Assembly: GCF_014201715.1 (NCBI RefSeq)
Contig: NZ_JACHFD010000001.1
Coordinates: 310,001 to 374,000 of the forward strand
DNA from: Haloferula luteola
Lineage (GTDB): Bacteria; Verrucomicrobiota; Verrucomicrobiia; Verrucomicrobiales; Akkermansiaceae
Length of the DNA: 64,000 nucleotides
Direction of reading: 5' to 3'
Position 1 is the first letter of the stretch; every line of letters begins with the position of its first letter. Positions 1-64,000 of the stretch are shown piece by piece. Below the pieces are notes generated by a model. That model searched no databases. It was not told the DNA's origin and was given only the letters and a program-made list of their open reading frames with translations. The position numbers were made by a program, and so were the translations under genes.

Positions 1-452
1 ATGACCTGATAGAACAGGTGATTGCAAAGATAGAGCCCCGCCGTATTGGAAATTTCAGCAGGGATCATCGCATCCTTCCACCGCCCAAGGATTGCCCGAA
101 GGGGGAGAGTGGAAAAATACCCCACGGGGCCGCCGGATACGATCGCTTCATCGCACGGCTGAAAGCCCCCATTGTCGGGAATGGGATAGTCATCGAGATT
201 GATCGCCACTCGTTCAGGCGAGATCCCTCGCCGACCTCCCGCCTCCCCCAACATCACCACCAAGTCCGGACGTTCCTCCTGGATGACGCGTATCAGCTGC
301 TTGGGTGCCTCAAATCGCACGACCGGCAACTCAACCATCTGCAGTTGCACCCCCGGAATTTGCTCGTTTCTCAGAGCCTCTGCGACTTGCAGCGAGGTAT
401 TGGTGGCATCTCCCCCAAACGGCTCAAACGCGGAAAGCAGTACTTTCTTCAT
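1..452 (-). CDS. pcp: Pyrrolidone-carboxylate peptidase (pyroglutamyl peptidase I), 3' end cut by the window
   Basis: Reading the minus strand from the ATG at 452 gives about 150 residues beginning MKKVLLSAFEPFGG, the N-terminal signature of peptidase family C15, which removes N-terminal pyroglutamate from peptides in the cytoplasm. GEAGGR carries the family's active-site Glu, and NTAGLYLCNHLFY carries the nucleophilic Cys near the end of the visible part. The catalytic His lies beyond the window edge; the family is about 215 residues, so roughly 65 are missing. The upstream dehydrogenase on the same strand ends 29 bases away, so the two may be co-transcribed. The family call is firm; completeness cannot be judged. 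Confidence 0.93.
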   Translation of the reverse strand, partial: MKKVLLSAFEPFGGDATNTSLQVAEALRNEQIPGVQLQMVELPVVRFEAPKQLIRVIQEERPDLVVMLGEAGGRRGISPERVAINLDDYPIPDNGGFQPCDEAIVSGGPVGYFSTLPLRAILGRWKDAMIPAEISNTAGLYLCNHLFYQV

Positions 453-481
453 GCCCTTCCTTTTACTTCATCGACCCGAAT

Positions 482-1432
482 CTACCCGAGAGGACATGGC
501 GAGGGAGCAACTCCCTCAAGACAGGAAGAGCGAATCTCTTGAATGGCACTGTTGACCGCTGCCGCGGCCCGCAGGAACGATTGCCTTTCTTCGTCATTCA
601 GCTCGGGGTAGAGATACCGCTCAATGCCATTTCTCCCGATCACGACGGGTAGGCTCAAGTAGACTTCATCGACTCCCAGATAGCCCTTCACCTGCACACT
701 CACCGGCATGGTCCTTCGTTCGTCCATCAGGATCGATTTCACGATATACGCCGCAGCCAATCCCACCGTATAGGAAGTATTTCCCTTCTTCGAAAAGACC
801 TCAAATCCCCCGAATTTCGCCCTCTCGAACAATCCCCTCCTCTCCACGGTGTCATCGATCCGCTCTCCACCAACACCCGCCACACTGAGAGCCGCGAATT
901 GATGATCGCCATGCTCACCCAAAATGTAGGTCCTCAAGTCCTGAGGGTGGATGCCGATGGTCTCCGAAAGCAATTCTCTCAACCGCACCGAATCGACCAA
1001 GGTCCCGGTTCCCATGACGCGCTCTGCAGGAAACCCTGTGAGTTCCTTTGCCCACCACGTCAATGCATCCACCGGATTACTGACCATCAATAACTTGGCA
1101 GCAGGTGCAACTCTTCCCAAACGAGGAAGCAACGCCTGCATCAACTCCACATTTCCACGAAGCAGCTCGTTCCGATTTGAAAACTCTTTTCCCATCGGGA
1201 CCGAGGCGCAAACCACGACCACTTCGCTGCCCTCCGCATCTTCGATCTCTCCGGCCCTGACTTTCACAGGCACCTCCAGAAACGTCTGCGCGTGCATCAA
1301 ATCCAGCGCCTCCCCTTCCGCCTTGGCTCGATTTCTCCCCACCAAGACCACTTCTCGCGCGATCGCTCTCAATACCAATGTGTAAGCAAGAACCATCCCC
1401 ACAGCTCCGGGACCGATAATGGTGACTTTCAT
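482..1432 (-). CDS. L-lactate/malate dehydrogenase family protein
   Basis: 316 residues, the normal length for the NAD-dependent LDH/MDH family. The N-terminus has the Rossmann glycine motif GPGAVG (about residues 7-12), followed by NPVDALTW and the catalytic-His motif GEHGDHQFA. Arg in SNRNELL fits the catalytic-loop Arg. In the loop that sets substrate choice, lactate dehydrogenases usually have Gln and malate dehydrogenases Arg; here the stretch reads VPMGKEFSNR, with Met near that position and one extra residue. The substrate is therefore uncertain: a 2-hydroxyacid oxidised with NAD, probably lactate. ATG start at 1432. The pcp gene follows in the same direction. Confidence 0.88.
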   Translation of the reverse strand: MKVTIIGPGAVGMVLAYTLVLRAIAREVVLVGRNRAKAEGEALDLMHAQTFLEVPVKVRAGEIEDAEGSEVVVVCASVPMGKEFSNRNELLRGNVELMQALLPRLGRVAPAAKLLMVSNPVDALTWWAKELTGFPAERVMGTGTLVDSVRLRELLSETIGIHPQDLRTYILGEHGDHQFAALSVAGVGGERIDDTVERRGLFERAKFGGFEVFSKKGNTSYTVGLAAAYIVKSILMDERRTMPVSVQVKGYLGVDEVYLSLPVVIGRNGIERYLYPELNDEERQSFLRAAAAVNSAIQEIRSSCLEGVAPSPCPLG

Positions 1433-1649
1433 CGAGGATCGAGAGGATTTCGTGGAGGACGTCAGAAGGCACTGCCTGGGAACAATGGAAGCGGCCCGGA
1501 ACCGAAGAATCTAGAAGCTCTCAGGTCCGGACCGCCCCACGGGTGGTTTTTTTGGACCTCGGCCCTAGCCACAATCGTACCAACCTCGCCCACGGATCTC
1601 CTATTTCTCAAGTATCTCGCATCGAGACAGCACTTCGTTGAAAATGAAG

Positions 1650-1680
1650 CCGCCGCCGAGTCCCCGGAACCCGGCGGCGG
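1650..1680 (-). terminator. GC-rich hairpin after the LamG PEP-CTERM gene
   Basis: CCGCCGCCG (1650-1658) and CGGCGGCGG (1672-1680) form a perfect 9-bp stem with a 13-base loop, about 42 bases past the stop of the minus-strand gene at 1723. Read on the minus strand it is followed by CTTCATTTTC, a weak T tract, so a terminator is plausible but not ideal. It also separates that gene from the dehydrogenase downstream. Confidence 0.5.
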
Positions 1681-1722
1681 AAAAAATGCGCACGAGAGTT
1701 TCAATGCACACTCATCAAGCCA

Positions 1723-2631
1723 TCAAGCCCGGCGACGGCGCAGCCATACCAACAGCCCGCAGCCTCCGAGCAAGGCACTGGATGGTTCGGGAACATTCAT
1801 GAACTCGGACATCGCGAGAGCCGAATCGCTGATCGTTACCTCATCGATCTGGCCGTCCACAAAGTCGCCATTGCCACCGTAGTAGCCGCGGCCGATTGAC
1901 CACGACTGGTCGGCCGTCGAATCATAGAGACCATCGTACCCAGTTGCGCTCCCATCGAGGATGTAGTTCCCGTTTCCGTCGGAAAGATTATCGAGAAAAA
2001 GTGACACGGTACCCGTCGAGATATCCGCCACCATCGCCAACGCATACCACTGCCCGGCTTCCAGGACTGTCGAGCCCGCCACATTCACGTAGTCTCCCCC
2101 CGTCGTGGCAAAATAGGCCCGGATCACATTGGAATCCGTCTTTTGCAGGTAGAAGAGCGCCTCGGAACCCGCAATCTCCACCGCGTAGTCATCCCTCCCC
2201 AGAATCGTCTGATACCCACCAAGGGAATCGAACTGGAAGTAGGCTTGGATCGTAAGACTACTGGAACTGTAGTCACCCGTCACCAAAGGTCCGGCAGCAC
2301 TGGTGTAAATGTCACGGTTGCCGCTGAAATCAAGACTCAGCGTGTTGGCGGCACCCGTCTGAGGGATGACCGACACTGGAACATTCGACACATACGTGGG
2401 TGAAGTGTAGTCGGCATAGGTATGAAACGGATCGTCCGTGCCCGCGAGATCGGCGGTGTCTCCGCCTTGGTTCCACAGCAGAGTGCCGTCGCTGCCGTCA
2501 TCAAACGGCAAATACACCACCGTGGAGGCTGAAATCGGACAACTACTGATAAGGACAGCACCGGCAAGGTAACCAAGCACCCGACGATGAGAACCGGGGG
2601 CGCGCAATGAGGATTTAGGGAATTTCTTCAT
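1723..2631 (-). CDS. LamG-like PEP-CTERM sorting domain protein
   Basis: 302 residues from the ATG at 2631 (a GTG at 2670 is in frame, but the ATG puts the signal peptide at the start). The N-terminus MKKFPKSSLRAPGSHRR followed by a hydrophobic run ending ISAS is a signal peptide. The middle resembles the concanavalin A-like/LamG jelly-roll fold (VVYLPFDDGSDG near the start; QIDEVTISDSALAMSEF near the end, typical of LamG domains). The C-terminus VPEPSSALLGG, then a hydrophobic helix and WLRRRRA, is a PEP-CTERM anchor, which is cut by an exosortase and delivers the protein to the surface. No exosortase is encoded in this window. The ligand is unknown. Confidence 0.85.
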   Translation of the reverse strand: MKKFPKSSLRAPGSHRRVLGYLAGAVLISSCPISASTVVYLPFDDGSDGTLLWNQGGDTADLAGTDDPFHTYADYTSPTYVSNVPVSVIPQTGAANTLSLDFSGNRDIYTSAAGPLVTGDYSSSSLTIQAYFQFDSLGGYQTILGRDDYAVEIAGSEALFYLQKTDSNVIRAYFATTGGDYVNVAGSTVLEAGQWYALAMVADISTGTVSLFLDNLSDGNGNYILDGSATGYDGLYDSTADQSWSIGRGYYGGNGDFVDGQIDEVTISDSALAMSEFMNVPEPSSALLGGCGLLVWLRRRRA

Positions 2632-3029
2632 GAGGTAGCAAATGGCAATGCAATCGTCTCCTCGTTTCACGCTTCCGCCATGAAACGCATCGCGATCACC
2701 AGGGCACCACGCCCTGATGGAATCCGCAGCGCAGCGGAGCCTATGCCACCTGCATCCGCAAAGCGCCCCATTCAGATGTCCATTCGTTAGACACCTTCGA
2801 CGATATCGAAATCGACCTTACCTTCCTTGATGCGGGACTTCCTTGTGAATCAGGACGAAGATCACGATTGCCTCCCCCCATCGAGAACCGTCATTTTCAA
2901 CTCATAGAGCCACCGGCCGCAAGGGAGCAGGCACGGGGCCCCACGGCAAGCTTCCTGCACAAGCGGGCAGAAATTCTCCCGTGAGTGCCGCGATCTGACA
3001 AACCCTTCCTCGTTTCGCTGCCTGATGCC
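2632..3029. other. 398-base non-coding divergent region
   Basis: Lies between the minus-strand PEP-CTERM gene and the plus-strand sigma-factor gene, so it should hold both promoters. Besides the inverted repeat at 2663-2687, CAGGGC (2700-2705) and GCCCTG (2711-2716) form a small hairpin with a 5-base loop. I see no convincing small gene, tRNA or sigma-70 promoter pair. Confidence 0.5.
2663..2687 (-). promoter_or_regulatory. 25-bp imperfect inverted repeat upstream of the LamG PEP-CTERM gene (shared with the MoxR operon)
   Basis: On the minus strand CGTTTCA and TGAAACG are perfect 7-bp arms separated by 11 bases. The element ends 31 bases before the ATG at 2631. Read 5' to 3' it shares 18 of 25 positions with the element at 40696-40720, including the block TTTCATGGCG and the block TGAAAC at the same spacing. 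It could be an operator or a leader hairpin. Confidence 0.4.
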
Positions 3030-3584
3030 ATGTCCGACGATCTCGACATCCTCAAATCCGCCCACCCCTCCGGCGGGCTCGTCTCCTCACAGCTTCTACC
3101 CTTGGTGTATGATGAACTTCGCAGCCTTGCCGCCCGGCAAATGGCCCGCGAGCGCGCCCACCAGACCCTTCAACCCACCGCCCTCGTGCATGAAGCATGG
3201 CTCAAACTTGGCCATGAGGATCTCGCCTGGAATGACCGTGAACACTTCTTCAGAGCCGCAGCCCAAGCGATGCGGCGAATCCTCGTGGATCGCGTACGTG
3301 AAAAGTCGGCCCTCAAACGTGGCGAAGGGATCCCCCTCCTCGACCTCGATCAACTCGACATCGCGGCCACGGGTGAAGACGAGCGGATCCTGCAAATCGA
3401 TGAAGCCCTCACCATCTTAGAAAAAGATGACCCCGATGTCGCCCGCGTCGTTTCGCTAAAATTCTTCGGCGGTCTCACCAACAAAGAAATCGCCAAAATG
3501 GACGGAGTGAGTGAGCGAACCATCGAACGGCACTGGGCCTATGCCAAGGCCCGACTCCTCCTTTTCATTCGCGATGCCCACTGA
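3030..3584 (+). CDS. ECF-type RNA polymerase sigma factor
   Basis: 184 residues from the ATG at 3030 (MSDDLDIL); an in-frame GTG at 2985 would add 15 residues with no family support. Region 2 is visible as ELRSLAARQMARE, QPTALVHEAWLKL and FFRAAAQAMRRILVDRVR. Region 4 has VVSLKFFGGLTNKEIAKMDGVSERTIERHW, a helix-turn-helix. This matches the ECF subfamily modelled as TIGR02999, frequent in Planctomycetes and Verrucomicrobia. The gene overlaps the start of the kinase gene by 11 bases, so the two are probably translationally coupled and work as one signalling unit. There is no separate anti-sigma gene. Confidence 0.9.
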   Translation: MSDDLDILKSAHPSGGLVSSQLLPLVYDELRSLAARQMARERAHQTLQPTALVHEAWLKLGHEDLAWNDREHFFRAAAQAMRRILVDRVREKSALKRGEGIPLLDLDQLDIAATGEDERILQIDEALTILEKDDPDVARVVSLKFFGGLTNKEIAKMDGVSERTIERHWAYAKARLLLFIRDAH

Positions 3585-5736
3585 CCTTGACCCCTCCATC
3601 CCTCTTGAGCGTTTGCTCTTCGAGGCGGCAGCGGGATTCTCGACCCACGAAGAACGCCGACGATTTCTCGATCACACCACGGCTGGCGATCCCGATCTGC
3701 GAGCTCGTCTGGAAACCCTCCTCGCCGTTCAAGAGGAGGCCGACTCCTTCTTTGAATTCCGTCCCCACGAAGGGGCCACCCGAGCCGAATCGCTGGAGGC
3801 CACCGATCTCGACATCGGCGTGGGTCGTTACCGACTCATCGAACGCCTCGGCGAGGGGGGCTGCGGAGTCGTCTATCGCGCCGAACAACTGGAACCCGTC
3901 AACCGGGAGGTCGCGATCAAGATCCTCCGCGTCGGTCTCGAATCTCCTGAAGGAAGGGCGCGTCTTCGCGCGGAAAGCCAAGCTCTCGCCTCCCTAGCCC
4001 ATCCTCACATTGCCAGGATTCTGGATGCCGATTCATTCCCCGATGGCCGTCCCTATCTCGTGATGGAGTGCGTTCATGGTACGGCGCTTACCGAATTTTG
4101 CCGTCTCCATCATCTCCCCTTGCAGTCACGGCTCGAACTCTTTGTCAAAATCTGTCGCGCCCTTCAGCACGCCCATCAACGAGGCGTAGTTCATCGCGAC
4201 CTCAAACCCTCCAATTTGCTGGTCGAGCTTCACGACTCGGTGGCGGTACCAAGAGTCATCGACTTTGGCCTCGCCCTGGAACTCGATTCTCGGCCATCCG
4301 ATGGTCGCGATCTGTTTCTCGGCACTCCTTCTTACATGAGCCCCGAACAGGCCTCGGAGAGTCCGCTGCACGATACTCGCAGCGACCTTTTTAGCCTGGG
4401 AGTCATCCTGAGTGAACTCATCGCTGGCCCCCCACGACATCTCCCGGAGTCTCTCGGCAATCAAGACATCAAGACGATTCGACTCGCCATCCAACAAGCG
4501 CGCGCCTGGCTCCCCTCCAAGACTTTGGCCCACCTGACTCCGGAACAACGCGCCGATTGGGCGAATCTCCTCGGCCTCAAGGAATCCACCTTGATCGCGG
4601 CCTGTCATCACGAACTCGACTGGCTGGTGGCCAAGGCGACTCAGCACGATCCCTCCTTACGCTATGAATCCGCCTCGGACCTCGCATCCGATGTCCAACG
4701 TTGGCTCGACCATGAACCCGTGCGGGCACGCCCCCACTCTCAGCGCTATCGATGGCGCAAACTCATCCGCAAGCATCGGGTCGGATTCTCAGCAGGGGCC
4801 TTGGCACTGGCTGGTTTGATTGCAGGTCTGGGTGTGGCCACCGTCCTCTTCTTTCGGGAAAAATCCGCCCGCTCCCTGGCCGAGCGAGCCCTCGCGTCCG
4901 AAGCCCAACTACGGCAACGTGCGGAGATCCGATCGCGTGTCGCCGAAGCTGCCGTAAGGGTCCATTACCACGATTGGACCGAAGCATCCCGATGGCTCTC
5001 CGGCATTCCCGTCGAACAAACCCCACCCTCTCTTGAAGCGGTTCACACCAACCGGGCGGTAGCCGAATGGCACCTCCGAGCCGGCCGCCAGCAACAAGCC
5101 GATGAACGCTTCCTTGCCATGGCCGTCGCCTTGGCGCGCGTCGATCCCACCGATACCGAGACCGTCTCGATGGATCTCCTGCCCGGTGCCACCGCGGTCT
5201 GTCGCTCCGGCGATCTTCAACGATACGACTGGTTTCGCCACATCACGCTTCAGCGATTTGCCGACACCCACCAACCCGTCGTCGCGGAACAGGTCCTCAA
5301 AGGATCTCTCCTGCGTCCTGCCAATTCAGATCTATTAGATCGCCTCCAACCGCTCGCCATGCGGGTTCAGAATGCCCTTGAAAATCACCAGAGTCGGACT
5401 TGGCGCGATCCCGATCTACGGGCCTGGAGTTGCTTCGCTCTCGAACTGCTCCGATTTCGCATGGGGCAGGATGAGGATGCGCGGAATTGGGCGGAACTAT
5501 GCCTGCAACAGCCCCCGGTCAACCCTACCTGCCCCATTTCAGCGCGCATCGTTTTGTCGATGATTGCCCGCAATCAGGGTCGCAACGAGGAATTCGAGCT
5601 GCTCCTCGCCGAAGCCGCTCAGGAAGCGCAGGGACACCTCGACGACATTCGAGAACTGGGAGGCACCCAAAGCGGCTTTTGGTTCGATTGGGTCAACGTC
5701 CAACTTTTGCTCGAGGAAGCGAGGACTCACCGCTGA
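3574..5736 (+). CDS. Membrane-anchored Hanks-type serine/threonine protein kinase
   Basis: 720 residues from the ATG at 3574, which lies inside the last codons of the sigma-factor gene. The kinase domain (about residues 85-390) has the glycine loop GEGGCG (93-98), the ATP-binding Lys in VAIKIL (116), HRDLKPSN (207-214), DFG (230-232), GTPSYMSPEQA (250-260) and DLFSLGVILSEL. All catalytic residues are present. A long hydrophobic segment near residues 405-428 follows a basic stretch, so the kinase should be cytoplasmic with an exported, TPR-like helical sensor of about 290 residues. The first 80 residues resemble the acidic helical prefix of kinases paired with ECF factors. It probably controls, or is controlled with, the coupled sigma factor. 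Confidence 0.92.
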   Translation: MPTDLDPSIPLERLLFEAAAGFSTHEERRRFLDHTTAGDPDLRARLETLLAVQEEADSFFEFRPHEGATRAESLEATDLDIGVGRYRLIERLGEGGCGVVYRAEQLEPVNREVAIKILRVGLESPEGRARLRAESQALASLAHPHIARILDADSFPDGRPYLVMECVHGTALTEFCRLHHLPLQSRLELFVKICRALQHAHQRGVVHRDLKPSNLLVELHDSVAVPRVIDFGLALELDSRPSDGRDLFLGTPSYMSPEQASESPLHDTRSDLFSLGVILSELIAGPPRHLPESLGNQDIKTIRLAIQQARAWLPSKTLAHLTPEQRADWANLLGLKESTLIAACHHELDWLVAKATQHDPSLRYESASDLASDVQRWLDHEPVRARPHSQRYRWRKLIRKHRVGFSAGALALAGLIAGLGVATVLFFREKSARSLAERALASEAQLRQRAEIRSRVAEAAVRVHYHDWTEASRWLSGIPVEQTPPSLEAVHTNRAVAEWHLRAGRQQQADERFLAMAVALARVDPTDTETVSMDLLPGATAVCRSGDLQRYDWFRHITLQRFADTHQPVVAEQVLKGSLLRPANSDLLDRLQPLAMRVQNALENHQSRTWRDPDLRAWSCFALELLRFRMGQDEDARNWAELCLQQPPVNPTCPISARIVLSMIARNQGRNEEFELLLAEAAQEAQGHLDDIRELGGTQSGFWFDWVNVQLLLEEARTHR

Positions 5737-5967
5737 TGAGGTCGCTCCGGGTCGGATCCGGATTTTCTGAGCGGAAATGGGCGCGCATCCTATCGACTCT
5801 TACGACTCAGAAAAAATTTCCGCATGGAGTGTCGGGTTTCTTCTGGGGATTCCGCTCCTTCCCCTTTGAGGAAGTCCTCTTTCTTCCGAATCCCAGCCAT
5901 CGGAAGCAGGACAACCACCCAGAAAATCCAGAATTCCAATCCATCCAGAACTCCCAACCCATACCCT

Positions 5968-6714
5968 ATGAAAGGCACCTTTCGGTCCGGCCTCTTGGCC
6001 AGCCTCGCGATCTTCGCTCCATCGGTCTACGGCGCCCTGACCCTGACCAACGGAGATTTCAACGCTGCCGGTGACAATCAAGACGATGTCACCAGTTGGT
6101 TCGACACGAGCAACGGCACCTTCTGGCAAGGAAGCTGGCAATCCAACAACGCCGGACAAACGCCCAACGGCACCGGCATCGTGATTCTGGGTTCTTATGA
6201 ATCCGGGGGCATCCAAAACACCACCTCGGCCGATCCCTTGGTCGGAAACTGGATCTATCAATCCATCGGGACTGCCGACCCTGGAACGACCCAGCTCACC
6301 GTCAATTTTGACTTCGGGCAACCTGACGACGATCCAGGCGGCCGAACCCTCGGGATCACGGTGGCCATCTATTCCTACGATGGGTCTGGAAGTTTCACAC
6401 CTGACGAGAACGCGAGCCTCTACACGGCATCTCTCGATTCCGGAACCACGGGCATAACCTTGCTGGATTCTTCCAGCTTCTCGTTCGGTCCGACGACGTC
6501 CGCAGACGACATGATTAGTTCCTACGAAGCCACGCTTGACCTGTCGTCTGCCGGCAGCCAGCAGCTCTTTCTCAGTTTCAACAATTACCGCCCCGCCAAT
6601 ACGGACTCATGGTCCGTCATTGACAACATTGCGATCACTCCCGTTCCCGAGCCGACCCTCTCTCTGCTGGGAAGCTTGAGTGCTCTGGGGCTTCTGCGTC
6701 GACGTCGCGACTGA
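5968..6714 (+). CDS. PEP-CTERM sorting domain protein
   Basis: 248 residues from the ATG at 5968, giving MKGTFRSGLLASLAIF, a signal peptide ending near VYGA. The mature part is rich in Gly, Ser, Thr and Asp and looks like a beta-sandwich adhesin or extracellular matrix protein (LTLTNGDFNAAGDNQ start, DNIAITPVPEP end), but I recognise no named family. The C-terminus VPEPTLSLLGS, hydrophobic helix and LLRRRRD is a PEP-CTERM exosortase-target tail. A strong terminator follows 26 bases after the stop, so this is probably a single-gene transcript. Confidence 0.82.
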   Translation: MKGTFRSGLLASLAIFAPSVYGALTLTNGDFNAAGDNQDDVTSWFDTSNGTFWQGSWQSNNAGQTPNGTGIVILGSYESGGIQNTTSADPLVGNWIYQSIGTADPGTTQLTVNFDFGQPDDDPGGRTLGITVAIYSYDGSGSFTPDENASLYTASLDSGTTGITLLDSSSFSFGPTTSADDMISSYEATLDLSSAGSQQLFLSFNNYRPANTDSWSVIDNIAITPVPEPTLSLLGSLSALGLLRRRRD

Positions 6715-6740
6715 TTTTCACGCCCCCCTCCTTCCCCCGG

Positions 6741-6772
6741 GCCGTCTTGGAGAACACCAAGACGGCTTTTTT
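6741..6772 (+). terminator. Rho-independent terminator
   Basis: GCCGTCTTGG (6741-6750) and CCAAGACGGC (6757-6766) form a perfect 10-bp stem with a 6-base loop, followed at once by six T (6767-6772). It ends the PEP-CTERM gene transcript and insulates the GH30 gene. Confidence 0.95.
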
Positions 6773-6794
6773 GCTCTCGCCTGACGGATTTGCC

Positions 6795-8237
6795 ATGCGT
6801 TCCGGGTTCTTCATGGCAACTCCTATGCTGATCCCTTCTTCCCGCCTCGCCGTCCTCTTCCTCGTTCCCTTCTGTGCCATCACCCGTGCCGAATCGCTTC
6901 GATGGACTTGCACGACCGCCACCCAACGTTGGCAGGAAATGCCCGAAATAAAACTGGGTGAATCCCGTGTCTACGCCGATCGCGAAGCGATGCGGGTATT
7001 GGTCAACACCAAGCTCACCCACCAGAAAATCGAAGGCTGGGGCGGATGCTTCAATGAGCGAGGGTGGAAAGCGATGGACTCCCTGCGGCCTGCGGATCGA
7101 ATCGCACTCCTCCACGATCTTTTCGATCCGGACGGAGCGCTCCGACTCGACCTTTGCAGAACTCCGATCGGTGCCAGCGACTATGCGATTGATCTCTATT
7201 CACTCAATGAAACGGCCGGCGACACGGAAATGAAGCACTTCAGTCTCAAACGAGACAAGAAATGGCTCATTCCTTTCATCCAAGCCGCACAAGAGATTCA
7301 ACCCGATCTCAAATTGTGGGCCTCTCCCTGGTCGCCACCCTCGTGGATGAAGGAGAACGGCTCCCTCCACGGTCCCGGGCAGGAAAACCACATCAAGGAC
7401 GACGCCTCGACCTTCGATGCTCTGGCGCTCTACTTCGCCCGCTATATCGAGGAATATGCGAAGGAAGGCATCACTATCTCCATGGTCATGCCTCAGAATG
7501 AGCCCAACATGACCACCAACTACACCTCCTGTCTATGGACGGGCGAGCAAATGGCTCGATTCATCGGGCACCACCTCGGTCCAGTCTTCGAGGAGCGGAA
7601 GCTTGCCACGGAAATTTATCTGGGGACCATCAATGATGACGATGATCGAGGAGGCTTTGCGTATTGGGTTGAGCCCTGTTTCTCTGACCAGGCGACTCTC
7701 AAATATCTCGCTGGCCTGGGTTGTCAGTGGGACTCCGCTCCGACCATGGCAGAGACCCACCTGTTGCACCCTCGACTTCCGCTCATGCAGACGGAATCCG
7801 AATGTGGGAATCACGAAAACGACTGGGGGTTTGCCGAATATCAATTCGGTCTCGCTCAGAAGTGGTTCGAGGCCGGAGCAAGCTCCAACATGATCTGGAA
7901 CTTAGTGCTCGATGAAACAGGTCTCAGCACGGGCGGCTGGGCTCAGTGCTCGCCCGTGGTGATCGATACCCGCCAACGCACCGTCATCCGCACCCCCTAC
8001 TTTTATCTCTACCAACATTTCTCCCACTTCATCGAACCAGGCTCCCATCTTGCCCAAGTGGAAGGCGATTGGGGTGACAAGCTGGCGTTCACTCTCCCCG
8101 ACGGAAAGGCCGTGGTCATCCTCGCCAATCGCTCGGATCAAGACCACCCCGTGACTTTGAACATCGACGGACGACGTACCGATCGGGTGATGCTCCCAGC
8201 TCGTTCCTTCAATACCTTCGTCACATCAGGGACTTGA
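6795..8237 (+). CDS. Secreted glycoside hydrolase family 30 (glucosylceramidase-like)
   Basis: 480 residues from the ATG at 6795; ATGs at 6813 and 6825 are alternatives and no Shine-Dalgarno decides. The start gives a signal peptide (SSRLAVLFLVPFCAITRAES). GH30 features follow in order: GWGGCFNE near the start of the barrel, WASPWSPPSWMKENGSL, the acid/base Glu in PQNEPN (Glu236) and the nucleophile Glu in MQTESECG (Glu334). The C-terminal part (YFYLYQHFSHFIEPGS then a beta-rich tail) is the usual side domain. GH30 enzymes cut beta-linked glucose, xylan or beta-1,6-glucan; the exact substrate cannot be read here. The convergent gene behind it is a large secreted carbohydrate-active protein, so this is a polysaccharide-use neighbourhood. 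Confidence 0.92.
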   Translation: MRSGFFMATPMLIPSSRLAVLFLVPFCAITRAESLRWTCTTATQRWQEMPEIKLGESRVYADREAMRVLVNTKLTHQKIEGWGGCFNERGWKAMDSLRPADRIALLHDLFDPDGALRLDLCRTPIGASDYAIDLYSLNETAGDTEMKHFSLKRDKKWLIPFIQAAQEIQPDLKLWASPWSPPSWMKENGSLHGPGQENHIKDDASTFDALALYFARYIEEYAKEGITISMVMPQNEPNMTTNYTSCLWTGEQMARFIGHHLGPVFEERKLATEIYLGTINDDDDRGGFAYWVEPCFSDQATLKYLAGLGCQWDSAPTMAETHLLHPRLPLMQTESECGNHENDWGFAEYQFGLAQKWFEAGASSNMIWNLVLDETGLSTGGWAQCSPVVIDTRQRTVIRTPYFYLYQHFSHFIEPGSHLAQVEGDWGDKLAFTLPDGKAVVILANRSDQDHPVTLNIDGRRTDRVMLPARSFNTFVTSGT

Positions 8238-8251
8238 GTCGCCGAGACCGA

Positions 8252-11200
8252 TCAAGGCAACTCAACCGCAAGGCGAAAGAAAGCCGCGCCGTCATCGTCC
8301 GGGACCGTCAAGGTCACCCAGTCGTTGGCGTCGGATGGGTCGCGAGCCACCAAGGATGAGGTAAAGTCCGCATCCTCATCGGAACTCCACAACAGCTTCC
8401 AGGTTTTCAAATCCCGTGTCCTCCAAACTTGATAAGAAACATCAAGAGCTTGCGCCGAGTGGAGGAAACGAAACTCTGCCGACGCGGGCTCTTCCCAGGC
8501 AAACTGGGTGACCGGTTCCGCGTCCTCGCCTATAGGGTCTTGGCTGGAAGCATACGCCATCAGATTACTCAGGCCATCGTGGTTCGGATCTGCGTCCGGT
8601 AGCGCCCCAGCCTCGTTTGTCGCATTCTCAAAGTGATCTTGGGCCCAACTCGCGTAGTCCCTGTAGGGAAAGGTATCGGTGATCCCTGCCACCAACCCTA
8701 ACTCGATGAAACAAATCTTGTTGCGAATCGCTCCCGCTCCGTTCGTGAGGGTCATTCGACCATCCTCGACCGTCACCAACTCTGTGTTTTCGACGAAATA
8801 CCGAGAGCTCGAAGGTACTCCCCGCACCAAGGTCTCGCCCTCCGCCAACACATGATAGGAACTGTCCGTGTAGCCTGGGTCTCCGCAAACCAGATGCACC
8901 TGATAAACCCCATTGGGGACCCCGATCTCCCAGGTATGCGTCTCCGTCGCAGGGGAATTGTACTGCATCTGATTGAGCGTGTCGTAGCGCTCATCGGGTG
9001 ACTGGGAGAGATTGCGATTGCGATAGAGAAGATTCGCCCCCTCGATCCAACCGTAGCTCCGTCCACTTCCGCGAACCCCGTAAGCTGCCCCGGAATCAAC
9101 CTCATAACCTGGGTATCCTGCCGAAGCCGCATCCTGGAAGTTCACTTTGATATCCATCACGCCGGGCTCGATGATCACGGGGTAGTTCGTCACCTCTACA
9201 TGCGAGGCTAAGGAGGCACTCCCCAGCCAAGCCAAGGTATCCAGATCATCGACCGACGTCACCGAGGCGGGCAGCTCCGCTTGCACGATGAGACGCCGTT
9301 CCGGTTCGCCCTCCGGCTTTACCCAGAGGGAATAGCGGTGGGCCTGAAGGTCGAATAAAGCACGAAGCCTGTAAACCACTCCCGCCTCGTAGGAAAGATC
9401 CACTCTCGAACTTCCCGCCAAAGGCACGATCTTACCGTGTTCCGCCCACTTCACCCCTGCGACAAGGGCCCCTTCGTCCGTCACTCCGTCAGCCGCCCAC
9501 CCGACCGGAAGATCGACAGCCGTCGTTTCCGGAGTGAAGTCGACCTGAACTTCGAACCGATTCTCCACGGCGGGAACTTCCAGATGCTGCCAAAGACTGG
9601 CTGTCTCAAGCCAGTTCACCGGAGTGTACGGAGCCAGGCGAACCTCTTTCCCTCCATGCGTCATCGTGACGAATTGATCCACTTCTACGGTCACCACCTG
9701 CGCGCCTTCACGCCGAAGCACGAAATGGCACGGGGCGCTGAAATGAACATCCTCGACCCCATCGTCATCGAGGTCGATCGCCTCTCCCTCTCCACCGGCC
9801 ATGGTGCCATTGAAAAACTGGTTCCCCGTGACGCGACCAAGCACCGTCGCAAAGCCGTCCTCCTCCACCACATAACTATCTCGCACCGCTGCAGCGGTGG
9901 GTTCACCGGCACTTCGCGGGTAGATATAGGTGAGAATGGGACCCTCCCCAGAGCGACTCATCCGAACCGGACGCAAGTCCCCATAACCACTCCGAATGAC
10001 CGCGGCACTGGCATCGAGCTGATGGTCTTCTCCGAAGGCGATGAAATTCTGCTCATCCATTTCCAATGGATTGGCGGAAGCGGGGATCACGCGCAGCTCA
10101 TCGAGATTCGCTCCGTCTTGCCCGATCGATGCCACGCGGATCTCATTCGTCGCTCCCGCCAACAACGTGACGGGAAGCTCTACCGAATGCCAATCCGCGA
10201 ACGAACTCGTGCTGTCAAAAGTCAGCGTCTGGGTCACTCCGTTGACAGTCAAATTCACCGTGCGAGCGGCATTGCCCAATGCGTAGCGAAAGCCGATCAC
10301 CGTCGGGCCACCGGCCCCACCCTCCACGTTTTCCCACCGGACCTCTCCCCCAGTCGCAGGAAGGTTGGCATAGCCAGTCCCCTTGAATCCGGCATGGTCG
10401 GATTCGCTGAGAACGCCACCGGAAAGCACCGCCGACTCGGCCTGATAACTTTGAAAACTACCATTTTGATAGGGAAACGAGGTTGAGGCAACCCCATCCC
10501 CTACTGAGGTCACGAGCCGAGTGCGGCCGTCGTATTCCAGCACCGGACAACTGACTCCGAACTCCTGCGTGCCCGAAGTACGAGTCGTTTCCACCAAGGC
10601 ACCACTCGGCGTCAAAGTAAGCTTCATTTCAAAGCTCGGCCCACTCTGACCGGAAACCGGTTGAAATCTGAGCACACCACGAATCAACAGTGGACTCACC
10701 AATTCAGGCGTGAAATTCCCCTCAAACCGGTCCGGCATCGTGCAGAGATTTTTCCACACTCCGTCCTCCAGGAAGGTCGGAGCAAACGAAATCCCCTGTG
10801 ACAGATCCCAGGTTGCAAACCCATCCGAGGGTCCCAATCGCGAATCCCACCCCACACGACTGAATCGCGGAATTCCCAACTTATGCCACCGGGTCACCCA
10901 CTCATCCGTCACCGTTCCGCGGGTGCAGATTTGCACCTGCATCCCACCAGCATTGATGAAAACATTATCATACTCTGGATCGAGTTGCACACAATACCCA
11001 CCGATCTCGGCTGGAACCGGCTGCTCGGGGATCTCACTTTTCCGGGAGGCAAAGGCTTCGGATGTGTGAATCTCCATGTAGCCATTGTAGTTGGTGAGAG
11101 CACTATAACCGGCGTAGTTCACCCCCAGGCTTGGATGAAAATGATTTTTCGTCACCGAAAACCAGCCGTCTTCGGACTGAAATCTCCAGGCACTCCCGAA

Positions 11201-12244
11201 GGCCAGCGCGGCGGCTCGACGGAACTGACCGGCACTCCTCAGGTCTCCTTTCCGCCAGGCAACCTCAGCCATCATCTCGAAGGCATTGCCATACACCACG
11301 TCATTCCACGTGTGGGCTCCCGATCGCCCACCTGCCGGGGCCTCTCCCGAGGCCCCCATGAACAGCAGATCAGAGGTAACGCTCCGCTCGATGACCTCTC
11401 TCATGTCATCCGCCGAGGCCCCCGTGTAGCCATTTTCTAGGAGATCGAGATAGTTTCCTGCCGCGGCACCACTGTAGGCGAACGTCTCCGGATCACAGGT
11501 GTCGTCGTGGTAGATATCGAAATAAGGGCTGGCTTCATACTCGTCGCGATCTCGACGAAATCGACTGCGCTGCTTCTCGTTCCACTTCGCTTCGATCCAA
11601 TCGACCCCTTGGGTGATCCGGCCATCCTTGTGGCGCAGCCACTCCCCCTTGGAAGCGTAGGTGAGCCAATTGATGTCATACGCTTCACGCATGAATGAGG
11701 TCCGAGGAGTCGACATGCGGTTTTCCCAGGTGGCGATGCGAGCCGCGGTAAGTTCGGCGGGAAACTTACCCGCCTGCTGCATCGACCGGAAAAGAACCAA
11801 ACCCTTCATGATCGGCGCGCTCACAAACTCCCCGTGGCTTTGAGGTACGGTATTGCTCGCCACCTCTTGGGTCGCCCGGTCCATGGCCAAGGCCCCTTGG
11901 GTGATCAACTCGGGCGCCCGCCCTTCCGAAAGGACGGTTGCCGCCGCAAACGCAAAATAAGGCGTCGAATACTGCCACTCTTGTGCCTTGTAAGGATCGA
12001 TGATCGCCCCTGTTCCGGAATCCTGATAGACGGCCATGGCACGTACGATGTCTTCGACCTTATCCAGCAAATCATCTGCAGGCTGATCCACCGGTGTCCA
12101 GGGCCGTGCAGTGAGGTGCCACTTCAACTCCGGGAGGGTTTCCGGCAACGACTGCGCCGATGCGGTGGGAACCGCGAGCAACAAGGCCCACCGGTAGCTT
12201 CGATTGAAAGAACGGAACGCGAAAAAGGCGAAGGATGACGACAT
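8252..12244 (-). CDS. 1330-residue secreted multidomain carbohydrate-active protein
   Basis: Start at the ATG at 12244 (MSSSFAFFAF), giving a signal peptide ending ALLLAVPTASAQ. Residues about 30-480 are alpha-helical with many Trp and Tyr (WEIEAK-like, DTCDPETFAYSG, HTWNDVVYGNAFEMMAEVAW), like the (alpha/alpha) barrels of polysaccharide lyases and GH88/105-type enzymes. A beta-rich section follows. About residues 600-720 (YQAESAVLSGG to LDELRVIP) is a CBM6/CBM35-type sugar-binding domain. About 1025-1180 resembles a malectin-like domain (DIKVNFQDAAS, NGVYQVHLVCGDPGY). The end carries the DADPNHDGLSNLMAYA module of verrucomicrobial exoproteins. It is divergent from a GntR regulator. I cannot assign the enzyme family or the substrate. 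Confidence 0.75.
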   Translation of the reverse strand: MSSSFAFFAFRSFNRSYRWALLLAVPTASAQSLPETLPELKWHLTARPWTPVDQPADDLLDKVEDIVRAMAVYQDSGTGAIIDPYKAQEWQYSTPYFAFAAATVLSEGRAPELITQGALAMDRATQEVASNTVPQSHGEFVSAPIMKGLVLFRSMQQAGKFPAELTAARIATWENRMSTPRTSFMREAYDINWLTYASKGEWLRHKDGRITQGVDWIEAKWNEKQRSRFRRDRDEYEASPYFDIYHDDTCDPETFAYSGAAAGNYLDLLENGYTGASADDMREVIERSVTSDLLFMGASGEAPAGGRSGAHTWNDVVYGNAFEMMAEVAWRKGDLRSAGQFRRAAALAFGSAWRFQSEDGWFSVTKNHFHPSLGVNYAGYSALTNYNGYMEIHTSEAFASRKSEIPEQPVPAEIGGYCVQLDPEYDNVFINAGGMQVQICTRGTVTDEWVTRWHKLGIPRFSRVGWDSRLGPSDGFATWDLSQGISFAPTFLEDGVWKNLCTMPDRFEGNFTPELVSPLLIRGVLRFQPVSGQSGPSFEMKLTLTPSGALVETTRTSGTQEFGVSCPVLEYDGRTRLVTSVGDGVASTSFPYQNGSFQSYQAESAVLSGGVLSESDHAGFKGTGYANLPATGGEVRWENVEGGAGGPTVIGFRYALGNAARTVNLTVNGVTQTLTFDSTSSFADWHSVELPVTLLAGATNEIRVASIGQDGANLDELRVIPASANPLEMDEQNFIAFGEDHQLDASAAVIRSGYGDLRPVRMSRSGEGPILTYIYPRSAGEPTAAAVRDSYVVEEDGFATVLGRVTGNQFFNGTMAGGEGEAIDLDDDGVEDVHFSAPCHFVLRREGAQVVTVEVDQFVTMTHGGKEVRLAPYTPVNWLETASLWQHLEVPAVENRFEVQVDFTPETTAVDLPVGWAADGVTDEGALVAGVKWAEHGKIVPLAGSSRVDLSYEAGVVYRLRALFDLQAHRYSLWVKPEGEPERRLIVQAELPASVTSVDDLDTLAWLGSASLASHVEVTNYPVIIEPGVMDIKVNFQDAASAGYPGYEVDSGAAYGVRGSGRSYGWIEGANLLYRNRNLSQSPDERYDTLNQMQYNSPATETHTWEIGVPNGVYQVHLVCGDPGYTDSSYHVLAEGETLVRGVPSSSRYFVENTELVTVEDGRMTLTNGAGAIRNKICFIELGLVAGITDTFPYRDYASWAQDHFENATNEAGALPDADPNHDGLSNLMAYASSQDPIGEDAEPVTQFAWEEPASAEFRFLHSAQALDVSYQVWRTRDLKTWKLLWSSDEDADFTSSLVARDPSDANDWVTLTVPDDDGAAFFRLAVELP

Positions 12245-12384
12245 GTGGGGTTGGGGCAAAGCTCCCGAAATCGAGTGTTCACCACCGGCCCAAGACCGGC
12301 AGCCGCTCAAGAAATCAACCGAGCAAAAATCGTGAAAATCGACAACCCCACGAACGGAGGGACCTCGCGCGCGCCCAAGAGTTC

Positions 12385-12405
12385 CCCAACATTGCGTATA
12401 TTGGG
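12385..12405. promoter_or_regulatory. Candidate operator for the divergent GntR regulator
   Basis: CCCAA (12385-12389) and TTGGG (12401-12405) bracket 11 bases; 7 of 10 position pairs across the centre are complementary. It sits 38 bases before the GntR start and 140 bases before the big secreted enzyme, in the only intergenic region they share. GntR/FCD dimers bind short palindromes in such divergent regions. This is a position-based guess. Confidence 0.35.
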
Positions 12406-12443
12406 CATTTCCCTCTGGTCCGGAAGGCACCACACTCTTCCCA

Positions 12444-13145
12444 ATGCCCCGTCTGAGTGCCCAGATTGCCAGCACCCTTGAAGTCGAAATTCTTTCCGGA
12501 AGCCTGCCTTCGGGTTCTCGCCTGCCTTCGGAAGAAAAGCTCAGCGAGCGATTCGCTGCGAGCCGAACCGTGATTCGCGAAGCCATTCAGCAGCTCCGAG
12601 GTCGCGGATTGCTGATCTCCCGCAAGGGATCGGGCACCTTCATTGCCGATCCTTCACTCGAGAATCTAGGAACGGCCTTCGAAGCCTATTCAGTCCTCGC
12701 GGATACCCCAGACTTCCTCGAACTGATCGACTTTCGGATTCTCATCGAAAGCGAATGCGCCCGCCTGGCCGCGCCCCACGCCGGCGAACGGCATCTTCAA
12801 CGGATGCGTCAGGCCATCGACCGCATGGAGCAAGCCCGCGGAAACCAAGCGCTCTTCAGCCGCGCCGATATCGCCTTCCACGTGGCCATCGCCGATGCAT
12901 CGCGAAACAAACTCTACGCGGCGATGCTCGGAGCTCTCGAAAAGACCTGCATCGACTTCGCCCAAACCAATCGCGCAGAGAGCGACTGGTATGGGGAAGT
13001 CATCGAGCAGCACCGAGGCATCCTCGCCGCCATCGAAACCGGACGGCCCGATCAGGCGGCAGACGCCATGCGCCGCCACCTGCTCTCGTCACGACGCCAC
13101 TTTGTCGACCTTACGACCGAGCCGAAGGCATCCACCCCCGGTTGA
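12444..13145 (+). CDS. GntR-family transcriptional regulator with FCD domain
   Basis: 233 residues. The N-terminal winged helix-turn-helix is clear: LEVEILSGSLPSGSRLPSE, then LSERFAASRTVIREAIQQL and GRGLLISRKGSGTFI (residues about 7-67). The C-terminal FCD helical bundle has FRILIESECARLAA, DIAFHVAIADASRN and EQHRGILAAIETG, with the His/Asp residues that bind metal and a carboxylic acid effector in this subfamily. It is divergent from the large secreted enzyme, so a sugar acid derived from that polysaccharide is the natural guess for its ligand. The 3' end overlaps the convergent TIM-barrel gene by 35 bases. Confidence 0.92.
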   Translation: MPRLSAQIASTLEVEILSGSLPSGSRLPSEEKLSERFAASRTVIREAIQQLRGRGLLISRKGSGTFIADPSLENLGTAFEAYSVLADTPDFLELIDFRILIESECARLAAPHAGERHLQRMRQAIDRMEQARGNQALFSRADIAFHVAIADASRNKLYAAMLGALEKTCIDFAQTNRAESDWYGEVIEQHRGILAAIETGRPDQAADAMRRHLLSSRRHFVDLTTEPKASTPG

Positions 13146-14139
13146 CAAACCCATTGAGGATTCGAGTCACTGAGCCGAGGCCATCGGCGACCACCTGCGC
13201 ATAATCGCGCCCATCTCGGGTATCGACACCATGCCCGGGATCAAGTTTCCGCAGCGCTTCCAGTGCGGCATCTTCGTGATGGAAGACCTCCACGAACACC
13301 TGACGAAGCTCCCCCGTCTGCGCAGCGGCGGCTAGCAAAGCGGCGGACCAACCATCGTCGGTCGCCAAGCAGCCACGGGTGGTCTTTGAGGAGGCGTGCA
13401 TCACCCCGAGACCACCGCCGGCGGCAATTTCTCGGATCAACGCCTCATTCTCAGGGATCTCCAGCGCCGAATCCCCACAGTGGGCCGCGTCGACCAGACA
13501 ACGGAAGAACCGACGCCCCAAGGCCTCATTGGCGGCTTTGACGAAGACCCATAGCCGTCCGACATCCGTGAAAGTGGTGAATTCCCCGGGACGGAGAAAC
13601 TCGACGTCAAAAGCTTCGATGCAGGATCCCTCCAATCCCGCTTCCCGATAGACGCGAAGATGCAATTTCACCAACTGCGCGACTGCTTCTTCGAAAGCCA
13701 CACCTTCTTTCCGCTCAGCACCCTGCTGCATCCACAACTCGACCGAGGTGGCGGAGACATGAGTCACTCCATTGCGCTTGGCCGCCTCCAATGGGACCCG
13801 CAACTGACCAAGTGCTGCTTCTTCATCGGCGGGATCCATCGGATCCACCCCGCCCATCATGATCACCAAATGGACCGCCAGCCCCAAACCCTGGAGCTCA
13901 GAAATCATCTGATCCCATTCGCTTTCCAAGGTCCCTGAAAACACAGGAATCTGTACTCCCGTTACCTGAACCGGAGATTTTGCCAACACGGCCTCCGTTG
14001 CTTCCACCACTCGCAGCTTTCCACCCTCTGAGCGCGGCAATCGGCCGTCCTCCTCAGGGACCAAGGAGCCGACAAACTTCTCCTGGGTACAAACAAAACC
14101 CAGCTCAACGGGAGCTTTCAATTCGATCGAATGCGACAT
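13111..14139 (-). CDS. Sugar phosphate isomerase/epimerase-like TIM-barrel protein
   Basis: 342 residues from the ATG at 14139 (MSHSIELKAP). Barrel-like blocks are visible: VQIPVFSGTLESEW, GLAVHLVIMMGG, LRVPLEAAKRNGVTHVSATS, GLEGSCIEAFDVEF, FRCLVDAAHCGDS and GGGLGVMHASSKTTRG. Placement of acidic and His residues (EAFDVEF, DAAHCGDS, HASSKT) resembles the AP endonuclease 2/xylose isomerase-like superfamily, members of which isomerise sugars or keto acids using a metal. I am not certain of the exact family. It runs towards the GntR gene with overlapping 3' ends, so it may belong to the same sugar pathway although it is transcribed separately. Confidence 0.6.
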   Translation of the reverse strand: MSHSIELKAPVELGFVCTQEKFVGSLVPEEDGRLPRSEGGKLRVVEATEAVLAKSPVQVTGVQIPVFSGTLESEWDQMISELQGLGLAVHLVIMMGGVDPMDPADEEAALGQLRVPLEAAKRNGVTHVSATSVELWMQQGAERKEGVAFEEAVAQLVKLHLRVYREAGLEGSCIEAFDVEFLRPGEFTTFTDVGRLWVFVKAANEALGRRFFRCLVDAAHCGDSALEIPENEALIREIAAGGGLGVMHASSKTTRGCLATDDGWSAALLAAAAQTGELRQVFVEVFHHEDAALEALRKLDPGHGVDTRDGRDYAQVVADGLGSVTRILNGFVNRGWMPSARS

Positions 14140-14264
14140 GATGGTGGAACTTCGGGAGAATCCTACGCCGGGTGAAGTACGAATCTGTCCATACGGCGAA
14201 ATCGTCTCAGGCTCCGGCAGGGATTGATGCTTCCGCTTGGCCCACGGATCGCTATGAAAGGCGC

Positions 14265-14882
14265 ATGCTCCATGTTTCTGAACATCCGCTGATTCACTCC
14301 GAGCTCACCCGTCTGCGCGAACGTTCGTGCCCGGGACCCGAGTTCCGCCAGCGGGTTCGCCGGATTGCGTCTCTCATGGTGGCCTCCGTCACCGCCCGTC
14401 TGCCGACCCAGGTGGTGCCATGTGAAACTCCGCTGGAACTGACCAGTGGCGTTTCTCTGCAAAGACCCATCGTTCTCGCCCCCATTCTCCGCGCAGGGAT
14501 CGGTTTTCTCGATGGCTTCCTCGACCTTCTGCCCGACGCTCGAGTTGCCCATATCGGCCTTGCTCGCAACGAAAGCACCTTGGTTCCGGAGCCCTATTAT
14601 TTCAAGGCTCCCGCTGGATTGGAGAACTCCGAAGTCATCGTCCTCGATCCCATGCTCGCTACAGGGGGATCGGCCATCGAGGCCATCCGTACCCTGCAAG
14701 ACGCAGGTGCTCACCACGTCTCCCTGGCAGTCTTGGTCGCCTCCCCCGAAGGAGTGGAGGCCATGGAGGCGGCATTGCCCCATGTGCCGGTATTCGCCGC
14801 AGCACTCGACCGCTGCCTCAATGAAAAAGGCTACATCCTCCCCGGCTTGGGAGACGCTGGAGATCGCCTCTTCGGAACCTGA
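14265..14882 (+). CDS. upp: Uracil phosphoribosyltransferase
   Basis: 205 residues from the ATG at 14265, preceded by GAAAGG as a ribosome binding site; this start matches the usual 208-residue length, while the upstream in-frame start at 14172 would add an unrelated 31 residues. The enzyme makes UMP from uracil and PRPP in pyrimidine salvage. Visible motifs are APILRAGIGFLDG, the PRPP loop VIVLDPMLATGGSA and the C-terminal uracil pocket GYILPGLGDAGDRLFGT. It ends 4 bases before the end of the convergent helical-repeat gene. Confidence 0.96.
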   Translation: MLHVSEHPLIHSELTRLRERSCPGPEFRQRVRRIASLMVASVTARLPTQVVPCETPLELTSGVSLQRPIVLAPILRAGIGFLDGFLDLLPDARVAHIGLARNESTLVPEPYYFKAPAGLENSEVIVLDPMLATGGSAIEAIRTLQDAGAHHVSLAVLVASPEGVEAMEAALPHVPVFAAALDRCLNEKGYILPGLGDAGDRLFGT

Positions 14883-14886
14883 TCCT

Positions 14887-16602
14887 TCAAGGATGCTCCT
14901 CAAGAAAGGTTCTGACCTCTCTCTGCTCGGCAGCTGGCAAAGCTTGAAGCCATTGCTCGGAAGCCTCCGGATCGTTCAACATCCAATTGCGGACCAAGTT
15001 CTGCTGCGCCCAGCTTCGCCCCTGGCCTGGCGGCAAGGAGTTGACCCATTGACTTGCCGCTACCGGATCATCGTTCACCCACTGCACTGCAAGCTTTGCT
15101 GCCTGAATGGGGATGTTCTGATTCTCTTCGTCCGCCAACGACAATTGATCGCGAATCACCTCCCCAGTCAGATTGGGTCCAAGTCGATGCCCGTTTTCCA
15201 TCAAACCCTTGGCAACCTTACTCCTCTGCTCCTCGGGAAGATGTCGGTAGCCCTCAAGAAAGGCCGTTTGCTTTTCAGAATCCCAAGATCGAAGAGTCTC
15301 GAACATCGAATATCCGATCTTCCCTTCTGCCGCCGCTGCGAACCACTCGTCAGGACCATTGGGTTTGAAATCCCTTTGTTCCTCCGACATTTCCACCAAG
15401 TCCGTCCGATTTTTCACCAGAGCCATTTCTTCCTCGGAAAATCCACTCAGAAGCGTCGACTGCTGATCCGCCGGAATCAGATGCGCCCAGTTCGCCAACA
15501 CATTGCGCCTTTCGTTTAGAGAAAAGTCCGACTCCCGCAGCATTCGAATGCCCTCTTCGATGTTCTCGCGGCCCAGGTAATTCAACGCCCTTGCCCTTAG
15601 TCGGTTGGCACTTTGATGACTGACCCCCAGCCCCTCCAGATCCATTTGAAACCAGGCTCCTGCATTTTTCGCGTTGACCACCGAATAGGGATTCTCGGCG
15701 ATTCCTTGGATCCAGTTCGGAGGAAGTTGATCGATTTCTTCCAGAAGTCGATCGCCCTTTCCTTCGAAATCCAACCGTGTGAAAACCTTCCAACCATCTT
15801 CGCGCCCGATCAGATCCTGAAGCCCTTCGTGAAAAGACTCCTGGAGTTTCCGCGCTGTTAGCTGATCTTCGAGCTTTCTCGCAAATTTCGCAGGGAGTTT
15901 TGACATCAACCCTTCCGCCAAAGTGGGGTCGGCAGCAATGATCGCCCGCAGCGCTGCCTCGAGCCGATATTCTTGGGTTCCGTTCGAGCCCCACAGCGAA
16001 CTACCCTCGCTGAACATTTCTTGGATGCGGAGAGCCACCATGGCAGGATCACGCTTCGCCAACGATTCAAGATGCTGCAGCTCCATCGTCGGGTCGGGAT
16101 GTTCACGAAAGTAGTCGATCAGGCGAGCTGGGTCCGATTGAGCCCATTCCGAGAAAACATCCCAAGCACTCCCCCCTCCCTGCCGAATCTTCCACAGTTG
16201 AAACCCCTCTGGATCCTCCCTCTGCCATCGCTTCTCGGCGAGTTTGTTGAAAAATGACAGATTGTAGTCGTCGACATGCTCGAACCATCGGCCCTCTAAC
16301 CACTTCGCCAATTCTTCCAAACTGAGAGACTCGACGAGAGCATAGGTCGCCCGCAATTGCTCGGATTGGGTAGGCAACGCACGAATCGCAGCAACCTGAA
16401 TGCGCGCAGGAGATGGGGTACTCTCTCGATTCGAAATGCGGGCCGGACGGCTTGGGTTTGCCGATGCTGATGCCTCCGTTTTGGGCTCGTCAAACGGGCT
16501 CTGCGATGGCGCAGCCATGCTCCAGCCAAGGGAGAACAAGGCGACCACCGTCACCCCCAAACCTCCCCAAACCCACGGTGAAATCTGAGTTGGCTCGCTC
16601 AT
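14887..16602 (-). CDS. Membrane-anchored helical-repeat protein of unknown function (571 aa)
   Basis: A single hydrophobic helix near residues 11-31 (VWGGLGVTVVALFSLGWSMA) is followed by a Ser/Pro/Ala-rich linker and about 480 residues of alpha-helical repeats. The recurring pattern is a Trp, then DP, then Ala and another Trp, for example WVNDDPVAASQWVNSLPPG and WMLNDPEASEQWLQALPAA. It is probably anchored in the inner membrane with the repeats in the periplasm. Its ATG overlaps the stop of the upstream paralogue by four bases (ATGA), so the two are translationally coupled. Such families are expanded in Verrucomicrobia and have no assigned role. I do not recognise a catalytic motif. Confidence 0.72.
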   Translation of the reverse strand: MSEPTQISPWVWGGLGVTVVALFSLGWSMAAPSQSPFDEPKTEASASANPSRPARISNRESTPSPARIQVAAIRALPTQSEQLRATYALVESLSLEELAKWLEGRWFEHVDDYNLSFFNKLAEKRWQREDPEGFQLWKIRQGGGSAWDVFSEWAQSDPARLIDYFREHPDPTMELQHLESLAKRDPAMVALRIQEMFSEGSSLWGSNGTQEYRLEAALRAIIAADPTLAEGLMSKLPAKFARKLEDQLTARKLQESFHEGLQDLIGREDGWKVFTRLDFEGKGDRLLEEIDQLPPNWIQGIAENPYSVVNAKNAGAWFQMDLEGLGVSHQSANRLRARALNYLGRENIEEGIRMLRESDFSLNERRNVLANWAHLIPADQQSTLLSGFSEEEMALVKNRTDLVEMSEEQRDFKPNGPDEWFAAAAEGKIGYSMFETLRSWDSEKQTAFLEGYRHLPEEQRSKVAKGLMENGHRLGPNLTGEVIRDQLSLADEENQNIPIQAAKLAVQWVNDDPVAASQWVNSLPPGQGRSWAQQNLVRNWMLNDPEASEQWLQALPAAEQREVRTFLEEHP

Positions 16603-18176
16603 GGATTCAAAATCGATTGGATCGCTTTCACTTCCTCCGGATTCAGGTCTGCCGACTCAGCCCATTCTCGAGCTCTCTCAGGGGATTCCGAAAACCACTC
16701 CCGAAAACTCCACTGAATCTGAGTCTTCAGCTGAGGTTCGCGGAGAATCCACTCCATTCTTTCTTCCTGCATCCCTTCCTCCCTTAACTCCTCGACCAAG
16801 ACAACGGTCGCCTGAGTTCGGGCGTGTGAGGGCTCCTCCCCGGCAACCCACTCTGAGAACCCATAGAGATCTTGTTCTGCCCACTGCCTGGCAACGAGGC
16901 TCACCGTACTTCCCTGCCCAAATGGAGACTTCTGATCGGTGGCGTTCGTTGCCCTCGCCGCGGCATCCTTCGCCAAATCCATCGTCCGGCCGGCGTCGGT
17001 GGCCACCAAGAGAGATAGGTAGTTCTGGACTGCTCCATTCCCTCCTGAATACCCCGAGTGATTGCCAGTGATCACTTCATTCGACCTTTCTATAGCCCGG
17101 AAGGGCTGCGCGAAAAGTTTCACCGCCGCTTCGAATGCCTTCTCGGGATCCTTTTGAATCCATTGCTCCCCTGTCTGGCATAATCTCTCGATCGCAATCT
17201 TGGGCGCTTCGGTGGCCAGCGCTTTCTCCAGGGCAGCGTCAGGATCCGATTCCATCAGCTGCTTGAATACGACTTCATCGAAAGCCCGACGATACCGGCC
17301 TGCCGGCATCTGCTCCCCCATTCGCTCAAGAAGATCGGGATGAGAGAGGCTCACCGTATGGATGAACGTTTCGATCGTGGCGCCGCTGTAGTTCATCTCA
17401 TTTCCAGATTTCGACAAAATCCAGTCGAACGCCGCCCAAGGATCTTTTCTGACGAGGCTCTTAAACATCCTCACGTCTGCCGGCCTTCCTTGATCGGCGA
17501 GAAAATCCAAAATCGATTCAGGATCGGCAGCATCGTCCCATTTCACCAAGCCACGGATGGCCATCTCCCGATTCTCTTCAGGGATTTTGTCGAAATGCTC
17601 CATCAGCCACTTCGCGTGAAACTCCCCGATGCCCCAAGCCACATTGTTGATCCGGTCAGGATGATTGGCGAGGGCCTCTCGAAGTGCAGCATCCGGATCG
17701 TGACACGCCCATGCCCACCAGGCGTAGTGCTCGTCGGAGGTTCCCTCGGCCGCTGCAATCGCCCCATCGGTATCCTCGGCCGTCCAACGAATGAAGATGA
17801 GATCACTGACCTCGTTGTTGCGGTTTTCCCGATTCCGATAGGCCTCCCAATAGCTCGCGATTTCCTCGGCGTCGGCCCCTGCGATCCACAAGGCAAAGCG
17901 CTCAAACTCCTCGCCGGGATCCACGCGGAGGATGCTTTCCAAATCGTCGGAAGATCGCGGCACTCCCAGCTGCCGCATCGATGGGCGGGCCCGATTCTCT
18001 CCTTCAGCAGGGTTCCCAACTTCTGAAATCAGCCCCGTCCCCTCTCCTTCCTCACGTCCATCGACCGAGGCCCATGACGAGCGTTCGTTCCCTAAAGTCA
18101 GTCTCCGGACGCCCCATCCGGCACCCATTGCCAGAGAGCCAACGAGGCCAAAAATCATCCATACACGGGTCTTCAT
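16599..18176 (-). CDS. Membrane-anchored helical-repeat protein of unknown function (525 aa)
   Basis: Start taken at the ATG at 18176 (MKTRVWMIFGLVGSLAMGAG), which opens with a membrane anchor or signal segment; the in-frame extension to 18512 runs antisense through the small basic protein gene and is not real. The body holds helical repeats with the same Trp-DP-Ala style as its downstream neighbour (WACHDPDAALREALANHP, LMESDPDAALEKALA, WIQKDPEKAFEAAV). It overlaps that neighbour by four bases, suggesting a heteromeric pair or one duplicated unit. No catalytic motif is visible. The function is unknown. Confidence 0.72.
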   Translation of the reverse strand: MKTRVWMIFGLVGSLAMGAGWGVRRLTLGNERSSWASVDGREEGEGTGLISEVGNPAEGENRARPSMRQLGVPRSSDDLESILRVDPGEEFERFALWIAGADAEEIASYWEAYRNRENRNNEVSDLIFIRWTAEDTDGAIAAAEGTSDEHYAWWAWACHDPDAALREALANHPDRINNVAWGIGEFHAKWLMEHFDKIPEENREMAIRGLVKWDDAADPESILDFLADQGRPADVRMFKSLVRKDPWAAFDWILSKSGNEMNYSGATIETFIHTVSLSHPDLLERMGEQMPAGRYRRAFDEVVFKQLMESDPDAALEKALATEAPKIAIERLCQTGEQWIQKDPEKAFEAAVKLFAQPFRAIERSNEVITGNHSGYSGGNGAVQNYLSLLVATDAGRTMDLAKDAAARATNATDQKSPFGQGSTVSLVARQWAEQDLYGFSEWVAGEEPSHARTQATVVLVEELREEGMQEERMEWILREPQLKTQIQWSFREWFSESPERAREWAESADLNPEEVKAIQSILNP

Positions 18177-18252
18177 CGCCAATGGGATCCCAAAATTGCG
18201 GGATCTTGCGTATCCTGCTGCGATCTTCCCCCCCACTGTCAATGGGATTCGA

Positions 18253-18266
18253 ATCTTGATCAAGAT
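18253..18266. promoter_or_regulatory. Perfect 14-bp palindrome in the divergent region before the small basic protein gene
   Basis: ATCTTGATCAAGAT is a perfect palindrome 103 bases ahead of the small basic protein ATG and 77 bases ahead of the helical-repeat pair on the other strand. It could bind a dimeric regulator of either gene. No regulator is known. Confidence 0.3.
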
Positions 18267-18369
18267 CTCCAAAGGACTTCCCTGAAATCTCCCGATTCTT
18301 TCGCCTTGCCAAGCTCGGCAGAGCCCCCTAGTTTCCGCGCCCCGCGTCAGGCAAACCGCGATTATTCTC

Positions 18370-18525
18370 ATGTCCAAGCACAACAGTCTCAAGCTCAAGG
18401 GCGGCGCCGAAGGTAAGCGCTCTGTGATGAAGCGTTTCGAGCGCATCAAGGTTCTCAAGTCCCGTGGCCAGTGGCAAGAAGGCCGCAGCCCGATCGGTCT
18501 TCCGAAGACCAAGGGCGAGGGCTGA
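18370..18525 (+). CDS. Chlamydia/Verrucomicrobia-type small basic protein
   Basis: An uninterrupted 51-codon gene beginning MSKHNSLKLKGG and ending GLPKTKGEG, rich in Lys, Arg and Gly. It matches the small basic protein family known from Chlamydiae and Verrucomicrobia (TIGR04137), which is often viewed as ribosome- or rRNA-associated, though its role is not established. All nine Lys codons are AAG, whereas neighbouring genes mix AAA and AAG, which fits a highly expressed gene. A hairpin terminator follows 31 bases after the stop and the pseudouridine synthase gene begins 89 bases downstream, consistent with a ribosome-related location. Confidence 0.88.
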   Translation: MSKHNSLKLKGGAEGKRSVMKRFERIKVLKSRGQWQEGRSPIGLPKTKGEG

Positions 18526-18556
18526 AGCCATCCGTTTTCCGATTTTCATCGAAAGC

Positions 18557-18585
18557 GCGCGGTCCTCACCGGGGCCGCGCCTTTT
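18557..18585 (+). terminator. Terminator after the small basic protein gene
   Basis: GCGCGGTCCT (18557-18566) pairs with GGGGCCGCGC (18571-18580) through a 10-bp stem with two G-T wobbles and a 4-base loop, followed by CTTTTGTGT. This makes the small basic protein a short stand-alone transcript. Confidence 0.8.
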
Positions 18586-18614
18586 GTGTATCCGGACTTT
18601 CCAAGCCCCTCTCT

Positions 18615-19496
18615 ATGAACGATTCCGACGGCATCCGCTTGAACAAATTCCTCGCCTCCTGCGGGGTGGGATCACGCCGCGCCTGTGACGCGCAGGTCCA
18701 GCAAGGACACGTCGAAATCAACGGCAAAGTCTGCCTCAATCCCGCCGAGAGAGTCACCCTCACCGACTTCGTCAAAGTCGACGGGAAACGGGTACAGCCG
18801 AAACGAACCACCACCATCGCCTTCAACAAACCGCGAGGACTGGTGTGTTCCAAAGATGACGAACTGGGTCGCAGCACGATCTTCGAAGCACTCCCCGTTC
18901 AGCTATCCCACCTCAATCACGTTGGCCGCCTCGACCGCGACTCCGAGGGCTTGCTGATTCTCACCAACGACGGCCAGCTCGCCCAGACACTTCTTCACCC
19001 CTCCAAGGATGTGGAGAAGGAATACCTTGTCACCGCGAACCAGCACCTCGCCGACGAACACCTCGACCAATTTCTCCGGGGTATCTTTGTCGAAGAGGGC
19101 AAAGTCAAATTGCGCGCCAAGGAGATCGAGCGCCTGTCGCCACGACGACTCCGCATCGTTCTCACCACCGGATACAAGCGCCAGATCCGCGTCATGCTGG
19201 AAGCCATGGGCTACACGGTGCAGCGACTGGTTCGGGTGCGCATTGGTTCATTCCATCTCAATGACATGCCACCCGGAGCCTGGGTGCCCCTCGAAGCCGA
19301 GGAGATCGCCGCACTTTCGGTGAATCCTCGAGTCAAAGCTCGCCCAAAGGCGAAGCGTGAAGTCCCCGCTGATCGCCGCAAGCCCTCTTCGTCGAAGCGC
19401 CCTCCCGGCAAGAAGCTCGCCAGTTTTGGAAAAGGCCGTCCTGCCGCCAAAAAATCCCCCGCCGGCAAAAAAACCGGTCGACGGCGTCCCCAGTAA
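18615..19496 (+). CDS. rluB: 23S rRNA pseudouridine synthase, RluB/RsuA family
   Basis: 293 residues from the ATG at 18615. An S4 RNA-binding domain opens the protein (IRLNKFLASCGVGSRRACD, VEINGKVCLNP). The catalytic Asp lies in HVGRLDRDSEGLLILTNDG, and the C-terminal motif YKRQIRVMLEAMGYTVQRL is standard for the RluB/RluE/RsuA group that converts uridines in ribosomal RNA to pseudouridine. About 50 residues of Lys/Arg/Pro/Ser/Gly tail follow, a disordered RNA-binding extension seen in RluB-type members. RluB is preferred over RsuA because of this tail, but the exact rRNA site cannot be read from sequence. Confidence 0.88.
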   Translation: MNDSDGIRLNKFLASCGVGSRRACDAQVQQGHVEINGKVCLNPAERVTLTDFVKVDGKRVQPKRTTTIAFNKPRGLVCSKDDELGRSTIFEALPVQLSHLNHVGRLDRDSEGLLILTNDGQLAQTLLHPSKDVEKEYLVTANQHLADEHLDQFLRGIFVEEGKVKLRAKEIERLSPRRLRIVLTTGYKRQIRVMLEAMGYTVQRLVRVRIGSFHLNDMPPGAWVPLEAEEIAALSVNPRVKARPKAKREVPADRRKPSSSKRPPGKKLASFGKGRPAAKKSPAGKKTGRRRPQ

Positions 19497-19562
19497 TCTC
19501 CGGGAGATACCTCAAAAAAGTCGGATCGAATCTCCAACTTTTGATTGGCCCCATCGATAGGC

Positions 19563-19585
19563 TTTCTAAGGTCATTCCTTAGAAA
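19563..19585 (+). promoter_or_regulatory. Perfect inverted repeat just upstream of acs
   Basis: TTTCTAAGG (19563-19571) and CCTTAGAAA (19577-19585) are perfect 9-bp arms with a 5-base loop, ending 10 bases before the acs ATG. There is no T run, so it is not a classical terminator. It would fold over the ribosome-binding region as RNA or could bind a dimeric regulator as DNA. No recognisable Shine-Dalgarno lies between it and the ATG. Confidence 0.55.
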
Positions 19586-19595
19586 CCCACGATTC

Positions 19596-21533
<1,938 letters not shown>

Positions 21534-21540
21534 AACCCTC

Positions 21541-22413
21541 ATGACTCCCGGTCGCTACTTCCTCGCCCGTCTCGCCCTTTCTTTTGGTATCGCCCGCCGC
21601 CAGAAGCGGATGGCCGATGCTGCCACTGAGGCTCACCTGCTGCGCGAGGCCGAGCAGTTCCTCGGATTCCACATCTGGCAGCAGGTCGAGGGCGTCGAAG
21701 AACTCGGCATCGAATACTGGAACCTCCGCCGTCTCCAAAAACGGCGCGAGGAACTCAGAGTCGCGCTCGAATCCTCCGAGGACAAACTGCGCGGAGCGCA
21801 TGACGAACGCTCGTCCATGCTCAATGAGGTTTCAGCCAAGACAGAATCTCTCGTCGAGGAACGCTCTCAGCGGGTCGCCGAGTTGGAAGCTCTCGCCCGC
21901 AAGCGCGATAGCATCGTCGTCAAGGCGCGAGAAGTCCGCAGAGTGTACGATGGGGTCAAAGCCAAACTCGAAGTTCTCAAACAGGAGGATTCAGGGGATC
22001 AGGAGAGCATCCGCGTTTCGCGTACCCGCCTCACCGAACTCCGAGAGCAATTCGATGCCATTAAGATCGAGCGCGATCAGACCGCGGGTGAGGTCGAACG
22101 CCTCAGCGCTGAAATCCAAATCATCGACGATAAGTTGAATGCTGAACGAAAAGTCCATCGCGACGACAGCGCCGGGGCCTTTCAAACCATCAGCGACATG
22201 AATCGAGAGATCTCGCGCAGCAAGGCGGAGCTCGGCATCATTGAAACGGAGATGCACCAACTCTTCGGCGAGATCGGTCGTCACATCAGCCTCAATGCCC
22301 GAACCAACGAACCCTGCCGCCGAGCAAGCAAAACGTATTCGGCATTGATCGGAGTGATGGCCGCCCTGCGGCGATCCATTCTCCTGAATCACCGCCTGGC
22401 GGAAGCCTCCTGA
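21541..22413 (+). CDS. Coiled-coil protein of unknown function, downstream of acs
   Basis: 290 residues from the ATG at 21541, 7 bases after the acs stop, so probably co-transcribed. After a basic start (MTPGRYFLARLALSFGIARRQ) almost all of residues 50-255 is predicted coiled coil, rich in Glu, Arg, Lys and Leu heptads (RLQKRREELRVALESSEDK, LTELREQFDAIKIERDQT). The last 40 residues (LIGVMAALRRSILLNHRLAEAS) are a short hydrophobic-basic helix. No signal peptide or enzymatic motif is seen. It could be a scaffold or a cell-envelope or chromosome organising protein. The function is unknown, and the link with acs is only by position. Confidence 0.7.
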   Translation: MTPGRYFLARLALSFGIARRQKRMADAATEAHLLREAEQFLGFHIWQQVEGVEELGIEYWNLRRLQKRREELRVALESSEDKLRGAHDERSSMLNEVSAKTESLVEERSQRVAELEALARKRDSIVVKAREVRRVYDGVKAKLEVLKQEDSGDQESIRVSRTRLTELREQFDAIKIERDQTAGEVERLSAEIQIIDDKLNAERKVHRDDSAGAFQTISDMNREISRSKAELGIIETEMHQLFGEIGRHISLNARTNEPCRRASKTYSALIGVMAALRRSILLNHRLAEAS

Positions 22414-22420
22414 AGGCGTC

Positions 22421-23809
22421 TTACTGACCCAGCGATTCCAGCAATCGGCGGTGAATGCCTCCGAAACCGCCGTTGCTCAAAACCGCGACCGTATCGCCGC
22501 TAGCTGCCTCTGCGGCGACCGTGTGGACGATTTCCTCCACGGTTGGAACATAGCGTCCCCCACCCCCGGGAACGCTTGCGGCCACCTGCACTGGGTCAAG
22601 GCGATCCGCCTCCGGCACCTTCTCCGGGTCCGGTAAGGCCGCAATGATTGCCACATCGGCCTCCGCGAAACACTCCGCCAGTTCGTTCTGGAAAACCTTG
22701 CGCTTCGTCGTGTTGGAACGGGGCTCGAAAATCACCCACAATCGACCCTCAGGATACTGCTGCCGGAGTGCCCGGATGGCTTGTCGGATCGCCGTCGGAT
22801 GATGGGCAAAATCATCGACCACTCGCACCCCGCCTGCCGTTCCCCGCAGCTCCTGACGACGAGCCACTCCCTCAAAACTTTCCAAGCCAACGCGGACTTC
22901 CTCCGCACTCAATCCGCCCAATCGCGCCGCTGTAGCAGCCATCGCGGCATTGCGCACGTTGAACTCTCCGGGCATGGCAACGCGAAAACGTTCGCCCTCA
23001 AGGGTGAAAGCACTGTGATCGGGTTGATAGTCGATCTCCGAAATCTGCACTTCGCAGGACTCCCCCAGCCCCACTCGCACCACCGGACAATGAGCCTTTT
23101 CCGCCACATCCAGACAATGAGGGTCGTCTCCATTGATCACCGCGTGGCCATTGCGCGGAACCACCAGCAATAACCGCCGGAAGCTCAGTTTGATTTCGTC
23201 GAGAGATTGATAAATATCTGCGTGATCAAACTCGATGTTATTGATCACGGCGATCTCCGGGAGGTAGTGGAGAAACTTCGACCGTTTGTCGAAAAAGGCC
23301 GTATCGTATTCGTCGCCTTCCAGAACATTGATGTCGGAATCACTGAACTCCGCACCCCGCCCGAGATTTCTTGGGAGCCCGCCAATCATCCATCCCGGAT
23401 CCTTGCCGGCGGACTGGAACAACCACGCCAGCATGGATGAAGTCGTGGTTTTCCCATGCGTGCCGCTGACCACGAAGTTTCTCTTTCCGCGCAACAAATA
23501 CTCCTTCATCACCTCCGGCAGAGAGCAGTACAACAAGCGCCTTTCCAGAGTCGCCTCCGCCTCGTCGTTCCCACGGCTGATGGCATTGCCGATCACGATC
23601 ACATCCGCATCAGCGGGAATGTTTTCGGCACGATATCCTTCGTGAATTTCCACCCCTTCTGCCCTCAGAAAATCGGACATCGGAGGATAGACGTTGGCGT
23701 CCGATCCTGTGACGGTGAAGCCTTTGCGCTTCATCGCCACTGCCACCGAGCCCATGGCCGTGCCACACACTCCGACAAAATGAAAATGCTTGTTGCTGAG
23801 TCCTGCCAT
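22421..23809 (-). CDS. mpl: UDP-N-acetylmuramate:L-Ala-gamma-D-Glu-meso-diaminopimelate ligase
   Basis: 462 residues, typical of Mpl. The enzyme attaches recycled murein tripeptide to UDP-MurNAc in peptidoglycan recycling. HFHFVGVCGTAMGSVA near the start is the Mpl-specific form of the nucleotide loop (MurC has GIGGxGM). GTHGKTTTSSMLAW is the ATP-binding P-loop, NNIEFDHADIY and DDFAHHPTAI are the central and C-terminal Mur ligase motifs, and FEPRSNTTKRKVFQ completes the family. The ATG at 23809 is preceded by an inverted repeat. It ends 7 bases from the end of the convergent coiled-coil gene. Confidence 0.95.
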   Translation of the reverse strand: MAGLSNKHFHFVGVCGTAMGSVAVAMKRKGFTVTGSDANVYPPMSDFLRAEGVEIHEGYRAENIPADADVIVIGNAISRGNDEAEATLERRLLYCSLPEVMKEYLLRGKRNFVVSGTHGKTTTSSMLAWLFQSAGKDPGWMIGGLPRNLGRGAEFSDSDINVLEGDEYDTAFFDKRSKFLHYLPEIAVINNIEFDHADIYQSLDEIKLSFRRLLLVVPRNGHAVINGDDPHCLDVAEKAHCPVVRVGLGESCEVQISEIDYQPDHSAFTLEGERFRVAMPGEFNVRNAAMAATAARLGGLSAEEVRVGLESFEGVARRQELRGTAGGVRVVDDFAHHPTAIRQAIRALRQQYPEGRLWVIFEPRSNTTKRKVFQNELAECFAEADVAIIAALPDPEKVPEADRLDPVQVAASVPGGGGRYVPTVEEIVHTVAAEAASGDTVAVLSNGGFGGIHRRLLESLGQ

Positions 23810-23830
23810 GCTTGAGGCGTGACGCTAGAG

Positions 23831-23848
23831 GGCAGGGACTCCCCTGCC
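23831..23848. promoter_or_regulatory. Inverted repeat upstream of mpl
   Basis: GGCAGGG (23831-23837) and CCCTGCC (23842-23848) are perfect 7-bp arms with a 4-base loop, 21 bases ahead of the mpl start and 164 bases ahead of the plus-strand PEP-CTERM gene. There is no T tract on either strand, so a leader hairpin or operator is more likely than a terminator. Confidence 0.4.
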
Positions 23849-24012
23849 AATGCGGAATCCCCCAAGCCATCGACCCCCGCATTTTTACCCCCCACCCTAC
23901 GCGATCGATCAGTGGACGGCGTCCCTCAATCCCGTTTAACTCCCGCCATCCCCACTGCCACACCCCCAAACGTGGCAAACTTCCCCACCTCATACCCCCT
24001 TACCCCCGACCT

Positions 24013-24945
24013 ATGTCCCCTGTCCCCTTCCGTGGGCTCGTGCCCACGACGTGTGCCTTCTTGTTGGCTCAAACCCTCCCAGGTCTCAGCCAAAATCTGT
24101 CGATGGTCGACGGCTTCAACATCTACGTCCTCGGCGATATGACCGAGTCCAACGTCGACTCCGAGGGCCGCGTTGCCGTCGCCGGCGATGCCACCCTGAC
24201 CAACTACGGGATCGGCACCGCCTTCAGCTCGAACCCTTCTTCCGCAGGCGATGCGCTGGTGGTGGGAGGCTCTCTCAGCTACTATGGCGGTGAGGTTCAC
24301 TACGGAAACGTGGTCTACGGCGACACTCTCTCCGGCACACCCTCCGTTCCAAACGGCACCATCACCCAGGACAACTCGCTGGCCTTCGACTCCATCAGTT
24401 CGTCCTTGATCGGATCGTCCATCTACTGGTCAGGCGTCACCGCCACCGGAACAACCAGCAACAACTACGGTGGCATCGTGCTTTACGGCTCCGATAGCTC
24501 CCTCAATGTGTTTGACGTCACCGGCTCGATGCTGAGTTCGGCCTGGGGAATCACCATTGACGTTCCCGCTGGATCCACCGTGCTCGTCAACATCAGTGGC
24601 ACCATCATGGATTTCGACAACATGGGCATCAGCTTCGCCAGCAGCAATGGCTCGGCGACCGACAATCAGCACGTGCTGTATAATTTCTACGAAGCCACTT
24701 CGCTTTCCATCAGCGGCATCAGCGTGCAAGGTTCCGTATTGGCCCCTCTCGCCGATGTCAGCTTCGGGAATGGCAATGTCGAAGGGCAGCTGATTGCTGG
24801 CAATCTGACCGGCAACGGCGAGGCCCATAACGACCCCTTCATCGGCAACTTGCCTATCGTTGCGAGCACCGTTCCCGAAGTTTCCACCGCTGCACTGGCT
24901 GGCCTTTCCGGGCTGCTTGCCTGCCTTCGTCGCCGCCGCGCTTGA
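24013..24945 (+). CDS. Choice-of-anchor A domain PEP-CTERM protein
   Basis: 310 residues from the ATG at 24013. A signal peptide (TTCAFLLAQTLPGLSQN) precedes a choice-of-anchor A domain, recognisable from FNIYVLGDMTESNVDSEGRV and AVAGDATLTNYG, GDALVVGGSLSYYGGEVHYG and the closing GSVLAPLADVSFGNGNVEGQL with IAGNLTGNGEAHNDPF. This domain is a secreted beta-rich module named for sitting next to different surface anchors. Here the anchor is PEP-CTERM: VPEVSTAALAGLSG, a hydrophobic helix and CLRRRRA, with Val in place of the second Pro of PEP. A bidirectional hairpin follows the stop. The ligand and role are unknown. Confidence 0.85.
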   Translation: MSPVPFRGLVPTTCAFLLAQTLPGLSQNLSMVDGFNIYVLGDMTESNVDSEGRVAVAGDATLTNYGIGTAFSSNPSSAGDALVVGGSLSYYGGEVHYGNVVYGDTLSGTPSVPNGTITQDNSLAFDSISSSLIGSSIYWSGVTATGTTSNNYGGIVLYGSDSSLNVFDVTGSMLSSAWGITIDVPAGSTVLVNISGTIMDFDNMGISFASSNGSATDNQHVLYNFYEATSLSISGISVQGSVLAPLADVSFGNGNVEGQLIAGNLTGNGEAHNDPFIGNLPIVASTVPEVSTAALAGLSGLLACLRRRRA

Positions 24946-24972
24946 TCGCACGGCGCGACGACTCCTAACGGT

Positions 24973-25854
24973 TTAAAAAGTGGGCGCGGAAACGGTTCCG
25001 CGCTCTTTTTCTTCGGCGCGCTGACGCAAAATACGATCGGCGATCTCCCTCACCATTTCGGTGAGGAGCAACCACAGGTGGCTGCCCTGACGATAGTCGG
25101 CGGGAGCAATGTGCTTCACCCGATTGGCGTGAGCACAAAGTTGATAGCACTTCCGAAAACTGCGTCCGCTCGGATCCTCCGGGTTGTAAACCGCGATGCC
25201 CTGCCCGCCATTGCGGGTGATCACCGTGAAACACGGGACGTCCGTCGGGCCATCGCCGACATACACCATATTTTCGAACGGGATCGGTCGCAATTCTGCA
25301 GGCATGTGGTCATTCACATCCTGAGAGTAGTCGAGCATCCCCTTGTTGATCCGAAACAGGAACTGAGTTTTGGTCGTGTGCGAAATTGCCCGCTTGGGAA
25401 ATGAAATGTGACCCGAAGCGTTTTCTCCGAACTCGCATCCAAAGATCCGCTTCACACGCGATGCCAACGGAGAGCCATCGAGTAGCGCCTTCAACCCCGA
25501 CGAAATGATGTAAAACTCGACCACGATTCCCGCGGCTTCGTGGTCGGAGGAAAGCACCAACTTTGAAAGCTCATCGAAGACATCGGGAACCCCCGGGAAG
25601 TAACGCAAGCCGGCTCCCAGCTCCTGGAGCCGGGCATTGGTGACTCGATCCATTTCCAGATAATCGAGGAGGCACTTCAAATACGCCAGTTCGCCATCCC
25701 ACTGCTCCTCTTTCACGAGTTGATTGCACTTGCTCCAGAACTGTTGGGGATCGATCCCGAATTCCGGAAACAAAACATCATCCTGCATGTAGCGCGGACT
25801 CAGAGTCTGATCGTAGTCAAAGACCAGTGCGATGCGATTTTGAGGAACAGCCAT
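24973..25854 (-). CDS. HAD-superfamily phosphatase
   Basis: 293 residues from the ATG at 25854 ([20 protein letters not shown]); the in-frame extension to 25971 overlaps the upstream gene's last codons and was rejected. HAD motif I is FDYDQTL, motif II is the Ser in [11 protein letters not shown], the Lys of motif III is likely in the [14 protein letters not shown] region, and motif IV is GDGPTDVPC. The large cap (residues about 25-140) resembles the phosphoserine phosphatase-like C1 type, so the substrate is probably a small phosphorylated metabolite. It follows the P-type ATPase gene by 68 bases on the same strand, so the two are probably one operon. A hairpin that can terminate transcription is folded into its last codons. 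Confidence 0.82.
24984..25010. terminator. Bidirectional terminator inside the 3' end of the HAD gene
   Basis: GCGCGGAA (24984-24991) and TTCCGCGC (24996-25003) form a perfect 8-bp stem with a 4-base loop. On the plus strand it is followed by TCTTTTTC, which ends the choice-of-anchor A transcript; on the minus strand it is followed by CCCACTTTTTAAA, which includes the HAD stop codon. One element serves both convergent genes. Confidence 0.75.
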
Positions 25855-25922
25855 GGCGCTGGGGGCAAACAAGCAGCCCACTGGCCAATCGCAAGTGCAA
25901 AGCCCTGCAAGTCCGTGGAGAT

Positions 25923-27848
25923 TCAGTGAGGAGAAGTCTTCATTCTCAGCAGACGAAGGCCATTCAAGCATACCAAAACCGTGCTTCCTTCGTGCCCCAC
26001 CACACCCGCAGGAAGAGGAAGGGCAAAACCCAGGGCCGCTGCCACCAAGGTGAGAATCACAATCCCGGCAAACACCAGGTTCTGCAACAGGACTCTCCGG
26101 GCCCGCCGAGCGTGGGCCAATAAGCGGGGAAGGTTTTCAACCCGATCTCCCATCAGGACCACATCCGCCGTCTCCATCGCCACATCCGTGCCCGCAGCCC
26201 CCATCGCCACCCCCAGATCGGCCGCAGCCAATGCCGGCGCGTCATTGACCCCATCTCCTGCCATCAACACGCGACCTGACCGCTTGAGCTGGCGAATGAC
26301 CTCCAACTTATCAATGGGGAGCAACTCAGCACGCACTTCATCGACCCCTGTCTGACGGGCAATCGCCTCTGCAACCCGAACCTGATCCCCCGTGAGCATC
26401 ACCACCTTCTTCACCCCCACCGCTTTCAGCTCGCGCACCAAAGCCGCTGATCCCTCCCGGACGGTATCCGCCATCGCCACCACCAAATGCAGGCTTGCCC
26501 GGTCCCCCTCCACTTGGGCGAACCCAACACAGGTCTTGCCCTCGTCTTGCAACTGGCGCGATGCCTCCTCAAATCGGGGTGCGATGTCCACCTGACGTTC
26601 CCTGAGAAACCGCAAACTCCCGACCAAATAGCGGCCCTCTCCGACCTGCGCTTCCGCTCCTTTGCCGGGGATCGACTGGAAATCTCTGACTTCGGGCAAT
26701 GCCTGCCCATCACAGGCATGAACGATTGCCTGCGCCAACGGATGCTCTGAGCGACTTTCCAGCGCACCGCAGATTCGCAACAAGGCCTGCGATTCCACCG
26801 AAAACTCACCGGCTTTCTCCACCCCATACCGGCTCACCACTTCTGTCACCGATGGCTTTCCCACCGTCAGGGTGCCGGTCTTGTCGATCGCCACCACGTC
26901 AATCGTGGCCGCTCGATCGAGGTGCGACCCTCCCTTGATCAAAATTCCTTTCCGCGCGGCACCACCAATCGCAGAAAGCACCGTCGCGGGAGTACTGATG
27001 ATCAGGGCGCAAGGAGAAGCCACCACCATCACCGTCATGGCCCGATAGAAGGCCTGGGAAAAAGGCTCATGTCCGATCCACCAAGGCACTCCAAGAACCC
27101 CCACCGTGAGAAGGATCACTCCCAGCGAATACCCCTTCTCCGCAGTCTCCAGGAACCGCTGAGCATCGGATTTTTCCTCCTGTGCCTCTTCTACCAACTT
27201 CACCATCCGAGCCAGAGTCGAATCCTCAGCACGCTTGGTGACTTCTAGCAGAATTCCCCCGGCCTGATTGATCGTGCCGGCAAAGACCTCCGAGCCTGCA
27301 TCTTTGGCAACCGGCAGCGACTCCCCGGTCAGGGAAGACTCATCAATGCTCGTCCGCCCTTCGACGACCCGGCCATCCACGGGGAGTTGCTCCCCCGGTT
27401 TGACCTCAACTTGCTCTCCCACCGCAAGATCCTCGATAGGCACTCGAATCAGCCTTCCGTCTCGCCGCACCCATGCCTCGCTTGGACGCAAAGTCAGCAG
27501 CGCTTCGATGGCTCGGGTCGTGCGATCCATCGCGCGCGTTTGCAGCACGTTAGAAAGACTGAAGAGAAACAGCAGCAGTGCTCCCTCCAACGGTTGTCCA
27601 ATGGCCGCCGCACCGAGTGCCGCCAGCACCATCAGGACATCCACATCCAGATCTCCGGCACGCAACGAGGCCCATGCCGATCGAACTCCTTGCTGACCGC
27701 CAAAAACATAGGAAGCAGCGAAACAAAGATTCACCCCCACCGGAGGCCCTCCCGATTTCTCCCAGCCCCAGCCTGCCAACAAAAACACCAATCCCAATCC
27801 GCACGAGATCTCTTCCCGGAGCGATCCCCTTTGCTCAGCCGCACTCAT
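25923..27848 (-). CDS. P1B-4 type heavy-metal-transporting P-type ATPase
   Basis: 641 residues with about six transmembrane helices and no N-terminal metal-binding domain. Motifs in order: TGES (174-177) in the actuator, SPC (278-280) in the metal-site helix, the phosphorylated Asp in DKTGT (322-326), [16 protein letters not shown], and HEGST (619-623) in the last membrane helix. SPC plus HEGST is the signature of subgroup P1B-4, whose members export cobalt, iron or related divalent ions; Cu and Zn pumps have CPC or CPx instead. The physiological metal is not decided by sequence. A HAD phosphatase gene follows on the same strand. Confidence 0.93.
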
Positions 27849-27920
27849 TCGTCGACATCATCTATGCCCCGAATGACCGCCCTCGCAATCCCCCATCAGG
27901 GCTGCTTGGGAATCATTCCG

Positions 27921-28817
27921 TCATGCACCGCCCACCAAGTCCTCCAGCGCTTCTGGCAGACGGGCAAATCGGAACGCGTATCCGCTTTCCTCCAGTGCCC
28001 GAGGAATTGCCCTTTGGCTTGCCAACAGTGCACTCGCAAACTCCCCCAAACCCACCTTCAGAGCCCACGCGGGAGCGTGCAGGATCGCAGGTCGACCCAG
28101 CACCTTCGCCAACTCACGCGTCAGCTCTTCATTGCGCACCGGCTCCGGAGCCACCCCATTCACAGGTCCTGAAATGCCCGCTTCGAGGGCGTGGAGCATT
28201 CCCCCCACGAGGTCCTCCACGTGGATCCACGGCATCCACTGCCGACCGGAACCGAAATTTCCCCCCAACCCCCAGGAAAACACCCGCTTCATCTTCCCCC
28301 AAGCCGCTCCCCCCACCCCTAGCACGACCCCAGTCCGCCAGACAAGCACCCGGCACGGTGCCGCACGAAACGCCACGGCTTCCCAATCGCGGCAAAGGTC
28401 CGCCAAAAACCCTTCTCCAGCCACGGCGGACTCCGGAAGAATCTCCTCACCCCGATCCCCGTAAATCCCCACAGCGGATCCATTGAGGAGAACTTCTGGC
28501 CGTTCCGAACACGTCTCCAGGGCATCGACCAAAGTCTGAGTCACGCCAACTCGGCTGCTTCGAAATGCTTGCTTGTGAGCGTCGGTCCATCGCTGATCGA
28601 TGGCCTCTCCGGCCAGATTCACCACCGCATCAAGGCCACTCAGAACCGGTGCTTCGTTCCAAATTCGCCACTCCGACACCACCCCGTTTGAAACGCGGGG
28701 GCGTCGGCTGAACCCGACCACTTCCCAGCCCTTTTCCTGAGCCCGAGCAGCCAACCGGCCTCCAATGAAGCCCCCAGCCCCGACGATTCCCATCCGTTTG
28801 CCCTGCATCGCATCCAA
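27921..28817 (-). CDS. TIGR01777-family NAD-dependent epimerase-like protein (first copy)
   Basis: 298 residues, an extended short-chain dehydrogenase fold. The NAD(P) loop is GAGGFIGG (about 13-20), then LDAVVNLAGEAI, YGDRGEEILPE, VWRTGVVLG and a C-terminal DUF1731-like tail. This is the SDR39U1/YfcH group, for which no reaction is established. The active-site Tyr of classical SDRs is in GIYGDRG. A second member lies at 55038-56048 in a different operon. It runs divergently from the LptD gene, with 75 bases between the two starts. Confidence 0.88.
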   Translation of the reverse strand: MDAMQGKRMGIVGAGGFIGGRLAARAQEKGWEVVGFSRRPRVSNGVVSEWRIWNEAPVLSGLDAVVNLAGEAIDQRWTDAHKQAFRSSRVGVTQTLVDALETCSERPEVLLNGSAVGIYGDRGEEILPESAVAGEGFLADLCRDWEAVAFRAAPCRVLVWRTGVVLGVGGAAWGKMKRVFSWGLGGNFGSGRQWMPWIHVEDLVGGMLHALEAGISGPVNGVAPEPVRNEELTRELAKVLGRPAILHAPAWALKVGLGEFASALLASQRAIPRALEESGYAFRFARLPEALEDLVGGA

Positions 28818-28892
28818 CTTCTTCCTTCCTCGTCCCTGCGCAATCGCTTTCCACCTTTACTTGCAGGCCCCTGATCTCTGCAATCCGGCCCG

Positions 28893-31412
28893 ATGAGGTT
28901 CGCCGCCGCCCTGCTCTTCCCAATCCTCCCGCTCGCCGCTCAGGACGTTCTTCCGGAGATGAATGGGGCCCCGCCCTCCATTGGCCCGATCACGCCGGTC
29001 CCGTTGCCGACCGATTCCGACATCATGCTCTCCGAGGAGATCCAACCGGAGATGCCCAAATCGGTGAATCTCAGCTTCGAAAAAGGTTGGGAAGCCGACA
29101 CCAAGGCCAAGGTGATCACCGCCCTTGGACCGATTTCCGCCACGGGTGACACCGGCATGGCCCTCCGCTCAGACCATGCGAAATACCTTTGGGAGGAGAA
29201 GAAACTTGAGGTCACGGGCGCGGTCAAGCTGCGCACCGAAACCGGAGTGGAAGTATTCGCCGATCGCGGGGTCCTTGATGACACCCAGCAGTTGCTGACA
29301 CTCACCGGAGATGTCTCGATTTACCAAGGCCAGACCGTCCAGCGCGGCAAAGAGGTCGTCTACAACATCCAAACCGGGAAACTGGATTTCTCGGGCCTCC
29401 GCACTGGCGTCGATCCTTTGCTTCTGGAAGCCGATGGCTTTGTCCGCGAAATCACCCCAAATGGCGGTCAGGTCTTTGTAGGACAACACGCGGGAGTCAC
29501 CACCGATGACTCGGAAAACCCCGGATTCTGGGTTCGAGCCGACGAAACCCGCGTCTATCCGGATGACCGCGTGACCTTCAAAAACATGAAGATCTACGCG
29601 GGAGACACCCCCATCTTCTGGCTCCCCTACTTTGCCCAACCTCTTGATGCCGATCTCGGTTACCATTTCGTTCCAGGTGGACGCAGCAACTGGGGAGCCT
29701 ACCTCCTCAACAGCTATGGGGTGATGCTCGGTGAAGAAGACGATCCCTGGCTGCTTTCCCGCTGGAAGCTCGATTTGAGAAGCCGTCGTGGTGCCGCTCT
29801 GGGCCTCGATCTTGTCGACCGCAACCAAGAACGTACCAACAAGAACCTTGAAGGCCTCTCGCTGTATTATGCGAACGACCTCGATCCCACCATCTCTCGA
29901 ACCGGTTTGTCCCGCGGGATCGTCAATGAAGACCGCTGGGAGGCATCGCTGAAATACCGGGTGCCCATGGGGCTCGAAGGTGGTGACAAATGGCGCACGG
30001 ACTACAACCTGCACCTGCTGAGTGACAAATACTACATTGAGGACTTCGACCCTCAGCTGTTTCGTACGGATCCAGCTCCCGACAACACCATCGGCCTCTT
30101 CCGCCAGGATGACGAGTCCTTGTTCGGTGTCATGGCCCGGTTCCAGCCAAACGACTTCTACCGCTCGGACACCCGCCTCCCGGAAATCACCTTCGATCAA
30201 TCTCGTCGCCCGATTTTTGGCACCTCGGTGCTTCATGAAGGCAACACTTCGTTCTCCATCATCGAAGAACGCATCGGCAGCACCGCCCAAATCAATGCCC
30301 GCACCCTGCTGGGCCTCCCGGCAACCAGCCCTCAGGCGGAAGCCATCTACAACAACCTGCCCATCTACGAACGACAACTCGTTCAGACCATCCGCTCTCT
30401 CCCTGCCGGCAGCCCTGCCATCCCGGCCCTCACCAGCCAGCTCCTCAACCCTGGCTACTCACGTTTCCACACCTACCAGGAACTCTCCCTTCCCACGAAG
30501 CTGGGCGGTTGGCTGAATTTCACTCCGGAAGTCGGCGTCGGCTACACGCGCTACGATTCCATCGAAGGACCTCTCGATTCATTGGACCGCCCCCTGTTCT
30601 ACGCAGGTGCCGAAAGCTCGGTGAAGTTCTCGAAAGACTACGCCGCCGTGGCGGATCGGTTCTGGGGGCTCGATGGCTTACTCCACGTCGTCCAACCCTA
30701 CGCGCGCTTCTCCTTCCTCAGCACCGACGATCCCGACCCATTGTTCCCCGGCATCGATCGCGAAACCTTCTCCACCCGTCCGCGCACCCTGGCACCGGAC
30801 CGCTTCACGGCCCTCGATTCGTTTCGCAACTGGTCGATCATTCGACTCGGCATGCGCAATCACCTCATCACCCGGCGCAACAACCAGAACTTTGAGTGGC
30901 TGTGGATCGATACTTACATCGACGGTTATTTTGACGATCCCGAAGGCCTCGATCGCCGTTTCTCCAACCTCTACAACGACGTCACTTGGAATCCCCTGCC
31001 GTGGCTGAACTTCCGCCTCGAAACGCAATTTCCGGTGGTCGATGACGGCTCGGGATATTCTGAAGTCGCCGCCCGTGTGAACTTCATGCCGACGGAAAAC
31101 TTCGAATTCTCCATTGGCAATCGAATCCTCAACAACCACCCGATCGTCACCGATTCGAACCGGATCGACGCCAAGGCATTCCTTCGCCTCAACGACAAGT
31201 GGGGCCTCGGTGCCACTCAGATCTGGGAACTCGACGATGGCACGTTGGAACTCCAACAATATACCATCCACCGCGACTTCAATTACTGGATCGGCTCGGT
31301 CGGCATCACCACCCGCGACAACCGCCTCGATACCGAGTTCGGCATCATCTTCGCTTTCACTCTCAAGGATTTTCCCTCGGCCTCCGTGCCCTTCTCTCTC
31401 GACGCCCAATGA
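28893..31412 (+). CDS. lptD: LPS-assembly protein LptD-like (OstA) outer-membrane protein
   Basis: 839 residues. A signal peptide (MRFAAALLFPILPLAAQ) leads into an OstA/LptA-like N-terminal domain (residues about 60-200: ATGDTGMALRSDHAKYLWEE, TGAVKLRTETGVEVFADRG, QQLLTLTGDVSIYQG). A long beta-barrel follows with the LptD hallmarks FKNMKIYAGDTPIFWLPYFA, LGYHFVPGGRSNWGAYLLNSY and many aromatic strand ends. It would insert lipopolysaccharide into the outer leaflet with LptE. Verrucomicrobial LptD is divergent from that of Proteobacteria, so I assign the family with more confidence than strict orthology. The stop overlaps the start of the next gene by four bases. Confidence 0.82.
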   Translation: MRFAAALLFPILPLAAQDVLPEMNGAPPSIGPITPVPLPTDSDIMLSEEIQPEMPKSVNLSFEKGWEADTKAKVITALGPISATGDTGMALRSDHAKYLWEEKKLEVTGAVKLRTETGVEVFADRGVLDDTQQLLTLTGDVSIYQGQTVQRGKEVVYNIQTGKLDFSGLRTGVDPLLLEADGFVREITPNGGQVFVGQHAGVTTDDSENPGFWVRADETRVYPDDRVTFKNMKIYAGDTPIFWLPYFAQPLDADLGYHFVPGGRSNWGAYLLNSYGVMLGEEDDPWLLSRWKLDLRSRRGAALGLDLVDRNQERTNKNLEGLSLYYANDLDPTISRTGLSRGIVNEDRWEASLKYRVPMGLEGGDKWRTDYNLHLLSDKYYIEDFDPQLFRTDPAPDNTIGLFRQDDESLFGVMARFQPNDFYRSDTRLPEITFDQSRRPIFGTSVLHEGNTSFSIIEERIGSTAQINARTLLGLPATSPQAEAIYNNLPIYERQLVQTIRSLPAGSPAIPALTSQLLNPGYSRFHTYQELSLPTKLGGWLNFTPEVGVGYTRYDSIEGPLDSLDRPLFYAGAESSVKFSKDYAAVADRFWGLDGLLHVVQPYARFSFLSTDDPDPLFPGIDRETFSTRPRTLAPDRFTALDSFRNWSIIRLGMRNHLITRRNNQNFEWLWIDTYIDGYFDDPEGLDRRFSNLYNDVTWNPLPWLNFRLETQFPVVDDGSGYSEVAARVNFMPTENFEFSIGNRILNNHPIVTDSNRIDAKAFLRLNDKWGLGATQIWELDDGTLELQQYTIHRDFNYWIGSVGITTRDNRLDTEFGIIFAFTLKDFPSASVPFSLDAQ

Positions 31413-32047
31413 GCCCCGACGAACTTGTCCAATCCCTGCAGTGGCGCTATGCCACGAAACATTTCGATGCATCCAAGCCCATTGCTGAAGACGTCCTTGA
31501 CGCTCTTCACCAGTCGCTGGTGCTGACGCCCTCCTCATTTGGGCTGCAGCCTTGGAAGTTCTTCATCGTTCGCGACCCGGAACTCAAAGAGAAACTCAAG
31601 ACCGCCTCTTGGAATCAACCCCAGCTGACCCAAGCACAAGAAATCGTCGTATTCGCCGCCAGGGTGGAACTGGGGCAACAGGACATCGATCGATGGATCG
31701 ATTGCCTGGGAGAAGCGCAGAATCAACCGCGCGAAGCCCTCGCCCCTCTCGTGGGAATGATCGAGGGATTTGTCCACCGCATGTCACCCGGCGAACAGCA
31801 CGCCTGGAACTCCAAGCAGTGCTACATCGCCCTTGGCCAATTCATGGCCGCCGCCGCGGCCTTGGGTGTCGATGCCTGCCCGCTGGAGGGCATCGATCCT
31901 GCCGCTTACGACGTGATTCTGGACCTTGGGGCGACGGGTTACGCAACCTGCATGGCATGTGCCATTGGCTATCGGTCCAGCACCGACCACACGGCGAATC
32001 GCCCCAAAGCTCGCTTCCCGTTGAACGAGGTTGTCGAGATTCGCTGA
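31409..32047 (+). CDS. Nitroreductase-family flavoenzyme
   Basis: 212 residues from the ATG at 31409, which overlaps the LptD stop (ATGA); the upstream in-frame extension lies inside the LptD gene and is not real. The fold is seen in LVQSLQWRYATKHFDASKPI, LTPSSFGLQPWKFFIV, PQLTQAQEIVVFAARV, KQCYIALGQFMAAAAALGVDACPLEGID and GYATCMACAIGYRSSTD. It belongs to the NfsB-like group that uses FMN and NAD(P)H to reduce quinones, nitro compounds or nitriles. The pairing with an LPS transporter gene is unexplained and probably reflects shared transcription only. A hairpin terminator follows 15 bases after the stop. Confidence 0.9.
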   Translation: MSPDELVQSLQWRYATKHFDASKPIAEDVLDALHQSLVLTPSSFGLQPWKFFIVRDPELKEKLKTASWNQPQLTQAQEIVVFAARVELGQQDIDRWIDCLGEAQNQPREALAPLVGMIEGFVHRMSPGEQHAWNSKQCYIALGQFMAAAAALGVDACPLEGIDPAAYDVILDLGATGYATCMACAIGYRSSTDHTANRPKARFPLNEVVEIR

Positions 32048-32061
32048 TGCCACCCATGAAA

Positions 32062-32094
32062 TCGGCGGCGCTCCGTGATATGGGAGGCCGCCGA
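32062..32094. terminator. Hairpin between convergent nitroreductase and DUF2383 genes
   Basis: TCGGCGGC (32062-32069) pairs with GCCGCCGA (32087-32094), and CTCC (32071-32074) pairs with GGAG inside, leaving an 8-base loop and one bulged G. On the plus strand it is followed by GGTTTGA and on the minus strand by TTTCAT. The position between converging genes supports a terminator, though T tracts are short. Confidence 0.6.
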
Positions 32095-32123
32095 GGTTTG
32101 AAGGCAGGGAATCGTCAGAGACT

Positions 32124-32564
32124 TCAGCCCTCCAAAGCCGACAAAGTCACCAAGTGAGTCCGAAGCTTAGGCAAAAGCTGCATTCGGATCAGCGATTTGC
32201 ACTCCGGCATCACATCGTCGTTCTCGATCGCCGCTTCGTATAGCCCGATGCCGAACTCCTCGCCTTGCCGCAAAGCTGCTACGGCCGAGGCTTCCCCGAA
32301 CAACTTGGCCGTTGCTTCGACACCCTTAGCAAAAGTTCCCCAAGCACCGGAATTCGACTCTGGAACTCCGCCCATCTCAAGGATGTTCGCCTTGAGCTTG
32401 GCGACGCTTTCACGGTGCTCGTCCTGGACTCGGCGCAGCGTCCCAACTTCAGGTTCGCCGGCAAACTTTTCGATCGCCTGACCATAGGTTTCGACCGCGG
32501 AAATCTCACCGCGGAGGAGCTGGTTGCAGACTTCGATGCATTCTGTATGAAGGGTCGTATTCAT
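32124..32564 (-). CDS. DUF2383 ferritin-like four-helix-bundle protein
   Basis: 146 residues, fitting DUF2383 (PA2169 family), a four-helix-bundle ferritin-like group. Helix 1 is CIEVCNQLLRGEISAVETYG, with the Glu residues expected at a metal site; the other helices are LRRVQDEHRESVAKLKANI, LFGEASAVAALRQGEEFG and PECKSLIRMQLLPKLRTHL. The family is linked to stress responses but its biochemistry is unsettled. It is on the minus strand, in its own transcript behind the nitroreductase, with an AGGTC/GACCT inverted repeat (32587-32601) upstream. Confidence 0.85.
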   Translation of the reverse strand: MNTTLHTECIEVCNQLLRGEISAVETYGQAIEKFAGEPEVGTLRRVQDEHRESVAKLKANILEMGGVPESNSGAWGTFAKGVEATAKLFGEASAVAALRQGEEFGIGLYEAAIENDDVMPECKSLIRMQLLPKLRTHLVTLSALEG

Positions 32565-32753
32565 GGATTGTTGGAGTAAGAGCTCAAGGTCTTAATGACC
32601 TGTGTTCTCCCTCCATTCGCAATCATCTCACCAATCACTTTCCACAATCATCACCCTTCATTTCAGCGACTTATAAATACCCCTCAAGATTCCCCTGCGC
32701 TCTCTCTTTGCAAAGCGCGATCCTCGCCGTGCAGGGCGCCCGATCCTGGTTGC

Positions 32754-33434
32754 TCAAATCACCGCCCCACCCGGCAGGCGCTCTTCCAACTTGCCATCAC
32801 ACATCCAAAGCGTGCGATCTCCCCGTTGCGACAATGCAGGATTGTGGGTGACCACCACCAAGGTCGTTTCGTTTTCCCGGGCTAGATCCAACAACAAGCC
32901 CATCACCTCTTCACTGTTTCGGGTGTCGAGGTTCCCGGTGGGCTCGTCCGCGAATAACACCGACGGCTTGCCGCTGATGGCACGAGCGATCGCGACCCGT
33001 TGTTGCTCGCCACCGGAAAGCTCGGCGGGCAGGTGCTCCGCACGCTGCGCCAAACCCACTCGCTCCAGCGCCTGCAACCCCCGCTCCCGAGAATCCACGC
33101 CACCTATCGCCCCGGGGACCATCACATTCTCAAGTGCCGTCAGTTCCGGAAGTAACAGATAGTTTTGAAAAATGTATCCGACGTGACGATTCCTAAAGGC
33201 CGCCTGCTTCCGTCCCCCAAGTGCATAGAGGTCCGTTCCGGCAATCACCACCGAGCCCTGTTGGGGTTTCTCCAACCCGGCAAGGGTATAGAGCAGGGTC
33301 GTTTTTCCAGCGCCACTCGGCCCACAAAGAAATACGCTTTCCCCTTTCTTGAGGTGGAGATCCACACCATGCAGAACCTCGATCGACTTGGGCCCGATCC
33401 GGTAGCTGCGGTGGAGATTCGTCGCTTCAATCAT
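32754..33434 (-). CDS. ABC transporter ATP-binding protein (LolD/MacB type) without a nearby permease
   Basis: 226 residues with Walker A GPSGAGKT, the Q loop in YIFQNYLLLPELTALENV, the ABC signature LSGGEQQR, Walker B VLFADEPTGNLD and the H loop in VVVTHNP. The length and EPTGNLD motif fit the LolD/MacB/FtsE group that drives extracytoplasmic rather than import tasks. No MacB/LolC-like permease is encoded nearby. It begins 13 bases after the ATP-grasp ligase gene on the same strand, so it is almost certainly the last gene of that operon. Its partner is either elsewhere or one of the multi-TM proteins of the operon. Confidence 0.93.
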   Translation of the reverse strand: MIEATNLHRSYRIGPKSIEVLHGVDLHLKKGESVFLCGPSGAGKTTLLYTLAGLEKPQQGSVVIAGTDLYALGGRKQAAFRNRHVGYIFQNYLLLPELTALENVMVPGAIGGVDSRERGLQALERVGLAQRAEHLPAELSGGEQQRVAIARAISGKPSVLFADEPTGNLDTRNSEEVMGLLLDLARENETTLVVVTHNPALSQRGDRTLWMCDGKLEERLPGGAVI

Positions 33435-33447
33435 CGTGCCTTATCCT

Positions 33448-34428
33448 TCACCCTTCCTGAATCGGAGCAAAACGATTCTTTGAAAACAAAAGGCGCTCCG
33501 CAGGCGTTTCTCCCGGGTGCTTGGCTCTCCGTTCCGTAATCGGTTCCAACCGTTTCAAGAGGCCCACACCATTGGCCAACTGAATCGCCAGACCAGGCCG
33601 GGCATTCACCTCGATCATCAAGGGGCCACGGTTTTCGTCGATCATCAGATCCACTCCCAGATAGCCGAGGCCGGTCATCTCGTAACACTGAACGGCAATT
33701 TCCAAAATCCGCTCCCACTCAGGAACCGTCACCCCTACCAACGGAACTTTGAGATCCGGGTGCATCTTCACCGCTCGCCCGTGGTGCACCGCATGCACGG
33801 TTTTTCCTGAGCGGATATCCACCCCGATCCCCAGGGCACCTTGGTGCAAGTTGGATCGTCCGTCCGATTCACGGGTGGAGGCCCGCAACATCGCCAGGAC
33901 CGGATACCCGTGGAACAACACCACACGAATGTCAGGAGCGCCCTGAAAGCTGATCGAGGTCATCGTCTTCTCCGGGGCCACCTTGTATTCGATCAGGGCG
34001 GTGTCGCGCTTTCCACCCAAACTATGAAGCCCTGCAAGGATGTTCTGAAGATGGTTGCGCACATCCCCCACGGAGAGCTGAGCGCCACTCGGCTTCAAAT
34101 ACATGCCGTCTTCACGCCCAGCGATCACCAGCACCCCTTTTCCGCCTGAACCACGAGTCGGTTTGATCACAAACGACTCCCGTCCCTCCAGCATTCGCTC
34201 AAAATTCCGGACATCTCCTGGATTCGTGACCACGCCGTAGGTTTCAGGAACCGAAATTCCGCGTTCCACCGCCAATGATTTGGTCCGCACCTTGTTGTCG
34301 ACCAGATCATACAACTTGCGCGGGTTGCTCGGGAGCACGTAGCGCGCATTGCGCATGTTGATCCCCACCACACCCATCTCTCTCAGTTCCGCTGGCGTGC
34401 GGAACCATCGGTGCCACCAACGTGTCAT
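33448..34428 (-). CDS. Alpha-L-glutamate ligase-like ATP-grasp protein (RimK-related)
   Basis: 326 residues. The ATP-grasp fold is marked by FVIKPTRGSGGKGVLVIAG, DIRVVLFHGYPVLAMLR, GLGYLGVDLMIDENRGPLMIEV and NARPGL, which carry the ATP- and magnesium-binding residues. RimK-like ligases add glutamate or other amino acids to an acidic C-terminus or peptide. Its N-terminal part (MRNARYVLPSNPRKLYDLVD) is the form found beside inactive-transglutaminase membrane proteins. Its start overlaps the stop of that gene by four bases (34425-34428). It is cytoplasmic. The acceptor substrate is unknown. Confidence 0.9.
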   Translation of the reverse strand: MTRWWHRWFRTPAELREMGVVGINMRNARYVLPSNPRKLYDLVDNKVRTKSLAVERGISVPETYGVVTNPGDVRNFERMLEGRESFVIKPTRGSGGKGVLVIAGREDGMYLKPSGAQLSVGDVRNHLQNILAGLHSLGGKRDTALIEYKVAPEKTMTSISFQGAPDIRVVLFHGYPVLAMLRASTRESDGRSNLHQGALGIGVDIRSGKTVHAVHHGRAVKMHPDLKVPLVGVTVPEWERILEIAVQCYEMTGLGYLGVDLMIDENRGPLMIEVNARPGLAIQLANGVGLLKRLEPITERRAKHPGETPAERLLFSKNRFAPIQEG

Positions 34429-35966
34429 GCTGCGGTTTCGAAGTTTTTGAAGCGCATCAGCTCACTGAGGCGATAACCCGTATAGCGCCCGATCAGGATG
34501 ATGCCACCCAGCAGCACCAACAGCAGCTCGGGGAAGTAAAATGCCCAATAGCGGATCTGCCGCATCTCCATCACGGAGAAGGCCACCACCGCCACAAACA
34601 AAGACCCACCCACCTGCAGCAAGGCACTGCGCTTGCCCTCCTCCTCCCAAATCAGGGACATCCGCTCGATGGTCCAAGCCAGAATGATCATCGGGAATAG
34701 CGTGATCTTGAGCCCATCACGCATCCCCAACCGCCAACTCACGACGCTGAGCACCATCATCAGCAAGGTCACAATCACCACACACGCGGCCACCCGCGGC
34801 ACCACGAGCAAATTGAGCCGCGATAAGAGGAAACGGAACCACAATCCCGCACCAATGATCACCGCAAACATGATCAATCCGCTCTGCAAGGGCATCTCCA
34901 ACAATGAAAGTGCCAGCAACACCGGCATGAAGGTTCCCAAGGTGGCAATCCCCACGATATTGCGCAGCAAGACGACCACAAAAGCCCCGATCGGAATCAA
35001 CACGACAAAACGAAATACCTGCCGCTCTGATGCCGGAAGCGCCAAAATGGTGGCAACCAAAAGACTCGATTCCCTCAGGTCGGTTTGGCGCTCGATCGGG
35101 ATCAAATCCCGTGTCGCCGTGAAAACGATGCTCGAATTCTCAGCCCCTTCGTTCACTTCAAACAACGCGTCCCCGCCACGATTCCAGACAAAGATCTGGT
35201 CAGGACGCAATTCGTCCGTCGGCTTGTCTGGATTGCGGATTTTCCAGTGAACCCCATCGAAATACTCGACCAGCAACAAGGCCTCCTGGGGCCCTCGCAT
35301 TTCCTCCAGACGCACTCCGTAGGCCATCCGCGCCGGAATCCCTGCGAGCTTGAGCAAGTCCACGCCGAGGGAGATCAGTCCGCGACGCTCGTCTTCATCC
35401 GCATATGCCCGCTTCAACAGGGAGATCTCTTGGGACGACTCCAACGCCGTAATTTCCTGGAAGATTCCGACGAATCGACTGTCGGGCGACGAAGAGAATT
35501 CGCTGACTCGCCGGACCACACTTTCCGCCGCCTCGCGCGCGTTGCGTGTCAGACCTGGATCCACTGCTTTGGGAAGATCCCCTGAGACGGACACCGGACC
35601 CGCACTGTTGACGCCGGATTCGGGAAATCGCACGCGATAGTAGAGCGCTTGAGGTCCTTCGACCGAATCCGCCTCCCAAACCGCTGACAAGTTGCCGCTG
35701 GCATCAGCTTCCGTGCGGAAACTGTAGCCCGACGATTGGGCATCAATTCCCAGATCCCGAGTGATTTCCGAGGTCGGCAAAGCCAATCGCACACTGACCG
35801 GCTCCCCGAAAGCCGCGAAGGTGATTTTCGATTCCACCAACCATTCCGTTGAGGCCTTCCCCACCTTCAGGGGGATGCCGATCACGATATGTTTGTAGGC
35901 GGCGAGCCCGCCCCCGGCGAGGACCAGAAACGCGACAATCGCGAACAGCTTGAAACGAGCGCTCAT
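34425..35966 (-). CDS. Inactive transglutaminase fused to a multi-TM membrane domain
   Basis: 513 residues. One N-terminal helix, then a periplasmic region of about 300 residues with a transglutaminase-like core (SLGVDLLKLAGIPARMAYGV, LLLVEYFDGVHWKIRNP), then seven predicted membrane helices from about residue 325 on. The transglutaminase nucleophilic Cys position is Arg and the soluble part has no Cys at all; the usual His and Asp are also replaced (Leu, Asn). This matches the known 'inactive transglutaminase fused to 7TM' family. It probably binds peptides or a modified protein at the inner membrane. Both neighbours are its standard partners. Confidence 0.88.
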   Translation of the reverse strand: MSARFKLFAIVAFLVLAGGGLAAYKHIVIGIPLKVGKASTEWLVESKITFAAFGEPVSVRLALPTSEITRDLGIDAQSSGYSFRTEADASGNLSAVWEADSVEGPQALYYRVRFPESGVNSAGPVSVSGDLPKAVDPGLTRNAREAAESVVRRVSEFSSSPDSRFVGIFQEITALESSQEISLLKRAYADEDERRGLISLGVDLLKLAGIPARMAYGVRLEEMRGPQEALLLVEYFDGVHWKIRNPDKPTDELRPDQIFVWNRGGDALFEVNEGAENSSIVFTATRDLIPIERQTDLRESSLLVATILALPASERQVFRFVVLIPIGAFVVVLLRNIVGIATLGTFMPVLLALSLLEMPLQSGLIMFAVIIGAGLWFRFLLSRLNLLVVPRVAACVVIVTLLMMVLSVVSWRLGMRDGLKITLFPMIILAWTIERMSLIWEEEGKRSALLQVGGSLFVAVVAFSVMEMRQIRYWAFYFPELLLVLLGGIILIGRYTGYRLSELMRFKNFETAA

Positions 35967-36038
35967 ACGAAGAACGAAAAACCCTCACACGGGTCGATGA
36001 AAGAAGGCCCCTCCAAGAGGCCCTCGGGGGAAAACCCA

Positions 36039-36755
36039 TTATCGCAAGACCTTCTTGTCCGCAAGGTAAGCACGGCTCGGATCCACCCAGCCCAGCTCCT
36101 TGATGGTCTTCCGACCGATCAGCACGGGACTGAGCATGTTCGACCGGTTATTGAGGGTGAACTCTGCCTTCAGGCTACGCTCGCCGATTTTGAAGCGCAG
36201 AAGCACCGTCTCGCGGGCTTCCGATTCACCCGCCGGCTCCTTGATGTGCGCGATGCGGACCAACGGAGCCTCCATTTGCATGCGCTTGGAATCTTTATTC
36301 TGAGGATTGGTCACGATGAACCGCACCCACTTCCGGCCATCCCGCTCAAAGAGATGCTTTTCCTCGCAATGAATCGAGCTGGTGAGAGCACCGGTATCCA
36401 ACTTGGCCGGAAACTTCTCCGATTCGTTCTCATTCTCCAGCACCACCCATTCTTTCCATCCGTAAACCTGAACGGGATCACCATTGACCGGGCGTGCCAC
36501 CGCCGCCTCAACCTCACGATTCTCTTCCTCTTCAAGGTCGATCACCACCTCTTCATCCGCTTTGGCTGCGGGCTCCGTATCGACGGCGTCCTTATTTTCG
36601 CCCTCTTTGGCCTCGGATTTTTTCGGTTCTTCCGCCACCTCCGCTGCAGGAGTGGGCTCATTTTCCGCCTTTTCCTCGGCAGCCCACAACCCTCCGCCCT
36701 TGCCAAGAAAAACGAGGCAGGCCATCCACGTAACGAACTGTCGATTGCTGATCAC
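36039..36755 (-). CDS. Retropepsin-like protease of PF05618 (RimK/LysX-associated, often called ATP-dependent zinc protease)
   Basis: 238 residues from a GTG start at 36755; an ATG ten codons later would leave a truncated signal peptide. Residues 1-25 are a signal peptide. Residues 26-90 are a very acidic, Ala/Glu/Lys-rich linker. From 98 on the PF05618 fold appears: YGWKEWVVLE, KLDTGALTSSIHC with DTGA at 120-123 (the aspartic protease catalytic motif), and VLIGRKTIKELGW. The name 'zinc protease' is historical; the sequence looks like a retropepsin. It is periplasmic and starts the operon with the transglutaminase-like and ATP-grasp genes. It probably cleaves the peptide tag or the tagged protein. 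Confidence 0.85.
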   Translation of the reverse strand: MISNRQFVTWMACLVFLGKGGGLWAAEEKAENEPTPAAEVAEEPKKSEAKEGENKDAVDTEPAAKADEEVVIDLEEEENREVEAAVARPVNGDPVQVYGWKEWVVLENENESEKFPAKLDTGALTSSIHCEEKHLFERDGRKWVRFIVTNPQNKDSKRMQMEAPLVRIAHIKEPAGESEARETVLLRFKIGERSLKAEFTLNNRSNMLSPVLIGRKTIKELGWVDPSRAYLADKKVLR

Positions 36756-36787
36756 GCGCGGCGACTTTCACCACCGATCCCTTTTCA

Positions 36788-38197
36788 ATGCAACGGAATT
36801 CACGAGCTTATCCCGGCATACTCAGCGCCTCGATCCTGCTAGTTACAGGCTGCTCCCCCCTCACTTTCCGGACTCCTGTCAGTTCCTTACATGGCTCCCC
36901 GCCTGCTTCATGGGAAAACTCCCTGACCGGCCATTCCGGCCGCATCAGCACCGGTTGGCTGGAAACGTTTCATGATTCCGACCTGATGGCCACCGTCGAT
37001 GCCGCAATGGATCGCAACCAAGACCTCGCAGCGGCTGCGGCCCGCATGCGAGCCGCCAAGTACCAGCAACTCGCCGGTCGAGCCCGCGTGAAACCGGACG
37101 CCTCACTCCTCACTTCGGGCAGCGTCAGTCGCTCCGAAAATGGTCGCGCCCCCGCCCAGAGCTCGGAAAGCTACGGCCTTTCCCTGTCCACCTCATGGGA
37201 ACTCGATGTTTGGGGTCGACTGCGCGATCTCAACGCCGCCGACGAAGCGGACCAAGTTGCGACCGAAGCCCTGTTCCGTGGTGCCCGACTTTCGTTGGCC
37301 GCCTCCACCGCCCGCAGTTGGTGCAACCTCATCGCGGCCGAACAACAACTCGAACTCGCTCACATCACTCTCGATTCTTTCCAGCGCAACCTGCGCATCA
37401 GTGAGCGCAACTACAAGGGCACGGGCCAAGGGGCTCTGGACGTTCAATTCGGCCGGACCAATGTCGCTTCTGCCCAACGTGATTTGGAGTCGCGACGCCT
37501 GGCTCGCGATGAAGCCGCCCGTACTCTTGAGGTTCTGACTGGCCGATTCCCGGCGGGAACCACCCGGGCCGGGCATGAATTGCCTACCTTGCCCAAGAAA
37601 GTCCCCGCTGGACTGCCGTCGGAACTGCTGGATCGACGACCCGATCTGACCGCCGCCCGTGCCTCGCTGCTCGCCAGCGCGCATCGCGCCCATGCCAGCC
37701 GGAAGTCGTTGCTCCCTTCCCTCAGGCTCACGTCCTCGGCAGGAACCCCTGTCTCCGGATTCTCCCAGCTCCTCAATCCCGATTGGCTGGTCGCTTCCAT
37801 CGGGGCGAATCTCGTGCAAACCCTCGATACCGGAGGGGCGCAGAAGCTGGAAGCCCGGGCAGCACTCGAACAAAATCAAGCAGCCGTCCACGACTACCAA
37901 CAGGTCGCCCTCACGGCTTTTCGCGAGGTCGAATCGGCCTTGGATGCCGATCAATCCCTCGCCCGGCAGGAGGACTTTCTCGTGGCTGAAGTCGAACAGG
38001 CCGCTCTCGCCGAGCGTCAATCCACTCGCGACTACGCCGATGGCATCGAAGGCTCTGACATCCTCGATGTCCTTGAAGCCCAACGCCGTGCCAACAACGC
38101 CCGTTCCAGCCTCATTCGCCTGCGCAACGAGCGCCTCCTCAATCGCATCGATCTCCATCTCGCACTCGGCGGAGATTTCAAAACTCGCGGGGCCTGA
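36788..38197 (+). CDS. Outer-membrane efflux lipoprotein (TolC/NodT family)
   Basis: 469 residues. A signal peptide ends in the lipobox LVTGC (Cys about 22), so the protein is a lipoprotein of the NodT/OprM group. Two outer-membrane efflux repeats follow: WLETFHDSDLMATVDAAMDRN to VLTGRFPAGTTRAGHELPTLP and VPAGLPSELLDRRPDLTAARA to NERLLNRIDLHLALGG. The usual conserved GLPSELLDRRPD is present. It would form the outer-membrane tunnel of a tripartite exporter. It starts only 32 bases from the start of the divergent retropepsin gene. The membrane-fusion protein gene follows after 68 bases, but no RND or MacB pump gene follows. Confidence 0.93.
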   Translation: MQRNSRAYPGILSASILLVTGCSPLTFRTPVSSLHGSPPASWENSLTGHSGRISTGWLETFHDSDLMATVDAAMDRNQDLAAAAARMRAAKYQQLAGRARVKPDASLLTSGSVSRSENGRAPAQSSESYGLSLSTSWELDVWGRLRDLNAADEADQVATEALFRGARLSLAASTARSWCNLIAAEQQLELAHITLDSFQRNLRISERNYKGTGQGALDVQFGRTNVASAQRDLESRRLARDEAARTLEVLTGRFPAGTTRAGHELPTLPKKVPAGLPSELLDRRPDLTAARASLLASAHRAHASRKSLLPSLRLTSSAGTPVSGFSQLLNPDWLVASIGANLVQTLDTGGAQKLEARAALEQNQAAVHDYQQVALTAFREVESALDADQSLARQEDFLVAEVEQAALAERQSTRDYADGIEGSDILDVLEAQRRANNARSSLIRLRNERLLNRIDLHLALGGDFKTRGA

Positions 38198-38265
38198 AGC
38201 AACATTTCCGGCCCGTCTTCGTATTTGGCAAAACTCCGCTTTCCGTCGACATTCCGCCGCCCCAC

Positions 38266-39471
38266 ATGCTCACCCGCATCATCATTCCCATTCTCGTCCT
38301 CTGCGCTGGCGCCTTTTTCGCCTGGCGTTTGTCGATTCCGGAAGCTCCTCCGGAAATCGAGCATGTTGAACCCCAGAAGCTGAAGACGGAAATCGTGGAA
38401 CTCGAATCGGTCGATTTCCCCGTCCTGCTCGATTCTCAAGGCGTGGTGCGAGCCCACCACGAAACCCCACTCACCCCCACCATCAGCGGCACGATCGTCG
38501 CCATCCATTCGCCCTTCGAAGATGGAGCTTTCTTTAAAAAAGGCGACATCCTAGCCGAACTCGATCCAGCAGACTACACGGCAGCACTCGAAAGCGCACG
38601 CTCGCGCCTGGCCCAGGCGGAGGCCGCTCTCGCCCAAGAAGACGCTCGCGCTCGTCAGGCACGCCTGAACTGGGAAGACCTTGGCTACGAGGAAGCCCCC
38701 TCCGATCTCGTTCTTCGGGTCCCTCAACTCAAGGAGGCCCGCGCCAATGTCGACGCCGCCAAGGCGACCCTTGATCAAGCCAGCCGCGATCTCGATCGCA
38801 CCAAAATCCGCGCTCCCTTCGACGGCCGCGTCCGCCAACGCCTCGTGGGACTCGGTCAAGCTGTCGGCGCCTCCACCGAACTCGGCACAGTGTTTGCCAC
38901 CGATTTCGCGGAGATCCGCCTGCCGCTCACGCCCGCTCAACTCGGCTTCATCGATCTCCCCGCGCACGAAGGGGATCCGGCGGTTCCGGTGACCTTGGTC
39001 GATGCTCTCGGTGAGACCACCCGCGAGGCCCCGACCACCTGGTCCGCCCGCATCGTCCGCACCGAAGGCACCCTCGACCCCTCTTCGCGCGAGCTTTTCG
39101 TGATCGCGCGCATCGACGATCCCTTCGGCCTCCACTCCGACCACCCTCCCTTGCGCATCGCCCAACCGGTGCGCGCTTCGATCGTCGGTCATACCCTCCA
39201 CAACGTCTTTGTCATCCCACGGAACTCCCTCCGTGGCGTCAACGTGATCTACCTCGTCGATCCCGTGGAGTCCGCCATCGTTCGCCAAGAGATCGACCCC
39301 ATCTGGTCGACCGCCACTCAACTGGTGGTCGATCAAGGTCTCGAAAACGGCCAGTGGCTCGCCATCACCCGCCTTCCCTACGCCCCGAACGGTGCCCCAG
39401 TGCAGATCCTCGACTCCACGGAGCCAGCGGACATCGCCACCACTCCGGAGAAAGAAAGCGCCGATTCCTAA
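38266..39471 (+). CDS. Efflux membrane-fusion protein (HlyD/RND adaptor family)
   Basis: 401 residues, with one N-terminal membrane anchor (IIIPILVLCAGAFFAWRL). The lipoyl half-motif SGTIVAIHSPFEDGAFFKKG, the helical hairpin (YTAALESARSRLAQAEAALA to LDQASRDLDRTKI), the second lipoyl half RAPFDGRVRQRLVGLGQAV and the beta-barrel (RASIVGHTLHNVFVIPRNSLRG) are in the usual order. It would bridge an inner-membrane pump to the outer-membrane tunnel encoded just upstream. The next gene is a LysM protein, not a pump, so the transporter partner must lie elsewhere. Two hairpins follow the stop. Confidence 0.93.
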   Translation: MLTRIIIPILVLCAGAFFAWRLSIPEAPPEIEHVEPQKLKTEIVELESVDFPVLLDSQGVVRAHHETPLTPTISGTIVAIHSPFEDGAFFKKGDILAELDPADYTAALESARSRLAQAEAALAQEDARARQARLNWEDLGYEEAPSDLVLRVPQLKEARANVDAAKATLDQASRDLDRTKIRAPFDGRVRQRLVGLGQAVGASTELGTVFATDFAEIRLPLTPAQLGFIDLPAHEGDPAVPVTLVDALGETTREAPTTWSARIVRTEGTLDPSSRELFVIARIDDPFGLHSDHPPLRIAQPVRASIVGHTLHNVFVIPRNSLRGVNVIYLVDPVESAIVRQEIDPIWSTATQLVVDQGLENGQWLAITRLPYAPNGAPVQILDSTEPADIATTPEKESADS

Positions 39472-39482
39472 AAAGCTTTCCG

Positions 39483-39559
39483 GGAGGAGTTTGCAGGCAG
39501 CAAGCGCCTCCTCCATCCCTTCGGCCTTCGACGGATCCGGGCCTTGAATTTCCGGATCC
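39483..39559 (+). terminator. Two consecutive hairpins after the membrane-fusion protein gene
   Basis: First: GGAGGAG (39483-39489) with CTCCTCC (39508-39514), extended by TTGC/GCAA inside. Second: GGATCCGG (39533-39540) with CCGGATCC (39552-39559), a perfect 8-bp stem and 11-base loop. Neither has a T run. They lie 11 and 61 bases after the stop and probably end or protect the efflux transcript. Confidence 0.5.
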
Positions 39560-39614
39560 CCGCGACCCTCCGTCGCCGCCTCTTGAGATCGACCTCAACC
39601 TCCAAAAGGGAATC

Positions 39615-39660
39615 TTGCGCGCTTAATATTTAAGAAAATTTAAATTCTAATTGCGCCGTT
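39615..39660 (+). promoter_or_regulatory. AT-rich promoter region of the LysM gene
   Basis: A sharp AT-rich island in GC-rich surroundings: CTTAATATTTAAG (39622-39634, arms CTTAA/TTAAG) followed by A and T runs, ending 28 bases before the LysM ATG at 39689. A TTGCGC at 39615 could be a -35 box, but no clear spacing to a -10 box can be fixed. Promoter of the LysM gene by position and composition. Confidence 0.5.
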
Positions 39661-39688
39661 AGATCTTTTTTGAAAATGTCTCGCCACC

Positions 39689-40567
39689 ATGAAGACGTTG
39701 GCATCCATCCTCATGACCACCTGGGTCGTCACCCAACCTTTCGCGTCCGCAGCGGAAACGGGAGATGAGCTTCGTCGACGCTGCGACGAGCAGGAGCGCC
39801 AGATTCGCAGGCTTGAGCTGGAGAACGGCCGCCTTCGCGAACTCCTCAATGAATCTCGGGAAGCGCCCGTAGAGCCCAACCGCACGGACGATCTCAAGCG
39901 CCAGGCAGAGACCTTGGCCCCTGCGACTCCTACTCACTCAGCACCTACAGCCACTCCGGCCATCCACACGGTCAAGGCGGGCGAAACTCTTTCCTCGATT
40001 GCCAAGCAGCACGGCACCACCAGTTCCAAGCTGGCGCAATGGAATGGGCTGAAAAACGAAGGCCTCATCCGGGTCGGCCAAAAACTGAAAGTCGAATCAG
40101 CATCCCCTTCCGTCGCGCAACATAAAGCGTCTACGGAGGCCGTCACTCATCAAGTTCGCTCGGGCGAGACCTATTACAGCATCGCCCGCCGTCATGGCAT
40201 CACGGTCGACGCCCTGACCCGCGCCAACCCTAAGGTCAACCCCAATGCCCTGCGGATTGGTCAGTCCCTCACCATCCGTGATGCCACCGCTGGTGCTTCT
40301 CCGGCAAAGTCCTCTCCCGCCCCCGCCCAGCCAGCACCCGCTCCTCGAGAGATCGCGGAAAAGGCGCCGGCGAAATCCAGCCAAACCGTCAGCCAACCCG
40401 CTCGATTCCGGTCCATCCACCTCAAGGAAAAGACCACATTCGGGGAGTTTGCTGCCCATTACGGCACCACGCCGGACAAACTGAATGCTCTCAATGGACT
40501 GAACTTGGAAGCCAAGCAAGTCCTGGCCGAGGGTTCGGAGCTCTACATTCCCGCTCAGCCTCAATAG
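39689..40567 (+). CDS. LysM-domain peptidoglycan-binding protein
   Basis: 292 residues. A signal peptide (MKTLASILMTTWVVTQPFASAA) is followed by a short coiled coil (LRRRCDEQERQIRRLELENG) and three LysM domains: about residues 92-136 (HTVKAGETLSSIAKQHG), 152-196 (HQVRSGETYYSIARRHG) and 245-290 (LKEKTTFGEFAAHYGTTPDK, more degenerate). Ala/Pro/Ser-rich linkers separate them. LysM binds N-acetylglucosamine-containing glycans, so this is a periplasmic or surface peptidoglycan binder. No hydrolase domain is attached. A strong terminator follows. Confidence 0.92.
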   Translation: MKTLASILMTTWVVTQPFASAAETGDELRRRCDEQERQIRRLELENGRLRELLNESREAPVEPNRTDDLKRQAETLAPATPTHSAPTATPAIHTVKAGETLSSIAKQHGTTSSKLAQWNGLKNEGLIRVGQKLKVESASPSVAQHKASTEAVTHQVRSGETYYSIARRHGITVDALTRANPKVNPNALRIGQSLTIRDATAGASPAKSSPAPAQPAPAPREIAEKAPAKSSQTVSQPARFRSIHLKEKTTFGEFAAHYGTTPDKLNALNGLNLEAKQVLAEGSELYIPAQPQ

Positions 40568-40611
40568 AGCCCGATCTCCTTGCCGAGAAAATGCCCTTTC
40601 TGGGCCAAGAC

Positions 40612-40647
40612 AACCCGTCCGGAGCACCCCCTCCGGACGGGTTTTTT
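40612..40647 (+). terminator. Rho-independent terminator
   Basis: CCCGTCCGGAG (40614-40624) and CTCCGGACGGG (40631-40641) form a perfect 11-bp stem with a 6-base loop; AA at 40612-40613 extends it against the following T run (40642-40647). It ends the LysM transcript and insulates the MoxR operon. Confidence 0.96.
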
Positions 40648-40695
40648 GCGTCTGGCGACGTCGGTTCAGATCCATGGACATGCCGCGATCATCCC

Positions 40696-40720
40696 TTTTT
40701 CATGGCGCATTCATGAAACC
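40696..40720 (+). promoter_or_regulatory. 25-bp imperfect inverted repeat upstream of the MoxR operon (shared with the LamG PEP-CTERM gene)
   Basis: TTTCATG (40698-40704) and CATGAAA (40712-40718) are perfect 7-bp arms with a 7-base spacer, ending 37 bases before the MoxR ATG. It matches the minus-strand element at 2663-2687 at 18 of 25 positions in the same orientation and at nearly the same distance from the start codon. A candidate shared operator or leader structure. Confidence 0.4.
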
Positions 40721-40757
40721 CTCCAATAATGCCGACAGGTTCTTTCGTTAGATCATC

Positions 40758-41765
40758 ATGGAATTCGCCTCGGAAAATGAAGTCGCGGCCGCAGGGCAGC
40801 ATGTGAGCGCCCTCACTGAGGCGCTCAATCAGGTCATCTTTGGCCAAGAGGAATTGGTCGAATTGGTGCTCACCGGCGTCCTCTCCCGCGGGCATATCCT
40901 GCTCGAAGGCCTCCCCGGACTTGGCAAGACCGAGCTCGTCAAAGGGCTCTCCAAAACCCTCCGCCTCGACACCAAACGGATCCAATTCACACCCGATTTG
41001 CTGCCGGGCGACATCACCGGCAACCCAGTTCTCCAGGAGGTCGATGGGCGCCGCGAATTTGTTTTTCAACCCGGCCCACTCTTCACCCACATCGTCCTCG
41101 CTGACGAAATCAACCGGGCCTCCCCCAAAACCCAATCGGCGCTCCTTGAGGCGATGCAAGAACGTCGGGTCACGGTTCTGGGGAAAACCCATGACCTCCC
41201 CCAGCCTTTCTTCGTTCTGGCCACCCAGAACCCCATCGAACTGGAGGGCACTTATCCCCTTCCCGAAGCCCAGCTCGATCGCTTTCTCTTCAAACTCGAA
41301 GTCACCCGGAACCGCGTCGATACGCTCGAGAAGATCGTCTCCCATCGCGAACTCGGTGCCGAACCGGAAGTGAACCCCATCATGGACGCCGACGAGTTGG
41401 CGCAGGTCTTGGCTCTCGTCCGCCGAATCTACCTTCCCGATGTGGTCGCCAACTACATTGCTCGCCTCGTCGACGCCACCCATCCAGAAACCTCCTCAGC
41501 TTCGCGCCATATCCGCTACGGCGCCAGCCCACGGGCGGCGCTTTCCCTCGCTTCCGCCGCCAAAGCGCGAGCCTTGATGAATGGGCGGATCAACGCCTCC
41601 TTCGAAGATGTGCGATTTGTGGCTCCCGCGGTCCTTCGGCATCGCATCGTTCTCGAATACCATGCCCGGGTGGAAGGGGTAACGCCCAACGAGGTGGTCC
41701 GATCGATTCTCGACGAGATCCCGGGACAATCCGCCGCCACGCCAAAAGTGATGAACACCCCCTAA
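40758..41765 (+). CDS. MoxR-family AAA+ ATPase
   Basis: 335 residues. Walker A is GLPGLGKTE, the Walker B/DExx is LADEINRASPKTQSALLEAM, and the sensor region is ATQNPIELEGTYPLPEAQLDR, followed by the MoxR C-terminal lid (RHIRYGASPRAALSLASAAK). MoxR ATPases act as chaperones for metal insertion or for assembly of complexes with vWA proteins. It opens a seven-gene operon (40758-51438) containing exactly such vWA partners (DUF58, BatA-like and a double-vWA protein). The next gene starts 13 bases after its stop. Confidence 0.95.
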   Translation: MEFASENEVAAAGQHVSALTEALNQVIFGQEELVELVLTGVLSRGHILLEGLPGLGKTELVKGLSKTLRLDTKRIQFTPDLLPGDITGNPVLQEVDGRREFVFQPGPLFTHIVLADEINRASPKTQSALLEAMQERRVTVLGKTHDLPQPFFVLATQNPIELEGTYPLPEAQLDRFLFKLEVTRNRVDTLEKIVSHRELGAEPEVNPIMDADELAQVLALVRRIYLPDVVANYIARLVDATHPETSSASRHIRYGASPRAALSLASAAKARALMNGRINASFEDVRFVAPAVLRHRIVLEYHARVEGVTPNEVVRSILDEIPGQSAATPKVMNTP

Positions 41766-41778
41766 CCTGGATCACCCC

Positions 41779-43551
41779 ATGAGGCTGCTTCCGCTTCTCT
41801 TCCTCTTTCTTTCGTGCCTGACGGGCGCTCTCCGTGCCCAAGAGTCCCTCTTCCAGCTGGTTCCCAACCCCCAACACCCTGCTGACAAAACACGCATTCA
41901 AGTCGAAGCTTTGTTTAGCCGCCCGGCACCTCGGGGGTTCCTTCCGGTGCGCGTTACCGCCGTCAACCAGCGAAAGTCCGATGGAGAATTCGGGCTCCGC
42001 TCGTTAGCGGTGAGCGGCAATCAATCCAAGTTGGACTCCCATATCACTCTGAACCTTTCCGCAGGGCAACAACTGACCCGCGATCTCCTGATCCCACTGA
42101 ATACTGCCCTGCCTTATTACAGTGAGATTTCATGCTCGATCAATGTCGAAGCCACAGGCTCGTTTGGAGACAGCAATGGTTGGTTGCAGGGCGAGTGGTC
42201 CCCTCGAATTCCTGCCGTTTTGCTCTCAGAGTCGCTTTACACCCCGAACATTGGGGAGCTCGACAAGGAGCTGAACAGCTCTTCCGGATCCCGCAGCTAT
42301 CGAACCTATTCGTTCGCTGCCAGTTTCACACCCGCCCGCATGCCCACGGATTGGCGGGCTTACTCGGGATACGACCGGATGATTCTTACCGAGGTCGATT
42401 GGAACGACTTCGACCCCGGCGCGCGAACGGCCATTCTCGAATGGTGCCGCCTCGGCGGCGTGATCGAGATTCTTCGGATGGGTGACAGCTCGGCCAACCT
42501 CGCTTCACTTGGGATCGAGCCCGACACTTCTGAACCGGACACCTCCTATGGCTACGGAACGATCCTTCTGGGCAACGTGCCGAACGATCTTCGCCTCGAT
42601 GCCAAAAGCATGGTTTCACGCCTCGATCAACGGCGCGCCAATCGAACCCAGAATCTCGACAACGATTATTCCCCAACCTGGCCATTGCAGGTCCAATTTG
42701 GCTCCCGCTCGTTCAGCTACGGGATCTTCATCGTGGTGCTCATCCTGTTCGGATTGCTGGTCGGCCCCATCAACCTCTTCAAATTTGCAAAATCCGGGCA
42801 GCGCCACCGCCTGTTCATCACGACCCCGATCATTTCCATCGCCACCTGCCTCATCCTCCTCATTCTGATCATCACCCGGGATGGGCTCGGCGGCCACGGT
42901 GAGCGAATGGCCCTGATCGAAGTGCGTCCGGATACTAACGAGAATCGAGCCTACATTCACCAAGAACAGGTTTCTCGCAGCGGTGTTCTCCTAGGATCCT
43001 CTTTCGATCTGAATGAGGAAGCTTTGATCTCCCCTGTGCCGATGGCCCCCGGGCCGTGGACCCGCCTTACCAGCGACTCGGGAGGCGAGGGTCTCCACTA
43101 TTCCGCCAACCTCAAGGACGGCTCCCTGAAACTCGGTGGAGATTGGTTTCGGAGTCGCTCTGAACAAGGACAGGCCCTGCAAGCGATCGTTCCGACGCGT
43201 GGCCGTATCGAGGTCCGCGACGATGCGGGCACACCCTTGCTTTCTTCCACCTTCGAATTCCCGATCGAATCCGTGAGCTTTGTCGATGCCGATGGCCATT
43301 GCTGGCTGGTAGAAAACTTGGAAGCCGGCAGGCCCGTGCATGCCCATTCCATCTCGGTGGAAACGAATCAGCAGCGCCTAAAGAATTTGATGAATCAATT
43401 CACCCAGACGCATGCCGGCATCTTGAAGCGGGCTGGGAAGCGCAGCGACCACTTCGTCGCGATCACTCAACAAGCTCCGGCCATCGAGACCTTTTCTTCG
43501 ATCCGCTGGAATCAAACGACCACCGTACTCACCGGTCCGGTGGTGCGTTGA
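41779..43551 (+). CDS. Exported membrane protein of the MoxR operon, unknown function
   Basis: 590 residues. A signal peptide (MRLLPLLFLFLSCLTGALRAQ) leads into a periplasmic region of about 290 residues, whose second part (YDRMILTEVDWNDFDPGART, LEWCRLGGVIEI) resembles the glutamine amidotransferase-like fold seen in other vWA-operon proteins, without visible catalytic residues. Two membrane helices follow (YGIFIVVLILFGLLVGPI and TPIISIATCLILLILIITR), then a C-terminal beta-rich domain. It lies between MoxR and an ABC ATPase with gaps of 13 and 25 bases. It is probably a periplasmic component of the same complex. I do not recognise a named family. Confidence 0.7.
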   Translation: MRLLPLLFLFLSCLTGALRAQESLFQLVPNPQHPADKTRIQVEALFSRPAPRGFLPVRVTAVNQRKSDGEFGLRSLAVSGNQSKLDSHITLNLSAGQQLTRDLLIPLNTALPYYSEISCSINVEATGSFGDSNGWLQGEWSPRIPAVLLSESLYTPNIGELDKELNSSSGSRSYRTYSFAASFTPARMPTDWRAYSGYDRMILTEVDWNDFDPGARTAILEWCRLGGVIEILRMGDSSANLASLGIEPDTSEPDTSYGYGTILLGNVPNDLRLDAKSMVSRLDQRRANRTQNLDNDYSPTWPLQVQFGSRSFSYGIFIVVLILFGLLVGPINLFKFAKSGQRHRLFITTPIISIATCLILLILIITRDGLGGHGERMALIEVRPDTNENRAYIHQEQVSRSGVLLGSSFDLNEEALISPVPMAPGPWTRLTSDSGGEGLHYSANLKDGSLKLGGDWFRSRSEQGQALQAIVPTRGRIEVRDDAGTPLLSSTFEFPIESVSFVDADGHCWLVENLEAGRPVHAHSISVETNQQRLKNLMNQFTQTHAGILKRAGKRSDHFVAITQQAPAIETFSSIRWNQTTTVLTGPVVR

Positions 43552-43576
43552 AACCCTCCCTTTTTCCCTTTTCGCC

Positions 43577-44569
43577 ATGTCCGATCCTGCGATCAGCGTC
43601 CAGAATCTCTACCGCTACTTCGGTCCACTGAAGGCCGTAAACGGCCTTTCATTCGATATTCCCCATGGCTCGGTGTGCGGGTTTGTGGGAGCCAACGGCG
43701 CGGGCAAAACCACCACCATGCGGATCCTCGCTTCGCTGGACTATCCAACGATGGGCACCGCGAAGATCTGTGGCATCAATGTCATCCATTACCCCGAGGA
43801 AGTACGACGCCTGATCGGGTGGATGCCCGACCACTTCGGCAATTACAACCACATGACAGTGGCGGAATACCTCGACTTCTATGCACGAGCCTTCGGATAC
43901 CGCGGCTCCGAGCGCAAACAACGAGTCGAGGAAGTCATGGAGTTCACCGACCTGACCGGCTTGGCCGATCGCTTTTCCAACAAGCTCTCCAAAGGCCTCA
44001 CTCAGCGCCTGTGCCTCGGCCGAGCCCTCCTTCACGACCCCCAAGTTCTCATCATGGACGAGCCTGCGGCGGGCCTTGATCCAAAGGCGCGGGTCGAACT
44101 CAAGCACCTCATTCGAGTCCTCGCCGAAGAGGGCAAAACCATCTTCATCTCTTCCCACATCCTCTCCGAACTCGGAGAAATGTGCGATTCTCTCCTCTTC
44201 GTCAACCAGGGACGCATCGTTCACCACGGAGATGCCGAGTCCCTTCGGCAGGGAACCGACGCCTCCGGAGGCATGCTGTATGATGTCCAAGTGGTCGGAG
44301 AACCATCTCGGCTCCAAGAATGGTGCTCGATCACCCCGCAGGTGGAGTTCCTCGAATCCCGCAAGCAAGGCGCGCGAATTCGGATTGAGGGTGTGGAGGG
44401 AGCATTGGCTGCCCGAGTTCTTTCCCGCATGATCAAGGACGGTTTGGAAGTGACCGAGTTCCATCGCGAACAGCGCAATCTCGAAGATGCCTTCATCGAT
44501 ATGCTGGGACGCCTCGAAAACCCCTCTTCAGAATCGGGGACACCCACCTCATTCGCACCCCAACCCTGA
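43577..44569 (+). CDS. ABC transporter ATP-binding protein (ABC-2/export type)
   Basis: 330 residues. Walker A is GANGAGKTT, the Q loop is in GWMPDHFGNYNHMTVAEYL, the signature is LSKGLTQRLCLGRALLHDP and Walker B is VLIMDEPAAGLDPKAR, with the H loop in TIFISSHILSEL. The signature starts LSKGL in place of LSGGQ, as in many ABC-2 exporters. About 100 C-terminal residues form a small extra domain. It is paired with the permease gene 8 bases downstream. It powers an exporter within the MoxR/vWA operon. Confidence 0.93.
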   Translation: MSDPAISVQNLYRYFGPLKAVNGLSFDIPHGSVCGFVGANGAGKTTTMRILASLDYPTMGTAKICGINVIHYPEEVRRLIGWMPDHFGNYNHMTVAEYLDFYARAFGYRGSERKQRVEEVMEFTDLTGLADRFSNKLSKGLTQRLCLGRALLHDPQVLIMDEPAAGLDPKARVELKHLIRVLAEEGKTIFISSHILSELGEMCDSLLFVNQGRIVHHGDAESLRQGTDASGGMLYDVQVVGEPSRLQEWCSITPQVEFLESRKQGARIRIEGVEGALAARVLSRMIKDGLEVTEFHREQRNLEDAFIDMLGRLENPSSESGTPTSFAPQP

Positions 44570-44577
44570 TTCTCATC

Positions 44578-46047
44578 ATGTCGGCCTCTCCGCCTCCCTT
44601 ACCGACACCCGCATCGCCTACCGCGAACTTGGTGGACTTTGGTGATCGCATCTCGCCCATGGTGGTGAAAGAGCTCCGCCAAGGATTGCGCGCCCGCACC
44701 TTCGTGGCGGTGTTCCTGGCTCTTCAAGGGCTCCTGATGCTGCTGATGTTGATTTCGGTCACCGCCACCAGCCAACCAGGCGAGGCCGGCCGTGCCATCA
44801 GCCACATTGTCTTCCTCTTTTACGGCTTTGCTCTTCTGGTCATCCAACCCATGCGAGGCATCGGCAGCCTGCATCGCGAAATCGAAGCAAACACCATCGA
44901 GCTCATGGTGCTCTCCCACCTGAGCGCCTGGCGCATTGTTTTGGGAAAATGGATTTCGATCATCAGCCAATCGGCCCTGATGTCGATCTCGGTGATGCCC
45001 TACCTCGTGCTCCGCTACTGGTTCGGAGAAATGAACCTCTTCGGAGAAATGGCGGTGGTTGTTCTGTTCCTCTTGGCTTCAGCAGCCCTCACCGCGGTGG
45101 TGGTTGGCATTTCAGCGCTACCCAATATTCTGTTACGCGGCCTGCTCCCTTTGATCGGACTCGCCGCCGGCATCTTCATCGTTCCCACGATGGTCTTCAA
45201 TCGAGGAGTGGAAGAACTGGCGGATGCGATCACATCGTCAAGTTCTCAAGCGCAAGCCGGCATCTTCTTCATCGTCGCCTTGGGAGCCTACTTTTCCTGG
45301 CTCGCCCTCGGCATCGGAGCCTCGATGATTGCACCTTCCGCAGAGAATCAGAGTTCCATCAAACGAATCGTCACCTTGGCCCTGATGGGGCTTCTCTTTT
45401 TCGTCCTTCCAATGATCGATTCTTTTGATGGAGACGAGAGCAGCCTCATCATGCTTGCGGTTCTTTGCCCCGCGATCTTTTTGGCTCTTTCCGAGAACTG
45501 GAATCTGCTTCCTCCTCACTGCGCTCCATTTCTTCGTTTCGGGCCCGCTGGACAATTGGCGGCTCGATTTCTCTATCCTGGCTGGCCCAGCGGGGTTCTC
45601 TTTTCCCTGCTGATGCTCATTCCCTTCGCGGGGACTCTCGCTTGGATCAACCATCGCCACTCGATCGACGACGAATTGCCGTTGGCTCTTTTCACCATGC
45701 TTTCGTGGGTGACCTTTCCTGCGGTGGCCATGCTTCCCATGAAAAAATCGGAACGTTCTCGGGTGACCTTAGGCCTGGTGATTTTGGTTGCCATTTCCGT
45801 CGCTTTCGTCGCCCTCGCCATCCTCGCGGAGGCACTCAATTCCGATGCCACGAATTTCCTCTGGCTCTTCATTTGGATTCCAGGAGTCCCCTTCATCCTC
45901 CACGAGAGCACTTCATCGACTTCTCAGGCTACAATGAACTCGCTAGCAGGTCTGATCTTCGCCGTTCAATTTGCCATTCTCGTCATCGCCGCCATGCTGA
46001 AGCTGAAGCAGGTCAGCAAGGTGGAGAAAGCCATTCCATCCGCATGA
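44578..46047 (+). CDS. ABC-2 type permease of the MoxR operon
   Basis: 489 residues with about 11-12 hydrophobic segments, among them FVAVFLALQGLLMLLMLISV, ISHIVFLFYGFALLVIQPM, LLPLIGLAAGIFIVPTMVF and LAGLIFAVQFAILVIAAML. The motif RGIGSLHREIEANTIELMVL after the second helix matches the ABC-2 'EEREGTLELLLS' coupling region. The partner ATPase ends 8 bases upstream. Its stop overlaps the start of the DUF58 gene by four bases (ATGA), coupling it to that gene. The exported substrate is unknown. Confidence 0.85.
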   Translation: MSASPPPLPTPASPTANLVDFGDRISPMVVKELRQGLRARTFVAVFLALQGLLMLLMLISVTATSQPGEAGRAISHIVFLFYGFALLVIQPMRGIGSLHREIEANTIELMVLSHLSAWRIVLGKWISIISQSALMSISVMPYLVLRYWFGEMNLFGEMAVVVLFLLASAALTAVVVGISALPNILLRGLLPLIGLAAGIFIVPTMVFNRGVEELADAITSSSSQAQAGIFFIVALGAYFSWLALGIGASMIAPSAENQSSIKRIVTLALMGLLFFVLPMIDSFDGDESSLIMLAVLCPAIFLALSENWNLLPPHCAPFLRFGPAGQLAARFLYPGWPSGVLFSLLMLIPFAGTLAWINHRHSIDDELPLALFTMLSWVTFPAVAMLPMKKSERSRVTLGLVILVAISVAFVALAILAEALNSDATNFLWLFIWIPGVPFILHESTSSTSQATMNSLAGLIFAVQFAILVIAAMLKLKQVSKVEKAIPSA

Positions 46048-46928
46048 ATCAGGACCAGCTCGTCGCTTGCCATCACCGCGCCCTGGCCGCCGCGGGACGA
46101 CTCCGGCTTCCCTTCCGCTCGCGCGTCTGGCGAGGCGCAGCGGGTGAGTTCGGCGGAGCTGGAGCTGGTTCCTCACTCGATTTTCAAGACCATCGTACCT
46201 ACGTCCCTGGCGATGATCCCCGCCATATCAACTGGCAGGCCTATGCCCGGACTGGAAGTTACACCATGAAGCTGTACCGGGAGGAGGTTCGCCCGACCGT
46301 GGACGTGATCATGGATACCTCCGAATCGATGTTTTTCGACCCGGGGAAAGCCACACGCAGTGCGGAATTGCTCTACCTCGCCACCGAAAGCTCGCGTGCT
46401 GCTGGGGCCGCGGTGGCGGTTCATCTCATCCGGGGTTCGGCCATGCGAACTCTCCCTCTTGGCGAGGTTTTCTCGCACCGTTGGCTGGAAACGGCTCGGG
46501 CCTTGGCCTCGTCCGAAGCCGGTTCCATCCCCGACTTATCCCGCACCCCTCTGCGGCCCAATGCCCTGAGAGTCTGGATTTCCGACCTCCTCTACGAAGC
46601 CGATCCTGAACCCCTGTTGCGTGTGCTCGCCGCACGACACGGAATTCCTCTGCTATTTGCACCATTCGCCCGCTGCGAATCGGATCCCGATTGGAATGGC
46701 AATCTTGAGATGATCGATGCCGAAAATGGTAACCGACACGCGCACCGCATCGATCCCCCTGTCTTGAAGCGCTACAAAGAAGCCTACGTTCGTCACTTCG
46801 CTGTCTGGAAAAGCACCTCCCTTCGCCACCGCGCCATCTTTGCCCGGGTGTCCGCTGAACCGGACCTCGCCACCGCCTTGTATGCTGAGGCCGTGCCCTC
46901 CGGAGCGCTCGAATCTTCTCTTGGATGA
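46044..46928 (+). CDS. DUF58 domain (vWA-like) protein
   Basis: 294 residues from the ATG at 46044, overlapping the permease stop; the longer in-frame version lies inside the permease gene and is rejected. DUF58 hallmarks are GAGSSLDFQDHRTYVPGDDP, HINWQAYARTGSYTMKLYRE and the vWA-like VDVIMDTSESMFF. These proteins partner with MoxR ATPases. It has no membrane segment. Its stop overlaps the start of the next gene (ATGATG, 46925-46928), giving tight translational coupling in the operon. Confidence 0.94.
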   Translation: MNQDQLVACHHRALAAAGRLRLPFRSRVWRGAAGEFGGAGAGSSLDFQDHRTYVPGDDPRHINWQAYARTGSYTMKLYREEVRPTVDVIMDTSESMFFDPGKATRSAELLYLATESSRAAGAAVAVHLIRGSAMRTLPLGEVFSHRWLETARALASSEAGSIPDLSRTPLRPNALRVWISDLLYEADPEPLLRVLAARHGIPLLFAPFARCESDPDWNGNLEMIDAENGNRHAHRIDPPVLKRYKEAYVRHFAVWKSTSLRHRAIFARVSAEPDLATALYAEAVPSGALESSLG

Positions 46929-48730
46929 TGTTCTTAGCCAATCCAGCCGGCTTTTGGGCACTGCTCGGTATTCCCGCCGTGCTCGCGATCCACTTTCTCC
47001 AACGCAAAGCGCGTGAAATCCCCGTCTCCACCCTATTTCTCCTCGCCCGCACCCACCGCGAATCTTCCAGCGGACGTCGTTGGGATCGTCTCGTTCCTTC
47101 CGTTCCCTTGTGGATGCAACTTCTCGGAGTGTTGCTGCTAGCTTGGCTCCTTGCTGAGCCACGATTTCAGCGCCCCCGCAGTGTTCAGCGCGTGGCCATC
47201 GTCCTCGACGGCACCGCCTCGATGCAGGTCTTTCGCGAGTCGCTGACGCAGGCTCTCCACGAGAAGCTTCCCCCTCTTCAAGGACCCGCGGCCGAGCTCG
47301 ATCTGCTTGTCCTCGAAAGCACTCCCGGCCGGGAGCGACTTTACCATGGCAGCTCGATCGACGACGCTCTCAACGCCCTTGAGTCATGGAATCCCGGTGA
47401 AGGCACTCTCGATCCCGGCCCCGCTCTTCGCATCGCCCGTTCCCTTATCGGCCGCGATGGGATTCTTATCTTTGCGACCGATACCCCCGTCGAAAATCCA
47501 CCCTACGACGCTCGTCTTCTCGCCATTGGACATCCCGAGGAGAATGTCGGATTCACGGGTCTCCGCTTCACCCAAGAACAAGGGGCTGCGGTTTGGCACG
47601 CCTTGGTCAAAAACCACGGAATTGCTCCCGCCGTGCGTTCCTGGCAGATCACCTATCCCGGAGGCAGAAGCACCGAACCCCGAAACATCGAACTCCAGCC
47701 TGGAGGATTGATTTCCCTTCAAGCTGCGCTGCCCCCGGATCAAGAAAGCGCCATCCTCCGACTTTCGGAAGATGTGTTCACGATGGACGACTCCCTTCCT
47801 CTGGTCCGCCCTCGCCCAAAAACCCTGCGGGTTTTCCGCCAAGCCTCTGCCTTGGGAGAGCTCGAAGAGCGCCTCGTTCAGTCCCTCGACGCCGTTGAAA
47901 TGGTCCACGACGCCGCGGAAGCCGATCTCACCCTTTGCACCTACGATCCACTCGATCCCGCCCTTCCCCCCGGAGACGCGATCGTATTTGTTCACGACCC
48001 AACCCGAGCTGGCCAGTACCTGAAAGGCGGCATCATTGCCGAAGAGCACCCCCTGATGTCGGGGCTCAATTGGCAAGCACTCCTCGTCCGCGAAACCATC
48101 CAACTGGATCGCCAACCCTCCGATGAAGTCCTTCTCTGGCAAGACCAGCGTCCCTTGATTTTCCTGAGATCGGTTCTCCTCGAAAACCAAGCACCCCACC
48201 AACAACTGTGTTTCAACTTTGACGTCCGGCATTCCAACGCCACTGCCAACCCGGCCTTCATCGTTTGCCTTCATCGCTTCGCCGAAAGCGTCCGCCAGGA
48301 AAGAGTGGCACCTTCCTCCAGCAATCTGGAAACCTCTCAAGAAATCGAACTCACTGCCGACCCCGAATTTCCAGCGTCCATTGAGTTCACCCCCCTTCAC
48401 GAAGCCCACACCACGATTCGCGACCTTCCCGCCTCGCGACGCCTCCGTTTTGAGGCCCCGGCGCGCCCCGGGCATCTCATCGTAAAGCAAGCAGACGTTC
48501 CCTTGTTAACCGCCGCATTGACCTTCGCGGACTCCCGTGAAGCGGATCTCACCCATTGTGGTTCGGCGGATACCTTAGGCGATGCCTCTTCCATTCCCGT
48601 CGAACGCCACACCACGGCCGATCACTGGTGGCGGGCCTGGGTATTGGCGCTGCTCGCGGCCTTGCTCACTGGCTGGCATTTCAGTCGTCCCCGCACTTCC
48701 TCCACTCCTGACCTTTCGCCATCACCATGA
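46925..48730 (+). CDS. BatA-like membrane vWA protein
   Basis: 601 residues. It starts with the BatA N-terminal motif (FLANPAGFWALLGIPAVLAIHFLQ, a membrane helix, residues about 3-27) and a second helix (MQLLGVLLLAWLLAEP). A vWA-like domain follows (RVAIVLDGTASMQVFRESLT, with Asp, Gly and Ser in place of DxSxS), then a large extracytoplasmic region and a C-terminal helix (WWRAWVLALLAALLTGW). BatA-type proteins act with MoxR. The degenerate metal site may mean an altered vWA. It overlaps both neighbours by four bases. Confidence 0.88.
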   Translation: MMFLANPAGFWALLGIPAVLAIHFLQRKAREIPVSTLFLLARTHRESSSGRRWDRLVPSVPLWMQLLGVLLLAWLLAEPRFQRPRSVQRVAIVLDGTASMQVFRESLTQALHEKLPPLQGPAAELDLLVLESTPGRERLYHGSSIDDALNALESWNPGEGTLDPGPALRIARSLIGRDGILIFATDTPVENPPYDARLLAIGHPEENVGFTGLRFTQEQGAAVWHALVKNHGIAPAVRSWQITYPGGRSTEPRNIELQPGGLISLQAALPPDQESAILRLSEDVFTMDDSLPLVRPRPKTLRVFRQASALGELEERLVQSLDAVEMVHDAAEADLTLCTYDPLDPALPPGDAIVFVHDPTRAGQYLKGGIIAEEHPLMSGLNWQALLVRETIQLDRQPSDEVLLWQDQRPLIFLRSVLLENQAPHQQLCFNFDVRHSNATANPAFIVCLHRFAESVRQERVAPSSSNLETSQEIELTADPEFPASIEFTPLHEAHTTIRDLPASRRLRFEAPARPGHLIVKQADVPLLTAALTFADSREADLTHCGSADTLGDASSIPVERHTTADHWWRAWVLALLAALLTGWHFSRPRTSSTPDLSPSP

Positions 48731-51438
48731 GCTTCGATGCGCCCGAATGGTTTTTGCTCCTTCCTGCTGCCCTCCTGATCGGTGCAGTCTGGCGCGGCCT
48801 TCATCTATTTCGCCCGCTGCGACTCGCACTGTTGATTTTTGTCGCTTGCCTCCTCGCCGAACCCAGCTGGGTCCGGCGAGACGATTCGATTGACCTCTGG
48901 GTGCTTCTCGATCGCTCCGATTCGACGGAGGACCTCGTCGACCAAGGATTGCCCGAGTGGCAACGACTTCTCGAAAAAGCCAAGCCTTCGCGCAAAGACC
49001 GCATCCTTTACCAAGACTACGCCGCCGAAATGGTCGAGCACGGTGCCGACGGAGCCATGTTCACAGGCTCCCGCAAGCTCACTCGCACGGGGCTTGCCCT
49101 TTCTCATGTCGCTGCGCTTGCGGATGAGGACCGATCCTCTCGCGTCCTCGTCTTTACCGATGGCTATGCCACCGAACCCCTTGATGAAGCCGTTTCCCAG
49201 CTCCAGAAACGCGGCATTCCCGTCGATTTTCGCCTGATCCGCGATGCCGCTCTCGACGATTTTCGGATCGCTCGCATTGAGCTCCCCGACCGAATCCAAG
49301 CAGGCGAACCCTTCCTCTTCTCGGTTCTGGTTCGCGGATCCATTGATGGCAAAGTTCCCCTCACTCTTTTCCGGGGGAACCAACGCCTCCTCGAGACCGA
49401 AGTTGACCTCGTCAATGGCGTCGGCCGGGCGGAATTCACCGATCGGCTCACCAGCACCGGATCCTTCGAATACCGAGCGATCATTTCTCCTGAGCACGAC
49501 GCCCATCTCGGAAACAACCGGGCTGCACGTTGGATCGAAGTGACCGGTGGCCCGCGCGTCCTCATCGTCACGAACTATGTTGACGACCCACTTGCCAAAG
49601 CCTTGGCAGCCCTGGATTTCACCGTCGATGTGGAGCTGCAATCCGAGAATCTCCAGCCAGGGAGACTTTCCGGCTGTCGAGCCGTGATCTTCAACAACGT
49701 CCCGGCACACGAGGTCCCTGGCCCCTTCCTCACTGCCTTGGATTTCTTCGTCCGCGAACAAGCCGGTGGGTTCCTAATGGTCGGCGGCAAACACTCATTC
49801 GGCTCGGGCGGATATTTCCAGTCTTCCATCGATCCCTTGCTCCCCGTCTCCATGGAGCTGAAGAATGAGCATCGCAAGCTCGCTGTGGCCCTCGCCATTG
49901 TCCTCGACCGCTCCGGCTCCATGAGCGTCAGCGTGAATTTCGCCGGCAAAAACGTGACCAAAATGGATCTCGCCAACAATGGCGCCGCCGAAGCCATCGG
50001 CCTTCTTGGAGCGCAGGATCACGTCTCCATCATCGCCGTCGACAGTGCCCCGTATGAAATCGTGCCGATGACCCTCATTGGCAACCATCGCGCCCAACTC
50101 CAGGCTCAAGCCCGAAAAGTGAAATCGATGGGCGGGGGCATCTTCGTCTACGAAGGCCTCAAGGCCGCTTGGGAGCAGCTCAAAAAAACTCCCGTGGGCA
50201 CCCGCCACGTCATTCTCTTTTCCGATGCCGCAGACTCCGAGGAACCTGGCGACTACCAACGTCTCCTCGAGGAGATGAAAGAAGAAGGCGCCACCGTTTC
50301 CGTGATCGGGCTGGGCACCCGACGAGATTCGGATGCCGCCCTTCTCGAAGACATCGCCAAACGAGGCGAAGGGCGCATCTTCTTTTCGGAACGGGCGGTC
50401 GACATTCCAAAAATCTTTGCCCAGGAAACCGTCACGATCGCGCGCTCAGCCTTCATCGATAGCCCGGTGGGGGCCCAAGCCACCGGTCGCTGGTCGGAAG
50501 TCTCGCCAAAACTCCTCGATTGGCTTCCTCAAGTGGATGGCTACAACCTGTCCTACGCTCGCAGCGACGCCTCGGTTTCGCTCGTCACCACCGACGAGTA
50601 CGTCGCTCCCTTGGTCGCTCAGGCCCGCCGTGGGTTGGGTCGCACCGCTGCCGTTTCCTTTCCTCTCGGCGGCGAATATTCCCAGCTCACTCGAGCCTGG
50701 CCTGGATACTCCGATTTCGTGCAAACCCTCACCCGTTGGCTGATGGGCCTCGATCTTCCCGCAGGAATAGGCCTGCGTCACCGGGTCGATGGTACCAGAC
50801 TCACCATCGATCTTCTCTACGACACCGAAAGCTGGTCCGAACGCTTCGCCACTCAACCGCCCAAAGTCCGGCTCCTCGAAGATGGCGACTTTGCCCAAAG
50901 CTGGGATGTCCCCTGGCGGCGGATGGAGCCCGGCCGCTTTTCCCTCACTCGCGATCTTTCGGAAGGGTCCGTGATTCGAGGAGCGGCCCAAGTCGGCAGC
51001 CATGCCATTCCGTTCGGGCCCATTTCCATCGGTAGCTCGGCTGAATGGGCCTTCGATCCCACCCGACTCACCGAACTTCGCCAAGCCTCCGTGCAAACCG
51101 GAGGCCGAGAACTGGTCGATCTATCCGAGGCATGGGTCCGCCCACCCAGCCAACGCCCGGTGAGCCTCCGCCCTTGGCTTGTCGTCGGCACGCTCCTGTT
51201 GGTGCTCGCCGATGCCCTGATCACCCGCACCGGTTGGCAGCTTCCCTCCTGGAAACCTCAGTTGCGCAGGGCACCCAAGGTCGCGCGCGCACCCAAGCCC
51301 ACACCCGCTGCGGCGACCCCGCCCGCACCCGCTCCAGCGGACAGGCCGAGACCTTCTGAGCCTCCCTCCACGGCAGCCCCCACTCCCGCCTCTTCAGAGC
51401 GGCGGTCCCGCTACCAACGAGCCAAGGACCGCCGATAA
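48727..51438 (+). CDS. Membrane protein with two vWA domains and a glutamine-amidotransferase-like domain
   Basis: 903 residues. Membrane helices are at the start (LLLPAALLIGAVWRGL, LRLALLIFVACLLAEP) and near residue 820 (WLVVGTLLLVLADALI). The first vWA (about 55-150) has a degenerate site, LLDRSDSTED. A GATase1-like region follows (PRVLIVTNYVDDPL, FLMVGGKHSFGSGGY), then a second vWA with a perfect DxSxS (IVLDRSGSMSVS). The end is a Pro/Ala/Arg-rich tail. It is the last gene of the MoxR operon and the one with a complete metal-binding site, so it is likely the main substrate or target of the MoxR ATPase. A hairpin follows the stop. Confidence 0.88.
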   Translation: MSFDAPEWFLLLPAALLIGAVWRGLHLFRPLRLALLIFVACLLAEPSWVRRDDSIDLWVLLDRSDSTEDLVDQGLPEWQRLLEKAKPSRKDRILYQDYAAEMVEHGADGAMFTGSRKLTRTGLALSHVAALADEDRSSRVLVFTDGYATEPLDEAVSQLQKRGIPVDFRLIRDAALDDFRIARIELPDRIQAGEPFLFSVLVRGSIDGKVPLTLFRGNQRLLETEVDLVNGVGRAEFTDRLTSTGSFEYRAIISPEHDAHLGNNRAARWIEVTGGPRVLIVTNYVDDPLAKALAALDFTVDVELQSENLQPGRLSGCRAVIFNNVPAHEVPGPFLTALDFFVREQAGGFLMVGGKHSFGSGGYFQSSIDPLLPVSMELKNEHRKLAVALAIVLDRSGSMSVSVNFAGKNVTKMDLANNGAAEAIGLLGAQDHVSIIAVDSAPYEIVPMTLIGNHRAQLQAQARKVKSMGGGIFVYEGLKAAWEQLKKTPVGTRHVILFSDAADSEEPGDYQRLLEEMKEEGATVSVIGLGTRRDSDAALLEDIAKRGEGRIFFSERAVDIPKIFAQETVTIARSAFIDSPVGAQATGRWSEVSPKLLDWLPQVDGYNLSYARSDASVSLVTTDEYVAPLVAQARRGLGRTAAVSFPLGGEYSQLTRAWPGYSDFVQTLTRWLMGLDLPAGIGLRHRVDGTRLTIDLLYDTESWSERFATQPPKVRLLEDGDFAQSWDVPWRRMEPGRFSLTRDLSEGSVIRGAAQVGSHAIPFGPISIGSSAEWAFDPTRLTELRQASVQTGGRELVDLSEAWVRPPSQRPVSLRPWLVVGTLLLVLADALITRTGWQLPSWKPQLRRAPKVARAPKPTPAAATPPAPAPADRPRPSEPPSTAAPTPASSERRSRYQRAKDRR

Positions 51439-51440
51439 AA

Positions 51441-51467
51441 CGGCCCCTTCAATGGGCCACGGGGCCG
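51441..51467. terminator. Hairpin between the convergent vWA and symporter genes
   Basis: CGGCCCC (51441-51447) pairs with GGGGCCG (51461-51467) over a 13-base loop. On the minus strand the stem is followed by TTTTATC, ending the symporter transcript; its stop codon lies in the loop. On the plus strand the following CTGTCTTCTTCT is a weak tract. The element overlaps the last codons of the symporter. Confidence 0.65.
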
Positions 51468-53266
51468 CTGTCTTCTTCTCCAAACGCAGCTCTCGGAAGC
51501 CGCACTCTCTCGACCAAATCGCGCACCGCTTCAGGAGGGGCTGGCGTCGCAAGTGAAACCGCCACAGCGATCCCAACATTCACCAGCATGCCCAACATGC
51601 CGATCCCCTCCGGCGAAATGCCCCACCACCACTGGCTGGCATCGCCCATTCCCAATCCCGGGAGTCCAAACTTGAAATAGCAAATGTAGCAGGCCGTGAA
51701 CAACAGCCCGCAAATCATCCCTGCCACCGCGCCTTCACGAGTCGCCCTCTTCCAGAAAATCCCTAGAATGATCGCCGGGAAAAACGATGAAGCCGCCAAA
51801 CCAAAGGCGAACGCCACCACCTGCGCGACAAATCCCGGAGGTCGGATGCCAAAGTAACCCGCCACACAGACCGCCACCCCGGCAGCAGCCCGCGCGACGA
51901 GCAATTCCCCCTTCTCTGAAATGGACGGATTCAGCGTCCGTTTCACCAAATCGTGGGCCACTGAGGTGGAGATCACCAACAGGAGACCCGCCGCCGTTGA
52001 GAGCGCTGCTGCCAATCCACCCGCGGCTACCAAACCGATCACCCAATTCGGCAAATTGGCGATTTCTGGGTTCGCTAGCACGATGATATCCGCATCGATG
52101 TAGAGCTCGTTTCGCGCCGGCGTCGCCGCATTCAAAAGCACTCGCTCCCCGGAAGCCCCCCGTGCATCTCCTTCAGCAAACACGGGCGCCAATTTCGCAG
52201 CCCCCTCCATCTTGGCAAATGGATCCCCACTGCCATCGTATTGGATCTTGCCGTCACCATTTTTATCCAACCACGCAATCAATCCAGCGTGCTCCCAATT
52301 CTTAAACCACGTCGGCACTTCCGCATACGATCTCCCCGGAATGGTCTCCAACAAATTCGTCCGCGCAAAAACCGAGACCGCCGGTGCCGTTGTATAGAGA
52401 ATCGCGATGAACAAGAGCGCCCAAAACGCCGATTTTCGCGCGTCGCTCACCTTTTTCACCGTGTAGAAACGGACAATCACATGAGGCAATCCCGCGGTCC
52501 CTACCATCAGCGTGAGCGCAATCGCAAACACGTCGATCATCGGCTTGTGCCCCTCAGTATAAGCTGCGAACCCCAACTCCTTCTGCAGCCCGTCAAGCTT
52601 ATCGAGCAGGTACGTTCCTTCCGCCGTCGTCGCACCCAGCCCTGTTTGTGGCAATGGATGTTGCGTCAACATCAGGGAAATGAAAATCGCCGGCACCATG
52701 AATGCGAAAATCAACACACAGTACTGAGCCACCTGAGTGTAGGTGATCCCCTTCATCCCGCCGAGCACCGCGTAGAAAAACACGATCGCCATCCCAGCAA
52801 TCACCCCCGTGTTGATGTCCACATCGAGGAAGCGCGAAAACACAATGCCGACCCCTCGCATCTGCCCTGCCACATACGTGAAAGACACGAAAATGGCACA
52901 CACCACCGCCACCACTCGGGCCGTGTTCGAATAGTAGCGATCCCCGATAAAATCCGGCACCGTGAACTTGCCAAAGCGTCGTAGATACGGTGCCAGAAGA
53001 AGCGCCAGCAAAACATAGCCTCCCGTCCATCCCATCAGGTAGACACTCCCGTCACGCCCCATCGACGAGATCAAGCCCGCCATTCCCAAGAAAGAAGCGG
53101 CGCTCATCCAGTCGGCTCCCGTCGCCATTCCATTGGCGATGCTCGGAACTCCTCCACCCGCCACATAAAAATCCTTGGTCGATCCTGCTCGCGACCAAAT
53201 GGCAATGCCGAGATAGATGGCGAAAGAAAATCCCACCAAGATCCAGGTCCAAAGTTTGACGTCCAT
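51449..53266 (-). CDS. Sodium:solute symporter, VC_2705 subfamily (probable acetate/short-chain acid uptake)
   Basis: 605 residues with about 13 membrane helices and the SSS-family features KDFYVAGGGVPSIANGMATG and ADWMSAASFLG at the start and GLAAALSTAAGLLLVISTSV in the core. It is the VC_2705 form: the family-specific insert of about 100 residues (WLDKNGDGKIQYDGSGDPF) lies between helices. It is transcribed with a DUF4212 protein, the small partner typical of this subfamily. Relatives carry acetate and similar carboxylates with sodium, which would match the acs gene in the window; the substrate is inferred, not visible. Confidence 0.92.
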   Translation of the reverse strand: MDVKLWTWILVGFSFAIYLGIAIWSRAGSTKDFYVAGGGVPSIANGMATGADWMSAASFLGMAGLISSMGRDGSVYLMGWTGGYVLLALLLAPYLRRFGKFTVPDFIGDRYYSNTARVVAVVCAIFVSFTYVAGQMRGVGIVFSRFLDVDINTGVIAGMAIVFFYAVLGGMKGITYTQVAQYCVLIFAFMVPAIFISLMLTQHPLPQTGLGATTAEGTYLLDKLDGLQKELGFAAYTEGHKPMIDVFAIALTLMVGTAGLPHVIVRFYTVKKVSDARKSAFWALLFIAILYTTAPAVSVFARTNLLETIPGRSYAEVPTWFKNWEHAGLIAWLDKNGDGKIQYDGSGDPFAKMEGAAKLAPVFAEGDARGASGERVLLNAATPARNELYIDADIIVLANPEIANLPNWVIGLVAAGGLAAALSTAAGLLLVISTSVAHDLVKRTLNPSISEKGELLVARAAAGVAVCVAGYFGIRPPGFVAQVVAFAFGLAASSFFPAIILGIFWKRATREGAVAGMICGLLFTACYICYFKFGLPGLGMGDASQWWWGISPEGIGMLGMLVNVGIAVAVSLATPAPPEAVRDLVERVRLPRAAFGEEDSGPVAH

Positions 53267-53275
53267 GACCTTTGC

Positions 53276-53560
53276 TCAATCGTTTTTCCCAAGCAACTCC
53301 CGGTCGAGCCGGTCCATCACCTTCACGTAGATCGCGATCAACACCACGAAAACGAAGATGCTCCCTTGCTGGGCAAACCAGAAACCAAGCTTGAAGCCGG
53401 TCCCAGGAATGCGAATCCGATCCAGGGCATCCACCCATAAAATCCCACAACCATAGGAGACCAAAAACCACACCGATAACAGCCCTCCTAACCAACTCAG
53501 GTTCTTCTTCCAGTAGCGGGACTTCGCCTCTTCGCCAGGCAAGGATGGATCGTTTCTCAT
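53276..53560 (-). CDS. DUF4212 small subunit of the solute:sodium symporter
   Basis: 94 residues with two membrane helices (LSWLGGLLSVWFLVSYGCGI and WFAQQGSIFVFVVLIAIYV), fitting TIGR03647/DUF4212. The large symporter gene starts 9 bases downstream. The family always precedes VC_2705-type symporters and is thought to be a small subunit of the transporter. Confidence 0.92.
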   Translation of the reverse strand: MRNDPSLPGEEAKSRYWKKNLSWLGGLLSVWFLVSYGCGILWVDALDRIRIPGTGFKLGFWFAQQGSIFVFVVLIAIYVKVMDRLDRELLGKND

Positions 53561-53675
53561 GGGTTTCCCATCCCTCTAGCAGTCTCGAAGGGAAGCGCCA
53601 AGCACCCTCTTGGGTTAACTGGGAAGGGTCGTCCGGCTCAAAACCCGAACACGCCACGGATGCTTCTCCGCACCT

Positions 53676-54971
53676 TCAGGAACCTCCTGCGACATCGGCG
53701 GTTTCTCCCACCACCTCGTCGCCCTTTTCCTTGGCCCCTTCGGTGAGGATGCGCGATTCCTGAGCAGGCCGACGTCCCTCTTTCCCAATCGCGACCGCAA
53801 TCCAGCGGAACTCATCACTGTTATCGAGGATCACCTTAACCACCATCGTCAGTGGCACCGCCAGCAGCATGCCGATCGGGCCCCAAAGCCAGCCCCAGAA
53901 AATCACCGACACCAACACCACCAAAGTCGAAAGGCCGAAGCGACGGCCCATCAACATCGGCTCTAAAACGTTGCCGAGGAATGTATTGATCAAAAGATAC
54001 CCACCCAAAACCGCCAATGCGTAGGGAGGTCCCGAAACCAACAATGCCAGCAATGTCGGTGGCACTCCCGCGATCACCGACCCCACCACCGGGATGAAAT
54101 TCAGCGCGAAAGCCAAAATCCCCCACAGCGGCCAGAAGTCGATGTTGGCAGCCCAGCACAAGGCTCCTGCCATCACTCCGGTCGCCAAGCTGATCGCCGT
54201 TTTGATTCCGAGATAACGCTGAGTGTCCCGCAGCGCGCTTAACATCCGCTGAATGTTGGGCCCCCGGGCCTCGCAAATCGCATCCATCCGCCGTCCAAAC
54301 ATGCGCGCTTCCGTCAGCATGAAGACCGTCAAAATGACCACCAGCACCGTCGTTCCCAAGAAACTCACCATGGTGCCCAAGACACCCGTTCCCAAATTCC
54401 AGATTTGCGAGACCTGAACCTCGCGCAGTTGACCGATCATCAACTCGGCAGCCTTTGCCAACCGGTTGTCTTCCTGCCCTTCCGGTTCAGGATATTCGAT
54501 CACCTCGGCCCTCGGCGCCGCTTCCAGCTCCTCCTCGGTCGGCGTGTCGATCTCCGACTGCATCTCGGGGTTCCGAGCCGGATTCATCTGCCACCAATGA
54601 CGCAGTTGATCCTCGGTATTCGCGAAAGACTCCACCGCCTGCTCCAGTTTCCCAAAGGTAAGCGGTCCGTAGTAGCTATTCCACCGCGCTTGCAACTCCC
54701 CCACCACCGACAAGGCGAACACAATCACCCCGGTCAGAAAGGCGAAGTCGACCAGCACCGTCAACATCACCGCAATCGACCGCGGAACCCGCCGGTTGCG
54801 CAGCCAGTTCGTGATCGGAAAACTCACCGTCGCGATAAAGAAGGCCAAAAGAATCGGCACAACAAATGTCTGCGCCGCCTTCAAACCCGCAACCAGCACC
54901 ACCAAGGCAGCCAGCATCACGAGCACCTGGGCGGCGCGCGGACGGCGATTGGCGTTAGCAGCGCTACTCAT
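53676..54971 (-). CDS. AI-2E-family transporter (PerM-like)
   Basis: 431 residues with about seven to eight hydrophobic helices and the family layout: helices 1-2 (LVMLAALVVLVAGLKAAQT and FVVPILLAFFIATVSFPI), a large cytoplasmic insertion (residues about 100-190) and the long C-terminal hydrophobic run (IGVLAALNFIPVVGSV-like region, IFWGWLWGPIGMLLAVPLTMV). The motif FIPVVGSVIAGVPPTLLAL is typical. Members are thought to act in Na+/H+ antiport or signal export; the true substrate of this one is unknown. ATG at 54971. It sits on the minus strand behind the symporter pair's direction but 115 bases upstream of it, so it may have its own promoter. Confidence 0.9.
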   Translation of the reverse strand: MSSAANANRRPRAAQVLVMLAALVVLVAGLKAAQTFVVPILLAFFIATVSFPITNWLRNRRVPRSIAVMLTVLVDFAFLTGVIVFALSVVGELQARWNSYYGPLTFGKLEQAVESFANTEDQLRHWWQMNPARNPEMQSEIDTPTEEELEAAPRAEVIEYPEPEGQEDNRLAKAAELMIGQLREVQVSQIWNLGTGVLGTMVSFLGTTVLVVILTVFMLTEARMFGRRMDAICEARGPNIQRMLSALRDTQRYLGIKTAISLATGVMAGALCWAANIDFWPLWGILAFALNFIPVVGSVIAGVPPTLLALLVSGPPYALAVLGGYLLINTFLGNVLEPMLMGRRFGLSTLVVLVSVIFWGWLWGPIGMLLAVPLTMVVKVILDNSDEFRWIAVAIGKEGRRPAQESRILTEGAKEKGDEVVGETADVAGGS

Positions 54972-55037
54972 TTCGACGCGCCAGTCTAGTCGCCCGCGAA
55001 ACGGGTGACAAAGGATTCCTTTGTCTCTTAGAAGATT

Positions 55038-56048
55038 TCATGCGGGTTCCACTCGATGCCCGGGTACCCATGCACGGTGGCCGATGCTCCGGCAGTCTCT
55101 GGGAGCGAAGAACTCACGCAACCCCGGACGCTGATGAAGATCCGCCAATGCCTGCCCCAGCGCTGGCCATCGAAAGGCATATCCCTCGCCCAGCAGCCGC
55201 GCCGGCTCCACCCAACGACTCTTCAACACCAACTCCATCTCCGTTCCACGCAGCCAAGTCCCCATGGCCAGCATCCACTCCCTCGATCGCATTCCGATCG
55301 GCATCCCCCACTCCCGCCTCATCTCCGCCATGAATTGCTCATTCGTCGGAGCGTCTGGTGCCACCAGATTCACCACCCCATCGAGGAAAATCTGATCCTC
55401 CAGCCAGTCCACCACGCCCAGAAAATCGTCCATGTGCAACCAAGCCATTCGCTGGTGCCCGTTCCCCATCGCACCGCCCAGGCCCCACTTCACCAAATGG
55501 CTCAACACTTCCAATACGGTGCCCTTCTCCATCGCCAAAACCATCCCGGTCCGCAGCGCCACCTTGCGCACGGACCCGGGCACCTTCATCGCAAAAAAAG
55601 TCTCCTCCCACGCACGAACCACGCCCACCGAGAAACCCTCACCCGGTTCGCCCCCCCACTCATCCTGCGGGCCATCCTCGGCATGCCGATAATACGTCGC
55701 CGAGCTCGCATTCATCCAAACCCGAGGCGGATTTCGACACCCGGCAATCGCCTCTCCGATCGCCTGCGTCGAGCGCACCCGAGATTCCAGAATGCGACGC
55801 CGATTCTCCTCATCATAGCGGCAATTCACCGTTGCCCCCGCAAGATTGATCACCAAATCCGCCCCTTCCATCGCCAGCGCCCATGGCCCCTGCGAGGCCC
55901 CGTCCCAAGGCAAAGACATCGCCCGTTCATCCATGCCATCCTGCACACGCGCCACCGCGACCACCTCCCGGCTCTGATTCAGAAAGTGCGTCGTCAAATA
56001 CCGGCCCAGGAACCCATTGGCCCCAAAAATCACCACATTCCCTTTCAT
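55038..56048 (-). CDS. TIGR01777-family NAD-dependent epimerase-like protein (second copy)
   Basis: 336 residues, the extended SDR fold with the loop GANGFLGRY (about 9-17), DLVINLAGATVNCRY, NASSATYYRHAEDG, ALRTGMVLAMEKGTVLEVL and a DUF1731-type tail. It is about 40 residues longer than the copy at 27921-28817, owing to a C-terminal extension. Its start overlaps the stop of the upstream membrane protein gene by four bases, so it belongs to the GbsR-membrane protein operon. No reaction is assigned to the family. Confidence 0.88.
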   Translation of the reverse strand: MKGNVVIFGANGFLGRYLTTHFLNQSREVVAVARVQDGMDERAMSLPWDGASQGPWALAMEGADLVINLAGATVNCRYDEENRRRILESRVRSTQAIGEAIAGCRNPPRVWMNASSATYYRHAEDGPQDEWGGEPGEGFSVGVVRAWEETFFAMKVPGSVRKVALRTGMVLAMEKGTVLEVLSHLVKWGLGGAMGNGHQRMAWLHMDDFLGVVDWLEDQIFLDGVVNLVAPDAPTNEQFMAEMRREWGMPIGMRSREWMLAMGTWLRGTEMELVLKSRWVEPARLLGEGYAFRWPALGQALADLHQRPGLREFFAPRDCRSIGHRAWVPGHRVEPA

Positions 56049-56539
56049 GCCCGGCCTCCTTTCCGGACCAACTCAGCCGCGGTCCATATCCCACAGACGC
56101 CTCCTGCTACCGCCGCCAGCCCCCCAAAACCCCATGCCACGGCAATCCCCCAATCCATCACCCATGGCAGAATCCCCATCAGCAAGCCCAGGCTCGCACC
56201 CATCACCCCAAACACTCCCGGCTCCAACAGCCCCGCGTGAATCGAGCTCGCCAGACAAAAAGTCACGGGCATCGCCACCAAAAGCCATGCGATCCCACAC
56301 ACGAGCCCTGACATCAAAACGAAAACCACCATGAATCCCCCCCAGTCCGCCCAATCCACCGATGTCCAACCGATCCGGATAAGCGAAATCCCTCCCAGCG
56401 CGCTGCATTGCGCTGCCCACCCCAGAACCATTCCACGGAAGCTCGAACCGTGGACCGTAGCATGCCGGTTCGTCGCCAAAATCCGTTGGCCGCTCGGTGG
56501 ATCTTGTCCCCATTCCCCTCCCAATTGAAAATCATTCAT
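56045..56539 (-). CDS. Small multi-pass membrane protein of unknown function
   Basis: 164 residues with about four hydrophobic helices from residue 60 on (GGFMVVFVLMSGLVCGIAWLL, VFGVMGASLGLLMGILPWVM, IAVAWGFGGLAAVAGGVCGI) and a hydrophilic start. It lies between the GbsR regulator (59 bases upstream) and the TIGR01777 gene (four-base overlap), so it is the middle gene of a likely three-gene operon. I recognise no named family. Confidence 0.75.
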   Translation of the reverse strand: MNDFQLGGEWGQDPPSGQRILATNRHATVHGSSFRGMVLGWAAQCSALGGISLIRIGWTSVDWADWGGFMVVFVLMSGLVCGIAWLLVAMPVTFCLASSIHAGLLEPGVFGVMGASLGLLMGILPWVMDWGIAVAWGFGGLAAVAGGVCGIWTAAELVRKGGRA

Positions 56540-56598
56540 TTTCCCGATTATGATATTTTCGATAAATTCTGAAACTCATCCCTAACAAAACGGAACAT

Positions 56599-57120
56599 TC
56601 ACCCGAGCAGCTTGGCCGCCATCTGAATGGCAAATCCATGCTTCATCGAACCGACCTGATCGGCCACCCGCGACGCAAAGCCCACGAACTCCTCCAACTG
56701 CCGCATTTGCTCGTGAAACTGCTGACCCTCAGCACTCACCATCTCCTTGCTGTCCGCAGCGCATTCCCGCAAAACTCCCAAAGCCGGATCGATTTCCCTC
56801 CGCTTCCGCTCCCGGGTCACCGTCTTGAAGATCTGCCAGACGTCTTTCTCGGCTTCGAAATACTCCTTTCGATCTCCCTTTTTGACGATGATGCGCAACA
56901 AACCCCACGAGACCAATTCCTTGAGATTGCTATGGGCATTGCCCCGACTGATCTGCAGAGCTTCCATCACCTCATCGGTACTCAGCGACTCCGGAGTCGT
57001 CATCAAAAGCGCATGAATCTGAGCCATCGTCCGATTGATCCCCCACTGACTCCCCATGGCTCCCCATTGGGCAACGAATCGCTCCCTCGCCTCTCTCAGT
57101 CGGATTGCCTCGTCGCTCAT
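56599..57120 (-). CDS. GbsR/MarR-family transcriptional regulator
   Basis: 173 residues from the ATG at 57120 (MSDEAIRLREARERF); a GTG at 57153 would add 11. The GbsR form of winged helix is visible: REARERFVAQWGAMGSQWGI, LMTTPESLSTDEVMEALQIS and RGNAHSNLKELVSWGLLRII. The C-terminal half (REIDPALGVLRECAADSKEM) is the usual helical tail. GbsR members often repress osmoprotectant genes. It probably regulates itself and the two genes behind it; no operator was identified with confidence. Confidence 0.88.
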   Translation of the reverse strand: MSDEAIRLREARERFVAQWGAMGSQWGINRTMAQIHALLMTTPESLSTDEVMEALQISRGNAHSNLKELVSWGLLRIIVKKGDRKEYFEAEKDVWQIFKTVTRERKRREIDPALGVLRECAADSKEMVSAEGQQFHEQMRQLEEFVGFASRVADQVGSMKHGFAIQMAAKLLG

Positions 57121-57312
57121 TACGTTTTCACTATTTCCTGAAAATTCGATCACATCAAGCAGAATCTTCAGCCCGCCCCTTCCCTCGTGACAAGAGCGTC
57201 ACGATAAACTAAAGGCGAAAGTTGATCTCCGGCTCCAGCCTCCCAAACGTTGCAGACCCGCAACCCTGCAGAGGCTGGCCCAAGCTCTGCTACACCATTC
57301 GGTTACAAGCTC

Positions 57313-59967
57313 ATGACCCCAATCCGAACGACCCTCCTCGCCGCACTCGCGGCCCTGCCCGCCTCTGGTCAGGTCGTCATCAACGAGATGATTGCCAGCA
57401 CGACCGGTACCGACAGCGAATTCATCGAACTTTACAACACCTCCGGAAGTGCCATCGATCTCACCGGTTGGACCATCGAAGTTTTCGATAGCAACAACGG
57501 CGAAAGCGACACGACTTACGGCGCCAATACCCTGACCCTCTCGCTCGACGGGGCGACGATTCCTGCGAATGGCTTCTATCTTCTTGGGTCGGCCGAATTC
57601 ACCAGCGCCTTCCAGATCACACCGGATGCGACCTTTGCCAACGACTCCCTGATGAATGCGTCGTGCACCGTGATCCTCCGCGATAGCTCCTCCGCGGTGG
57701 CTTACGCCGCTTTCCTGACCGATGCGGATACCGAAACCGACACCGCCAACGATGGAGGTGTCGCGATCACTCCCAACGTGACGGTGGGGCCCGATGGCAC
57801 CTTCTTCCCTGCCGGATACACCTTGGTCGGCGATGGCGGAACCTCCGCCAACCCATTGGAATTTAGTCCAAAACCCGCCCCATCGGCCACTCCAACGACT
57901 TCGTTGGACGAAGATCCTCCGGTTGTCTTGAGCCTTTCTCCAGCCAATGGCGTCATTCTTGCCAGTGCCCCGACTGAGATTCTGATGAGCTTCAATGAGG
58001 CCATCATGCCCGGCGCCACTGGCAGCATCACTCTTTATGATGCCGCCGACGATTCCGTCGTGGAGGCCTTCGACATCAACAGCACCAGCGGCAACGTCAT
58101 TCTCTTTGGCAAAGACGTCTATCTGGCACCCACCGTTCCCCTGGAGCTTGCCACGGAATACTACATCCTCATCGACTCCGGAACGATCCTCGATCTCAGC
58201 GGAAATGCTTACGAGGGGATCTCTGCCACCGACGGTTGGACCTTCGCCACCGCGGGTCTCGCAGTGCTCGACAACTCCGGCCCCTACACCGAGGACTTCG
58301 CCTCCTTCGTATCGAGCGAAACGGTGCCCGAGGGCTGGACTTTCGAAGGAGCTGATCTCACCTATGACGGGGATTGGAACACCGGAACCACTGGTGGCTT
58401 CCGCGGCAATGCCAGCGTGCTCGGTTACCAACATTCCAGCAGCACCGGGATCTTGGTGGAGAAGTTGACCCTCCTCAACGACACGGGCAGCACGATCACC
58501 GACCTCACCATCTCCTATGACGGACGCGTCTCGCGAGCGGACCAGACTCGTGTTCCGCAATACGAAGTGGCCGTCGATGGCGTCACCATTGCCTCGCTGC
58601 ACTACTCCACCGCCGAAGGGGACGGCATCACCAAAACGGGAACGGTCAGCGATCTCGCCATCGAAGATGGCGCCACCGTGACCCTGACTTGGACCTCCGA
58701 CCGCGGCCTCAGTTCCGGCAGCTCAAAGCAAATCGGCATTTCCAATGTTTCTGTCGAAGTGGGCTCCACAGCGCTTCCTCCCACCGTTTCCACCACCGCC
58801 GTCGATCTTACCTCAGTCACCACGTCGGGTGCCTCAGTTTCCTCAGAAACCCTGAGCGAGGGCAGTGCTGAAATCACCACCATGGGCTTTGTGGTCGCCC
58901 CGACTTCTGTCGACGACACTCCCGAGATTGGCGAAACCGGAGTGACTGATTTCCCAAGCGAATTTGCGGGAGTCTTTCCCTTCGATGGCACCCTCACGGG
59001 TCTGACTGCCAGCACCTCCTACACCGTGCGTGCTTATGCCACCAACAGCGTCGGCACCACCTATGGAGCCACCGCAGAATTTTTGACCTTGGATCCCGCC
59101 CCTTCATTCACCGGCACCTACAGTGAGCCCTTCGATGCCTTCGACGGCACCTTCCCAGCAGGATGGACAGGGATCAGCACTGGGGGCAGCAACTCCTTCG
59201 GTGGAGATTGGGGGTCGGGCTCCAGCGCAGGCTTCCGTGGCAACATGAGCAGCCCAGGCGTCGTCGGCTACCAACACACTTCGACCTCACAGACCCTTGA
59301 GCTCACCCTGCGCATGGTCAACGATACCGGTTCCACCCTCACGGCGCTCAACTTCTACTACCTGGGTCAAGTTGCCCGCGTCACCGAGACCCGTTCGCCG
59401 ATCTGGACCGTGAGCCTCAACGGCACGGAAGTTCCCGAGCTTTCCTACAGCACTGAAGACGGCGTCAACAAAGCCGTCACCGCGAGCCTCTCCGGCCTCA
59501 GCATTCCGGCGGGTGCCGAATTCGAACTGGTCTGGTCCTGCGATCGCGGTCTTACCACAGGAGCATCCAAACAAATCGGCATGGGCGAACTGATCATCTC
59601 CACCGAGGAAATCGTGGTCGAGGAACCTGGCTTTGCGGATTGGGCCACCACCAACGGAGTCACTCTAGGTGCCTCGGGCGACGATGATGGCGACGGCATC
59701 GCCAACCTCATCGAATACGCTCTGGGACTCGATCCCCAGGTCGCCGATGGATCACCAGGCTCCTTCGATGGTTCTCTCCTCAGCTTCACCAAGTCGACGG
59801 AAGAGCGCACCGACATCACCTACAGCATTGAAGTCTCCACCGACCTCGGCGTGACGGATCCTTGGGTGGCGGTCACCCCGGACACCAACGACACCAGCAC
59901 CATCGCTTATACCCTTCCCGAGGGCAGCGCCAAGCTCTTCGCCCGGCTCGTCGTCACCCAAAACTGA
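57313..59967 (+). CDS. Secreted lamin-tail domain surface protein with a duplicated domain
   Basis: 884 residues from the ATG at 57313, opening with a signal peptide (TTLLAALAALPASGQVV). A lamin-tail domain follows (VINEMIASTTGTDSEFIELY, IDLTGWTIEVFDSNNG), then a Big_5/Ig-like domain (PPVVLSLSPANGVILASAPT, about residues 200-310). Two copies of a domain of about 165 residues come next (about 324-485 and 602-766), separated by a fibronectin-like stretch. The end has the verrucomicrobial module GDDDGDGIANLIEYALGLDP. There is no PEP-CTERM tail. It is a cell-surface or released adhesin-like protein; the ligand is unknown. Confidence 0.82.
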   Translation: MTPIRTTLLAALAALPASGQVVINEMIASTTGTDSEFIELYNTSGSAIDLTGWTIEVFDSNNGESDTTYGANTLTLSLDGATIPANGFYLLGSAEFTSAFQITPDATFANDSLMNASCTVILRDSSSAVAYAAFLTDADTETDTANDGGVAITPNVTVGPDGTFFPAGYTLVGDGGTSANPLEFSPKPAPSATPTTSLDEDPPVVLSLSPANGVILASAPTEILMSFNEAIMPGATGSITLYDAADDSVVEAFDINSTSGNVILFGKDVYLAPTVPLELATEYYILIDSGTILDLSGNAYEGISATDGWTFATAGLAVLDNSGPYTEDFASFVSSETVPEGWTFEGADLTYDGDWNTGTTGGFRGNASVLGYQHSSSTGILVEKLTLLNDTGSTITDLTISYDGRVSRADQTRVPQYEVAVDGVTIASLHYSTAEGDGITKTGTVSDLAIEDGATVTLTWTSDRGLSSGSSKQIGISNVSVEVGSTALPPTVSTTAVDLTSVTTSGASVSSETLSEGSAEITTMGFVVAPTSVDDTPEIGETGVTDFPSEFAGVFPFDGTLTGLTASTSYTVRAYATNSVGTTYGATAEFLTLDPAPSFTGTYSEPFDAFDGTFPAGWTGISTGGSNSFGGDWGSGSSAGFRGNMSSPGVVGYQHTSTSQTLELTLRMVNDTGSTLTALNFYYLGQVARVTETRSPIWTVSLNGTEVPELSYSTEDGVNKAVTASLSGLSIPAGAEFELVWSCDRGLTTGASKQIGMGELIISTEEIVVEEPGFADWATTNGVTLGASGDDDGDGIANLIEYALGLDPQVADGSPGSFDGSLLSFTKSTEERTDITYSIEVSTDLGVTDPWVAVTPDTNDTSTIAYTLPEGSAKLFARLVVTQN
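58282..58767 (+). repeat. Internal domain duplication, copy 1
   Basis: Codes for residues about 324-485 of the lamin-tail protein. Shared landmarks with copy 2: PYTEDF/TYSEPF, GDWNTGTTGGFRGN, LGYQHSSST, NDTGSTITDL, DGRVSRADQTRVP, LHYSTAEGDG and WTSDRGLSSGSSKQIGI. Confidence 0.85.
59116..59610 (+). repeat. Internal domain duplication, copy 2
   Basis: Codes for residues about 602-766 of the same protein. Matching landmarks: TYSEPFDAFDGTFPAGW, GDWGSGSSAGFRGN, VGYQHTSTSQ, NDTGSTLTALNFYYLGQV, TRSPIW, LSYSTEDG and WSCDRGLTTGASKQIGM. Confidence 0.85.
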
Positions 59968-59994
59968 GCTCGATCGCTTTCGACCTCTTATTCG

Positions 59995-60024
59995 GCGGCT
60001 CCGGAAATTCCGGAGCCGCTTTTT
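59995..60024 (+). terminator. Rho-independent terminator
   Basis: GCGGCTCCGG (59995-60004) and CCGGAGCCGC (60010-60019) form a perfect 10-bp stem with a 5-base loop (AAATT), followed by TTTTT (60020-60024). It ends the lamin-tail protein transcript. Confidence 0.95.
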
Positions 60025-60089
60025 GGTCTCTGAATCTGCCCGGCATTTTCCGCATGCATGGGTCCCCGAAACCCGCTTGGCTGTCGGGC

Positions 60090-60725
60090 ATGGACCTGTC
60101 CGACTTCCGCAGAGAATACTCCGCCAAGGGCCTCCGCCGCGAGGATCTGAACGCAGATCCCATCCAACAATTCGAAGCCTGGTTCCAACAGGCGATGGCC
60201 TTGCAGGTCCATGAGCCCAATGCGATGTCCTTAGCAACCGTCGACGCGCGAGGCATGCCGCTTCTGCGCACGGTCTTGTTGAAATACTTCGATCTCTCAG
60301 GCTTCGTCTTTTTCACCAACTACGAAAGTCGCAAAGCCCATCAAATCGCCGAAAATCCCCAAGTGTCCCTGATGTTTCCATGGATCACCCTGGAACGGCA
60401 GGTCATCATTCAGGGACGAGCCGAGAAAATCGGCGCCGCTGAGTCATTGCGTTACTTTTCCAGCCGGCCCCGCGACTCCCAGATCGGCGCTTGGGTATCC
60501 CAACAAAGCTCTGTCATCAGCTCGCGCAAACTCCTGATGCAGAAGCTCGACGAGCTGAAGCGCAAATTCTCCGACGGCGAGATCCCCCTTCCGTCGTTCT
60601 GGGGCGGATTCCGGGTCGTTCCCGAAACCGTGGAATTTTGGCAAGGTGGACCTGCTCGCCTCCACGACCGCTTCCTCTACCAAAAGCAGGCAACCGGCTG
60701 GGAGATCGAACGACTCTCTCCTTGA
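60090..60725 (+). CDS. pdxH: Pyridoxine/pyridoxamine 5'-phosphate oxidase
   Basis: 211 residues from the ATG at 60090, the usual length; ATG at 60054 is in frame but would add 12 residues. The enzyme makes pyridoxal phosphate with FMN. Conserved blocks are DLSDFRREYSAKGLRREDL, NAMSLATVDARGMPLLRTVLLK, FVFFTNYESRKAHQIAENP, WVSQQSSVISSRKLL, PSFWGGFRVVPETVEFWQGG and RLHDRFLY. FMN- and substrate-binding Arg and Lys residues are in place. It follows a terminator, so it has its own promoter between 60025 and 60089. Confidence 0.96.
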   Translation: MDLSDFRREYSAKGLRREDLNADPIQQFEAWFQQAMALQVHEPNAMSLATVDARGMPLLRTVLLKYFDLSGFVFFTNYESRKAHQIAENPQVSLMFPWITLERQVIIQGRAEKIGAAESLRYFSSRPRDSQIGAWVSQQSSVISSRKLLMQKLDELKRKFSDGEIPLPSFWGGFRVVPETVEFWQGGPARLHDRFLYQKQATGWEIERLSP

Positions 60726-60817
60726 ATTCCGGAGCAGGATCATCCGCTTTTTTGGTTTTCCGCCCGCTCTGCATCTCGTAATCAAGCGGCCCGCCCGAAC
60801 GGCAAGCCCGATTTTCC

Positions 60818-61570
60818 ATGTCCACCCTTCTCATCCTCCTCCGCAAGGAGTTCAAGAGCTTCATCTACAACCCATTCGGCTGGGTGGTGGTGGCCGCGAT
60901 CACCCTCGCCAATGGCGTCGGGATCTCCACCGCGATGAAAGGTCTGATCGATACCCCTTCGCAGTACAGCCTCACCTTTCTGACCTTCCATTCACCGGTC
61001 TTTTGGTTCTGGTTTCTCTTTGTTTTTCCGCTCATCACCATGCGATTGTTCGCAGAAGAAGAGCGCTCCGGCACCCTTGAAACTCTGCTCACCGCCCCCG
61101 TCAAAACCTGGCATGTGGTGGGATCCAAATACCTCGCCGCTCTCATCTTCTTCTGCATCGCCCTGCTGCCCACAGTCGTGCAATTCAACCTCTTCGGCTG
61201 GGTCGCTGACTTCCCGGATGCCTGGACGCCGGGTGAAATGCTTTCGACCTACCTTGTTTTTGTCCTCATGGGCACGGCTTTCACGGCGATCGGTTGCTTC
61301 GCCTCCGCCCTCACCTCCAGTCAAATCATCGCCGGCCTCCTGACACTGGCCTTTCTGGTGCTCCTCTACTTCTTCGGCTACGTCCCCGTCATTTGGGGCA
61401 GCGCATTCCGCGGCGTTGGCGTTTTCGACTACATTTCCAGCCAAAACCACATGAACAACTTTGCCCTCGGCTGGCTCGATACCCAACCGGTGGTCTACTA
61501 CCTCTCCCTCGCCGCCACCGTTCTTTTCCTGACCTACCACGTGGTCGATTACCGCCGCTGGAAACGCTGA
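60818..61570 (+). CDS. ABC-2 type permease, GldF-like
   Basis: 250 residues with about six membrane helices (PFGWVVVAAITLANGVGI, FWFWFLFVFPLITMRLFAEE, IIAGLLTLAFLVLLYFFGYV). The motif EEERSGTLETLLTAPVKTWH after helix two is typical of ABC-2 permeases, and this size and pattern match GldF/NosY-type proteins. It is followed by a GldG-like and a DUF4340 gene, the usual order of this cassette. The ATPase that normally comes first is not upstream: pdxH is. It must be elsewhere or beyond the window. Confidence 0.9.
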   Translation: MSTLLILLRKEFKSFIYNPFGWVVVAAITLANGVGISTAMKGLIDTPSQYSLTFLTFHSPVFWFWFLFVFPLITMRLFAEEERSGTLETLLTAPVKTWHVVGSKYLAALIFFCIALLPTVVQFNLFGWVADFPDAWTPGEMLSTYLVFVLMGTAFTAIGCFASALTSSQIIAGLLTLAFLVLLYFFGYVPVIWGSAFRGVGVFDYISSQNHMNNFALGWLDTQPVVYYLSLAATVLFLTYHVVDYRRWKR

Positions 61571-63090
61571 TGTCTGACGACCCCAAGCCCCCTGCCCGCT
61601 CCGTTCGCCGTTTCCGAATTGGCTTTCTCTCGGTCCTCCAGATCGTTTGCGCCCTTCTGCTTTTTTTGGCGATCAACTTCCTCTCCTCCCAGATCCATCG
61701 GCCCTGGGATGTCAGCGATGACCTCACGTTCACCCTTTCCCCGTCCACCCGGCGCTACCTTGAGTCGCCCGCCGTTCAGGATCGCGAGGACCCGATCCAC
61801 ATGATCGTCGCCTTCCGGGCGAGTTCCCCTTTCTACACCCGGATTCGCCCCGTCGCCGAGGAATTCGCCCGCCTCTCCCAAGGGAAAGTCAAGATCTCCG
61901 TCCTCGATCCCATCCGCGCCAACGACCTCGCCGAATCACTCGCTGCTGAATACCGCATCCAGTTCACTCAGGACCTCGTCGTCATCGACGCCAGCCCGAA
62001 GTCAGAAGATAGCGGGGAAACCCAGGCCATGGACGGGAAACACGTCCAAATCGTTCGCCTGGAAGACATGCTCGTTCACGACACCGACTCCAGCAATCAG
62101 CGCAAAGTTCGCGGATTCATCGGCGAAGAAGCCCTTCGCGCCAGCCTCGTCAACGCCATCGAGGGCAAACCGCGCCGCATGTGGATCTTTGCCGACAAAA
62201 GTGACCTCACCAGCGTTGGCAACGAAGGCATCTGGGACGTCGTCGTCACCCAGCTCGCCACCCAGAACATCCTCGCTGAACGCGTTTCCCTCTCCGAAAC
62301 CGAGGAAATCCCCGAAGATGTCGAATCCATCGCCATCATTGGTGCAGTCACCGAATTCTCTCCGGCCGAAATCTCCGTCCTCGAAAGCTACTGGCGCCGC
62401 CCCCGTGCCTCCATCCTCGTCACCACCGGTTCGAAGGACGTGCCTCCCCGCCTGCGCGCCTTCCTCCGCACCAGCGGCGTCACCCCCCAATCCGACCGGG
62501 TCTTGACCGTCAAAAGCAACACCACCCAGACCACCGTCACCGCCTCCTTCTCCAAAGGACTCGATTTCCTCCGCGACCTCGCCGAAAAATCCACCCTCTT
62601 TGAAGGCTACACCCGTAGCCTTGAAGTTCGTGAAAATGCCGAAGACTTGCTGAATCAGAGGATCATGCCCTACTCCCTCCTTGATGCGGGCAGCCAATTC
62701 TGGGGAGACCGCGACTTCGCTCCGCCAGCCCTTCCCGTTCAGGACCCTCAAGGCGAAACCTCCGGCCCTCACCTCGCTGCTGCCGTCGTCCGGGGCAATG
62801 CCACCGACGACCGCTTCGCCGGGCAAGTTTCCCGCATGGTCGTCATCGGCAATACCGACTTCCTCGCCCCCGACAACCTGCGCCAAACCAACCTCGACTT
62901 CTTCGCCTCCTGTGCCAACTGGCTCATCGGTCGCGAAGACCTCGCCGGCGAAGGCCCCGCCAACTTGCGCCTCTACAAACTGCCCCTGCTTCCTCCGCAA
63001 GTCACCTTCATCAACCGCATCAACCTGCTCCTGATGCCAGCCCTCATTCTCGTCATCGGAGCCTTCATCTGGTCTTCCCGCCGGAGCTAA
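61570..63090 (+). CDS. GldG-like ABC-system accessory protein
   Basis: 506 residues from the ATG at 61570, which overlaps the permease stop by one base; the longer in-frame version reads inside the permease gene. One membrane helix near the start (LQIVCALLLFLAINFLSSQI) and one at the end (LLMPALILVIGAFIWSS) bracket a large extracytoplasmic region with the GldG/DUF7088-type start (TFTLSPSTRRYLE) and the GATase-like middle (ISVLESYWRRPRASILVTTG). It acts with the permease as an exporter or envelope-assembly complex of unknown substrate. Confidence 0.85.
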   Translation: MSDDPKPPARSVRRFRIGFLSVLQIVCALLLFLAINFLSSQIHRPWDVSDDLTFTLSPSTRRYLESPAVQDREDPIHMIVAFRASSPFYTRIRPVAEEFARLSQGKVKISVLDPIRANDLAESLAAEYRIQFTQDLVVIDASPKSEDSGETQAMDGKHVQIVRLEDMLVHDTDSSNQRKVRGFIGEEALRASLVNAIEGKPRRMWIFADKSDLTSVGNEGIWDVVVTQLATQNILAERVSLSETEEIPEDVESIAIIGAVTEFSPAEISVLESYWRRPRASILVTTGSKDVPPRLRAFLRTSGVTPQSDRVLTVKSNTTQTTVTASFSKGLDFLRDLAEKSTLFEGYTRSLEVRENAEDLLNQRIMPYSLLDAGSQFWGDRDFAPPALPVQDPQGETSGPHLAAAVVRGNATDDRFAGQVSRMVVIGNTDFLAPDNLRQTNLDFFASCANWLIGREDLAGEGPANLRLYKLPLLPPQVTFINRINLLLMPALILVIGAFIWSSRRS

Positions 63091-63099
63091 GACCCGCCC

Positions 63100-64000
63100 A
63101 TGCGATCCTACCTGGCCACCCTCTTCCTCCTCATCACCTCCCTCATCGCGGTCGGGATGGCCTCGATGTACTTTCGTGAAGGAGACCTCTCCCGCATCTT
63201 CGGCCAGCCCACCACCCCCATAGGCGAGCCGCTCTACCGCTTCAACCCCGAAGAAGTCACCGACATCTACCTCGCCGGAAATGGCGTCGGTGCCCACTGC
63301 CGCCACACCGAAGCCGATGGCTGGCAGATGATCGCTCCGTGGAAAGACCGCATGGACTCCCGCGCTGCCCAACGGCTCATGGCCTTCATGCTCGGAACCC
63401 GAGTCGAAGGTGGCATTCCCACTGACAAATTCGAAAGCTCCGCCATCGGCGTCGAAGACGGCAAAAGCGCCCTTCGCGGCAAAATCGAACTTCGCGTCTC
63501 CAACAAAGCCGACGATCCCCTCGCAAAATTCTGGATTGGCCACCGCACCCCTTGGTTCGGCACCGATTCAGAAAGCGGAGAAACGATCCCCACAGTCTTC
63601 GTGACGCCTCGTGACCGTAGTCGCAAAGACTACGTCTACGCCTGCACCGATCGCGAAAACATCCTCGAACTCTTAGGCGATGGATTTCGTCGCCTGCGCG
63701 ATCACCACCCCTTCCTCTTCCACCCCTACGTGATCGGCCAAGTCCGGATCAAATCCGACCAAGGCGAACTCCTCCTCACCCAGAAAGCCAAAGGCGAGTG
63801 GCACATCACCAAGCCTCTCGACCTCAATCCCGACTCCGAAAAAATCCTCTCCCTCCTTCAGGGCCTCTACGATCTCGAAGCCGTTCGCGTCCACAACCGG
63901 GACGAAATCACCCTCCCTTCCGAAAACAGCCAGGCCCATCGCCAGGTCGGCCTGCGCTTCCTCACCACCGGTGAAGAGGTCGTCCTCGATATCTACCCTC
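63100..64000 (+). CDS. DUF4340 domain protein, 3' end cut by the window
   Basis: About 300 residues are visible from the ATG at 63100 to the window edge. A signal anchor (MRSYLATLFLLITSLIAVGM) leads into repeats of the DUF4340 type (YRFNPEEVTDIYLAGNGVGA, GWQMIAPWKDRMDSRAAQRL, GEWHITKPLDLNPDSEKIL). DUF4340 proteins always sit behind GldG-like genes and are thought to be periplasmic partners of the ABC-2 system. It starts 9 bases after the GldG-like stop. The C-terminal part is missing. Confidence 0.85.
   Translation, partial: MRSYLATLFLLITSLIAVGMASMYFREGDLSRIFGQPTTPIGEPLYRFNPEEVTDIYLAGNGVGAHCRHTEADGWQMIAPWKDRMDSRAAQRLMAFMLGTRVEGGIPTDKFESSAIGVEDGKSALRGKIELRVSNKADDPLAKFWIGHRTPWFGTDSESGETIPTVFVTPRDRSRKDYVYACTDRENILELLGDGFRRLRDHHPFLFHPYVIGQVRIKSDQGELLLTQKAKGEWHITKPLDLNPDSEKILSLLQGLYDLEAVRVHNRDEITLPSENSQAHRQVGLRFLTTGEEVVLDIYP

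Follow-up and report, generated by a model that had tools for sequence, protein, structure and literature searches.

Organization of the locus

The window (the whole stretch of 64,000 nucleotides that was analysed) covers positions 310001-374000 of contig 1 of Haloferula luteola, whose genome of 4.9 Mb is distributed over 84 contigs and estimated to be 95.5% complete. Within it, four genes follow each other on the minus strand and encode a retropepsin, an inactive transglutaminase with seven transmembrane (7TM) helices, an ATP-grasp protein and an ABC ATPase:

36039..36755, minus strand: RloA-like secreted retropepsin (PF05618, 130 bits)
34425..35966, minus strand: RloB-like inner-membrane protein, inactive transglutaminase and 7 TM helices (PF14402, 287 bits; PF14400, 95 bits)
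33448..34428, minus strand: RloC-like ATP-grasp ligase, alpha-L-glutamate ligase-like (TIGR02291, 392 bits; PF14397, 283 bits)
32754..33434, minus strand: ABC ATPase, most likely the LolD of a LolF-LolD transporter (PF00005; best NCBIfam model TIGR02211)

From the rloA side to the ABC gene, the intergenic gaps amount to 72, -4 and 13 bases, the RloB and RloC genes overlapping by 4 bases and the last gap separating the ligase stop from the ABC start. A first-pass annotation of this DNA had described the same run, with the same gene types, place and 13-base spacing, and the measured gaps bear it out. It went on to propose that the ATPase might energise the 7TM protein, which would make of the four genes an exporter or maturation machine and the strongest candidate for an undescribed system in the window. 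The order is no accident of one assembly: of the 12 genomes in our sample that belong to the window's genus and carry the cassette, 10 share it, the window included.

The first three genes and the published rlo operon

In 2025, rloABC was described in mBio as a three-gene operon of Pseudomonas aeruginosa (PMC12239564), which like the window combines a secreted retropepsin, an inactive transglutaminase with 7 TM helices and an ATP-grasp protein. The earlier view of the first three genes as a recognised set was therefore right, and on sequence grounds they are an rlo-type operon (RloA/RloB/RloC) rather than a member of an exact named subfamily. We write "rlo-type" because two of the three proteins score below the NCBIfam cut-offs: the best model of the retropepsin is RloA3, with 115 bits for a cut-off of 210, and the RloB model is matched over residues 5-509, that is nearly its whole length, with 275 bits for a cut-off of 900. 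The window cassette further differs from that of P. aeruginosa by its place in the Akkermansiaceae, by a long acidic linker between the signal and the protease domain of RloA, and by the lolD gene found behind it in one genus.

The window RloA begins with a GTG start codon and a signal peptide (judged by eye), followed by the acidic low-complexity linker and a KLDTGA active-site motif, and it aligns to the solved chains 9g59, 9g58 and 2pma. The D-T/S-G pattern is present in 59 of 60 RloA proteins of the family and phylum, the remaining one (L060) matching a looser pattern. RloB exceeds the cut-offs of both PF14400 and PF14402, and is called inactive by family name. In its predicted structure (pLDDT 78), the fold of residues 40-289 resembles a transglutaminase, with Z scores of 13.6 to 3isr and 7.2 to TgpA. 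The fold search covered mainly these residues and returned only weak rows for the transmembrane part (7zc6, Z 5.9; 5khs, Z 4.3), which we set aside; no ABC permease is among the fold matches listed, which is uninformative since the transmembrane part was barely covered. The ATP-grasp protein scores 392 bits with TIGR02291, above the cut-off of 314.

RimK-RimB, which acts in the glutamylation of ribosomal protein S6, likewise combines an ATP-grasp ligase and a poly-glutamate-cleaving retropepsin (PMC12239564). RimB is cytoplasmic, however, and no RloB is shown in the rim locus; the window RloC reaches only 42 bits with the S6 ligase model (cut-off 331).

According to the same paper, the RloA of P. 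aeruginosa cleaves poly-glutamate in vitro, and a mutant without the three RloA proteases is sensitive to hypo-osmotic conditions, loss of rloB or rloC restoring growth there (PMC12239564). The substrate of RloA is reported as unlikely to be genome-encoded in P. aeruginosa (PMC12239564), in agreement with which no stretch of eight consecutive Glu codons was found in the genome studied here (95.5% complete). An acidic precursor peptide had been suggested near the operon, an idea that finds no echo in the sequence: the four small intergenic open reading frames are not acidic, and the search for an eight-Glu run extended to the whole genome.

Distribution of the ABC gene relative to the cassette

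The cassette was traced with PF14402 as a marker in a family sample of 117 genomes and a phylum sample of 288 genomes. In the family, 40 genomes encode PF14402, and all 40 cassettes (39 loci of relatives and the window) carry RloA, RloB and RloC in that order. An ABC gene lies behind RloC in 10 of them. All 10 belong to the window's genus, in which the cassette is present in 12 of 14 genomes, two of these (G101 and G039) lacking an adjoining ABC gene. In the other genera of the family none of 28 cassettes is followed by the ABC gene, the least downstream DNA being 683 bp behind RloC at a contig end (L041) and the next shortest stretch 2.1 kb.

The phylum sample yields a similar picture, with PF14402 in 34 of 288 genomes, 25 of them outside the family. 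These 25 loci all hold RloB and RloC, and RloA is found in 20, being absent at its usual strength from the other 5. No ABC gene stands behind RloC in any of the 22 loci with readable downstream DNA among the 25 examined; the shortest readable stretch measures 0.96 kb. Of the three uncounted loci, one ends with its contig 235 bp behind RloC, and in the two others the DNA behind RloC is not readable. Two distant ABC matches, with 42% identity about 2.9 kb behind RloC (L188) and 47% about 3.2 kb behind (L165), were not counted as orthologues. A second scan of 42 loci, which overlaps the family set by several contigs and includes some short loci, found 9 with a linked ABC gene, among them Haloferula rosea and Luteolibacter marinus. 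The four-gene order thus holds in the window's genus and fails in the rest of the family and in the readable part of the phylum, and the first-pass annotation had counted such a lack of conservation as telling against its own proposal.

Where the ABC gene is linked, it is generally close. Gaps between RloC and the ABC gene range from -4 to 32 bp in all but one of the 10 linked family loci, the remaining one (L051) having 112 bp; in three loci of the second scan (L129, L156 and L159) they are 52, 281 and 258 bp. Given this range, from -4 to 281 bp, rloC and lolD probably share a transcript in some species, whereas in others this is doubtful.

The surroundings of the cassette differ on its two sides. 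Divergent neighbours on the rloA side, an outer-membrane efflux protein and an HlyD-like gene, are matched in all of 14 loci, namely 11 of the genus, including the two without ABC gene, and L129, L156 and L159. The order on this side is hence conserved in general, and conserved order in the genus is weakened as a sign of function there, though not on the lolD side. The genes beyond lolD in the window (DUF2383, nitroreductase-like, LptD) are matched in none of the same 14 loci, so that the conserved block ends at lolD. This boundary, together with the 10 of 12 genus genomes and the tight spacing, is what speaks for a motor role of the ATPase towards RloB. Against such a role, the neighbours on the rloA side persist with or without the ABC gene, and RloB has the same length with a linked ABC gene (510-518 aa) as over the whole set (493-523 aa in 104 proteins, some contigs being counted twice).

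Identity and spread of the ABC ATPase

The ABC protein matches 197 NCBIfam models, of which LolD (TIGR02211) ranks first with 241 bits. As this is below the equivalog cut-off of 308, the name LolD is drawn from context and not from the model. The second-best model is YbbA (225 bits), and a sequence search against solved structures places E. coli YbbA (203 bits) before LolD (182 bits). Of the MacB model, which is 648 positions long, the match covers the ATPase part alone.

Among the listed matches (E <= 1e-55, up to 25 per genome), the ABC gene is found in 109 of the 117 family genomes. Identity of the best match is at least 58% in 106 of 117, the genome of the window included, and second matches within one genome reach at most 50% among those listed (again up to 25 per genome). 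By the same listed matches, 71 of the 77 family genomes devoid of the cassette retain the gene, as do 38 of the 40 that bear it. Its surroundings differ between the other genera of the family. At seven of the 27 loci discussed below, family models identified the adjoining or nearby genes as GspE/GspF-type at L080, L081 and L097, enolase at L087 and L096, a protein of the cyclophilin type at L089 and one of the MatE family at L088.

In a tree of 66 rows, drawn with a midpoint root, the solitary ATPases form one group of 41 rows (support 100/99), and the window's genus makes up one group of 14 (99/95) where linked and unlinked copies are mixed. Deeper forks are weak: E. coli LolD groups with three paralogues encoded in the window genome (86/84), and E. 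coli YbbA with the permease-linked ATPases of one family (88/89). Solitary and permease-linked ATPases are not united with strong support in this tree.

A lone LolC/E-type permease

Six FtsX-domain matches occur in the genome, in open frames of 384-554 aa, and none of them adjoins the ABC gene, which is indeed without a permease beside it, as had been noticed at first. Five have an ABC match in their vicinity. The exception, at C1:403868-405490 (541 aa), has no ABC match nearby and lies 60 kb from the ABC gene of the window. It matches best the lolCE model (TIGR02212, 241 bits, below the cut-off of 362) and, among solved structures, LolE and LolF, and it is found in 115 of the 117 family genomes. 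A LolC/E-type permease without adjoining ATPase is therefore encoded elsewhere in the genome, a situation that the first-pass annotation had itself named as speaking against its exporter.

The two genes nevertheless never meet in the family. By computation, not one of the 107 genomes that hold both has them side by side; they share a contig in 15, with 18 kb as the closest distance, and the pairing is thus one that we infer within the family. An adjoining permease had also been sought beside the ABC orthologue in other genera, with the permease of the window genome as query, and was found in 0 of 27 family loci (L070-L089, L095-L101). Conversely, no LolD-like ATPase lies beside the permease in 26 of 27 loci of relatives, within a few kb on each side, and the remaining locus (L200) has one about 2.4 kb away. 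Both genes are retained in two genomes of 0.9 Mb.

Outside the family, in the same class, an ABC match is located 11-132 bp behind the permease in 47 of the 78 genomes with an ABC match. These linked matches have about 44-51% identity to the window ABC protein, compared with 49% for a paralogue in the window genome, so that their orthology is argued from context. In the remaining 31 genomes the ABC match is not beside the permease: 15 belong to families f2, f10, f15, f19, f25, f27, f29 and f38, with 52-59% identity, and 16 to other families, with 44-50% identity, which may be paralogues. A LolA-family protein is also present in the genome, which we take as a loose sign because two archaea of the control set give the same match.

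Proposed explanation and alternatives

We estimate at roughly 80% the probability that an rlo-type operon of verrucomicrobial kind is followed here by lolD, the ABC ATPase pairing with the distant LolF and not energising RloB. The four genes probably lie side by side without making up one new machine, and the ATPase is probably not part of the rlo mechanism. The lone permease is most likely LolF and the ATPase LolD, names that we assign here from family models, linkage elsewhere in the class and co-occurrence. In the rlo part, the cytosolic RloC would make or attach poly-glutamate, RloB would use its inactive transglutaminase domain to handle the product at the inner membrane, and the secreted RloA would trim poly-glutamate in the periplasm, the in vitro evidence being that of the P. 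aeruginosa protein only. Separately, LolD and a single LolC/E-type permease encoded 60 kb away would release outer-membrane lipoproteins to LolA. The usual lolF-lolD operon would have come apart in this lineage, the loose lolD having settled behind rloC in one genus, where it may share the rlo transcript.

This last point leads to an alternative that is compatible with the preferred explanation, in which lolD works with LolF and its position ties lipoprotein-release capacity to an rlo envelope-stress response in the genus. The short gaps in most linked loci are in line with it, as are the envelope phenotypes of the P. aeruginosa rlo mutants (PMC12239564) and the increased vesicle production of strain HM13 when a gene is disrupted whose annotation reads inactive transglutaminase with seven TM helices. 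However, the gaps are wider in four loci, two cassettes of the genus have no link, and in the window no sigma-70-like promoter was found, while a terminator-like match falls in the gap between rloA and rloB (such matches number 7, with 5.0 (sd 2.0) in shuffles, hence no excess). Regulatory coupling of this kind is conceivable, with perhaps a minority chance of being correct.

It is unlikely that the ATPase is of the YbbA or MacB type and not LolD. The solved structures, which rank YbbA first, and the small difference between the two NCBIfam scores favour a YbbA identity, yet no permease of the size of the double permease YbbP was seen, the six FtsX frames reaching at most 554 aa when E. coli ybbP measures 2415 bp; as for MacB, the match to the ATPase part of the model only argues against it.

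The four-part exporter or maturation machine, with the ATPase as motor of RloB, is very improbable and we reject it on distribution. The conserved order and close spacing within the genus are set against cassettes that do without the ABC gene outside it (28 of 28 in the family, 22 of 22 readable ones elsewhere in the phylum), a LolC/E-type permease elsewhere in the genome and the retention of the ATPase by 71 of 77 family genomes that have no cassette, and on these three grounds the proposal is not supported. In addition, the P. aeruginosa operon is described with three genes in PMC12239564, whose main text does not mention the term "ABC transporter". Just as improbable is a double service in which the loose LolD of this genus, freed by the lolF-lolD split and the extra stretch of the permease, would power LolF and also dock on RloB, coupling the export of a poly-glutamate or poly-glutamylated substrate to lipoprotein traffic.

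With the preferred explanation of an rlo-type operon followed by lolD, the candidate for a new machine is dropped and the claim to an undescribed system goes with it, as the cassette is thereby placed in a system with published genetics. The case also illustrates that the neighbour of an ABC gene can mislead about its partner.

Probable separation of lolF and lolD

A side result concerns the lolF-lolD pair itself. LolF and LolD are said to share an operon in all bacteria (review, PMC11784454). The window genome is like the transporter described there in having the ATPase, a single permease of the LolC/E type and a LolA-family protein, but differs in that the two genes are unlinked in 107 of 107 family genomes holding both, which suggests, contrary to that review, that lolF and lolD can be separated throughout a bacterial family. 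A literature search for Verrucomicrobia lolD together with LolF retrieved no paper. In Methylacidiphilum, two lolD genes are numbered consecutively with lolE or lolCE genes (PMC10260701), which indicates that the split is not phylum-wide. The permease of the window genome also departs from the LolF of PMC11784454: where E. coli LolC has its Hook, it carries roughly 100-120 additional aa; as the Hook recruits LolA, the family would be a natural test of LolA recruitment.

Separation of the lolF- and lolD-type genes

The gene of the LolC/E-type permease (LolF), the proposed partner of the lolD-type ABC ATPase behind rloC, was computed to lie apart from the lolD-type gene in all family genomes carrying both (107/107), and the neighbours of lolD differ among these genomes. 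The two genes are also separate in 15 genomes of the class that belong to eight other families.

LolC/E-type permease of the genome under study, 541 aa: G000:C1:403868-405490, equivalent to L093:5866-7491

In permease loci L191-L215, L218 and L219, the match to this permease was co-linear across the full 541 aa in the 12 loci of the family, and it covered only about 416-449 codons in the 15 loci of other families. The permease carries about 100-120 extra amino acids in one stretch, where it aligns with the Hook of E. coli LolC, placed at residues 168-178 in a passage of PMC10865981.

Genes flanking the cassette

28893-31412, strand opposite to the cassette and 4 kb away from it: LptD-type outer-membrane protein gene (PF04453)
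36788-39471, divergent from rloA: genes of an outer-membrane efflux protein and of an HlyD-like protein

The efflux/HlyD-like pair was matched beside the cassette in 14 out of 14 loci examined, and in the window no gene of an inner-membrane pump immediately follows it. The efflux gene was matched without the HlyD-like gene in three family cassette loci (L031, L033 and L035). No match to the LptD-type gene was found near the cassette in any of the 14 relatives examined.

RloA and its N-terminal region

36039-36755, minus strand: RloA, whose signal is joined to the protease domain by a long linker that is acidic and of low complexity

In the cassettes of L163, L167, L169, L171, L189 and L190, no RloA was found directly before RloB, or just a weak match farther upstream. 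The acidic low-complexity linker is shared by RloA of the window and of most family loci (L031-L069), being absent from L037, and often ends with a Glu/Asp-rich patch followed by an ARPVSSD-like motif; it could serve as a tether or as a pseudo-substrate. Judged by eye, the RloA of five loci outside the family (L166, L174, L175, L182 and L188) harbor an apparent lipoprotein signal with its Cys, unlike RloA of the window, which has no such signal.
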